Below, in pieces: positions 1 to 37,151 of a stretch of 37,151 nucleotides of DNA. Below the pieces are notes generated by a model that searched no databases, was not told where the DNA came from, and was given only the letters and a program-made list of their open reading frames with translations. Position 1 is the stretch's first letter; the number at the start of each line of letters is the position of its first letter. The stretch is from a virus: the IMG/VR virus record IMGVR_UViG_3300009506_000105, positions 1 to 37,151 of that record. One strand, given 5' to 3'. The position numbers were made by a program, and so were the translations under genes.

Positions 1-1218
1 ACCCTGCTCACCGACAGCATATCCGCCGGCCCCGCCGGCCCCGCCGGCCGCATCACCACCAGCTCCGGCACCACCACCCCCGCCAGCAATCGACCTGAAG
101 CCTGGATCACCGTTCCCACCTCCGCTATCGAACGGCCCACCAAATCCACCGTTGTGATTCTGACCTACGATGTTCCACACGCTCGGATCCTGTGTTTCGT
201 TCGAGCTCGCATCATTACCGCCTTTGCCGCCCAACGCCCGAACCCAAGCAAACGAAGTCCCAAATCCAGAATCACCGCCGTCGGAACCAGGATTCTCGGT
301 CCCGCCGCTAACCGCGGCCCCTCCGGAACCGCCGGCCCCGACGGTGACGGCTTCAGTCGCGCTCAGCTCAGACGTGAGAAACTCTGCGATCACCATCGAT
401 CCGCCGTTTCCCCCCGGGAACGAATCGGCTCCTGTGTACGCCTCACCCGAAGATCCACCCCCGCCCCCGCCGATCGCGATCACGCGTGTGACGGAATCCG
501 TGACGACGTTACTAGGCTTCGTCCACGTTCCGGTGCCGGTGAACGTCTGCACGTCAACTTCCTGGAGCAACGTGGAGAGCAAGATCCGGCGCTTCGCGTT
601 ACTGTCCGCGGCGGACTCAATCAGCGCGTGATCAGCCCCGACGGGGGTTACCTTTTGCGTAAGCCCCGAGATCTCCGCGGCAATGCTCTGGTGAAACGCA
701 TCATTGACCGTGATCCCAGAAACCCAGCCCGAGGTTCCCGCGCCGCCGCTCTTGGTGTAGATCCAGTTGGCGCCGTCGGTGCGCCGGTACTGATCCCCGT
801 CTGTTCCGTAGATCGAACCCTCCGGACTGCCCACGCCCTGGTACACAAGCCGCACGCCAGACCGCAGCGTCAGCGAGCTATGACTGTACGAGCCACCGGG
901 CGGGGGCGGAAAATGAACCTCGCCACCCCCCCACGCGTCCACGGTGTCAATCGCTTCCTGGATCGCCGCAGTATCGTCCGTGCTCCCGTCCCCTACCGCG
1001 CCAGTATTGAACACCGAGAGCCAGAGCAGCCCACAGCGCTTACTCAACTCTCGCACCAGATCATCGATCAAATTCGCCTGAGCCGCGATCGGTTTCGTCG
1101 CTGCGGCGCTCACGGCCTGAGCCACCCGATCCGCTTTGGTAACAACCAGGAGCAGATTATAAAGCGTGTCGAACGCAACTGGATCCTGGTCAATATTCGG
1201 TGGCGTGCTGGTTCCCAT
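1..1218 (-). CDS. Tail fibre/tailspike-like protein, C-terminus cut by window edge
   Basis: The frame is open from an ATG at 1218 to the left edge without a stop: 406 residues, end missing. It begins 4 bases after the stop of the baseplate J-like gene, where phages usually keep the receptor-binding protein. Residues about 67-91 carry FNTGAVGDGSTDDTAAIQ, the typical opening of pectate-lyase-3/right-handed beta-helix tail proteins. Residues about 224-235 (QTFTGTGTWTKP) open a glycine-rich domain; from there to the edge the protein is full of GGGGG and GGAGG runs, like glycine-rich adhesin tips. The full beta-helix does not seem to follow the motif before the Gly-rich part begins, so this looks like a short adaptor followed by an adhesin. 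Inferred role: host surface recognition at the baseplate rim. Receptor and enzymatic activity cannot be read from the sequence. Confidence 0.82.
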   Translation of the reverse strand, partial: MGTSTPPNIDQDPVAFDTLYNLLLVVTKADRVAQAVSAAATKPIAAQANLIDDLVRELSKRCGLLWLSVFNTGAVGDGSTDDTAAIQEAIDTVDAWGGGEVHFPPPPGGSYSHSSLTLRSGVRLVYQGVGSPEGSIYGTDGDQYRRTDGANWIYTKSGGAGTSGWVSGITVNDAFHQSIAAEISGLTQKVTPVGADHALIESAADSNAKRRILLSTLLQEVDVQTFTGTGTWTKPSNVVTDSVTRVIAIGGGGGGSSGEAYTGADSFPGGNGGSMVIAEFLTSELSATEAVTVGAGGSGGAAVSGGTENPGSDGGDSGFGTSFAWVRALGGKGGNDASSNETQDPSVWNIVGQNHNGGFGGPFDSGGGNGDPGFRSIAGGGGGAGAGGDAAGGAGGAGGYAVGEQG

Positions 1219-1222
1219 TGGC

Positions 1223-2410
1223 CTAATTCTCCGTAATCGTTACGCGCGCGGCAATGAGTACCGCTTTCGTGGTCTCGCCGATCGATCGCTTCGCGGTGCT
1301 GTACGGATCAGTCGCGGCGTCGTCCAAGGACACCTCGCACGAGACCGCGTCCACACCCGAGAGTCCGGCTAATACCGAATCCAACCGCGACGGAAGCACG
1401 TCCGTCCCGTGCTCCCAATTCGCTGTCGCGTAGTCCACGAGCAGGCCGGTCGCGATGCTCGAAAGCTCAGCAAGCTGCGCTTCCTCGGACGTCGAAGTGG
1501 TCAACGTAGCTTCCACCCAGATATCCTGGTCAGTCGTGGACAAGCGATCGAACGTGATTGTCTCAGTAGTTCCGTCGTCCGAGACCGCGACCGAGACCGG
1601 GCTACCGCCCGTCGCGCCGTAGGTCAAGTGCCCGGCCGGCTTGGAGTAGAAGATCGCTTCCGCGACCGCGTCGTCATAGCCACCGGTCACCGCGACATGA
1701 ATTCCATGCGGTGGAATACCGTTCGCGTCCGTGGCCGTGGTCAAGTTGTGCGAAGCCTTGACGTAGGTAACACCCTGAACCTCCCGCACCGCAGCCTCGA
1801 TTCCCTCTAACTGGTGCGTGCGCAGGTACCGGGCGTTTTCGCGGCGCGTGCGGTACTCTGCGTCTGTCTCAAGCAAACGCCCCTCTACCGGTTGCGAGTC
1901 ATCGTCGAAGCTGGTGAACCCCGAGAGCGTGTCTACGAGCGTCCAGGCCCCGAGCGCCGACACGTCCACCGGCCCGAATTCCTCCGCAACTACTTTGACG
2001 TTATCGATCGTCCCGCCCCCGCCGATCACATACGGGCCGTCCGCGGTCTGGAACACATACCCGCCAACCGACACGCGATGGCCATCGGGGATCGACGTTG
2101 CGGGGGTGCCGGTCGCGGTCCCTAGCACTTCCGCATACTGCGCTATCCGCCTACGGACTCCGATCAGCGAGTACCGCTGGTCCTGGTGCACGCCCTCGGC
2201 CAGCCGCGGATCTTGCTGCTGATACAGTGCCAGGATCTGCTCCTGGATCTGGAGCTCGCGCATAGTGATCAGCCGCTGGAGTTGACCCGCGACGGACTCT
2301 AGGCGCGTCGCGATCGAAGCCCCGAACGCCGTTCGAAAGTCGGTCTGGATCTCGTCAAGTAGATCGTCGTAGGTGTCGATCGTGATCCCGTTCGCGTCAA
2401 CTACAATCAT
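1223..2410 (-). CDS. Baseplate J-like protein
   Basis: 395 residues, start ATG at 2410 overlapping the stop of the upstream wedge gene by four bases. The N-terminus (TYDDLLDEIQTDFRTAFG), the conserved middle (DPRLAEG...SLIGVRRRIA) and the region LETDAEYRTRRENARYLR followed by the GIEAAVREVQGVTYVKASHN stretch are characteristic of baseplate J/gp47-like proteins (COG3299). These form the baseplate wedge, bridging the tube/sheath end to the fibres. The length fits the family. It lies between a gp25/gp46-like wedge gene and the fibre gene, the standard order. Family assignment is strong. Confidence 0.93.
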   Translation of the reverse strand: MIVVDANGITIDTYDDLLDEIQTDFRTAFGASIATRLESVAGQLQRLITMRELQIQEQILALYQQQDPRLAEGVHQDQRYSLIGVRRRIAQYAEVLGTATGTPATSIPDGHRVSVGGYVFQTADGPYVIGGGGTIDNVKVVAEEFGPVDVSALGAWTLVDTLSGFTSFDDDSQPVEGRLLETDAEYRTRRENARYLRTHQLEGIEAAVREVQGVTYVKASHNLTTATDANGIPPHGIHVAVTGGYDDAVAEAIFYSKPAGHLTYGATGGSPVSVAVSDDGTTETITFDRLSTTDQDIWVEATLTTSTSEEAQLAELSSIATGLLVDYATANWEHGTDVLPSRLDSVLAGLSGVDAVSCEVSLDDAATDPYSTAKRSIGETTKAVLIAARVTITEN

Positions 2411-2796
2411 CGTTCTGATATCTCCAGAGTGACGGGGATCGTGAATTCGTTCACGGTCGCAGCCAGCGACAGTGTCAACCGTTGCGAGGCCGAGTCATAC
2501 TCAATCACCGGAGGCTGGTCCAGGCTCTCTACATCCGGGCGATCATACGCGTACTCTGCGACCAAGGCCGCGATCCCCTCAATTGGGTGTGTGCCGAAGA
2601 CCGTTTCACGCCAGGGGAATCCGCGCGCCCGATCGAACACAGATTCGCCGTACCAGACCCCGTACGTGTAGAGCAGATCCTGGCCGACGGACTCTAGCCA
2701 TGTCGCGTCCGTGTTCCCGATGATCACAAAATCGCCGTCGGCGAGAACCAGATCATAGTCTCCGCCGCCGATGCTCTCTACTTTGAAATCGCTCAC
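2407..2796 (-). CDS. Baseplate wedge protein (gp25/GP46-like)
   Basis: 129 residues, ATG at 2796 overlapping the preceding stop (ATGA). The pattern of a small beta-rich start (LVLADGDFVIIGN), a central DATWLESVGQDLLYTYGVW helix and a C-terminal LTLSLAATVNEFTIPVTLEI strand pair is that of short wedge proteins of the gp25/GP46/DUF2634 type. These nucleate sheath assembly on the baseplate. It sits between the spike and the baseplate J-like gene, as usual. The exact Pfam family is inferred from length, position and pattern only. Confidence 0.78.
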   Translation of the reverse strand: MSDFKVESIGGGDYDLVLADGDFVIIGNTDATWLESVGQDLLYTYGVWYGESVFDRARGFPWRETVFGTHPIEGIAALVAEYAYDRPDVESLDQPPVIEYDSASQRLTLSLAATVNEFTIPVTLEISER

Positions 2797-3464
2797 TCGG
2801 CCACCGTCTTAGTTGTCGCGAACGCGGTAGCCGGATTCGCGGCCAAGTACGCGAGCATGGTGGTTTTCAGGTTCGCGCCGCCGTCGGTCGCGATCGGAAC
2901 GCCCGCGGTGATCAGCGACACTAGGTAGGCGTGGAGCTGCGCGGCCAGGGCAACGAACGCAGTGTCAAGCGCCGTCCGCCCGAGCCGCACGCGGGTCGGA
3001 TGCTCGATCACGTAGGCGGTGAGATCAGTCGCGGCTTTGGTCTTCGCGTCCGGATGAAGCCCGGGCACGAAGACCGCGTCAGCGAGATCGTGCGCGCGGC
3101 CGTCCTCTGGATCGACCGGGATACCCTTCAGGTACCACTGATCCAGAGCCCGATCAGCGAAGTGCACCATGCCCGTGTCCCCGGGTAGCACTGGAGTCGT
3201 GGAATAAGTAGTCTGGTTCCCGGGAAAGTGAACGCGCGCATTCGCGATCGTGATCGGTGGGTCCGGGGTCTCTGGGAGAAGGTGCGCGGGATCTTCGACA
3301 GCCAGGAACCCGAGTGTTACCGTAGCCCGCTGCGTTGCAGGATCGTAGGCGACCACCGTGGCCGGGGCCATGACTCGCAGGCGCAGCTCGAGATTCCGCT
3401 CTCGCATCCTTAGCGGATCCAGGAGCTGATCGCCAGCGGTGCGTGAGTCCACGGTGTCGGTCAT
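2793..3464 (-). CDS. Baseplate spike protein (Gp138 N-terminal OB-fold type)
   Basis: 223 residues, ATG at 3464 overlapping the hub gene stop. Residues about 30-110 carry an OB-like beta pattern (TVVAYDPATQRATVTLG, later PVLPGDTGMVHFADRALDQW) seen in phage Gp138 N-terminal/gpV-type spikes, the puncturing tip of the tail tube. The later part (DAVFVPGLHPDAKTKAATDL) is also typical. The C-terminus is short and alanine-rich, with no long beta-helix and no visible metal-binding HxH tip, so this may be a minimal spike or may need a separate tip. It lies between hub and wedge genes. Function is by family resemblance. Confidence 0.8.
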   Translation of the reverse strand: MTDTVDSRTAGDQLLDPLRMRERNLELRLRVMAPATVVAYDPATQRATVTLGFLAVEDPAHLLPETPDPPITIANARVHFPGNQTTYSTTPVLPGDTGMVHFADRALDQWYLKGIPVDPEDGRAHDLADAVFVPGLHPDAKTKAATDLTAYVIEHPTRVRLGRTALDTAFVALAAQLHAYLVSLITAGVPIATDGGANLKTTMLAYLAANPATAFATTKTVAE

Positions 3465-4306
3465 GCCGCCAGCGCCGTCCCGATCGCTTCAGTGGTCCAC
3501 ACACTACTGCGGGTCTCACCCGCGTGAATCACATGTTCTGCTCGGTACAGGCCGCCCCGGTAGGAAACCTGCGAGCCCGGTAGGATGTTCGGATCCATGA
3601 AAGTGATGAATTTGTGCTCGCCTGGCTGCCCGCCCGCGGCCGGAGGAGACACCAGCGTCTGATCGGTGAGCAGCACCGCCGGCCGGCTCAAGTCCGCGAC
3701 CCCGAGCGCGCTCAGCATGATCTGCCCGTCCTGGACCCGCCACCGAGCCCGCACCCGCCGGCACGCGGCATCTAACAGGTCGGCGGCCTTCCCGGTCATG
3801 ACCGCGGTGTAAGGCCCCTGCTTGGACGCGGCCGCGGCCCCGAGCACCGCCGGTACACTCGGATGTACGATCAGCTGCATCGCTAGCGCCGCTACCTGGA
3901 TCATCTGGAGCGCGGTCATGCCTGCGTTGCTGATCCGGATCGGGGTCTCTGCAATCGCTTCGCCCCCGTCGTCCGCGGTGATCTTCAGTACATCGTCACG
4001 CCCGGCTCGGCGCGGGCCGTCAGTCGTGCGTACGTCCCCTGTGAAGAGGCCGGCCAGGATCCCATCATACCCGGCGCGGACGGTCAACCGGTCCGTGCCC
4101 AGCGTCTCGTACGGGGTAAGCATGAGCCTCGCCCGGATCGGGTCCAGGCCGTAGATCTCTACCTCGCATTTGTCCGCGGCCTGCGTGAGCGTCCTCTCAA
4201 CGCGAAATCGAACCTGCAACCCTTTTCCGTCCGTGAACAGCACCGGCTGTCCGCCCAGGACCACGGACAGTGACGGATTGTAGTACCGCGGGAAGATCGT
4301 AATCAC
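3461..4306 (-). CDS. Baseplate hub protein (gp27/late control D-like)
   Basis: 281 residues. The N-terminus (RFRVERTLTQAADKCEVEIYGL) and following strands (LTVRAGYDGILAGLFTGDV) match the first domain of tail hub proteins of the gpD/gp27 class, which form the trimer joining tube and spike. A middle segment (ETPIRISNAGMTALQMIQ) and LLDAACRRVRARWRVQDGQI fit the second hub domain. The C-terminus (GGLYRAEHVIHAGET, then WTTEAIG) is the usual hub ending. Start ATG at 4306 overlaps the plug gene stop. Neighbours (plug, Dit-like, spike) agree with the role. Confidence 0.85.
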   Translation of the reverse strand: MITIFPRYYNPSLSVVLGGQPVLFTDGKGLQVRFRVERTLTQAADKCEVEIYGLDPIRARLMLTPYETLGTDRLTVRAGYDGILAGLFTGDVRTTDGPRRAGRDDVLKITADDGGEAIAETPIRISNAGMTALQMIQVAALAMQLIVHPSVPAVLGAAAASKQGPYTAVMTGKAADLLDAACRRVRARWRVQDGQIMLSALGVADLSRPAVLLTDQTLVSPPAAGGQPGEHKFITFMDPNILPGSQVSYRGGLYRAEHVIHAGETRSSVWTTEAIGTALAA

Positions 4307-4614
4307 TGGTAATAGATCCTTGCGGTAACGTCCAGCGTTGAGAACGTTGGCGGTTCACGGTCCGTTGAATGACAGTACAACGCGCCTTGTGGAATGTCTA
4401 GGTGCCTGTAAGGGTACAAAAGATTGACTCCGGGAACGCACGCGATCGAGCCGATCAGCACGTTTCCGTCAAGGTCCAGGATCGACACATACCACCGGTC
4501 CGTGAGCTGGCACGGGATCACCTGAAGCCGCACACGGATTCCGCCTAGCGTGATCTCCTGCGTGAAGCGGCGCCGCTCCTGGTTCTGGCGGATCAGTACG
4601 TGCGTGGCACTCAT
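4303..4614 (-). CDS. Baseplate plug-like small protein (DUF6983/Pam3 gp18 type)
   Basis: 103 residues, ATG at 4614, four-base overlap at both ends. The sequence FTQEITLGGIRVRLQV followed by TDRWYVSILDLDGNVLIGS fits a widespread short phage protein with a beta-barrel pattern, found between the Dit-like and hub genes and identified in a cyanophage baseplate as the plug closing the tube. No membrane segment and no catalytic motif. Family naming is from memory of the pattern; a structural role in the baseplate centre is well supported by position. Confidence 0.7.
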   Translation of the reverse strand: MSATHVLIRQNQERRRFTQEITLGGIRVRLQVIPCQLTDRWYVSILDLDGNVLIGSIACVPGVNLLYPYRHLDIPQGALYCHSTDREPPTFSTLDVTARIYYQ

Positions 4615-5240
4615 AACCCCAGTGCTCCCGACTCCGCGCCCGACAGCACCGGATCCGCGGCGGTCTCTCCGGCCTGCGCTCCGAGGTCGGTGTTCCCGCC
4701 CGCCCCGGCCGCGAACGCTTCGAGATCAAGCTCGGGATCCACGAACCCAGGGATCGCGATCTGGATCTCTTCGAAACTCAACGTGAGCGCGACCCCGTCT
4801 CCGGTAGTCTCATCATAGAGCTCAGTACACTCGGTGCACACCATGTTCGAGTACGGCCGTTCAGGGGTGACGATGAAAAGCGGATTCGGGCCATCGATCA
4901 GCTCCAGGAGCTTGACCAGCTCGCGCTTATCCAGCCGCGCGATCCCTAGTTGCGAGACTACGGGCGAGAGCAGCGGATGCGCGGACAAGCGCCCGACCAG
5001 CGTCAGCCGGTCGGGCTTGCGGATCTTGTTCTGCGCGGTGAGCTGCTCCACTGGGTTCCGGGTGATCTCATAGCTCCGGGTGCGGGTCTCGGTCTCCGCT
5101 AGATCCAACCGCGCCCGGTTCGGGAGCGGGAACGGTACGAGCGTAAGCGCCAGCGCGGCGAATTTACTTCCCGGAAGCTGCGCAAAAAAACACACCGTGC
5201 TCGGACTGGTCCAGGTTCCTAGACTGGTAATCGCCGGCAT
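4611..5240 (-). CDS. Dit-like phage tail/baseplate protein
   Basis: 209 residues, ATG at 5240 only 3 bases after the tape measure stop. Conserved features are RSYEITRNPVEQLTAQNKIRKPDRL, here seen as a beta strand set in which the protein shields its neighbours, then LTLVGRLSAHPLL and a C-terminal LTLSFEEIQI strand; all fit Dit-like tail proteins that connect the tube end to the hub. The last 40 residues are Gly/Ala/Glu-rich and probably flexible. Order tape measure, Dit-like, plug, hub, spike, wedge is canonical. Confidence 0.75.
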   Translation of the reverse strand: MPAITSLGTWTSPSTVCFFAQLPGSKFAALALTLVPFPLPNRARLDLAETETRTRSYEITRNPVEQLTAQNKIRKPDRLTLVGRLSAHPLLSPVVSQLGIARLDKRELVKLLELIDGPNPLFIVTPERPYSNMVCTECTELYDETTGDGVALTLSFEEIQIAIPGFVDPELDLEAFAAGAGGNTDLGAQAGETAADPVLSGAESGALGL

Positions 5241-5243
5241 GGA

Positions 5244-7286
5244 CTACCTCGCGAATACTACCTTGGACATCTTGGAAAGGCTCTGGACTTCGTCTCGGAA
5301 CAGGGCCCGGAACCTGGACTCAATCTCACCGGCCACCGTCTGTGGCTCGCGGGCCCCGTCGATCTCGTTCGTGATCTGGATCTCGTACGTATTGTTGATC
5401 GTGGAGAGCAGGACCTGCGGCTCGTGGCCTTTGGTGATCGCCTGCATCGGGACCGCGGGCGCGTTGCTGTCGCCAAGAATCCCGGCCAGGGTCGCGCCGA
5501 CGTCAGTGACCGGGGTCGCGGACACCTCGGACGGCCCGAGCGCCGCGGCCAGGAGCGGATCCGTCACCGTCGACGCGCCGGCCTGCGGTCCAAGCAGCGA
5601 GAGCAGGAGCGGGTCAGTTTCCGGCTTGGTGAATTCAACCTTGAATCCGACTTGCTTGGCCAACTGATCCACTGCGGCCTTGCGCGCCACTTTTTCGCTG
5701 GACCCTTCCGCAAGCACCTTTGCGGCTGTTTCGATCGCCTTTTCAGTCGCGAGCGACGACGCGCCACGGGCCGTGGCCAGGGCCTGGAGAGACTCCGCGA
5801 TCCCGCCCGGCGCGGCCACCAGAATCCGAGCCTCCGCGAGCCGCTCAGCCGCGTCGCGCTGCTCCGCAGTCCCGCCCTTGCCCCCGCCGCCAGGGGTAAG
5901 CGCCTGGCTCTCCTGGAACGCTTTGCGGCGCCTCTTGAGTGCCCCGCTCGCGTCCGGGGTCCAGGCCGGCCCCACGAATTCCCCTTCGATCCGTTTCTCG
6001 AAACGCGCCTGCGCCTCTTCCTCCGCGATCTGGCTGTAGGTCTTCACACCGCCGCGCTCGGTCGTCCGCTTCTGGACCGCGCGGATGGTCTCCTCGGAGA
6101 CCCCGGCCGCCCGTAAGATCCCCTCGTCCTCGGAGCTGATCTTGTCTATGAATCGGTCCCATCGCGTCTGCAAGTCCGAGATCAGACCAACGATCTTGCC
6201 AACCCACTGCGCTAGGGTGGACATGACCGTGACCATCCCACGGATCACGTTCGGAATATCTTGGCGGATCAGCTCTTGATTGTTCGCGATCCAGTCCTTG
6301 AGTCCGGCAAGCTGATCCCGCATCGCGGGCATAAGCTCCGCAGCAATCGAGTGACCTACACCCCTGAGCGTCCCCTTGACCCGCGTAAGCTCGTCCTTGA
6401 ATTCCTCCGCGGTCTTCGCGGACTCGTTCGACATGACCAGCCCGAGATCGCGGGCTTCCTGGCGCATCCTAGCCAACCCCTCGGACCCCTGATCGAACAA
6501 GGGCATTAGCTCCGCGCCCGAGTCCGCGAACAGTTTCATCGCCAGTCCAGCGCGCGCCGTCGGGCTCTCCACGTTCTTCAGCTGGTCCGCGATCATAGGT
6601 AGGAGTCGATCCAGATCTTGCGATTGGACCAACGGGTCTTCGATCGAGATCCCGAGCCGCTCGAACGCCTCCGCGGCCGGGCCTGTTCCCTTGACGATCG
6701 CGTCCCCGAGCCCGCGGGAGAACGCCCGAAGCCCGGTCTTGATCTTCGTGAAATCTGCGCCGGTGAGCTCGGCCGCGTGGCCTAGCTCCTGGACCGCTTC
6801 CGCGGTGAGCCCGAGCTTGGCCGCGTCCTTGGCAGCCGCGTCCGCGACCTCTGCGGTCGAGAGCACGAGCTTACCGAGCCCCGCGGCCGCGGCCGCGCCC
6901 ATGGCCGCGAATCCGATCCCCAATCGCCTGAGCGGCTTTTTCCAATTCTTCTCGAAGCGAGCAGCCGCTGCCTTGCTCTTATCCGCTGCCCGCTTACTAG
7001 CCTGCTCCTGGCTACGCCACGACTCCCGGGCCTCGTTCGCGGTCTCTTTCGCGGCCCGTTGCTGACGCTTAGCAGACTTCAGGACCGCCCGAGCAGACTC
7101 CCGTGCTGCCTTGTCCGTCGCATCCGCAACCGCATCCTGGGCCTTCTGAACCTCTTTCGATGCCTTTTTGTAGGCGTCCTCGGTCTCGCGGGCCTTTTTC
7201 TTCACCTTGCGGGCGGCTTCGTCCAGTTTCTTGGTATCAGGGTCCGCGAACCCGATCCCGATCAGAACCTCACCTACTGTGCTCAC
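5244..7286 (-). CDS. Tail tape measure protein
   Basis: 680 residues, GTG start at 7286 overlapping the chaperone frameshift-product stop (GTGA). The first 120 residues are a charged Lys/Glu/Ala-rich coiled coil; a hydrophobic Ala/Gly segment follows at about 125-148 (RLGIGFAAMGAAAAAG). Then comes a helix-rich part with KLGLTAEAVQELGHAAEL, a motif common in tape measure proteins. A hydrophobic stretch around 345-370 may insert in the membrane during injection. At roughly 0.15 nm per residue the tail would be near 100 nm. Position directly after the tail assembly chaperone and before Dit-like is diagnostic. No lytic transglycosylase or peptidase motif was seen. Confidence 0.93.
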   Translation of the reverse strand: MSTVGEVLIGIGFADPDTKKLDEAARKVKKKARETEDAYKKASKEVQKAQDAVADATDKAARESARAVLKSAKRQQRAAKETANEARESWRSQEQASKRAADKSKAAAARFEKNWKKPLRRLGIGFAAMGAAAAAGLGKLVLSTAEVADAAAKDAAKLGLTAEAVQELGHAAELTGADFTKIKTGLRAFSRGLGDAIVKGTGPAAEAFERLGISIEDPLVQSQDLDRLLPMIADQLKNVESPTARAGLAMKLFADSGAELMPLFDQGSEGLARMRQEARDLGLVMSNESAKTAEEFKDELTRVKGTLRGVGHSIAAELMPAMRDQLAGLKDWIANNQELIRQDIPNVIRGMVTVMSTLAQWVGKIVGLISDLQTRWDRFIDKISSEDEGILRAAGVSEETIRAVQKRTTERGGVKTYSQIAEEEAQARFEKRIEGEFVGPAWTPDASGALKRRRKAFQESQALTPGGGGKGGTAEQRDAAERLAEARILVAAPGGIAESLQALATARGASSLATEKAIETAAKVLAEGSSEKVARKAAVDQLAKQVGFKVEFTKPETDPLLLSLLGPQAGASTVTDPLLAAALGPSEVSATPVTDVGATLAGILGDSNAPAVPMQAITKGHEPQVLLSTINNTYEIQITNEIDGAREPQTVAGEIESRFRALFRDEVQSLSKMSKVVFAR

Positions 7287-8028
7287 GACTGACGCTCCCG
7301 CCGGCGCTTGATCTCGTCCGAGATCCGGTCCTCGTTCCGGAGCGAGGCAGCTCGCCAGCTGCGCCCAACTTCATCGATCTCGAGCAAGTCGAGCGCGTCG
7401 TCTAGGCTCAGCGAAGTGCGCAGGGCTGTGTACATGGTTTCCTTCACGTCCCCTTCCGGGGACAGCACCAGACCAACAATCAGCGGGTGGACGTTGACCG
7501 GATCTAGTCCCCGCTCGGGATCGGGAAGTCTGACGAGCTGTCCGTTCCCGTCCCGCCGCCGGTAAGGCTCCCACTTTCCGAGTGGAAGCCTAGCGTAAAA
7601 CCCACGTAGTTGTGCAAGAGCACGAACAGAAGCACCTGGAACAAGTGCGGGAGCTCGCCCGCGAAATGGGCGTCGAACGCGGGCGCGACCGGCCCGCCTT
7701 TGGCGTTCCCGGGCCGCAGACGCGAAGCCTTGAGCCGCTCACACAACGCAAGAGGAAGCCCAGGATCATCCGCAAGGCCCGCGGCGATCTTCACGATCGC
7801 CTGCCGACCGGCCACCGTCGTCCGGAGCTCGGTGATCGCATCGTCGATCTCAAGGTCCGCGTTCTCGTCGGTGAACACCGAGAGCAGCGCCCGCAAACCC
7901 TGCTCTCCGAGTATCTGAACAACCCGAGCAAGCAACGCAACCGATTGCATGGCCGGAAACTTGGACGACGAATAGACGATCCCGCCGATCGTCTCCTGCG
8001 TCACCGCTTCGCGATACTTCTCAATCAC
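7283..8028 (-). CDS. Tail assembly chaperone, extended -1 frameshift product (G-T type)
   Basis: Inferred joined product: 144 residues in the first frame (8028 to 7597), then a shift of -1 at the heptamer G GGT TTT (7603-7597), then 104 residues in the new frame ending at 7283; about 248 residues in all. The second frame stays open through the whole overlap and beyond, reading FYARLPLGKWEPYRRRDGNG next to the shift, and ends in charged helical sequence (ISDEIKRRRERQS). Its own first ATG is only at 7468, giving a 61-residue remnant, so independent translation is less likely. In lambda (G/GT) and many myophages the extended form brings tube subunits to the tape measure. Here the stop overlaps the tape measure GTG. 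Confidence 0.8.
7504..8028 (-). CDS. Tail assembly chaperone, short (unshifted) product
   Basis: 174 residues, ATG at 8028 overlapping the tube gene stop (ATGA). Sequence features are SSSKFPAMQSVALLARVVQ, an acidic helix (LSVFTDENADLEIDDAI) and a hydrophobic end (LFQVLLFVLLHNYV) just before the frameshift site. Beyond the site the zero-frame tail (FHSESGSLTGGGTGTDSSS) is low-complexity, as expected for an appendage made when no shift occurs. Position between tail tube and tape measure is that of the G-type chaperone. Not a virion protein in known cases. Confidence 0.85.
   Translation of the reverse strand: MIEKYREAVTQETIGGIVYSSSKFPAMQSVALLARVVQILGEQGLRALLSVFTDENADLEIDDAITELRTTVAGRQAIVKIAAGLADDPGLPLALCERLKASRLRPGNAKGGPVAPAFDAHFAGELPHLFQVLLFVLLHNYVGFTLGFHSESGSLTGGGTGTDSSSDFPIPSGD
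7566..7603 (-). promoter_or_regulatory. Programmed -1 ribosomal frameshift site with hairpin
   Basis: On the minus strand: heptamer GGGTTTT at 7603-7597 in phase as G GGT TTT (X XXY YYZ), spacer ACGCTA (6 nt), then a hairpin with arms 7590-7581 (GGCTTCCACT) and 7575-7566 (AGTGGGAGCC): ten pairs with one G-U, loop CGGAA. P-site GGT can re-pair as GGG and A-site TTT as TTT. All parts of a classical signal are present in the right phase and order, within the gene where such shifts are known. The event itself is an inference. Confidence 0.85.
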
Positions 8029-8489
8029 AGTGCCGACGCCCCTCCGAGCAGCGCAACGCGGTCCGCGTACCCGAACACATAGACACGGTCCGCGGCCGTG
8101 TCACCGAACGCGGGATCGGGATCGTTCTCGATGAACGCCCCGATATAGGTCATGATCGTAGATCCGTTCAAGTCCTTGATCACGATATCCCCGACGATCG
8201 AGCCGGTTTCCCCGTCCGCGATCACCAGCGGCGTGAGCAGGTCCTGAATCTCGGACTCCGCGACATACGTGAGTGTGAGCGTACCACCCTTTTTTCGGGA
8301 CCGGTTCCGGACTACGTTGCTGTTCCGGTCGCTGCGCCGCGTCCATTTCGGGGCGTCCTTGGCATCCACGATCGCGTTTGGGCCGTCTATCAGCCCCTCG
8401 GCCAGATCGATCGAGCCGGTCTCGCCACCACGAAAAGACCACGAGATCGTGATCTGATCCGGATCGTATTGTCTGAGCTCTCCCGACAT
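8025..8489 (-). CDS. Tail tube protein (DUF3277-like)
   Basis: 154 residues. The opening YDPDQITISWSFRGG, then DAPKWTRRSDRNSNVVRNRS and LTLTYVAESEIQDLLTPL, and a later YIGAFIENDPD, are typical of DUF3277-type tube proteins of myophages, paired with DUF3383-type sheaths. Such proteins polymerise into the inner tail tube. A purine-rich ribosome site (TAGGAG) lies about ten bases upstream of the ATG at 8489. It follows the sheath gene after a 12-base gap, in the normal order. Confidence 0.88.
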   Translation of the reverse strand: MSGELRQYDPDQITISWSFRGGETGSIDLAEGLIDGPNAIVDAKDAPKWTRRSDRNSNVVRNRSRKKGGTLTLTYVAESEIQDLLTPLVIADGETGSIVGDIVIKDLNGSTIMTYIGAFIENDPDPAFGDTAADRVYVFGYADRVALLGGASAL

Positions 8490-8501
8490 TGTGCTAGTCT
8501 C

Positions 8502-9953
8502 CTACATGCTGAGGTCGATGGTGAATCCGACGTTGGTTGCGTCGCCTACGCTCAAGATCTCAGGCGCGACGACGGCTTCCGCGGTCATGCCGGTGAGCCG
8601 GCCATTTGACTTGTCAGTGCTACTCACCGCGCTGGCCGCGGGCACGTCCACGTAAGGTGTGATCCGCCCAGTGTTCTCGCTGACAGCCCCGTCCAGGAAA
8701 TGACCGGCCCTGGTCAAGCGCTGGAACACGCCCATGGCCGCGGTCTGGAGCTGGGCAATCCCCGCGTCCGAGAACAGAACCGCCGGTCGATTGCTGGCCG
8801 CGGCGCGGAGGAACACACCGAGAAACGCTTCCTCGAGCCGCGCCTGGAGCACGTCCAGCGACGTCTGGATCTTCAAACTCCGACCGCTCGTGGCCCGGCC
8901 CGGGAACGTGAAGCCGCCCTCTTCCGTCCCGGACGTGTACCGCACCGGGGAACAGAAGTTGGTGTTATAGGCCATGAGCTGCGTCTTCTGGGCGTCCGTG
9001 AGCCGCGTCGCGGTAATCCCCGCCGGCACGTGGTAGGCCCAGGAGCCCGAGCCCTGCGGAGCATCCAGCGCGAACCCGAGACACCGACCGCACCAGCTCC
9101 CGTCCATGTACTCGGTATCGTCGTCGTGATAGATCAGCGCCGTGCGATTGTACTCCGCGTCCGACGTGAGCTCGCCGGGGTTCTGCGTCCCTGGCGTGTC
9201 GGTCTCCACGATCAGACCATCCGGGGTCTCGGGATCGGTAATCTCGAACGTGTAGAGGTTCCCGAGCCCGTCGAAATCGATCAGCACATTGTTCGTGGAC
9301 CCACCGGCCGCGGCACTGATCGCCGCGAGCGCCGGTACAGCATCCCACGCGGTACGCATCGCGGTTGCAAGATCGTTGTTCGCGGCCGGGGTACCACCCG
9401 TCCTGGTAACGGTAGCCGTGCCGACCAATGCGCCAGTCCACGCATCGGTAACCGCGATTGAATAATCACCGTCCGCGGGGGTACCCTGAAACTGGAAATT
9501 GGTTTGCTGCGCAGTCGAGGCCGTGCCCGCAAGCATGGCCGCAGATGAGGACTGCGCTACGGCAAGCTTAGCTCGGGACGAAGTCCAGCCAGCCAGCGCC
9601 ATGATATCGGCAGTCGTGCGGGTGTGGATATTCGTCAGATACCAAGCAGCCGGATCGACAGCCTCAATCGCGTCCAGGGCCGTAACCAGGTGCTCGCCCG
9701 TACCGCGCCGGCCGATCATGACCGAGCTGGTACGCGGGCGCTGAGCGAAAATCCGACCTGCCCAATTGTAGATCGTCGGTGCCGCTGCAAGAGTGAAGCC
9801 CGCGGCCGCCACCGCTGCTTGACTCGTATACGGACCGTCCTGGCGGTTCGCCGTGATCGCGTGCTCAGCCACGAACATCGGAACACCGAACACCGCGGCC
9901 GCGGCCGACGCTGCGGCCAGCGCGATCTGAAGATTAACGTGCATAGTGATCAT
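8502..9953 (-). CDS. Tail sheath protein (DUF3383-like)
   Basis: 483 residues, ATG at 9953 overlapping the preceding stop (ATGA); a second ATG lies at 9944. The early TIYNWAGRIFAQRP and an Ala-rich domain with DIMALAGWTSSRAKLAV, an inserted Ig-like/flagellin-like region around 150-240 (DYSIAVTDAWTGALVG), then TALIYHDDDTEYMDG and a conserved C-terminal part (AVLFSDAGIAQLQ, TRAGHFLDGAV, GFTIDLSM) match DUF3383 sheath proteins. The protein forms the contractile outer tail. Length and position directly before the tube gene agree. Confidence 0.9.
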   Translation of the reverse strand: MITMHVNLQIALAAASAAAAVFGVPMFVAEHAITANRQDGPYTSQAAVAAAGFTLAAAPTIYNWAGRIFAQRPRTSSVMIGRRGTGEHLVTALDAIEAVDPAAWYLTNIHTRTTADIMALAGWTSSRAKLAVAQSSSAAMLAGTASTAQQTNFQFQGTPADGDYSIAVTDAWTGALVGTATVTRTGGTPAANNDLATAMRTAWDAVPALAAISAAAGGSTNNVLIDFDGLGNLYTFEITDPETPDGLIVETDTPGTQNPGELTSDAEYNRTALIYHDDDTEYMDGSWCGRCLGFALDAPQGSGSWAYHVPAGITATRLTDAQKTQLMAYNTNFCSPVRYTSGTEEGGFTFPGRATSGRSLKIQTSLDVLQARLEEAFLGVFLRAAASNRPAVLFSDAGIAQLQTAAMGVFQRLTRAGHFLDGAVSENTGRITPYVDVPAASAVSSTDKSNGRLTGMTAEAVVAPEILSVGDATNVGFTIDLSM

Positions 9954-10752
9954 GATGCGACTCCCGAAAAGGTACCGGGGTTCAGCTCCCCGGAGTAGTG
10001 AACTTCAGTAATGGGCAGTAGCGAGACCGCCCGATACGCCCGCGCCGCCACCGGCACGCGCACCGACGCACGCGATTGCCAGTCCGCACCAGCGAGCGTC
10101 GTCAAGTCTATGATATCGCCAGCGCGACCGGGGAACGAGATCCCCCACCGCTGGCGCGCCTCTACCACGTCGGGCGACGCGAGCCCCGAGACCACGTCCC
10201 CGAGCAGCTCCTGCGCCTCCAGCCCACGGCCGTCAGCGTACGCTTGGATCTCCAGCTCGCCCCTCACTGTGCCAGTGGTAACGCGGGCGTTCGCGTCGGT
10301 CGTCACCGTGACCGCGCTCGCCCCGATCGCGACCGGGCGCCAGAGTCGGCCCACGACTCCGGACGCGCTAAAGTCGATCGAATCACTCCCGAACGCGCTG
10401 GTGCTCACCCCAGGCAGCTCTGTCGCCGGCACCAGCGCCGCCAAGAGACGGTCCCGGACGTCCGTCAACGTGTCCCCGCCTTGGCCCGCGACCGTCCACC
10501 GAGCGCCGGTAACGTCGATCCCGACCACCGCCCCGGTGCTGATCGCGGTTGCCGTCCACCGGACCAGCGTAGGTTCCGACTGCTCAAAAGTACAAAATCC
10601 GACCATTCGTGCAGTCGGGAGCTTGGCCGCGAGCACAGAGCCGCCCTGCGCCCGCTCAGGCTGCCGCGCCGGCGCCCAAAGTACCTTAGCGCTCGGGGCC
10701 GCGGCCTGGAGCACCGCGACCGTCGCAAGGCGTATGCGGCTGAAGTGGATCA

Positions 10753-10753
<1 letters not shown>
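9950..10753 (-). CDS. Probable tail terminator/neck protein
   Basis: 267 residues, ATG at 10753. Not recognised with certainty. The C-terminal part has WGISFPGRAGDIIDLTTLA followed by WQSRASVRVPVAARAYRA and PITEVHYSGEL, resembling the strand-helix ending of phage LIC/neck-terminator proteins (R-x-S/A... then ITEV). The first half is Ala/Val/Thr-rich, with RDRLLAALVPATELPGVS. Position between connector genes and the sheath is where tail terminators sit. It could instead be another neck component. Confidence 0.5.
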
Positions 10754-11037
<284 letters not shown>

Positions 11038-11040
11038 CGT

Positions 11041-11442
11041 TTACCGTCTCCGTATCTTCGCAACGCGGTCAAACCGCTCTTGGATCTCGAGCGGGAGCGC
11101 GTCCAGGATCGCCCGCACGCGCTCGATCGTCTCGCTCCAGGAAGGCCCATCCTCCCCGAGAGCTCGTGCTGTCCAGTAGGCGCGGAGCACCGCGACCGCG
11201 GACGAGACCGCGATCCCGATCTTCGCGTCAAGGTCGTAGATCGAGCCAAAGCAAACCTCTGCTTCCGGGGTCCGCGGCGCGTACTGCCCCCGGCACTCAT
11301 CAAGGTGCCGGTAATACTCCGCATCCCACACCTGCTCCACAGCCTCTAGGCCCTGCTCAGTGTAGAGTACGGCCCGATTCGCACACCCGCTCGCGAGCAG
11401 CACCAGGACCGCCGCCAGGAACACCATCAAGATCCGTCGCAT
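11041..11442 (-). CDS. Putative lipoprotein within the neck gene cluster
   Basis: 133 residues. A classical signal peptide for lipid attachment: MRRILMVFLAAVLVLL then LASGC, with Cys19 as the lipid site. The mature part contains three more Cys, a helical EQGLEAVEQVWDAEYYRH region and a mid hydrophobic segment (IGIAVSSAVAVLRAYW). The export motif is directly visible; the role is not. Options: outer-membrane spanin-like partner in lysis, superinfection exclusion, or an injected protein. The start ATG at 11442 shares its A with the stop of the head-closure gene (TAATG). Confidence 0.72.
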   Translation of the reverse strand: MRRILMVFLAAVLVLLASGCANRAVLYTEQGLEAVEQVWDAEYYRHLDECRGQYAPRTPEAEVCFGSIYDLDAKIGIAVSSAVAVLRAYWTARALGEDGPSWSETIERVRAILDALPLEIQERFDRVAKIRRR

Positions 11443-11807
11443 TACTCTACCCTCCGCGTGTACACTTTCGTAAGACCCGCTTCGGTGATGTAGTCCTCCA
11501 CTCGGATCACTTCCCAGGACTCGCTTTCGTACGTGATCCGGTCGGGAACGTACCCAACTTCAGCCCCTTTGATCTCCTCGTCCGACACGAACACGCGCGC
11601 GGCCGTGGTATGGTCCAGGCCGAGGCGTTGAAGCTCACGCGGAGCCGCCCACCACGTGACTACATCGCGCGAAACGGACGATGAAGACGGCTCCACGGGA
11701 TCCCCGTAAGCGTCCACGGTCGAGGCCACCGCCCGGCGCGTTACCGTCACCGTCGCGAGCACGCCTAGGTCGACCATCAAGGACCGACCAAGATCAAACG
11801 CCGGCAT
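11442..11807 (-). CDS. Probable head-tail closure/stopper protein
   Basis: 121 residues, ATG at 11807. The sequence VTVTRRAVASTVDAYGDPVEP, a central VVTWWAAPRELQRLGLDHTT and a final TYESESWEVIRVEDYITEAGLTKVYTRR is the pattern of phage head-closure/stopper proteins (small beta-barrel ending in W-E-V-x-x-V-x-D-Y). The family normally docks on the connector and seals the head before tail joining. Neighbours are connector-type genes. Overlaps the upstream membrane protein gene by 14 bases. Confidence 0.65.
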   Translation of the reverse strand: MPAFDLGRSLMVDLGVLATVTVTRRAVASTVDAYGDPVEPSSSSVSRDVVTWWAAPRELQRLGLDHTTAARVFVSDEEIKGAEVGYVPDRITYESESWEVIRVEDYITEAGLTKVYTRRVE

Positions 11808-12021
11808 TGACCCCCCGGAAGATCAGAGCCACGGTCGCGATGATCAGCGCTCCGATCACCGTGCCTGCGAACCAATTGAGCCTGGTCACGTTCGCCCGTA
11901 ACCCGCCGAACGTCTGAGCGTCTGGAGCCCCCTTCAGCTCCCCGCGCAGGCCGGCCACCTCCTCACGGACCCCGGCCACGTCGCGGCGCAGCTCCCAGAT
12001 CTCCTCTAGAATTCTATCCAC
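11794..12021 (-). CDS. Small coiled-coil membrane protein (XhlA-like)
   Basis: 75 residues, GTG start at 12021. N-terminal heptad-like coiled coil (EEIWELRRDVAGVREEVAGL) and one C-terminal transmembrane segment (WFAGTVIGALIIATVALIF). This architecture recalls XhlA/hemolysin-type phage accessory membrane proteins and some holin partners. Placed among connector genes and two genes before a lipoprotein, so it might act in lysis or in genome delivery. Overlaps both neighbours by 8 and 14 bases. The membrane segment is certain; function is not. Confidence 0.6.
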   Translation of the reverse strand: MDRILEEIWELRRDVAGVREEVAGLRGELKGAPDAQTFGGLRANVTRLNWFAGTVIGALIIATVALIFRGVNAGV

Positions 12022-12550
12022 TGTCGATCCCCTCTTGCTTCAGGATCTTCCGGCCCTGGCGGATCGCGTAGGACGTCGCCTCGCGTACTGTGCCGGTGTC
12101 CAGCCCAGGCTGGTCGTGACCCTTGCGCGCGATGGTGGACGGGCTCAAGGGCTCCGCCCAATCGCGGGCCTCGTCCAGCGACTTGAGCACCGCATCACGA
12201 GCCATTTCCCCGATCGGCTCTAGGACTTCCTCGGCCGTGTCCGCGCGCCCATCGATCAGATCTGACGCGCCTTTGGTCGCGGCTCGGATCGCTTGATCCC
12301 GGATCATGTCCACAGCCCGCTGCGCGTAGGGGCGAGCCGGGATCTCGACCGTGATCCCCTTCCCAAACGCGTCGGCGATCTTCGCCCCGTAGTGGAAGAT
12401 CGCCGCGATCTCGCCCACGGTCAAATCCGCGTTCGGGTGCTTCCGCTTCGCATCCGGGCCCTGGACTCCTACCGTCAAGCGCAACTTGCCTAACCGCTTC
12501 AGCTCTTTTCTGAGCCGCTCGATCCCGAAGTCCTTAAAATCCACCGCCAT
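12014..12550 (-). CDS. HK97 gp10-like neck/tail-completion protein
   Basis: 178 residues from ATG 12550 (MAVDFKDFGIERLRKEL). An upstream in-frame ATG at 12706 would add 52 Arg-rich residues lying wholly inside the previous gene, so 12550 is preferred. The ADLTVGEIAAIFHYGAKIADAFG motif region, followed by IPARPYAQRAVDMI, is the usual pattern of phage gp10-like/virion morphogenesis proteins (small, basic N-terminus, 'E-I-A-xx-x-E/H-Y-G' then 'I-P-x-R-P-F/Y'). Late in the sequence PLSPSTIARKG is also typical. Acts at the head-tail neck in known cases. Confidence 0.7.
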   Translation of the reverse strand: MAVDFKDFGIERLRKELKRLGKLRLTVGVQGPDAKRKHPNADLTVGEIAAIFHYGAKIADAFGKGITVEIPARPYAQRAVDMIRDQAIRAATKGASDLIDGRADTAEEVLEPIGEMARDAVLKSLDEARDWAEPLSPSTIARKGHDQPGLDTGTVREATSYAIRQGRKILKQEGIDSG

Positions 12551-12551
12551 C

Positions 12552-12914
12552 TTAGAGCGCCATCGGATACGCAATGATCGAATCACGGATCCGCATGTAC
12601 TCGCGGCCCCATACGGTCTGCGCAAGCGTGCTCGGATCCATCGGGACCGCTGCCGCATACGAGACCGACATACCCCCGCCAAAACTCTTGGCGGAGATCG
12701 GTCCACCCCCGCCTAGGCCACCAAGTCCACCGGTCCGGCACGCGATCAAGTGCGCGGTGAGGAACACGTGCGCCTGTAAGGCCCGCTCCCCGTACGCCTC
12801 CAAACTGATTTCAGCTGCGGCATCGTCCAACGCCACGGACATGATCGCCGCATCGACCCCGGACGCGTCCGCGATCCTGGCCGTCACATCGGTAGCGGTG
12901 GCGTATGCGCTCAC
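12552..12914 (-). CDS. Head-tail connector protein (DUF4054-like)
   Basis: 120 residues, GTG start at 12914 overlapping the previous stop (GTGA). Helical connector pattern: YATATDVTARIADASGVD, an Asp/Ala-rich helix pair (ALDDAAAEISLEAYGERAL), then QAHVFLTAHLIACR, which is the family hallmark (A-xx-x-LTAHLL), and a glycine-rich loop before SYAAAVPMDPSTL. In related phages this protein is the connector adaptor below the portal. One base separates it from the next gene. Confidence 0.7.
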   Translation of the reverse strand: MSAYATATDVTARIADASGVDAAIMSVALDDAAAEISLEAYGERALQAHVFLTAHLIACRTGGLGGLGGGGPISAKSFGGGMSVSYAAAVPMDPSTLAQTVWGREYMRIRDSIIAYPMAL

Positions 12915-13375
12915 GGCGAAAGCGCCTCCGAGTCCTGCCCCGCGTCCGCTAGCTCGCGATCATCCGCGAACAGGTCCGGCGCCGACTCGGGCGCCGCAAC
13001 ACCATCCGGGCCAAGCTGCGTCTCCAACACCGCTCGGATCCTCGGCCGCGTCTCCACGTTCAGCCAGAGCCGCAGCGCCGGCCGGCTCGCGGTTGTGCGT
13101 GCCAGCTTGACCGCCGCGTAGTCCGGCACCCTGGTAGGGTCCTCGAGACGCAACGCGTGCTGGTACCCGATCACGTAGCCACCGTCGTCAAACCGGATCT
13201 TGGCCCGTTGTAGCCGATCCTCAGTCACGTAGGTGAGCCCCGGCGCGAGCATGATTCGATCCACTTCGAGCGCGCCGACCGGCCCGCCGCGCGGCTGCTC
13301 AGTGTAGGCCAGGAGCTGGTACACGCGCGGCTCCGAATTGATGATCGGGATCAAAGCTTGGCTGTTCTCGTCCAT
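12911..13375 (-). CDS. Hypothetical protein downstream of the major capsid gene
   Basis: 154 residues, ATG at 13375, preceded by 106 bases that hold a strong hairpin. No family recognised. Visible features: beta-rich N-terminal part (EPRVYQLLAYTEQPRGG), a conserved-looking stretch (LAPGLTYVTEDRLQRAKIRF), a C-terminal acidic tail (APDLFADDRELADAGQD). A protein of similar size often sits between capsid and connector adaptor in this kind of myophage. No membrane segment or enzyme motif. Confidence 0.6.
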   Translation of the reverse strand: MDENSQALIPIINSEPRVYQLLAYTEQPRGGPVGALEVDRIMLAPGLTYVTEDRLQRAKIRFDDGGYVIGYQHALRLEDPTRVPDYAAVKLARTTASRPALRLWLNVETRPRIRAVLETQLGPDGVAAPESAPDLFADDRELADAGQDSEALSP

Positions 13376-13409
13376 GTGCGATCCTTGCAGGCGCCCGCGG
13401 TCGGTAGGT

Positions 13410-13442
13410 GGTCCCGGGAGCCGGCGCCAGGCTCCCGGGACC
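13410..13442 (-). terminator. Strong GC hairpin after the capsid gene
   Basis: Perfect 13-base inverted repeat, arms 13410-13422 (GGTCCCGGGAGCC) and 13430-13442, with a 7-base loop. It lies 40 bases past the capsid stop and 35 bases before the next gene start. No T-run follows on the minus strand, so it is more likely a partial terminator or mRNA 3'-end stabiliser that lowers expression downstream of the capsid gene than a full intrinsic terminator. Confidence 0.65.
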
Positions 13443-13481
13443 GAGCGAGTAAGCTAATCGCGCCGCCCCCTTAGACCAGGG

Positions 13482-14567
13482 CTAGGTCCCCACAGCAAAG
13501 TCGAAGCGGTGCACCGCGGTTGGAACCTGACATTTGCAACCGCCGATCTTCGAGTGTGTCATGTGGTGCATGACAAGATCCCGCTCCTGCGGCGGACGCT
13601 GCGTGAACGGACGCGCCCGAATGAACGCGAGCTCATCCTTGTCCGCGTTTGGGATCGCGAGCAGGAAGTTACCGGTAATCCCGCTCGTGTCGGTACCGGT
13701 GACCGGGTTCACCCTGCGGGTGCTCTCGCACTCATTCAGGATCCGAAACTCGACCTTGCCTTGCCCGCTCTCGTCGCCGCTGTACCTGTTCTTCAGTAGA
13801 TCCAGAAGCGAAGCGAATCCATCACCCGCCCCGAGCCTCCGATCCCGCAGGAGCCGAAAATACGAGGGCGGCATGAATAGCTTGACGCAGTGATACGCCT
13901 CCAGAGTAGTCTCTGCGACGGCGTTGATTGCCGTGGCAACGTCCGTGGCGATCTCATCGTTGGTGGCGTTCGCATCCCACACCCGCAGGCTGCCGGTAGC
14001 CTTCGTCGGTGCCACGGAGATCTGAATGTTCGGGTGGTTGGCCAGGCCCGGAAGCTCGCGCGAGGAGTCCCCGAACATCCACACCCAATTGGTGCGGGCG
14101 TCATGATACTTCTTGGCGTTCTTCTGCTTCATGCTCGCGATCGGAACATTGGCCTTGCTTGCCCGCTCCAGATCGAACACGGTAACGTCCCACCGGTGAC
14201 CGAGCTCGCCCATGCGGCCGACCTTGCGACTGGCCTTGAGCGCCGACGAAGGGGCCACATGACCATCATCGTCGATCCAGTCCGCGTATCCGGCATGGTC
14301 GATCGTGAAATACTCCCACTCGAGAGACGCCGGATCCACCGACGTATCGATCGGGAGCACGTCCCCGTTCGCAGCCGCGTACTCCGGGTACTTGACCTCG
14401 AAGATCTTCGTGTACGTATATCGGAGCTTCTCTGCCCAGATCGGGGCCAATTGGTCGTCCATGCCCGCGCGTCGTGCTGCGTCCGCGCAGATTGCCTTGA
14501 GATTGTCCAGACGCGGGATCACTCCCAGCGCGTCCAGGGTCTCTCGTGCTTCCTTCGTAAGCTTCAT
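13482..14567 (-). CDS. Major capsid protein (DUF2184-like)
   Basis: 361 residues. ATG at 14567 has a very strong ribosome site, GGGGAGGA, 8 bases upstream. N-terminal ADAARRAGMDDQLAPIWAEKL, then YEFTIDHAGYADW-type sequence (seen as YFTIDHAGYADWIDDD) and SKRNAKKYHDARTNWVWMFGD-like region, a central AYHCVKLFMPPSYFRLL, and the end AFIRARPFTQRPPQERD are typical of DUF2184 capsid proteins with the HK97 fold. Located after the protease/scaffold and decoration genes and before connectors, as usual. The best-expressed gene in the window judging from its ribosome site and following hairpin. Confidence 0.88.
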   Translation of the reverse strand: MKLTKEARETLDALGVIPRLDNLKAICADAARRAGMDDQLAPIWAEKLRYTYTKIFEVKYPEYAAANGDVLPIDTSVDPASLEWEYFTIDHAGYADWIDDDGHVAPSSALKASRKVGRMGELGHRWDVTVFDLERASKANVPIASMKQKNAKKYHDARTNWVWMFGDSSRELPGLANHPNIQISVAPTKATGSLRVWDANATNDEIATDVATAINAVAETTLEAYHCVKLFMPPSYFRLLRDRRLGAGDGFASLLDLLKNRYSGDESGQGKVEFRILNECESTRRVNPVTGTDTSGITGNFLLAIPNADKDELAFIRARPFTQRPPQERDLVMHHMTHSKIGGCKCQVPTAVHRFDFAVGT

Positions 14568-14581
14568 TGGGTTGTCCTCCC

Positions 14582-15736
14582 CTACATCTTGACGCGAACG
14601 CGGGCGTAACCGTCCTGCGCCGCACTGGTCTCAAATTCGCAGATATCGGAGATATCGATCGCGTCCACGTCTGCAGTTCCGATCGTGGCGACCGAGGTAG
14701 CCACCTCCGTATCCAGATCCCACACGGTGTTTTCGAGCGCATAGACTTCGACGCCCGCGTCGGTCGTGAGAGTAAGCGCCGTGTCACTCTCGGTGACGGA
14801 CACGCCCTTGCCGTTGTTCGCTGAGCTCGCGTCCCCGAGCTGCTCCACGATTGAGTCGTAAAGTCCGTCAATCGCGTCTGCGACTGTAGTCGTGGCATCG
14901 GTGGCCGTGTACTGAGCGTTGAACGTCTCCAGCCGATTGTTGATCCGCATCACCAGCTGAAATCCGTACTGCATATGATCCACAACCGGAACGATCGTGT
15001 TCACCTGAGCCGAACCGGCCGGGCTCGCGCGCAGTCCGCCGAGCCGGCCCGCGCTCGAAGTAAGCGCCCGGCGAAGGTACGGGGTGCTGGCCGGAGTCAC
15101 GGCCTCTTCCACACGGGCCATGAATCGGCCCTCGGTCATGCACGCGTACGAGCGGCCGACGTCGCTGCGGTCCACCGCGCTCGGGGTATCGTTCTCGAGC
15201 GAGTGGAAGTGGTTCCCGTCAGTCCGGAACAGGACGCCGAACAGGTTGACCAACTCGCTGGTAGCACCGAGCGCCGCGATCTCGCCGTCGTTGCTGCCCT
15301 TGGCCACGAACCGGCCGAATTCCAGGCCGGTCCCGCCGGCCGCGGTAGGCTCTGCGACGACGGCGGTCATGCTGCCGGGCGGAGTCGTAGTGATCGTGTA
15401 CTCGCGGTTCGCGTGGCGAGCGGTCAAGGTCATAACCGTAGCCCCGTCCTCCACGACAGAGAACAGGTTGTTCAACTCGCCCGACGCGCGCCAAGCCGCA
15501 ACCATTTCGTCCAGCGAGGTAGCCTCGACTGCGCCCGAGATCGTCACGGTGAGCGTGTAGGTCTGCTGCGTCTCATCGTCCACGACGGTGATCACGAGCG
15601 AGCCGGCCTCACTGTTCGCGATGGTGATCGTGTTCACCTGCGCCGTCCAGGGCAGGCATCCGGGGCGGGACTTCCGCTCACCGACGGCCTGGCCTTCGAC
15701 AGCCAGATCCACGTTCATTGCATAGGTGGTCTGCAT
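14582..15736 (-). CDS. Capsid decoration/cement-like structural protein
   Basis: 384 residues, ATG at 15736 with the same strong GGGGAGGA ribosome site as the capsid gene. The start (TTYAMNVDLAVEGQAVGE) resembles gp24-type structural cement proteins, but the protein is about twice as long. The extra length includes two similar segments starting AQVNTI (about residues 32 and 242), each followed by beta strands (TITIANSEAGSLVITVVDD), which look like repeated Ig-like or beta-sandwich modules. Position between protease and capsid genes supports a decoration role. Sequence is acidic and Thr/Ala-rich. Confidence 0.7.
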   Translation of the reverse strand: MQTTYAMNVDLAVEGQAVGERKSRPGCLPWTAQVNTITIANSEAGSLVITVVDDETQQTYTLTVTISGAVEATSLDEMVAAWRASGELNNLFSVVEDGATVMTLTARHANREYTITTTPPGSMTAVVAEPTAAGGTGLEFGRFVAKGSNDGEIAALGATSELVNLFGVLFRTDGNHFHSLENDTPSAVDRSDVGRSYACMTEGRFMARVEEAVTPASTPYLRRALTSSAGRLGGLRASPAGSAQVNTIVPVVDHMQYGFQLVMRINNRLETFNAQYTATDATTTVADAIDGLYDSIVEQLGDASSANNGKGVSVTESDTALTLTTDAGVEVYALENTVWDLDTEVATSVATIGTADVDAIDISDICEFETSAAQDGYARVRVKM

Positions 15737-15751
15737 TTTCCTAGTCCTCCC

Positions 15752-17002
15752 CTAGAGATCGTAGCCCTGGGATTTGAGGTAATTTGCCTCGGCCTCGACA
15801 GCCGTATCCGCGTCACCGTCCGAGTGCGGGACCGTGTACCGCATGGCCGAGCCCGAGCGATCGTTCTTGGTCTGGCGGTCAACGGGTACCGCGGCGGCCG
15901 CGCTCACGAGAGCGTCCAGCGCATCGCCCCGGACCGTAGCAGCCTGGTCCTTGGCCCACGGCATACGCACGGCCACGATCTCGCGCGCCAGCGCATCATC
16001 GTCCAGGCTATCGATCTTCGCGTCCTCAAGACCGGCACGGACGGCCAGCCGCTCGTACCGGGCGCGGCGCTTCACGAGCTCCGCGATCGCGTCCTTGCTC
16101 TCGGGCTCTTCCTTTTCCTCGGCCTCCGCGTCCCCGGGGGCCGGAACAGGAGCGGCCGGAGTCGCGGGAACAGCAGGAGCGGCCGGAGTCGCGGGCTGTG
16201 CCGGCGCCTGTGCCTGCGCGCGAAGCTGCTCCAGCTCCTGAAGAGCGGCCGCGATCCAGGTAGGGACCGAGACCGAGCTACCGTCCGGCGCGGGGATCTC
16301 GACCATTTCAGTCGGCGCGCCGGCTTCATCGTGCTTGTTTCGATTCTTCATATCGTTTTCTCCAGAGTAGTTGCACCAGGCGGACCGATCGAACCGTCCC
16401 ACACTCACGGACTCACGCGAGTCCTGGAGCGGGAGCCGGCATGCCGGGCCCGCGCGGCCACGGTCCACGATCGCGTTATGGTTCCCGACGATCGCTTCCT
16501 GTACTGCATCACACCGTGTCCCGTCTGGTGCCGCGCCGTCAATTGCCGGAACCACCCGGGACGTGAACCCGATCGAGATCTCCCGGAGCCCGTCACGTAT
16601 CGCGCTTAGTAGCTCCGCGTCCGTCACCAAGAGCCGGTCCCGGAGGTAAGACACACCGCCGATCGGATCCGTCACCGCCGGCTCGCCGATCCCGTGCCCG
16701 CGCGCCACCTCCGCCCACGTGGCCGCGGACACCATCGCGTCCGGGTGCTGGTGCGTGACCGGAGCACCGCGAAACGTCGGGGCCGCAGCTTCGAGCTCTG
16801 CGCGCGAGCGGTACTCGGTCCAGGACGATTCCCCGTCCGAATACTCAAGCAGACCATCACGGGCTGTAAATGCGTCGATCACGAGATAGCCTTCGGCCGT
16901 CCACGTCGCGATCCCTCGCTCGGGCGAGGGCGGGAGCACGGCCGCCGCGGTCTCGAGCACGTCGAACCGTACGCACCTGTCGAACCTCGCGACGCGGATC
17001 AT
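15752..17002 (-). CDS. Prohead protease fused to scaffold (DUF2213-like)
   Basis: 416 residues from ATG 17002, which overlaps the preceding zinc-ribbon stop (ATGA). A longer in-frame reading from 17482 would run through three other genes and is Arg-rich, so it is rejected. Residues about 80-90 (FRGAPVTHQHPD) hold a likely catalytic His; DGLREISIGFTSRVVP holds a likely Ser; GNHNAIVDRGRAGPA is the family signature. Past residue 215 it becomes scaffold-like: a Pro/Ala linker (PATPAAPAVPATPAAPVP) then charged helices (AELVKRRARYERLAVRAG). The N-terminal part cleaves, the C-terminal part guides capsid assembly. Confidence 0.82.
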   Translation of the reverse strand: MIRVARFDRCVRFDVLETAAAVLPPSPERGIATWTAEGYLVIDAFTARDGLLEYSDGESSWTEYRSRAELEAAAPTFRGAPVTHQHPDAMVSAATWAEVARGHGIGEPAVTDPIGGVSYLRDRLLVTDAELLSAIRDGLREISIGFTSRVVPAIDGAAPDGTRCDAVQEAIVGNHNAIVDRGRAGPACRLPLQDSRESVSVGRFDRSAWCNYSGENDMKNRNKHDEAGAPTEMVEIPAPDGSSVSVPTWIAAALQELEQLRAQAQAPAQPATPAAPAVPATPAAPVPAPGDAEAEEKEEPESKDAIAELVKRRARYERLAVRAGLEDAKIDSLDDDALAREIVAVRMPWAKDQAATVRGDALDALVSAAAAVPVDRQTKNDRSGSAMRYTVPHSDGDADTAVEAEANYLKSQGYDL

Positions 17003-17112
17003 ATCACCCCCATCGGTCCTCGGTAACCACACAACGGACACCTCGGGTGCTCGATCGTGCGCGCAGGCTGAAGCTCGCCACACTTTGGGCACTGGACTAC
17101 CGGCACTCTCAT
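16999..17112 (-). CDS. Tiny zinc-ribbon protein
   Basis: 37 residues from ATG 17112, with a good ribosome site (AGGAG, 8 bases upstream). Four cysteines in two CxxC knuckles (CPKCGE and CPLCGY) with a short basic loop between: a minimal zinc ribbon as in Com-type translational regulators and rubredoxin-like knuckles. Another ATG at 17217 would add 35 Pro/Gly/Arg-rich residues but has no ribosome site. The last bases (ATGA) start the protease gene, so translation may be coupled. Function unknown; nucleic acid binding is a guess. Confidence 0.6.
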   Translation of the reverse strand: MRVPVVQCPKCGELQPARTIEHPRCPLCGYRGPMGVI

Positions 17113-17220
17113 CCGAATCGCTCCTGGCGTTCCCCGTCCGGGCGTCGGACCGGGCGCGCCGTCTGGCACGGGCCAGAGTGCCCGGCCGGGAGCAGGCACC
17201 CCGAAGTGCGCTCGCATTGC

Positions 17221-17448
17221 TTAGTGGACGCCACAGAACCCCGGGACGTAGTCCACGTTGGAGATCGTCCGGCCGCGGTGCTCGGCGCAGACCGCTATAT
17301 AGAACGAAGACTCGACCGCGCGCCGCCAGACACAGCCGCACGCGTCGCGAATCGTAAGCGCCCGCGGGCTGTTTTTCGCAGCCCGAATGTCTACCTTGCA
17401 CGCAGAGCACGTGGCCTGTTTCGTGCTCGGGTGTGCCTCGCAGGCCAT
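17221..17448 (-). CDS. Small cysteine-rich protein
   Basis: 75 residues from ATG 17448 (MACEAHPSTKQATCSACK), which shares its A with the stop of the tiny membrane ORF before it (TAATG). Seven cysteines and several histidines (CEAH, CSAC, CGC, CAEH, FCGV) suggest one or two zinc sites. A longer in-frame start at 17682 would overlap the endolysin and the tiny ORF and is not favoured. No known family. Sits in a run of tiny genes between endolysin and capsid protease. Confidence 0.6.
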   Translation of the reverse strand: MACEAHPSTKQATCSACKVDIRAAKNSPRALTIRDACGCVWRRAVESSFYIAVCAEHRGRTISNVDYVPGFCGVH

Positions 17449-17525
17449 TACTCGCGCCTCCGCAAGAGCTCGTCCAGGACAAGCTCCGCCCCGGCCACGA
17501 GCAAGAGCAGACCGAGCAGTATCAT
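17448..17525 (-). CDS. Tiny membrane peptide, 25 residues
   Basis: Reads MILLGLLLLVAGAELVLDEL then LRRRE. Its ATG overlaps the endolysin stop (ATGA) and its stop overlaps the next ATG (TAATG), so it fits exactly between two genes. About 13 hydrophobic residues, then an amphipathic helix with a basic end. In its place next to an endolysin and in size it could be a lysis accessory or a translational coupling peptide. No homology known to me. Confidence 0.5.
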   Translation of the reverse strand: MILLGLLLLVAGAELVLDELLRRRE

Positions 17526-18094
17526 CGCCGCCGCTCCAGTTTTTCCGCCAGTCGCCTAGCCAGCGGCGGTAGCACTGGCTTACCGTTCCAGTGCTGCCAC
17601 GTCCGGTAGCCGCACGCGTCCACGTGCCCGCGGATGCCACCGATCCGTATCGGGGAGCAGTAAAGACCGAGACCGAGATCACGGACCGGGCCCTGTTCCA
17701 ACCAGAACGAGACCAGGAGCTCGTACCATGCTTCCTTGTTCTCGGGCGTCTGATCGTCCGCGAGCAGGTCTAGATCTAACGCGCCGTTCCGCTTGTGCGC
17801 CGACCGCTTCGCGCCGCCCTTCGGCCGATACGCTGCCGCGACCCGGAGCCCGGTGCCGCCCATCGCCACCCACCGGCGCCGCAGCTCATTCGCCGCACGC
17901 ATGGCACGGACCATCCACGGCCAAAGTTCACGCGGCGGGTACCGGAACCGGCCTCGCCAATCGCGCCAGCGCGGCTTGACGATCTCACGGTACCCGAACC
18001 CATGGCCGAGTACGTCGTGTGCCTCCAGGTAGGCTTCGTAATCGCCACCGAACGTGGACGGGCTCAGCGTCCGGAGGTCGGCCGGACAGATCAA
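17522..18094 (-). CDS. Endolysin, M15 peptidase family
   Basis: 190 residues, TTG start at 18094 overlapping the previous stop (TTGA). The zinc site of M15 (VanY/D-Ala-D-Ala carboxypeptidase-like) enzymes is visible: SAHKRNGALDLDLL (His and Asp ligands, S-x-H-x-x-G-x-A-x-D form) around residues 98-111, and HVDACGYRTW (H-x-D) around 156-165. AAAYRPKGG precedes the first motif as expected. No signal peptide and no wall-binding repeats, so release by a holin is expected. Cleaves the peptide part of peptidoglycan in known relatives. Confidence 0.82.
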   Translation of the reverse strand: MICPADLRTLSPSTFGGDYEAYLEAHDVLGHGFGYREIVKPRWRDWRGRFRYPPRELWPWMVRAMRAANELRRRWVAMGGTGLRVAAAYRPKGGAKRSAHKRNGALDLDLLADDQTPENKEAWYELLVSFWLEQGPVRDLGLGLYCSPIRIGGIRGHVDACGYRTWQHWNGKPVLPPLARRLAEKLERRR

Positions 18095-18558
18095 TTCAGC
18101 CCGCCCCCTCCGTCGCTCAGCTGCGACTGGAACGCGGCCGCGGTCGCCGCCCGCACGCGGCCGAGCAACTCATCGTGACTGATTCCAGACGTGGCCTCGC
18201 GATTCGCTTCCGCCGTAGGAACCGGGACCATCTTACCCGAGAACAGATACTCGAGCAGGGTCGACAGCTGCTCATTCGCGGACTTCGGATCGAGCACGTC
18301 CGCGCGCACGATCTGGAGCACCTTCCGGACCATCGCGTCCACGATCTCCGGCACGCGCTCCAGTAGCGTTGCGTAGTGTGCCTGGACCGCCGCACACGCA
18401 GCAGCCGCAACCGAAGATCCCGGAGGAACGCCGCCTTCGATCTCCTCGCACCAGCGATCGATCGTCGTCCTTGTCACCCCGAGCATCTGGGCCGTGCGTT
18501 GTCGCCCGAGCGTCGTAACCAGCGTGCTGAGCTGGTCGCTGGTCGGGCGTGGGATCAT
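18091..18558 (-). CDS. HTH protein, possible small terminase subunit
   Basis: 155 residues, ATG at 18558 overlapping the holin-like stop. Residues about 10-38 form a helix-turn-helix (LGRQRTAQMLGVTRTTIDRW) of the kind used by small terminases and transposon/phage regulators. The rest is helical (LLERVPEIVDAMVRKVLQIV, ANEQLSTLLEYL) and could oligomerise, with a glycine-rich end. Head genes lie downstream but no large terminase follows, so a transcriptional role remains possible. Confidence 0.5.
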   Translation of the reverse strand: MIPRPTSDQLSTLVTTLGRQRTAQMLGVTRTTIDRWCEEIEGGVPPGSSVAAAACAAVQAHYATLLERVPEIVDAMVRKVLQIVRADVLDPKSANEQLSTLLEYLFSGKMVPVPTAEANREATSGISHDELLGRVRAATAAAFQSQLSDGGGGLN

Positions 18559-18779
18559 TCCTGCGGACTCCTGCGTCCGACGTCGGACGGGCGCTTGAGT
18601 GCGAGCCCTGTGGCGCCGGCAAGAGAGAGCAGGACTTCGAGCGGGAGATCCAGCGCGAGGTAGCGGTCAAGCACCAGGACTGCGACGAACAGGATCGCGG
18701 CCGGGAGCTCGATGGCGCGGACGGCGGTGCGTACCGGGTGGCTCACATGTCCATTATGCCACGCGGTCAAAGCTACCAT
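18555..18779 (-). CDS. Holin-like small membrane protein
   Basis: 74 residues from ATG 18779; a GTG at 18746 would give a 63-residue form starting in SHPVRTAVRA and is also possible. Two hydrophobic segments (LPAAILFVAVLVLDRYLAL, then LEVLLSLAGATGLAL) joined by a short turn, and a charged C-terminus (KRPSDVGRRS). Size, topology and position two genes before the endolysin fit a class II/III-type holin. First gene after the control region, so it heads the late operon. Confidence 0.62.
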   Translation of the reverse strand: MVALTAWHNGHVSHPVRTAVRAIELPAAILFVAVLVLDRYLALDLPLEVLLSLAGATGLALKRPSDVGRRSPQE

Positions 18780-18816
18780 ACGATTTACAACTTCACAAAA
18801 GATTATTTATGGTAGT

Positions 18817-18847
18817 TTTAGGGTGTGCGATCCGCGCATGCCCTAAA
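18817..18847. repeat. Inverted repeat built from two TTTAGGG motifs
   Basis: Arms TTTAGGGTGTGCG (18817-18829) and CGCATGCCCTAAA (18835-18847), 13 pairs with two G-T wobbles, loop of 5. Further single copies of the same motif lie at 18880-18890 (direct) and 19005-19015 (inverted), which argues for a protein-binding site rather than a terminator. No T-run follows in either direction. Confidence 0.55.
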
Positions 18848-19049
18848 CCTGCCCCACGCTAGAAACTTGAAATTACTGCGTTAGGGCGTGTTCAGGGCGC
18901 GTTTCGAGATCGCCCCCTATTCCGCTAATTAGAGATTACTAATTTCGAGCATTCTAATTTTAATTTCAAGGTCTATAAGTAGAATTATATATACTAATCC
19001 CTTTATGCCCTAAACGCTGTAAACCGCAGTGATTTCAGGTTTCTCCACG

Positions 19050-19097
19050 AGGGCAGGGCGAGGGCAGGACCGACCGTTCACGCCCTCGTCCTGCCCT
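19050..19097. terminator. Long GC hairpin in the control region
   Basis: Arms 19050-19065 (AGGGCAGGGCGAGGGC) and 19082-19097 (GCCCTCGTCCTGCCCT): 16 pairs with one G-T wobble, 16-base loop. The left arm itself repeats AGGGCAGG-type units. Without a T-run it is not a standard terminator; it could insulate the two transcription directions or act as an operator. Confidence 0.45.
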
Positions 19098-19129
19098 AGA
19101 TCCTAGTCCGCGGAAAACCGCTGTGGTAC

Positions 19130-19135
19130 TATAAT
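19130..19135 (+). promoter_or_regulatory. Consensus -10 box TATAAT
   Basis: Exact TATAAT, 5 bases before GTG/ATG start codons at 19137/19140. No good -35 hexamer 16-18 bases upstream, so it would need an activator or a phage or alternative sigma factor. The expected transcription start falls at or next to the ATG, implying a leaderless message. Confidence 0.4.
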
Positions 19136-19139
19136 AGTG

Positions 19140-19685
19140 ATGCGTGTCTTCCACGTCTCCGCGCCGAAAGGCGAGCCGCCCCGGTGCCGGTGCTTTGCCC
19201 CGCTGAAGCGCCTGCACCGCACCCTGAATTTGTTCCGGTGCGCGTCCTGCGGATGGCACTGCGCAGGAGCCGCCATCTATCGGTCGGGCCGGACGGACTG
19301 GCGCCTGGTCGGACCGGAGCACGTCCAGGCTCTCCCGGAGGACCGGCCAGAGCCGGACCACGTGGCGATCGTGATGGACCGTTCGGCCGGCGCCTCCAGA
19401 CGTGTAGGGGCTGTCGTAGTGGACCGGGCGATCCTGCGGACACAGGGACTGGCGGAGCCGCGGATGCTCTCTTCGCGGGCGCTAGGCGTCGTGGAAGTGC
19501 TCCAGACGTGGGAGCACGTCTGGCGCGGCGCCGGCCGAGACCGGTGCGCACACCGCCGCGCCCGGTACGATGCCCAGTGCCTGGCCGACACCTGGAACGA
19601 GCTCCACGGCGCCTACGCGCCACGGCGTCGTGTGCGCGTGCGGGAAACCGGTACCGTAGGCTGTGGCGTAGTTACCGCAGGTTGA
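19140..19685 (+). CDS. Unknown protein with N-terminal zinc ribbon
   Basis: 181 residues from ATG 19140 (a GTG just before it, at 19137, would add one). N-terminal CRCF...CASCGWHC region (residues about 16-41) looks like a zinc ribbon with basic residues in its loop. Then a strand-rich part (DHVAIVMDRSAGASRRVGAV) and a C-terminal region (DAQCLADTWNELHGAY). No family recognised. There is no ribosome site, in line with a leaderless transcript from the -10 box just upstream. Codon use matches neighbours. Its end overlaps the opposing gene by 14 bases. Confidence 0.55.
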   Translation: MRVFHVSAPKGEPPRCRCFAPLKRLHRTLNLFRCASCGWHCAGAAIYRSGRTDWRLVGPEHVQALPEDRPEPDHVAIVMDRSAGASRRVGAVVVDRAILRTQGLAEPRMLSSRALGVVEVLQTWEHVWRGAGRDRCAHRRARYDAQCLADTWNELHGAYAPRRRVRVRETGTVGCGVVTAG

Positions 19686-20037
19686 AGACCGGAAGCCGGA
19701 GCAGCGCGGCGAACGCGTGCGCAACCCCGTCCAGCTCCTGGGCGTCGTGGAGCGCGACGATGGCGACGCCCGAGCCCGCGAGAGCGAGCACTAGCGGCGC
19801 TTTCCAGGCCGCGAAGTCTTGGAGCACCAGCACACCACCACGAGCCAGCTCCAGCTCTGCGGGCCGCTCAGGGTCTCCAGTGGGCCCGATCAGGCGTTCT
19901 CGACCAATGGTGTGATGCGGGGTCCGGATCGGCACCCCCGCCGCGTAGGCCGCGTTGCGCAGGTGCCGGATCATTTCACGCTGGGCGTCCTGTTCGGGCG
20001 TGAGTGGGGGCAGCAGGAGCAGGGACGGGGAGAGCAT
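19672..20037 (-). CDS. ComM/Mg-chelatase-like fragment protein
   Basis: 121 residues from ATG 20037; the frame is open further up and an ATG at 20136 would add 33 residues, so the start is unsure. Residues 37-75 (RTPHHTIGRERLIG, then ELELARGGVLVLQDF) match the conserved block of ComM/YifB and Mg-chelatase AAA proteins (PHHT, LIGG, GE-LAH-GVL-LDE). The Walker B Asp-Glu appears as Gln-Asp, and no Walker A is present. Known ComM is a branch-migration helicase; this piece probably cannot hydrolyse ATP alone. Only minus-strand gene in an otherwise plus-strand region. Confidence 0.58.
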   Translation of the reverse strand: MLSPSLLLLPPLTPEQDAQREMIRHLRNAAYAAGVPIRTPHHTIGRERLIGPTGDPERPAELELARGGVLVLQDFAAWKAPLVLALAGSGVAIVALHDAQELDGVAHAFAALLRLPVFNLR

Positions 20038-20257
20038 TACCCCAGATCTCTGCACGCTCTGTGCCAGATCAGAACCCAGTGATTCCGCGGGCCGGGGTCC
20101 CGAGCACCGCGACATTCGGATCAGGGGGTATGACATTTGTGCGTGGTGAAAACCGAGCAATTCCAGGCGTGCCAACCGGACTGCGACATTCGTGTCATAG
20201 TACAGGCTCGGGGCGCTCGGGAATTCGACTGGCACGGGACGTGCAGCGAAGACCAGC

Positions 20258-20473
20258 ATGGAGACAGAGACGATGGAGACTGCAAACCACACATACGACC
20301 CGCAACCGCGTTGGGACGCTGATAGTCTAACCGATTCGGAGGCTATCGAGGTTGTGGCGGAATGGCTGGACGCGATGGCAATCGGCAGTTTGCCCGATAT
20401 TACGGGTATGGAGGCGCACGAGTTCGCGGAGCGGCTCCGCGCCGTGGTGCTCGCCGCCACCCCCACGGAGTAG
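20258..20473 (+). CDS. Small acidic protein, unknown
   Basis: 71 residues from ATG 20258; a second ATG at 20273 has a somewhat better purine-rich upstream (GGAGACAGAGACG) and may be the true start. Acidic and helical (LTDSEAIEVVAEWLDAMAIG, EFAERLRAVVLAA). First gene of a tightly packed plus-strand operon. 220 bases upstream (20038-20257) hold no gene; I see no convincing promoter there. Confidence 0.55.
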   Translation: METETMETANHTYDPQPRWDADSLTDSEAIEVVAEWLDAMAIGSLPDITGMEAHEFAERLRAVVLAATPTE

Positions 20474-20478
20474 GACCG

Positions 20479-20658
20479 ATGCGCCAACGCTTCTGGGATG
20501 ACGACCCGCCAGAGCCCCCGCACTGCGACGCCTGCGGCGGCAAGATGACCGAGCGAGAGGACCCGTGCGGTGTGGACTACGTGTGCGCGCAGTGTGGACA
20601 CGTCGAGCACCACGAAGACCCGCGGATCGCCGCGGCACAATGGGAGCGAGGACGATGA
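20479..20658 (+). CDS. Small zinc-ribbon protein
   Basis: 59 residues from ATG 20479, 5 bases after the previous stop. Four cysteines as CDACGG and CAQCGH, separated by 20 residues, form a standard zinc ribbon; a following HVEHHED adds histidines. DDPPEPPHC precedes it. Phages often carry such restriction-alleviation-like (Lar type) small zinc proteins, and the layout CDACGG...YVCAQCG...W is reminiscent of Lar, but this is only suggestive. Overlaps the next ATG (ATGA). Confidence 0.65.
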   Translation: MRQRFWDDDPPEPPHCDACGGKMTEREDPCGVDYVCAQCGHVEHHEDPRIAAAQWERGR

Positions 20659-21239
20659 AGAACACGAACACCAAACTGACGAAAACGATCACGAAGATAC
20701 GCACCGGCATCGCGCACGAGGCCCAGAAATGGGGCGAGGGCGAAAACTGGACAGAGTTCGACGGTAACGAATGCCAAGCTCTGCTCGCTCTCGAAGCCGG
20801 GCGCATCGCGGACGAATTGGAGAATATCAAAGCGATCCTGGTTACTGGGCTTGCCAACGGCTCACCGCTTGTGGAGGCACTGCGCGGGAAGAGCGGACAC
20901 GATCCAGAGCCAGTATGGACGAGCAGGCCCCTGGGCAAGATGAGTTTTGACGAGATCCAGAACGCAGCGAACCGCGGGTTCGGGATCACAATAGAGCGTT
21001 CACGGGAACTTCTGCGTGCTGTGCTCCTGGCCGTGAGCAGTCCGGAATTGGTCGGGGAGCTGATCCGGCGCGGCGAGGACGAGCTTGCGCGTGATACCAT
21101 CCGGCGAGCGCTCGCGCAGTCGCTTACCGATGCGGAGTTAGTGAACGAGAACGTCAGACGTGGGTGGGCCGTAACTGCAACCGGCGGGGACTGTGAGGCC
21201 CGCCACGACAACCTAGAGAACGAGGACAGCACGCCATGA
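20655..21239 (+). CDS. Unknown helical protein
   Basis: 194 residues from ATG 20655, overlapping the previous stop. Basic, Lys/Thr-rich start (NTKLTKTITKIRTG), then mostly helical, charged sequence (ALLALEAGRIADELENIKAI, SRELLRAVLLAVSSPELVGE). No membrane part, no enzyme motif, no family recognised. Four-base overlaps on both sides support translation and membership of the accessory operon. Confidence 0.6.
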   Translation: MKNTNTKLTKTITKIRTGIAHEAQKWGEGENWTEFDGNECQALLALEAGRIADELENIKAILVTGLANGSPLVEALRGKSGHDPEPVWTSRPLGKMSFDEIQNAANRGFGITIERSRELLRAVLLAVSSPELVGELIRRGEDELARDTIRRALAQSLTDAELVNENVRRGWAVTATGGDCEARHDNLENEDSTP

Positions 21240-21694
21240 AGAACGAACCGAAGCATCCCAGCGAGTGCCGGGCCTGGAACCTCTGGTCATGGATCCGGAA
21301 CTACAGCAAGCGCCTCCGCCGATGGCACCGGCACCAGGAGCGGAAGACTGAGCAGCGCCGCCGCAAGTACGAAGCCGCGCAGCTTGTCCCCAGCGAAGTC
21401 CTCGAGAACCTGAGCCCCGGCGAGTTGGCTCAGCTGGTCATGATGTACCCGAACCATCACCGGACCGGGAGCAGTCCGGAGCTTGATCAGCTCGTGCGTC
21501 GCAAGTGCGTGCGGTGGCTCAGCCTCGGGACGCGCACCCGCTGGTACCAGCTGACGGACCTTGGCCGCGCAGTCGTTGAGCTACACCGGGAGCAACTGGC
21601 AGGGCACACTAGCGTACCCCCGGTACTTGATCCGGCGGACTTTGACGAGCTCTCGGACGAATACGAGGAAACGAACAATGACCGACCGAATTGA
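21236..21694 (+). CDS. Basic protein with winged-helix-like region
   Basis: 152 residues, ATG at 21236. Basic N-terminal helix (RNYSKRLRRWHRHQERKTEQ), then LSPGELAQLVMMYPN and RRKCVRWLSLGTRTRWYQLTD, which reads as recognition helix, wing and L-T-x-x-G-R turn of small winged-helix proteins (YQLTDLGRAVVE). Acidic C-terminal tail (FDELSDEYEE). Possible DNA-binding regulator. Its last 17 bases overlap the pentapeptide gene. Confidence 0.55.
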   Translation: MKNEPKHPSECRAWNLWSWIRNYSKRLRRWHRHQERKTEQRRRKYEAAQLVPSEVLENLSPGELAQLVMMYPNHHRTGSSPELDQLVRRKCVRWLSLGTRTRWYQLTDLGRAVVELHREQLAGHTSVPPVLDPADFDELSDEYEETNNDRPN

Positions 21695-22382
21695 TCTGAT
21701 CAAGCGCATCCGGGCGGGAGAATGTACCGCGGCGGACCTGCACTGGGCGAACCTGCGCGGGGCGGACCTGCGCGGGGCGGACCTGCACGGGGCGGACCTG
21801 CACGGGGCGGACCTGCACGGGGCGGACCTGCACTGGGCGGACCTGTCCGCGGCGAACCTGTCCTGGGCGAACCTGTCAAGGGCGGACCTGTCTGGGGCGG
21901 ACCTGTCCTGGGCGGACCTGTCCAGGGCGAACCTGTCCGGGGCGGACCTGTCCAGGGCGAACCTGTCCGGGGCGGACCTGTCCGCCGCGGACCTGTCAAG
22001 GGCGGACCTGCCCGCGGCGGACCTGCGCGGGGCGGACCTGCGCGGGGCAGACCTGCACGGGGCGGACCTGCACGGGGCGGACCTGCACGGGGCGGACCTG
22101 TCTGGGGCGTACTGGTCCCGCACACGCCTCCACAAATCCGGCACCTGGTCTGAGCGCCCCCCGTCCTGCCTCGCAGGTGACTGGCATGCGCAAGTCGTGG
22201 CGCCAAGCATCGTCAAGATCAGTTGCGTAACACACACGATCAGAGACTGGCTCGGGGAGACCGGCAAGAGGTTGGCCGCTGACTACAACGTCTCACCGCA
22301 TGACCGCTGGCTGCTCAGGATTTGGATGGAAGGTTTGGCGATGCGCGGTGTGTGGCCAGAGTGGAAGGAAACGAGCGAATGA
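21678..22382 (+). CDS. Pentapeptide repeat protein
   Basis: 234 residues. ATG at 21678 has a ribosome site (GAGGAA) upstream; an earlier start at 21561 would overlap the preceding gene heavily. Residues about 19-143 are 25 perfect A(D/N)LxX pentads, predicted to form a right-handed quadrilateral beta-helix. The C-terminal part (WHAQVVAPSIVKISCVTHTI, then WLLRIWMEG) is a small domain often found after phage pentapeptide repeats. Some members (MfpA, Qnr) mimic DNA and bind gyrase; whether this one does is unknown. Embedded in the accessory operon. Confidence 0.85.
   Translation: MTDRIDLIKRIRAGECTAADLHWANLRGADLRGADLHGADLHGADLHGADLHWADLSAANLSWANLSRADLSGADLSWADLSRANLSGADLSRANLSGADLSAADLSRADLPAADLRGADLRGADLHGADLHGADLHGADLSGAYWSRTRLHKSGTWSERPPSCLAGDWHAQVVAPSIVKISCVTHTIRDWLGETGKRLAADYNVSPHDRWLLRIWMEGLAMRGVWPEWKETSE
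21732..22106 (+). repeat. 15-base tandem repeat coding for pentapeptides
   Basis: About 25 copies of a 15-base unit of the form GCGGACCTGCRCGGG with small changes. Two nearly identical blocks (GCGGACCTGCACGGG repeated, at about 21777-21835 and 22040-22100) suggest recent expansion or recombination. Because the unit is a multiple of three, other frames are also open and give false long reading frames. Confidence 0.85.
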
Positions 22383-22540
22383 CGCTGATTCCACGAGGAT
22401 ATGAGATCGCGGAGACCAGGACCTGGGGCGGCCGCCGTCGCTGGCGAGCGCAGCTCGGGGCCACTTGGATCGGTCCGTGGCGAAAATCGGAAGCATCCGC
22501 AGCCGCGGACGCCCGCAAGCACGCGGGGGGTTCAGCGTGA
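22379..22540 (+). CDS. Small basic protein
   Basis: 53 residues from ATG 22379, overlapping the pentapeptide stop (ATGA). Strand pattern (IPRGYEIAETRTWGGRRRWRAQ then WIGPWRK, here split) with many Arg and Trp, then an Ala-rich end (SEASAAADARKHAGG). Resembles the many small phage proteins with a W-x-x-x-L-G-G/ W-I-G-P pattern of unknown role. Overlaps the next gene (GTGA). Confidence 0.55.
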   Translation: MTLIPRGYEIAETRTWGGRRRWRAQLGATWIGPWRKSEASAAADARKHAGGSA

Positions 22541-22779
22541 CGACTATCGTTACGACGATTCAGACCGTAGCAATCAACGTGCTGGGCTGGACGCAGGATG
22601 GGGAGGCGTTCTATCCGACCGAGAACCTAGTCCAGCGCGAGGAGAAACAGATCGGCAGCGGACCGCCTAAGGTGCGTTGGCTCGTGGTCTGGCGACAGTA
22701 CCGAGGACGGAACCTTGGCAGGACCGAATACCAGAACAAGCGAGCGGCCCTGGTGGCTGCGGGAGTGCTCGAGAAATGA
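22537..22779 (+). CDS. Unknown small protein
   Basis: 80 residues, GTG start at 22537 overlapping the previous stop. Beta pattern (TTIVTTIQTVAINVLGWTQD), then a basic middle (VRWLVVWRQYRGRNLGRTEY). No family recognised. Overlaps at both ends (GTGA and ATGA) place it in the accessory operon. Confidence 0.55.
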   Translation: MTTIVTTIQTVAINVLGWTQDGEAFYPTENLVQREEKQIGSGPPKVRWLVVWRQYRGRNLGRTEYQNKRAALVAAGVLEK

Positions 22780-23093
22780 AGACCGGAACGACAACTACCG
22801 AGACTCAGACATGGATCGCCACTCATGCCCGGCGCGCGGGATTCCTGGTGCGCGAGCTCCAGGAATGGGCCCGGCGCTTTGGCGAGCGGACGCCCGCGAG
22901 CTCTGATCTGCGAATGACCCTGCAACGTCTGGAGGACGAGCTACGGGCGATCCGCGAGTGGAATCGGGGTGTTAGCTCTGCCGAGCTGGATGAGCTGAGT
23001 GAGCAGGTCGGCGCGCTGTACCGAGCCGCGTACGAGATCACTCCCCGCGGTCCGATCGTGACACGTCTTCGCAAACTGCGGGACGTGATCTAG
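22776..23093 (+). CDS. Unknown helical protein, last gene of the plus-strand operon
   Basis: 105 residues from ATG 22776. Helical throughout (HARRAGFLVRELQEWARRFG, MTLQRLEDELRAIREWNRG, AELDELSEQVGALYRAAY), likely a small helical bundle. No family recognised. Its stop is separated by one base from the stop of the opposing gene at 23095; no terminator hairpin is visible between them. Confidence 0.55.
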   Translation: MKTGTTTTETQTWIATHARRAGFLVRELQEWARRFGERTPASSDLRMTLQRLEDELRAIREWNRGVSSAELDELSEQVGALYRAAYEITPRGPIVTRLRKLRDVI

Positions 23094-23094
23094 A

Positions 23095-23313
23095 TCAGTG
23101 CGGCATGCGCCGGCACGGGGGCGGAAGCGGTTCGCCGCTCTCGTCCTCGAACACGAAGACGTACTCGCACAAGTGGAGCATGATCGTGTCCGCGATCGTC
23201 TCCGCTAACTGAGCGTCGCTCGGGTTCGTGTACCGGTCACGCGCGACTGCGATTCCGCCAACGGTGGATTCCTCGACGGCGGTACGAAGTATGGTGTAGC
23301 CCCGAAGCCTCAC
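23095..23313 (-). CDS. Unknown small protein
   Basis: 72 residues from GTG 23313, which overlaps the nuclease stop (GTGA) in the style of this operon; an ATG at 23328 is an alternative adding five residues. Strand-rich (RLRGYTILRTAVEESTVGG), then LAETIADTIMLHLCEYVFVF and an acidic/proline end. No family recognised. Last gene of the leftward replication operon. Confidence 0.5.
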   Translation of the reverse strand: MRLRGYTILRTAVEESTVGGIAVARDRYTNPSDAQLAETIADTIMLHLCEYVFVFEDESGEPLPPPCRRMPH

Positions 23314-23654
23314 CGGACGATCCCCCACTCTCGCAAGAACGCGAGCGCTTGATCGAGCCCGTACGCCACGCGGACGCTCCAGCCCAGCTTCGCAAGCGAG
23401 TCCAGGAATTCGCGCTGGTGCGTGCTGAGTTTTCCGCCCTCGGTCTTCAGCTCCAGCGCACAGGGGCGCTGGAGCCGTTCTTTGTCTGGACCCGAAAAGA
23501 TCAGTAGGTCGGGTGCGCCGGCTTCGAGGCCGAGTGCGCGGAGCTTGGCCCGGTACTGCGGCGGGGCCTTGCTCCCGTTCGGTACGTGACAGAAGAGCAC
23601 GCGCCGAAGCCGGAGCTGCGCAGTTACATGGCGCTGGATCTCGTTCTCTAGCAT
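23310..23654 (-). CDS. VRR-NUC domain nuclease
   Basis: 114 residues from ATG 23654; longer in-frame readings upstream are Arg/Pro-rich and lie inside the preceding gene. Shows the VRR-NUC core: LENEIQRHVTAQL, VPNGSKAPPQYRAKLRALGL, GAPDLLIF (catalytic Asp), ALELKTEGGKLSTHQ (E-x-K), then a C-terminal YGLDQALAFLREWG. VRR-NUC proteins are standalone Holliday-junction or flap nucleases; in phages they may serve recombination or resolution before packaging. Overlaps the previous gene by 7 bases. Confidence 0.85.
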   Translation of the reverse strand: MLENEIQRHVTAQLRLRRVLFCHVPNGSKAPPQYRAKLRALGLEAGAPDLLIFSGPDKERLQRPCALELKTEGGKLSTHQREFLDSLAKLGWSVRVAYGLDQALAFLREWGIVR

Positions 23655-24859
23655 CGTTCCTCCGTTGGCTTGCGGGGCGGGTTCTCGTGCAGGTCGATCA
23701 TGATCGCGATCTGGCATAGCAGGTGATAGAGTACCGGGAGCCCGGAGCCGGCTTCCACGGCGCTGGGATCGGCTAGGTACTCGAGCAAGTGCCGATACGC
23801 GGACGCGGCGTGGCACTCCACTGTGGCCTGCTCGGTGCCGGCGATGCGCCATGTGCGTTTCCCGTGCTTCGCCAGCAGACCGTAGGCCATGGCTCGGCCT
23901 GCGCCGGTGATCGCGCGGGCCGGTAGCAGGTCCGGGCGCGGCTTTGTCGCCTTTTCGGCGTTGATCTCGGCCTCGGTCCGGTTCCCGGGCGGTTCGTGAT
24001 GCGGTGGGCCACAATCTGCACGCGCGCCGTGTCGCTCACACCCGTGCTCGTCCTCGAGTCTGGCCGAGGCAGCGGCGGACGGGCCGGGGCGGTCGGGCTT
24101 CGGCTCTGGCGCACTCCAGTCCCGCGGCCGGAATGCGGCGTCAGGGTCGCCGATCACGACCGACGTTCCCGGCGGGGGGAACGGTGAGCGGCGCTCTGTT
24201 GGCTCGGGCGCGTCGGCTAGGGCGGTGCGAGCGGGTGGAATCTCGCAGTCCTCCGCGTGCTTGCCCTTCAGCCCGCCGCATAGAGCGCATGGAGTCGGTT
24301 CCGTAACGCGGTCAACGAGTCTCCGCAGCGCATCCGCCAGCCGCTCGGCGCGGGCCCGTTCTGTCCCGCGCCCGTATTCCTCCATCGCATTGATGTGCCT
24401 CTCGATCTCGTCGGCCAATCTCTCGTCGGACCAGTCGGACGATTGATACGTATCACCGCCGGTCCGGTCGAGCGCGGCGAGAGCCAGCCCCCGCAGCCGC
24501 TCGCACTTCTCACACCGCTTCGGCTCAGACGCGTCGGCCCCCCACTCCTCGATCGCCTGCGCGTCATCGTAGATCTGCGCGTCATCGTAGATCCGCGCGT
24601 TGCCGGAGACCCGCGCGTTGCCGGAGACCCGCGCGTTGCCGAAGACCCGCGCGCTGCCGAAGACCCGCGCGTTGCCGAAGACCCGCGCGCTGCCGTAGAC
24701 CTGCGCGTTGCCGTAGACCTGCGCGTTGCCGTAGACCTGTGCGTTGGGCCACACAAAAACCGTATCGGCAACTGTAGCAGTGTCGGCAACCCATCCCCCT
24801 CCGTTTTGGTGTCGGTGAGCCTGCACGGGTCCGGTGCCAAAATCGTGTGTGGTAGTCAT
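23648..24859 (-). CDS. Fusion: hexapeptide beta-solenoid, Cys-rich middle, MazZ/DUF5664-like C-terminus
   Basis: 403 residues, ATG at 24859. Residues about 1-35 (AHRHQNGGGWVADTATV) and 39-98 (about ten NAQVYG/NARVFG hexads) predict a left-handed beta-helix, a common phage module of unknown role. Residues 115-215 carry two Cys pairs (CEKCERLRG, CALCGGLKGKHAEDC). Residues about 295-403 (KPRPDLLPARAITGAGRAMA, YGLLAKHGKRTW, YRHLLEYL, SGLPVLYHLLCQ) match DUF5664, the family of the dATP/dGTP diphosphohydrolase MazZ. Likely role of the C-terminus: dNTP hydrolysis to dNMP. Why it is fused to a solenoid is unclear. Confidence 0.75.
   Translation of the reverse strand: MTTTHDFGTGPVQAHRHQNGGGWVADTATVADTVFVWPNAQVYGNAQVYGNAQVYGSARVFGNARVFGSARVFGNARVSGNARVSGNARIYDDAQIYDDAQAIEEWGADASEPKRCEKCERLRGLALAALDRTGGDTYQSSDWSDERLADEIERHINAMEEYGRGTERARAERLADALRRLVDRVTEPTPCALCGGLKGKHAEDCEIPPARTALADAPEPTERRSPFPPPGTSVVIGDPDAAFRPRDWSAPEPKPDRPGPSAAASARLEDEHGCERHGARADCGPPHHEPPGNRTEAEINAEKATKPRPDLLPARAITGAGRAMAYGLLAKHGKRTWRIAGTEQATVECHAASAYRHLLEYLADPSAVEAGSGLPVLYHLLCQIAIMIDLHENPPRKPTEERC
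24566..24745 (-). repeat. 18-base tandem repeats coding for hexapeptides
   Basis: About ten imperfect 18-base units (minus strand form AACGCGCARGTYTWCGGC) coding for NAQVYG, NARVFG, SARVFG and NARVSG. Neighbouring units are nearly identical in pairs, which points to local duplications. Explains overlapping open frames on both strands here. Confidence 0.75.
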
Positions 24860-24877
24860 TACCCGCTCTCCTCCGGC

Positions 24878-26296
24878 TCAGAGATCGCAGTCCCCGGCCA
24901 CGTCGATCCCGCACCAGTAGGCGGACTCGAGCGCCTCGAGCTCGTAGAACACGCGACAAGTGGTGCCTGATTCGCCGTGACACCGCACGACCTGATCTTC
25001 CTGCGGCGCCCCATAGGCGTCATAGGTGGCAGCCGTGGCGGCGTCGATCACCGTGTGGCCGCCGCGGACGTACGCGAACAGTTCGTTATCGGCCCCGCCG
25101 TCGCAGTCGTAGATCTCGACCGTGCGCAGCGGCTTGGCGTTGTCGTTCTCTTCGGAACGGATCGCGTAGTCGCCTGACGCGGTGTCCCACCCGTCACCAG
25201 ACCACGTTACAGTGTCGAGTCGGATCGTGCTTGGTCCGTAACTGGTAGGGGTGCCGAGGTGTAGATACCCGCCCGCGATCGTCACGTCCTCAAGTGTCAC
25301 CCCACCGCGGCCCGGCTGTCCCACTACGATCGTCTGGTAGTTGGCTGAGCCTGTGAATTCGGATCCGGTGATGTACAGCGATCCTCCAGACAGCATAGCG
25401 ATAAGGCCGTTTCGCGCCGAGCCAGATTGACACGTTACGGCGGTATCTTCGATCGTTAGCGCGCCGCCGTAGTCGTCATCCCACGCGATCCCGGCGGTCT
25501 CACAGTCATAGATCGTGCTGTCCTGGATCGTGAGCTGGACCGGGCCAGTGTAGGACTCGCCCTTGATGGCGTAGTCATCCGCGGCTGTTTCGCCCGACAC
25601 GTGTTCGTCGATCGTGGCCTGGACGTTGTTCGCGCTGAGCTGCCACCCGTGGTGACAGTAGTCCGAGCTCGTGCGCAATGAGTAGACATTGGTCCCGTTG
25701 GACTGTGAGATACAACCCCACGTACCGTTTTTTGCTTCTACATCCTGGATTACTACGTCCTGGAGCGGGGCCACCGAATCGCTCTGCACGTAGATCCCGC
25801 GCTGCTTTGATTCCTCCACACCCGGATTCTGATTGTCCCGATTGCCATCGATCACAAAATCCTGGATCGTGGTTGCCGTGCTCGAATACTCGCCGGTGAC
25901 TGCCAGGCACTTCCGCCAACGCCATTGATCCCAGCTCGCCGTGTCTCGGTCGTCGAGCTTGATCGTGCTCCCCTGGCCGTCGTACGTTACGCCGTGCGGG
26001 CAGTTGGGATTGTAAGGATCTGACGTGCGTCCGACGATGTACGTCGCTGGGGTGCAGTTGGCGCACGACCCGTCACACGACCCGAAGCGTACCGTATCAC
26101 CGGCAACCGCATCGTCGCACGCCGCCTGGATCGCTTCGGTGTGATCTGCATACGTCCCTGGGATCAGATCCACGTAGTCGTCCACGCAGATCGTGGAAGC
26201 GGTGCGGAATTGAACCAACATGTTCAGATCGCAAGCAGAACACGTCATTAGAAGTAGAGCAGCGCGCGGCAGGAGCGTGCTTGCTCCGGATGTCAT
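24878..26296 (-). CDS. Exported right-handed beta-helix protein
   Basis: 472 residues from ATG 26296, overlapping the HD gene stop (ATGA); an upstream in-frame reading lies within that gene. N-terminus is a signal peptide (TLLPRAALLLMTCSACDL) with Cys residues placed for possible lipid attachment, though the lipobox is weak. Then ADHTEAIQAACDDAVAGDTV, the pectin-lyase-type opening, and many beta-helix rungs (TTIQDFVIDGNRDNQ, VQLTIQDSTIYDCETAG, GGVTLEDVTIAGG). Thirteen or more Cys suggest disulfides, fitting export. Could be a surface lyase, depolymerase or exclusion factor. Unusual here, far from tail genes. Confidence 0.75.
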   Translation of the reverse strand: MTSGASTLLPRAALLLMTCSACDLNMLVQFRTASTICVDDYVDLIPGTYADHTEAIQAACDDAVAGDTVRFGSCDGSCANCTPATYIVGRTSDPYNPNCPHGVTYDGQGSTIKLDDRDTASWDQWRWRKCLAVTGEYSSTATTIQDFVIDGNRDNQNPGVEESKQRGIYVQSDSVAPLQDVVIQDVEAKNGTWGCISQSNGTNVYSLRTSSDYCHHGWQLSANNVQATIDEHVSGETAADDYAIKGESYTGPVQLTIQDSTIYDCETAGIAWDDDYGGALTIEDTAVTCQSGSARNGLIAMLSGGSLYITGSEFTGSANYQTIVVGQPGRGGVTLEDVTIAGGYLHLGTPTSYGPSTIRLDTVTWSGDGWDTASGDYAIRSEENDNAKPLRTVEIYDCDGGADNELFAYVRGGHTVIDAATAATYDAYGAPQEDQVVRCHGESGTTCRVFYELEALESAYWCGIDVAGDCDL

Positions 26297-26820
26297 CGTA
26301 TCCCGAGCTTGCGCGCTCGTGCGAGGAATTCTGCCTTTGCGGTCTCGGGTGACCAACACGGGAGTATCATCGGAATCGGTCGGATTGACTGGTACTGTGG
26401 TTGCTGGATTCTCCATGCGTTCTCCTGCGGTAAAAGCTGCTCGGCTTCAGTCACGAGCAGGCGCTGATCGATTGGTTTGATGTTCACCGACTTGACCCCG
26501 AACCGCTTCGCGATCGCGGCCTGGATCTCGTCCTCGAGAGCGGAGTACCCCTCCAGCCCCGGCCGGCGTTTAATCGGGGTGTTCAGGTCCGCGATGTACG
26601 CTTCGGCCGCGTCGTGGAGCAGTCCCCACGCGGATCGCTCGTGCGGTGCGTGGTCGGACACGTGGCACGAATGCTCAGCCACGCTGTAGAAGCGTGCGCA
26701 GTGGCCGGTGAATCGGCACAGGTTCCCGAGAGCGTGTGCTATGTCCTCGAGAGCGATTGCCTCTTCGCGGATATCTCCTGGATCGAACCGCCGGCCGGTG
26801 TAGGTAGTGATCCAGCTCAC
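26293..26820 (-). CDS. HD-domain phosphohydrolase (DatZ/YfbR-like)
   Basis: 175 residues from GTG 26820, overlapping the previous stop (GTGA). ITTYTGRRFDPGDI, then IALEDIAHALGNLCRFTGH, FYSVAEHSCHVS and GLLHDAAEAYIADL: the His (H50), HD pair (H69, D70) and a later acidic metal ligand in LLVTEAEQL are typical of phage HD phosphohydrolases. This group includes DatZ, which removes dATP in 2-aminoadenine phages, and YfbR-like nucleotidases. Substrate cannot be told from sequence. The nearby MazZ-like domain makes a dNTP role likely. Confidence 0.8.
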   Translation of the reverse strand: MSWITTYTGRRFDPGDIREEAIALEDIAHALGNLCRFTGHCARFYSVAEHSCHVSDHAPHERSAWGLLHDAAEAYIADLNTPIKRRPGLEGYSALEDEIQAAIAKRFGVKSVNIKPIDQRLLVTEAEQLLPQENAWRIQQPQYQSIRPIPMILPCWSPETAKAEFLARARKLGIR

Positions 26821-26927
26821 GAGAGCGCCCCCGCGAGGACGGCCACGAGGACCCCCAACGCTACGGCTGTGATCGCGAACGCCTCCGCGAGCGCGTCCAG
26901 GACCAGGGTAGTTCTCTTCAGTGGCAT
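26817..26927 (-). CDS. Tiny membrane protein, 36 residues
   Basis: From ATG 26927; upstream in-frame sequence lies in other genes. A single long hydrophobic segment (AFAITAVALGVLVAVLAGAL) follows a short basic N-terminus (MPLKRTTLVL), so N-in orientation is likely. Overlaps the previous gene by 10 bases and the HD gene by 4. No family known to me. Confidence 0.5.
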   Translation of the reverse strand: MPLKRTTLVLDALAEAFAITAVALGVLVAVLAGALS

Positions 26928-27088
26928 CGTTTCTTTCCTTCCGTGTGTAGGTCCGCATACCTGATCGCGTCCAGGGCTTTGGGCGGATCGAGCTCTATCC
27001 AGGGCAGGCCGAAGAACGCCAGCGCGTAATCGTTCGCGTAGTCGAGCCATGATGGACTTGGTTCGCGTTTTGGTCCTCGGTAGATCAT
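26918..27088 (-). CDS. Unknown small protein
   Basis: 56 residues from ATG 27088, overlapping the gp88-like stop (ATGA). Sequence IYRGPKREPSPSWLDYANDY then LAFFGLPWIELDPPKALDAI has no known family; not clearly membrane-bound. Supported by gene overlaps at both ends. Confidence 0.5.
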   Translation of the reverse strand: MIYRGPKREPSPSWLDYANDYALAFFGLPWIELDPPKALDAIRYADLHTEGKKRCH

Positions 27089-27861
27089 TCGTGCGGCCGC
27101 AGGCACTTGCGGCATACGCCGCAGCGAATGGAGTTACTCTTACCATAGAAGTCTACCGGACAGATCCCCCTGCGCACGTCGATATCCAGCGAATCCAGCC
27201 AGGGCTGGTTACCGCGTAGTGAGTAATCCGGGAACAGCACGTCGCCTGGTGCTGGGTCGCGGGGTAGATCGTCCTCCGCGGTCGACAGGTAGCAGACCCG
27301 CAGTCCGTGCCGGTTCGCGATCGCGCGGGCGGCGGGTTCGTTGTCCTTGTCCGCGGAAATGTTCACGATCAGATTCGGAGGATGGATTAGCTCCGGGACG
27401 TAATCCAGACTGCGGGTGTAGATCCAGTGGAGTACCAGCGGCGACCGAGCCGCGACGGCCCCGATCCATCCCGCGTACGACTCCGAGAACACGTCCCCGG
27501 ACACGTGCCAGCGGAAGCCCCCGGCCGCGTGCTCGGTGATCCAGTCCGCCAGGAGACGAGACCACCGGTGCGGGTCGGTATTCAGGATCTCGCGGATGCG
27601 GGCGCTGTTCATCTGGTAGAGATTCGCGAGATCAGGCCAAGCCTGCGCGAGACCCTGGACGTAGCACGAGGCCCGGCACGTGTCCGTGGCCAGCGGACAA
27701 TCCTGCTCAGCGACCAGCGAAAACGCGTTCGGGCTCGGAACCTCGAAGCTCCCGTTTCCCGCAGTGATCTTCGAATTACCATCGATCCAAAGCGGGTCCT
27801 CGCCAGGACGGCCGTGGACCGCGGCAGTCGAGAATATGGTGGATGGCGCTGAGCTAGGCAT
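27085..27861 (-). CDS. Phage gp88-like protein with Cys motifs
   Basis: 258 residues from ATG 27861 (purine-rich GCGAGAGAC upstream). Shows NSKITAGNGSFEVPSPNAFS, CPLATDTCRASCYVQGLA, FRWHVSGDVFSESYAGWI, WIYTRSLDYVPELI, NLIVNISADKD and a C-terminal Cys cluster (CPVDFY then CGVCRKC). This set is the 'gene product 88' phage family (PF17338). The Cys-rich motifs flanking a strand-helix repeat resemble a barrel with a metal or Fe-S site. Role unknown; location beside DNA-metabolism genes suggests nucleic acid or nucleotide modification, which is only an inference. Confidence 0.75.
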   Translation of the reverse strand: MPSSAPSTIFSTAAVHGRPGEDPLWIDGNSKITAGNGSFEVPSPNAFSLVAEQDCPLATDTCRASCYVQGLAQAWPDLANLYQMNSARIREILNTDPHRWSRLLADWITEHAAGGFRWHVSGDVFSESYAGWIGAVAARSPLVLHWIYTRSLDYVPELIHPPNLIVNISADKDNEPAARAIANRHGLRVCYLSTAEDDLPRDPAPGDVLFPDYSLRGNQPWLDSLDIDVRRGICPVDFYGKSNSIRCGVCRKCLRPHE

Positions 27862-28036
27862 CGTCTCTCGCTTTCGGTGGGTTGTGAATCGGGCAGCCAA
27901 GTAGTACCTGCCACGTCGGGATCCCGTCCATCGGGAAGCCGTCCCCATAGTGGTTATCAATCACCGGACACGTACATCCCTTCGCGATCGCGGCCATAGA
28001 GCCCGGCTTCGGATCGCGCGGGTTCTCGGTCTGCAT
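27854..28036 (-). CDS. Small GCTCP-motif phage protein
   Basis: 60 residues from ATG 28036, whose A is the last base of the exonuclease stop (TAATG). Contains IAKGCTCPVIDNHYGDGFPM and LLGCPIHNP: a short Cys/His set (CxC...H...C...H) common in small phage proteins and likely binding zinc. Function unknown. Overlaps the gp88-like gene by 8 bases. Confidence 0.6.
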   Translation of the reverse strand: MQTENPRDPKPGSMAAIAKGCTCPVIDNHYGDGFPMDGIPTWQVLLGCPIHNPPKARDDA

Positions 28037-28548
28037 TATGGGGTCCTCCCCGCGGCCATGAGTCGTACCTGGTGCTTCGCGTCCTCGAGGGCGTGGTGAA
28101 TAGTGCCGGTGCGCTTGAGCCTCGGGCCTGGCGGGAACAGGTCCAGCCACGTCCGCACGTCCCGGATGTCCCGATAGTTCCAGGGGATCGGGAGGCCCAC
28201 GCACGCGCACGCTTCCTCTAGGATCCGGATATCGAAGATCGACCCGTAGCCCCACACGATCGGATTCTCCGGGAGCCACTCCCGCAGCAACCTGAGTCCA
28301 TCCCCGAGCGAGCACCTGTCCCCGCGCGTGATTTCGACCCGCGCCGTGTTCGACTGCGAGAGCCACCAAATCACGGTCTCGGGGTCGATCACGAGCCCGG
28401 CCTTGACCGCGTCCACGAGATCGATCCGTCTGTAGAATTCTCGCCCAATCTCTGGCCTGCCGGGCTCGAAGTCCACAGCCCCGATCGCCACGATCGCGGC
28501 TCTGGTGCCGGTGCCCATTGTCTCTAGATCGATCATCACGTTACGCAT
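28036..28548 (-). CDS. DEDD 3'-5' exonuclease (Rv2179c-like)
   Basis: 170 residues, ATG at 28548. MIDLETMGTG (D7, E9) is exo motif I; VWGYGSIFDIRIL holds the second Asp; HHALEDAKHQ gives the H-xxxx-D of motif III. EIGREFYRRIDLVDAVKAGL and VIWWLSQ are typical of the short phage 3'-5' exoribonuclease/DnaQ-like family. Probably trims RNA or DNA 3' ends, or acts with replication. Gap of 14 bases from the metallophosphoesterase gene. Confidence 0.85.
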   Translation of the reverse strand: MRNVMIDLETMGTGTRAAIVAIGAVDFEPGRPEIGREFYRRIDLVDAVKAGLVIDPETVIWWLSQSNTARVEITRGDRCSLGDGLRLLREWLPENPIVWGYGSIFDIRILEEACACVGLPIPWNYRDIRDVRTWLDLFPPGPRLKRTGTIHHALEDAKHQVRLMAAGRTP

Positions 28549-28562
28549 CGTGTTGCCTTTCG

Positions 28563-29831
28563 CTAAAGGATCGGTTCGGTTCTAGTGGTGCTGATCAGTC
28601 CGCGCTTGCTATGCCAGACATGAAGGCGAAGATCGCGGCCGGAGCGATACCCTGCCGCGGCATGCCATGCGTCCCGGGCCGCGGTCGTGCGGAACACTTC
28701 GACGGTACATCCCGGGTGCTCCTGGACGCGCTCGTGGTGAAAGTGCCCGACGTACCATCGCCGGTGCTCGGTCGCCCCCCAATCCTCCGGCCAATCGGTC
28801 GCCATGATCCCGGGGAGCTTCACGAGTTTGCAGGTGTGGCCGTGCGTCGTCGCAAGCAGGCACCGGCCGAATCGGTAGCGCCAGAATTGGGTCGGGGACG
28901 TGTCTACCGTCACGCGCGGGTTGACGTCATAGTGATGCGCCAGCACCGTGGCGAGCACGATCGAAGTGTGATCGTCATGGTTGCCGATCTCACACCTAAT
29001 GATTACGTCGGCGTGTTTTTCGAGAGCCCGATCTACAACGCGCGTCATGGCTCGGATCCCAACCTGAAGCACCCGTGCCCACCTGCTGTCAACGTCCAGC
29101 GCATTCCCGGCTCTGGAGGTTCGGTTCTGCTGGTTGTCGCTGTGGAAGAAGTCTCCGAGGTTGAGAATCAGCGCGCGCCGTGCCGGAGGCGCCAGCATCA
29201 CAAGCCGATCGGCAGCGCTGACCAGGCCGCGTTCCGCGATCTTGAGATCGAAGTCCTGGCCGGTCTCCTGCGCCCAGGAATAGAGTCCGAAGTGCGGATC
29301 CCCGAGCGGATAGACGCACAGTAAATCGTCGTCCAGATCAGCGTTCACCGTCCCCAGCGCGACCAGCGGCTCGCGCGGGAGTTTGTCCCCGATCGTGGCG
29401 ACCGCGGCTAGCAGGGCCTGGAGCTGCGAATCTTTGTCTCTGGCGGTTTTCTCCCACGCGAGTACGACACGGCCGTTCCGATCCCGCAACGTGGAGACGC
29501 CCCGGACGTGGTAGCCCGGCGCGGTATCCAGCAAAGCACCGGGACGGTCCGCTTCGGTGTGCTCGCTCCAGTCAGTTTGCGCGCGGACACGTCTGGCGTC
29601 CTGCTCGGCCTGGTCCGGGATTACGCGCCAGAACCGGCGCCCGGATCCGTCTTTTTTCTGCTCCAGGGCTCGGGTCCGGTCCTTGAGCATCCCGAGCCAC
29701 CGGCCGAGCTGAGCGTTGTTCGACGTTTCCACGTTCAGCGGGGGCGCGTCGTCCTCGAGTAAGTCAACGGCCCGGAACCAGTGCCCACCAGACCAGGCGC
29801 GAATCAAGTCAATGATCTGTTCATCACTCAA
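28563..29831 (-). CDS. Calcineurin-like metallophosphoesterase with N-terminal helical domain
   Basis: 422 residues. No ATG or GTG suits; a TTG at 29831 overlaps the previous stop (TTGA), as in other junctions here, so it is chosen. Metal motifs in order: GDPHFG, LGDFFHSD, GNHDDH, THGH and GHFHH, a complete metallophosphoesterase set in the second half. The first 110 residues (DEQIIDLIRAWSGGHWFRAV, GRRFWRVI) look like a winged-helix/DNA-binding part. Phage relatives of this type are thought to be DNA phosphoesterases or nucleases near replication genes. Confidence 0.82.
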   Translation of the reverse strand: MSDEQIIDLIRAWSGGHWFRAVDLLEDDAPPLNVETSNNAQLGRWLGMLKDRTRALEQKKDGSGRRFWRVIPDQAEQDARRVRAQTDWSEHTEADRPGALLDTAPGYHVRGVSTLRDRNGRVVLAWEKTARDKDSQLQALLAAVATIGDKLPREPLVALGTVNADLDDDLLCVYPLGDPHFGLYSWAQETGQDFDLKIAERGLVSAADRLVMLAPPARRALILNLGDFFHSDNQQNRTSRAGNALDVDSRWARVLQVGIRAMTRVVDRALEKHADVIIRCEIGNHDDHTSIVLATVLAHHYDVNPRVTVDTSPTQFWRYRFGRCLLATTHGHTCKLVKLPGIMATDWPEDWGATEHRRWYVGHFHHERVQEHPGCTVEVFRTTAARDAWHAAAGYRSGRDLRLHVWHSKRGLISTTRTEPIL

Positions 29832-30475
29832 CGTCTCACGATCTCCGTGTCCCGGATCACGCGGATCCCTGGAATCTTTGTGTGTTCCTTGGACGCGCGA
29901 ACCTCTCGCGAGATCCGCTGCTCGTCCAAGAGGTAGTAATCGGCCGGGATCTTGCTCGCGTCCTCGATCTCCCACTTCCACACTGTCCGCTCGCTGAGTG
30001 TGGACGGTACCGGGGCCGTGGCCTGGACGGTGCGGGCGATCTCGGCTCGCGCGGTCTCGGGGTCCTGCTCCACGGCCGCGGCCTGGAGCGCTCGCGCCTG
30101 CTCGGCCGCGACCTGGTCCCGGTACGCTTTTACCGCAGCCTTGAGCGTGTTGATCGCTGCGTCCGCGGCGTCGATCGCGGGCTTCCACCGGCTGGACACC
30201 CTGGTGGCGATCTTCCGTAGCGGCTTCGCGACGCTATCGCGTTCGGTTGTCCACGCGTCGCGCTGAGCAGCGATCTCCGCGATCACTTGACCGGCCCAAT
30301 CTACGCGCTCGGGCGAGTCAATCGGGTAGGCCGCGATCACTTGACCGGCCCAATCTACGCGCTCGGGCGAGTCAATCGGGTAGGCCGCGAGCGCGGCCGT
30401 GATCTGATCGATCTCGTTCTTCGTGAAGCCGGATTTCGCTTGCGCAGGCTGTAGAGCGGTATCAGAGACTAGCAC
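29828..30475 (-). CDS. Coiled-coil protein with an internal tandem duplication
   Basis: 215 residues, GTG start at 30475 with a good ribosome site (AGGAAAGGA). Residues about 31-66 hold an exact 18-residue duplication (AYPIDSPERVDWAGQVIA, twice). Then helical coiled coil (AAINTLKAAVKAYRDQVAAE) and a C-terminal part (WKWEIEDASKIPADYYLLDE, IPGIRVI) like that of common phage proteins found near recombination and ssDNA-annealing genes. Function unknown. A pairing with the ssDNA-binding-like protein is plausible but unproven. Confidence 0.65.
   Translation of the reverse strand: MLVSDTALQPAQAKSGFTKNEIDQITAALAAYPIDSPERVDWAGQVIAAYPIDSPERVDWAGQVIAEIAAQRDAWTTERDSVAKPLRKIATRVSSRWKPAIDAADAAINTLKAAVKAYRDQVAAEQARALQAAAVEQDPETARAEIARTVQATAPVPSTLSERTVWKWEIEDASKIPADYYLLDEQRISREVRASKEHTKIPGIRVIRDTEIVRR
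30277..30388 (-). repeat. Perfect 54-base tandem duplication inside a gene
   Basis: The unit starting CCGCGATCACTTG at 30277 recurs at 30331, with the same 54-base spacing and no differences seen, then a few bases of a third copy. In-frame (18 codons). The absence of silent changes suggests a recent event, or an assembly artefact. Confidence 0.85.
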
Positions 30476-30557
30476 GGGGCGATTCCTTTCCTCGGTAGTA
30501 CACGAACGCGATCGCCAGGGAACAGACTATCATGATCGAGCCTAGGACGGAAGACAT
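30462..30557 (-). CDS. Tiny membrane peptide, 31 residues
   Basis: ATG at 30557, one base after the methyltransferase stop (TGAAATG). Reads MSSVLGSIMIVCSLAIAFVY then YRGKESPRASL: one transmembrane segment and a basic end. Its last 14 bases contain the ribosome site and start of the next gene, so translation is likely coupled. No family known. Confidence 0.45.
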   Translation of the reverse strand: MSSVLGSIMIVCSLAIAFVYYRGKESPRASL

Positions 30558-30558
30558 T

Positions 30559-31050
30559 TCAGACCAAGAACACCGGCGGACGGGTGACTGAACCCAAGTG
30601 CCCGAACAGGAGCCGGACTACCTCCAGCGACTCACGAGTGAAGAGCAAGCACGCGGGCGCAGGGAACGACTGATCGTACCCGGCGAACGCAAACGGATCG
30701 AGCCAGACCACCACCGAGCACTGCTCCACGTCGCGGCGCCACCATTGCCGATGCGTCCGCACGGGCGCGAGCATACACGAACGCCCGTTGCTGTGCTCGA
30801 CCATGTGCCGGAGCCAGTGCCGCAGGTGCTTGAACGGCGGATTACAGTAGGTGCGATCCGGCCAGGCCGCGGAGAGTCCGTCGTCGCTCTCGTACGCGGT
30901 CACGCGCGCGATCGTGTGCTGTGATGAGCCAGCGGGGTCGCAGACGATCTCGCCCCAGAGCGCTCGAAGCGGGGCCAGGATTAGATCTGGAGTCAAGATC
31001 TCCTGCGGGCGCTCGCCGCCGATCCCGAATAATGCCGCGTTTCCTGTCAT
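30559..31050 (-). CDS. DNA N6-adenine methyltransferase (Dam-like phage type)
   Basis: 163 residues from ATG 31050 (MTGNAALFG); an upstream in-frame reading is Arg/Pro-rich and lies in the preceding gene. EILTPDLILAPLRALWGEIV, CDPAGS, TYCNPPFKHLRHWLRHM (N-P-P-F amino-methyltransferase motif) and a C-terminal RESLEVVRLLFGHLG fit the short Dam-like phage family (PF05869). Such enzymes methylate adenine, often in GATC, to shield phage DNA from nucleases. GATC is frequent in this window. Starts overlap (ATGA) with the small ORF before it. Confidence 0.8.
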   Translation of the reverse strand: MTGNAALFGIGGERPQEILTPDLILAPLRALWGEIVCDPAGSSQHTIARVTAYESDDGLSAAWPDRTYCNPPFKHLRHWLRHMVEHSNGRSCMLAPVRTHRQWWRRDVEQCSVVVWLDPFAFAGYDQSFPAPACLLFTRESLEVVRLLFGHLGSVTRPPVFLV

Positions 31051-31211
31051 CTGCTTTCCGGCCTTGTGATGCGATCTCGGAGCGAGACGAGCTCCGCTCG
31101 GTCTAGGCGGTAGTCCAGGCGATCGTAAGCCCGAGTGAGCGCGTCGTCCGGGCACGGATCGATTGGTCGGATTCTGAGCACGGATTGGCGTAGCGGCGTG
31201 TCTGGTTTCAT
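31047..31211 (-). CDS. Unknown small protein
   Basis: 54 residues from ATG 31211, sharing its first base with the preceding stop (TAATG). Basic and helical (ALTRAYDRLDYRLDRAELVS, RDRITRPESR). No family recognised. Overlaps the methyltransferase start (ATGA), so it is probably translated with it. Confidence 0.5.
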   Translation of the reverse strand: MKPDTPLRQSVLRIRPIDPCPDDALTRAYDRLDYRLDRAELVSLRDRITRPESR

Positions 31212-31705
31212 TACTTCCACCTTAGAGGCGCGCACGGCGCTGGCATTTGATCGGGTAACAATTGCAGTGCGATTAGGCCGCCTTTGGTTTTACCAACGTT
31301 TCGGAAACCGGCTCGCAGGAAACAGCGCCCCGGATCTCGTTTTCGACGTACTTTGCCAGCGTTCACAAAAGTTACCATACCTAATTCCGGCGGTTCCGGG
31401 TATTTCCACCGCGTCGCGGATACGGCCTGGCGGATCAGGTGTGACGACAGTACTGAGCCTTCATTGCGGAACGCCGAACAGATCCACGCACCTGCCCACG
31501 CGTGGCGTACGTATTGTACAAACGGCCACGACGTTACCCAAAACGCGTCTCCTAGAATAGAGTAGAGGACCAAGCACCGCCCTGGCGGAACAAATCCAGG
31601 CGATCCAATTTTTTGGCGATTGTAGTGGCGATCCGCTAACTGCCGCGCGCGTGGATCTGTTCGCCACGATAACTCCCACAGCATCGGCCCGTTTTCGGCG
31701 ATCAT
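31211..31705 (-). CDS. GNAT-fold phage protein, possibly Mom-like
   Basis: 164 residues from ATG 31705 (ATGA overlap with the metalloprotease stop); an earlier ATG at 31750 is inside that gene. ARQLADRHYNRQKIGSPGFV then PPGRCLVLYS, ICSAFRNEGS, LSSHLIRQA and a C-terminal PGRCFLRAGFRNVGKTKGGL follow a widespread phage family that I associate with GNAT-like DNA-modifying proteins such as Mom. In Mu, Mom adds a carbamoylmethyl group to adenines. Family and function need confirmation. It lies two genes from the Dam-like methyltransferase. Confidence 0.55.
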   Translation of the reverse strand: MIAENGPMLWELSWRTDPRARQLADRHYNRQKIGSPGFVPPGRCLVLYSILGDAFWVTSWPFVQYVRHAWAGAWICSAFRNEGSVLSSHLIRQAVSATRWKYPEPPELGMVTFVNAGKVRRKRDPGRCFLRAGFRNVGKTKGGLIALQLLPDQMPAPCAPLRWK

Positions 31706-32064
31706 GATGTCCCCCAAATGCGGCGATAGATCCGGCCGTGCCAGATCCAAAACGTGTCCCCGTGGTCACCCGCCCACCCGTGATGATCCCAGCGATCAAA
31801 CGCGTGCGCGATCTCGTGGATCAGTATGTCGCGGGTCTCGGTGAGTGACATACCCCGAGCGACGCGGATCGTAATCGTACCGGTGCGTCCGTCACGGCCC
31901 GGGGTGCGGTCGCAATCTCCTCGGTCGTGCGGGCCCACGTTGCGGCTCCAGATCCACCGCCACGAGTACCCTTCCGGTGGCGGGACGCAGGCACGGATTG
32001 CGCGGCACAGATCCCGCCACTCGGTCGCGGTGCATTGCGTGATCAGTTTGCGGCCGCGGCTCAC
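31702..32064 (-). CDS. SprT-like zinc metalloprotease
   Basis: 120 residues from GTG 32064, overlapping the polymerase stop (GTGA). LIHEIAHAFDRWDHHGWAGD contains the HExxH zinc site, and DHGDTFWIWHGRIYRR supplies the third ligand (G-x-x-H/D). This matches SprT-like/WLM-type small metalloproteases. Cellular SprT/Spartan proteins cleave proteins crosslinked to DNA. Position right after the DNA polymerase would suit removing protein blocks. That role is inference. Confidence 0.7.
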   Translation of the reverse strand: MSRGRKLITQCTATEWRDLCRAIRACVPPPEGYSWRWIWSRNVGPHDRGDCDRTPGRDGRTGTITIRVARGMSLTETRDILIHEIAHAFDRWDHHGWAGDHGDTFWIWHGRIYRRIWGTS

Positions 32065-33932
32065 TTGCCGTATCTTTCCGCGATCCGGGACTCTACTGTG
32101 ATCGGTACGTCCGGGCACCAGTGCCGGAACGCCTCAATCATGATCCGCTCCTGCCGAGCCTGCGCCGCTTCAGCGCGGTCGATCGGCACGGACGATACCG
32201 GTTCATCGTGGACGAACAGGACTTGTGATGTCACGTGCTCGCCCCGCCAAAGTGGAGAGTCTGGATTCCGGGAATCGAGCCATAACCACCACAGAGCAGT
32301 ACCGGCCGCGTCCGCAGCCAAGCCCTGGAACATGGTGTTGGCCGCTTCGGTGAACGTGCATCCGCCGCGGATCCGATTTGACCGGACCTGACGGATCGTG
32401 TATGTCTTGATCTCGCGCCCGTCCTTGAGAATCTTCAGGCGCCACGGCTGTGATTTGATCCAATCAAAGTACAAGCGCATTTCTGGCAAAGTTTCGTGCC
32501 AGATCTCATTGTTCCGCCGCACTTCATCGATCGGCATTTCAATCCCGCCGCGTCGAAGCTGGCGCTGGAACGCCGCATCGCCCATCCCGCCCGGTCGCCC
32601 GAAATTCCACGCTTTGGCGATGCGCCGGATCTTCAGGTGCTGTGGGTTCTTGGGGTCGTATTGGTCCGAGGGTATGTCCATGAGCCGGCACGCGAATTCG
32701 GTGTGCGGGTTCCGGCCAGAGATCAAGATCTCTCCAAGCGTGGACCGCCCGAGCACGTCCAGCTGAACTTGAGCAAGTGTTACCAGCTCAGCCCCGCTCC
32801 AGTCCGAGATCACGAACGCTTCGCCAGGCGGAGGCACTAGACATTCGCGGTATCCGCCGCTGGTAGGGAGATTCTGGAAATTCGTCCCAGCCCACGGTTC
32901 GTCCGGAGCGCTGGAGCTCGTGCGGCCGGTGTCTACCAGCTCGTCATATCGCGTGCGGACGATCGGGCGCTGGAGCACCGGCACAAGCCGTGAACGCTGC
33001 GTGCGGAGACTCTTGCGTTGGCGGAAGATCGTAAGCGGGTGGCCGGTGCCGATGATCTCGTTTCCGTTCTCGTCCCGTTCGGGACCGGGGACGCCCGCGG
33101 CCCGCATCGCGTCTTCGCTCAACGCAACCCCGGTCGGAGTCTTTGGCACAGGGACGCGGTGCTGTTCACAGAAACGGGCCATGAGTGACTGAGCAGCTTT
33201 GGTGTTCTGCGAGAGCTTCGGGCGCGCCTTGCCTTGCCAGCGCGCGAGCCCGAGCAGGGCTAGCGTATTCCCGGTATCGTGGATCTTCTGATCCAAGGAC
33301 TCCCGTAACTTCGTCACGTAGGGTTGATCAGTCAGTACCCCACGAAGCGTCTGAGCGTACAACGCCGCGTGTGTGCGTACCTTCCGCGTCTCGTCCTCTA
33401 GCAAGTCCCCGCCCATGAGCCCGCGGCGCTGCTCTTGGTCGGCCCAGAGTCGCCACGTCCACCGAACGTCCTCGAGAGCGTACTCGCGGGCCTCGGCCGG
33501 CCAGGCCGTGATCTCGAGCCTAAGTAGCTCTCCGTACCGCTTGCGCCACGTGTCCTCGCCTTTGGCCATGTCATGATCGAACCGCCGCGAGAGCATGGCC
33601 GCGAGCGAGTACCCGCCTGCGCGGTACCGATGGCCAGCGGCTATGTCGAGCAATTTCTCGCGCGTCGCGGTGTCGTGGACACGGTCTTCCAGGAGCGCGC
33701 GCAGAATCGCCTGCTCCAGCCCCGGCCATTGCCGCAAGAGCACGAACACGTCGAAGGGGGTAAACGAGCACACGATCCCACACTCGAGAGCGTATCCTGC
33801 CGCTAGTTGTGCGTGTGGATCATGTGCGGCGTACAGTCCTTCCTGCTTGCCGTCGAAAATCGCCACCGACACCAAGCGAGGCACGGGCTCAGTGTCGGTG
33901 GCTAGCGTGGTTTCTGTGTCGAGAGCGAGCAC
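32061..33932 (-). CDS. DNA polymerase, family A, with 3'-5' exonuclease
   Basis: 623 residues, GTG start at 33932 (overlaps preceding TAG). Exonuclease: LALDTET (D5, E7), SFTPFD (D61), YALEDVRWTW (Y151, D155). Polymerase: motif A SDWSGAELVTLAQV (D377, E382), motif B RRIAKAWNFGRPGGMG (R437, K440, F444), motif C VHDE (D576, E577). All catalytic acids are present. Motif B has Gly-Gly where Klenow has Tyr of the O-helix, as in one clade of phage PolA. No 5'-nuclease domain. It should be the main replicative polymerase, together with the helicase and ssDNA-binding-like protein upstream. Confidence 0.95.
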   Translation of the reverse strand: MLALDTETTLATDTEPVPRLVSVAIFDGKQEGLYAAHDPHAQLAAGYALECGIVCSFTPFDVFVLLRQWPGLEQAILRALLEDRVHDTATREKLLDIAAGHRYRAGGYSLAAMLSRRFDHDMAKGEDTWRKRYGELLRLEITAWPAEAREYALEDVRWTWRLWADQEQRRGLMGGDLLEDETRKVRTHAALYAQTLRGVLTDQPYVTKLRESLDQKIHDTGNTLALLGLARWQGKARPKLSQNTKAAQSLMARFCEQHRVPVPKTPTGVALSEDAMRAAGVPGPERDENGNEIIGTGHPLTIFRQRKSLRTQRSRLVPVLQRPIVRTRYDELVDTGRTSSSAPDEPWAGTNFQNLPTSGGYRECLVPPPGEAFVISDWSGAELVTLAQVQLDVLGRSTLGEILISGRNPHTEFACRLMDIPSDQYDPKNPQHLKIRRIAKAWNFGRPGGMGDAAFQRQLRRGGIEMPIDEVRRNNEIWHETLPEMRLYFDWIKSQPWRLKILKDGREIKTYTIRQVRSNRIRGGCTFTEAANTMFQGLAADAAGTALWWLWLDSRNPDSPLWRGEHVTSQVLFVHDEPVSSVPIDRAEAAQARQERIMIEAFRHWCPDVPITVESRIAERYGK

Positions 33933-34090
33933 TAGCTGGAGTCGTCGCAGGGATGGAGGCCGGGATCAAACTCACGCGAGGCGTAGTATTCGTCGAGCAG
34001 CTCCGCGGAGGACGGGACCTTGACCACGCGATAGCGCAGGGGCTCGGGCTCGGGCTCAGGCTCGGGCTCAGGGTGATGGTGGTCGTTCAT
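33932..34090 (-). CDS. Small protein with His and Pro-Glu repeats
   Basis: 52 residues from ATG 34090. The ATG overlaps the ssDNA-binding-like stop (ATGA) and the TAG overlaps the polymerase GTG, so it fits exactly between two genes. Begins MNDHHHPEPEPEPEPEP, then a basic strand (LRYRVVKVPSS) and an acidic end (ELLDEYYASREFDPG). No family known. May couple polymerase translation to the preceding gene. Confidence 0.6.
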   Translation of the reverse strand: MNDHHHPEPEPEPEPEPLRYRVVKVPSSAELLDEYYASREFDPGLHPCDDSS

Positions 34091-34869
34091 CGTCCGATCC
34101 CCGGAGGTAGCGGCAGGCCGGGCGGGTAGCCTGGCGGCGCCTGGACGGGCTGGGCGCTGGGCTGGGCAACGGGAGGAGGTTCACCGGTATTCAGCCCGGC
34201 GGGCCGGTCTGGAGCCATCCAAGCTGGCACGGAAGCCGCGACCGGGGCGGCCGTGGCCTGGAGTGACTGGCCATCCCAGATCAACCAGTCGACGATCGAG
34301 ATCACCGGGGATGTGCCCGGTGTTGGGTTGCGCTTCGATTTATCCCACACCCGGCAATGCCACTTGGTGCCGGCCGCGGGCTGGTGCGTCGCGTCTACCA
34401 CCCACGCCAAAAATCGATCGTCCCACTGCGTGCCGGGACTGCTGTCCGGCACCAGGTGCTCAATCAGTTGACACAGCCAGCCCTTGATCTCGTTCGGGCC
34501 GTGTCCGTACTGGTCCTGAAAGGGCTTAGCCCATGAATACGGCTCACCGGGGCGCACGTTCGGGTTCGTGCTCTCGAGCACGTTGAATTCGACGATGAAT
34601 CGCAGGCCGTAGTACGTTTGCTTTGCGTCTACTTTCGTGATCTCGACCACGTACTCGTATCCGCTCGGAAGCGGACGGCCAGTCTGGTTCCCGACTTGAG
34701 CTCCGGCCAGACTCGGAAGCGCGGCGGGGGCTTGATGCTGGTGCGCCGGCACCGGGGGCGGTGCTTGCGGGTGAACAGGAGCCGGGGCCGGGGCCGGGGC
34801 CTGGGCCGGGGCCGGCACTGCGCCGGGCGGGAACCCGGGTGGGAACGGTGCGTTGCTCGGTGGTTGCAT
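34087..34869 (-). CDS. ssDNA-binding-like protein with Pro/Ala-rich ends
   Basis: 260 residues from ATG 34869; a more upstream start at 34911 lies in the helicase gene. Residues about 1-70 are Pro/Ala/Gln-rich and flexible. The core (YEYVVEITKVDAKQTYYGLR, FIVEFNVLESTN, YSWAKPFQDQYGHGPNEIKG, DRFLAWVVDATHQ) has an OB-fold-like pattern found in phage ssDNA-binding proteins near PolA. A Trp-rich C-terminal half and Pro-rich tail end in PGYPPGLPLPPGIGR. Acidic C-terminal tip typical of SSB is absent. Position between helicase and polymerase supports the role. Confidence 0.6.
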   Translation of the reverse strand: MQPPSNAPFPPGFPPGAVPAPAQAPAPAPAPVHPQAPPPVPAHQHQAPAALPSLAGAQVGNQTGRPLPSGYEYVVEITKVDAKQTYYGLRFIVEFNVLESTNPNVRPGEPYSWAKPFQDQYGHGPNEIKGWLCQLIEHLVPDSSPGTQWDDRFLAWVVDATHQPAAGTKWHCRVWDKSKRNPTPGTSPVISIVDWLIWDGQSLQATAAPVAASVPAWMAPDRPAGLNTGEPPPVAQPSAQPVQAPPGYPPGLPLPPGIGR

Positions 34870-34901
34870 AGGTTCGCCTTTCGCCTTTCGGATCGTACAC
34901 G

Positions 34902-36647
34902 TCAGCGCCACGTGGCGTCAACGAATTTCTGCGGGAGTCCAGTAGATCGCGCAATCGAGCGAGCCTCTGCCCGCACGCGTTCTAGGACGTCAGCGTGGTA
35001 GTCGATCGAATCCAGGATCCCGACCGTCACCAGATCGGCGCGTTGGCCGGGCCGGTGGATGCGGCCGATCAGCTGCTCCCACGCGTCCGCGTTCGCGGGC
35101 AGCGTGAGTACGAGCGCGTTCATCCACGCTTGCAGATTCCGGCCCGTCCCGTGGGACGCGATCGAGAGTGCGATCGGGGAACCGGGCGGGGCGGACTCGG
35201 GATTGGTCCCGCCAGGGTAGTACGGCAGCCCCTGGCGATCCAGCTCGTGCCCGGCGGCTCGGTACCGCACCCACGTGAGTGCGCTGTGCTCGTGCGCGTA
35301 CGCGGCCGCGGCTGCAAGCACGGACCGGTCGAGCCACACGGGAACGGGATTGGGCTCGAATTTGTCCCGGACCGCGCGCCAGGCCGCGAGCCGGCGCGTT
35401 CCTTCGTCGTGCCCGGGCGGGACCGGACAGCCGCGCGAGCCCTGGCGTCTGATCCGGTCCAGCGCGTTGACGATCAGCGCCTCGGAGTCGAACCGATCAT
35501 GTCTACTATCGAGCACTGCGTGGACATACTTTCGCCATGCCCGCCGCGGCTGGAGCCACCAGCTCGGTGGCATGGGATCCCACCGGTAGAAAAACCCGAG
35601 CGCGAGCTGGCACAGGCAATCGGCAAGCTCCCACTGGTCCAAGAGCTCGCCATCGGGACGCAACGCGCTGATAGCAGTGTCCTCGATCACCTTCCGCAGC
35701 TCCGCGGGAACAACCGGACGCCAGCGGGTGATCTCGATCGCCGCGCCGCAGTCCGTGCCGGAGTCCACGAGCACGCCGGCGGACCCGCGGATCCACTCTG
35801 CAAAGCCACCCGGGATCTCGTCCAACGCGCCGCGCCCGATCCGGCGCAGCGCGTTCCCTGGGTTCAGCGCTTGCTGCCAGCGCTCAGCCTCGGCGCGCAC
35901 AAGCGGGACTGGAGCGTTGACACGCAGGGCCCAGATCAGCGCGTGCCAGTAGTCCAGGAGCTGATCAGTGATCAGCGTCCCCGAAAGCGCAAGCACGTTC
36001 GGTGCCCGACTCTGCACGCAGCGTTCAATCCTGCGGGACACGGCCGCGTCCCAATTCCGCGCGCCCTGGAATTCGTCTAGAATCAGCAAGTCCGGCGCGA
36101 GATCGGCGAGCTTGAATTCACGATCCGGTCGGCCCATTTCCTGGTACGAGACCAGCTCCGGAAGTCGCACGTTCCAGCCCTTGCGGAGTACAGCGAAGTC
36201 CCGCAGCGTCTTTTCGCGGAGCGCGGCGGGGATCATGAGCACCGGGCGGCGTGATTCAAGCAACGTCGGCGCGAGCAAGGTCACCAGCGTTTTCCCTGAA
36301 CCGACGCGCATATGCGCCACGAGTCCGCGGCGCTCGTACGCCTCCCGGAGCGCGATCGCTTGCGCGTCCCGTAGCATCACGGTGCCCGTACCGGAACAAA
36401 GCCGGCATGAAAGATCTCCCGAGCACAGCGGACACGCGGGGGTCGTACGAAGACGCAGCGCCCGCGAGAGCTGCACAGTTAGCTCGTCTGAGCCAGGCTC
36501 CCGCCGCGTAATCCCAAGCACCCGATCCAGATCCGGCCCGCGCCTGATCCCGTCCTGGCGTAGTCGCTTCGCGATCTCCCCGGAACCGCTGAGCAGGTCT
36601 CCGCAGGTCCGGCCTTCGCGGGCGAGCAGCTGATCTAGCAGTTGCAT
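34902..36647 (-). CDS. DEAD/SNF2-type DNA helicase with N-terminal zinc insert
   Basis: 581 residues, ATG at 36647. Motif I VGSGKTL (115-121), motif II LILDEFQ (188-194), motif III LALSGTL (219-225), motif VI QLIGRIHRPGQ (near 540): a complete superfamily 2 helicase of the SNF2-like phage class. Residues 72-86 (CPLCSGDLSCRLCSGTG) are a DnaJ-like zinc knuckle just before the ATPase part, unusual. Function: probable replicative or recombination helicase, or translocase. Overlaps the preceding small gene by 13 bases and leaves 32 bases before the ssDNA-binding-like gene. Confidence 0.9.
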   Translation of the reverse strand: MQLLDQLLAREGRTCGDLLSGSGEIAKRLRQDGIRRGPDLDRVLGITRREPGSDELTVQLSRALRLRTTPACPLCSGDLSCRLCSGTGTVMLRDAQAIALREAYERRGLVAHMRVGSGKTLVTLLAPTLLESRRPVLMIPAALREKTLRDFAVLRKGWNVRLPELVSYQEMGRPDREFKLADLAPDLLILDEFQGARNWDAAVSRRIERCVQSRAPNVLALSGTLITDQLLDYWHALIWALRVNAPVPLVRAEAERWQQALNPGNALRRIGRGALDEIPGGFAEWIRGSAGVLVDSGTDCGAAIEITRWRPVVPAELRKVIEDTAISALRPDGELLDQWELADCLCQLALGFFYRWDPMPPSWWLQPRRAWRKYVHAVLDSRHDRFDSEALIVNALDRIRRQGSRGCPVPPGHDEGTRRLAAWRAVRDKFEPNPVPVWLDRSVLAAAAAYAHEHSALTWVRYRAAGHELDRQGLPYYPGGTNPESAPPGSPIALSIASHGTGRNLQAWMNALVLTLPANADAWEQLIGRIHRPGQRADLVTVGILDSIDYHADVLERVRAEARSIARSTGLPQKFVDATWR

Positions 36648-36796
36648 GCTTTGCGGATAGCGTCGATCACTTCACAGGGGGTCGAGCACTTCGGGATTAG
36701 GCCCTGGTCAGCCAGCGCCGCGCCGAGCTCGGACACGCAGGACTCGAGATCGGCGAGGCGCTGGCGAAGTGCTAGCACGCTTCGCGGTGCTAGCAC
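36635..36796 (-). CDS. Small Cys-containing protein, start uncertain
   Basis: 53 residues from GTG 36796; GTG 36778 (47 residues) and ATG 36844 (overlaps the previous gene) are alternatives, and none has a good ribosome site. Helix (ALRQRLADLESCVSELGAAL) then CSTPCEVIDAIRKACNC with four Cys. The first codons lie inside a perfect inverted repeat (36763-36802) that could hide the start in the mRNA. No family known. Confidence 0.45.
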   Translation of the reverse strand: MLAPRSVLALRQRLADLESCVSELGAALADQGLIPKCSTPCEVIDAIRKACNC

Positions 36797-36802
36797 TTCG
36801 CC
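36763..36802. repeat. Perfect 16-base inverted repeat with palindromic cores
   Basis: Arms GGCGAAGTGCTAGCAC (36763-36778) and GTGCTAGCACTTCGCC (36787-36802), loop of 8. Each arm holds GTGCTAGCAC, itself a perfect 10-base palindrome, centred 18 bases apart. It lies at the start of the small gene at 36635-36796. Could be a dimeric operator pair, or an mRNA hairpin. Confidence 0.7.
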
Positions 36803-36812
36803 ACGGCGGCGT

Positions 36813-37151
36813 CTACTTCGCGACGAGCTCACAGAGCAGCTCATAATACTTGCGTGCGTCGTCCGCGGGGATCCCGGCGCTCGCGCATCCTACGATCAGC
36901 TTGGTGATATCCGCTTTGGTGGGCGGTGTCTTCGACGGCGGCCGGCCGGGCCCGGCCTTGCCCTGCGTCTTAGCGCCAGTAGCGGGCACGTGGGCCTGGA
37001 CAACCATCCGGATCAGCTCGTCGCGTTCCATGTTCGGAGGGGGGTTCTGGAGGACTTCTCTCAGTTGCTGCTGCTGCGCGGCCGGAAGCAGCGCAATCTG
37101 AGCTTCCTGCTCCGGCGTCGGTTGGAACGGGGCAGGGGCAGGGGCAGGGGC
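36813..37151 (-). CDS. Unknown protein, N-terminus cut by the right edge
   Basis: 112 residues visible. The frame runs open to the window edge, and the part before the first ATG (37031) reads like real protein (APAPAPAPFQPTPEQEAQIA, then LLPAAQQQQLREVLQNPPPN), so the true start probably lies outside. Contains a Pro/Lys linker (GKAGPGRPPSKTPPTKADIT) and a helical end (ADDARKYYELLCELVAK). No family recognised. First gene of the visible replication operon. Confidence 0.5.
   Translation of the reverse strand, partial: APAPAPAPFQPTPEQEAQIALLPAAQQQQLREVLQNPPPNMERDELIRMVVQAHVPATGAKTQGKAGPGRPPSKTPPTKADITKLIVGCASAGIPADDARKYYELLCELVAK

Follow-up and report, generated by a model that had tools for sequence, protein, structure and literature searches.

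Tail assembly chaperone (TAC) genes read through a ribosomal frameshift are a textbook system, well known in tailed phages. In phage lambda, a gene at the same position as the one described here gives an abundant short chaperone (gpG) and a rare frameshifted long chaperone (gpGT) (PMC5009743); the lambda tail is non-contractile, its slip heptamer is GGGAAAG, and we found no sequence relationship between lambda and the present locus. In the Vandenendeviridae, a -1 shift in the TAC gene has been described in 159 genomes with an invariant GTTTTT motif, which is also found in 231 Andersonviridae phages (PMC12846349). The heptamer GGGTTTT has itself been predicted as a -1 slip site in the tape measure chaperone gene (gp16/gp16.1) of a myovirus, Burkholderia phage PhiE067, in a passage that mentions no hairpin (PMC7266877); the likeness to our locus is one of slip site and gene only, and no sequence kinship is claimed.

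Our locus lies in a virus record of 37,151 bases and 64% GC that was analysed over its whole length (the window), and the genes of its TAC region are on the minus strand. A sequence-only reading had placed a -1 frameshift signal in a TAC gene here, and that reading is supported by the homology of both halves of the gene (PF21822 for the first, phrog_3976 for the second). A -1 programmed frameshift is by far the best reading of the TAC gene on present sequence evidence. The frameshift signal is real and very probably functional, and we hold with high confidence that -1 programmed ribosomal frameshifting would let one gene give two tail assembly chaperones. The mechanism itself is already known, and the heptamer and hairpin of the window are its own version within the published frameshift family.

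The minus-strand order of the tail module is tail terminator-like, sheath, tube, TAC, tape measure and baseplate. The tail terminator-like gene (9950-10753) was recognized below the Pfam cut-off. The sheath gene (8502-9953) matches phrog_205 tail sheath (E 2e-41) and, in tblastn, the sheaths of Dibbivirus and Pakpunavirus. The tube gene (8025-8489) matches phrog_280, annotated as a virion structural protein (E 6e-21), and its assignment is given by alignment and by a tblastn match to an annotated tail tube protein. The tape measure gene (5244-7286, 680 aa) matches phrog_8462 tail length tape measure protein (E 4e-43). The presence of a sheath gene shows that the phage is contractile-tailed, which places it with Dibbivirus, Vandenendeviridae and Ounavirinae and not with lambda. 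Consequently, the label 'lambda-like' given earlier stands for mechanism and position and fails for kinship, the homologues being found in DUF3383-sheath myophages. The nearest annotated relatives, namely Dibbivirus, Manatee Spring phage ctsHD2, Pakpunavirus with allied Pseudomonas myophages, and Ounavirinae phage vB_PsaM_M1, are distant: their sheath and tube proteins share about 21-29% identity with those of the window. No close relative emerged from searches of IMG/VR with the proteins for TAC, tube, sheath, capsid, baseplate and DNA polymerase (two short contigs were the only matches to the polymerase), from searches of GTDB genomes with the sheath and TAC proteins, from a DNA pattern of the frameshift site, or from blastn of 5 kb against phage records; the ctsHD2 sheath as a query gave no match either. 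These collections may omit records very near the window, and the relatives were so diverse that their alignments could not serve as search queries.

The locus shares with the Vandenendeviridae and Andersonviridae (e.g., Pakpunavirus Adele; PMC12846349) the gene order, a PF21822 first half (TAC-N), a phrog_3976 second half (TAC-C), a -1 frame that is open to near the tape measure gene, and a slip on the Phe codon UUU just past an N-[YF] motif. It differs from them in the slip sequence, which in those families is GTTTTT (read as G_GTT_TTT, not a full X_XXY_YYZ) and in the window is G_GGT_TTT. It is therefore a relative with another slip sequence that falls outside the GTTTTT motif class. Furthermore, NoPa, PAK_P4 and PPSC2 have no strong hairpin adjoining the slip, whereas the window has one of 11 bp. 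With Dibbivirus (DIBBI, AAM37 and PSKM) and ctsHD2 the window shares the tail module and the two-frame layout, the joint product being unannotated in their records; it differs from Dibbivirus, which has C_CCT_TTT and no strong hairpin, and from ctsHD2, which has T_TTT_TTA and a weaker hairpin.

The zero-frame product TAC-N (7504-8028, 174 aa) starts at a GTG that overlaps the stop of the tube gene. It passes the gathering cut-off of Pfam PF21822 (Phage_TAC_15; 27.8 bits against 22); the strongest part of the match takes in the end of the profile alone and spans residues 113-144, stopping right at the slip codons GF. It also matches phrog_1613 tail assembly chaperone (E 1.8e-4), and a profile built from the TAC-N proteins of relatives gave a single match among the 550 ORFs of the window, which was TAC-N (E 7e-5). 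These profile searches alone succeeded, tblastn of TAC-N against phages having returned no match.

As in genes of the G/GT type, this ORF lies between the tube and tape measure genes, a slippery sequence is in phase within the overlap, and a second ORF in the -1 frame overlaps the end of the first without a good start of its own. The heptamer G_GGT_TTT (7597-7603) has the X_XXY_YYZ phase in the ORF at 7504-8028, as first described, with GGT in the P site and TTT in the A site (codons GTG, GGT, TTT, ACG). A letter-for-letter check of the minus strand across the site reads TAC GTG GGT TTT ACG CTA GGC TTC. GGGTTTT is the sole in-phase X_XXY_YYZ in the overlap of the two frames. Across 23 genes of the window, such motifs occupy 13 of 7558 codon positions, so that the 78-codon overlap would be expected to hold about 0.13 by chance, or about 0.07 with YYY restricted to AAA or TTT. 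In E. coli assays, G_GG.U_UU.U does not belong to the most efficient class, which includes H_HH.U_UU.Y, and R_RR.U_UU.Y motifs were shiftier than expected (PMC4066793).

The two-frame layout is kept in ten relatives (ctsHD2, the three Dibbivirus phages, NoPa, PAK_P4, PPSC2, M1, Meifeng and Yen_X1), in which the -1 frame is open to about 30 nt or less from the tape-measure start. Their in-phase slip sequences are T_TTT_TTA, C_CCT_TTT, G_GTT_TTT, C_CCA_AAC or G_GAT_TTT, and the slip codons stand 3 or 4 codons past the conserved N-[YF] wherever that motif is present. The contexts are NYV-GF in the window, NFG-PF in Dibbivirus, NFT-PF in Meifeng, N[YF]GS-VF in NoPa, PAK_P4 and PPSC2, NFAD-PN in M1 and NFAR-FL in ctsHD2; in Yen_X1 the context is CFP-DF, without the N. 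CASP1 and Vibrio phage 1.123 also have candidate sites, but their -1 frames end 204 and 78 nt before the annotated tape-measure start. Conservation had been proposed as a check on the signal, and among these distant relatives it holds for layout and slip position but not for the identity of the heptamer or for the hairpin.

The spacer ACGCTA (7591-7596) has the 6 nt originally read, and it is followed by the 10-bp hairpin with a 5-nt loop that had been described together with it (7566-7590; arms GGCTTCCACT and AGTGGGAGCC, loop CGGAA), a candidate stimulator. An outer A-U closing pair would extend the stem to 11 bp (7565-7591) and shorten the spacer to 5 nt. The energy of the 25-nt hairpin is -15.8 kcal/mol. 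Sharma et al. (PMC4066793) defined bacterial stimulators by a hairpin of 17-140 nt that starts 4-10 nt after the motif, has a G-C first pair followed by at least three pairs, and reaches at least 7.6 kcal/mol. The hairpin agrees with all four rules, having 25 nt, a 6-nt spacer, a G-C first pair in a 10-bp stem, and 15.8 kcal/mol. A fold as good as that of the 40 nt after the heptamer occurs in only 0.75% of the 40-nt windows of the minus strand, and one as good as that of the following 27 nt in only 0.08% of 27-nt windows. Heptamer and hairpin of such strength and spacing would coincide in about one per thousand such genes, independence assumed, and it is this joint placement that is improbable, not the 10-bp stem alone. 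Matches to known RNA families at the site were at chance level only. An extra-long fold, with the spacer paired to 3' sequence, was discounted because it would be melted by a ribosome positioned on the heptamer.

The alternative that survives best concerns this hairpin: the shift would be real, the hairpin fortuitous, and the heptamer alone, or another element, would drive a low rate. Stems of at least 10 bp are common in this 64% GC genome (35 of 10 bp listed on the minus strand, overlapping registers counted separately), many predicted hairpins proved fortuitous in the published analysis (PMC4066793), and most of the distant relatives with the same layout lack a strong hairpin, the fold after the site being more stable than its shuffles only in the window and M1 and marginally so in ctsHD2 (z -1.9). 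On the other hand, the hairpin of the window is correctly spaced and, of 173 segments taken from the 197 nt downstream, it folds best; its folding density exceeds that of its surroundings by a ddG/nt of 0.44 kcal/mol (published threshold 0.09; PMC4066793); the 30-nt version (7563-7592) has z = -4.9, with none of 200 shuffles as good; and no Shine-Dalgarno-like sequence was found in the 25 nt upstream of the site. We thus regard a fortuitous hairpin as rather unlikely. Its absence from most distant relatives indicates that the hairpin is lineage-specific. Given that it passes the published rules and that R_RR.U_UU.Y is shiftier than expected, it is plausible that a middling heptamer works here with a strong hairpin, which may compensate for it.

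The -1 extension TAC-C (7283-7597, 104 aa) joins TAC-N after GF to give a fusion (TAC-NC) of 248 aa with the junction GF-YAR. The -1 frame is open from 7283 to 7738, and the stop of TAC-C overlaps the tape-measure start (7286), as had been claimed of a frame open from the slip site to that gene. The further claim that it reads as coherent protein is borne out over 7287-7503, past the zero-frame stop, where both other frames contain stops and the -1 frame, which has none, has a codon-usage score of +24.7 against their -34.5 and -29.5. In addition, the -1 ORF matches phrog_3976 at 7367-7504 (E 3e-4 in the library scan, 4e-6 in a single-record search). This family also weakly matches six of 14 control genomes, so that a unique and well-placed match counts for more than the E-value; NoPa, PAK_P4, PPSC2 and vB_PsaM_M1 each have a single match per record, located between TAC-N and the tape measure gene in the -1 frame. 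An HMMER profile of all relatives' TAC-C did not pick out the -1 ORF of the window (E 5.5), so the assignment of TAC-C draws on one family match, codon usage and position. A tblastn search of TAC-C against phages gave no match.

Could TAC-C instead be a separate gene with an internal start (GTG 7468, GTG 7447 or ATG 7435), the heptamer being incidental? ATG 7435 is preceded by GAAGGAAACC, a plausible ribosome binding site, and T4-like phages are thought to make their TAC proteins without frameshifting (by the title of Vladimirov 2022, cited in PMC12846349). However, any of these starts would lose at least the first 12 of the 46 residues of the phrog_3976 match (7504-7367) and would leave the open -1 stretch at 7469-7596 unused. 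The first ATG, GTG or TTG of the -1 frame is at 7468, with none earlier, so that this stretch is reachable by frameshift only, barring a rarer start such as CTG. A separate gene would also leave unexplained an in-phase heptamer and a well-spaced hairpin at the very slip position of the relatives, and we consider it very improbable.

That a sequencing or assembly indel split a continuous TAC gene is hardly credible: the window is a single virus contig for which the searches found no close relative for comparison, yet ten independently sequenced relatives share the two-frame layout, with the change of frame at the corresponding point of the protein, and the hairpin and the coincidence with a slip site are not what a random indel would produce. 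A +1 shift is excluded, as the +1 frame stops 85 nt short of the tape measure gene and has non-coding codon usage. Transcriptional slippage at the site was rejected, the T run comprising only four bases.

With -1 frameshifting as the preferred reading, most ribosomes would read TAC-N to its stop at 7504-7506. A minority would be paused by the hairpin six bases downstream of the heptamer, where tRNA-Gly on GGU and tRNA-Phe on UUU would both slip one base back and re-pair with GGG and UUU. The slipped ribosomes would continue in the -1 frame to give TAC-NC. By analogy with lambda gpG and gpGT (PMC5009743), the tape measure protein may be coated by many copies of TAC-N, while the less abundant TAC-NC may recruit tail tube subunits through its TAC-C end.

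This reading corrects the annotation of a divergent phage, in which one gene with two products replaces an orphan ORF, and extends the published frameshift family to contractile phages with small genomes. The relatives assembled here constitute a natural series for the trade-off between slip sequence and stimulator strength that would hold the chaperone ratio. In DUF3383-sheath myophages, the frameshift may be fixed at one protein position (3-4 codons past N-[YF], at the end of TAC-N) as the slip sequence turns over freely (GGGTTTT, GGTTTTT, CCCTTTT, TTTTTTA, CCCAAAC), with strong hairpins in some lineages only, perhaps compensating for weaker slips such as G_GG.U_UU.U. Selection would then keep the position and not the signal, a proposal to which we give an even chance.

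Several observations concern the records of other phages. The public Dibbivirus records carry the short TAC product only, and an unannotated -1 TAC-C with an in-phase C_CCT_TTT is present in the three of them at 9561-9821, 5561-5821 and 5537-5797. In vB_PsaM_M1 (6138-6198), a long hairpin (z -4.9 over 60 nt) begins 6 nt past C_CCA_AAC, and TAC-N and TAC-C are annotated as two separate genes. In Aeribacillus phage AP45 (5090-5553), the open frame leading from the putative TAC to the tape measure gene is +1, not -1, which could reflect a +1 frameshift or a misannotated start.

Elsewhere in the window, a pentapeptide-repeat protein with runs of ADL[SHR]x is encoded at 21561-22382 on the plus strand, opposite to the structural genes. 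A G+C-rich hairpin of 13-14 bp separates the major capsid gene from its neighbour, the next gene (13409-13443); no T run follows it, and it is possibly a processing or attenuation site. Near the right end (36762-36803), a perfect 17-bp inverted repeat with an 8-nt loop (TGGCGAAGTGCTAGCAC...GTGCTAGCACTTCGCCA) is, of the stems found in the window, the longest without interruption.
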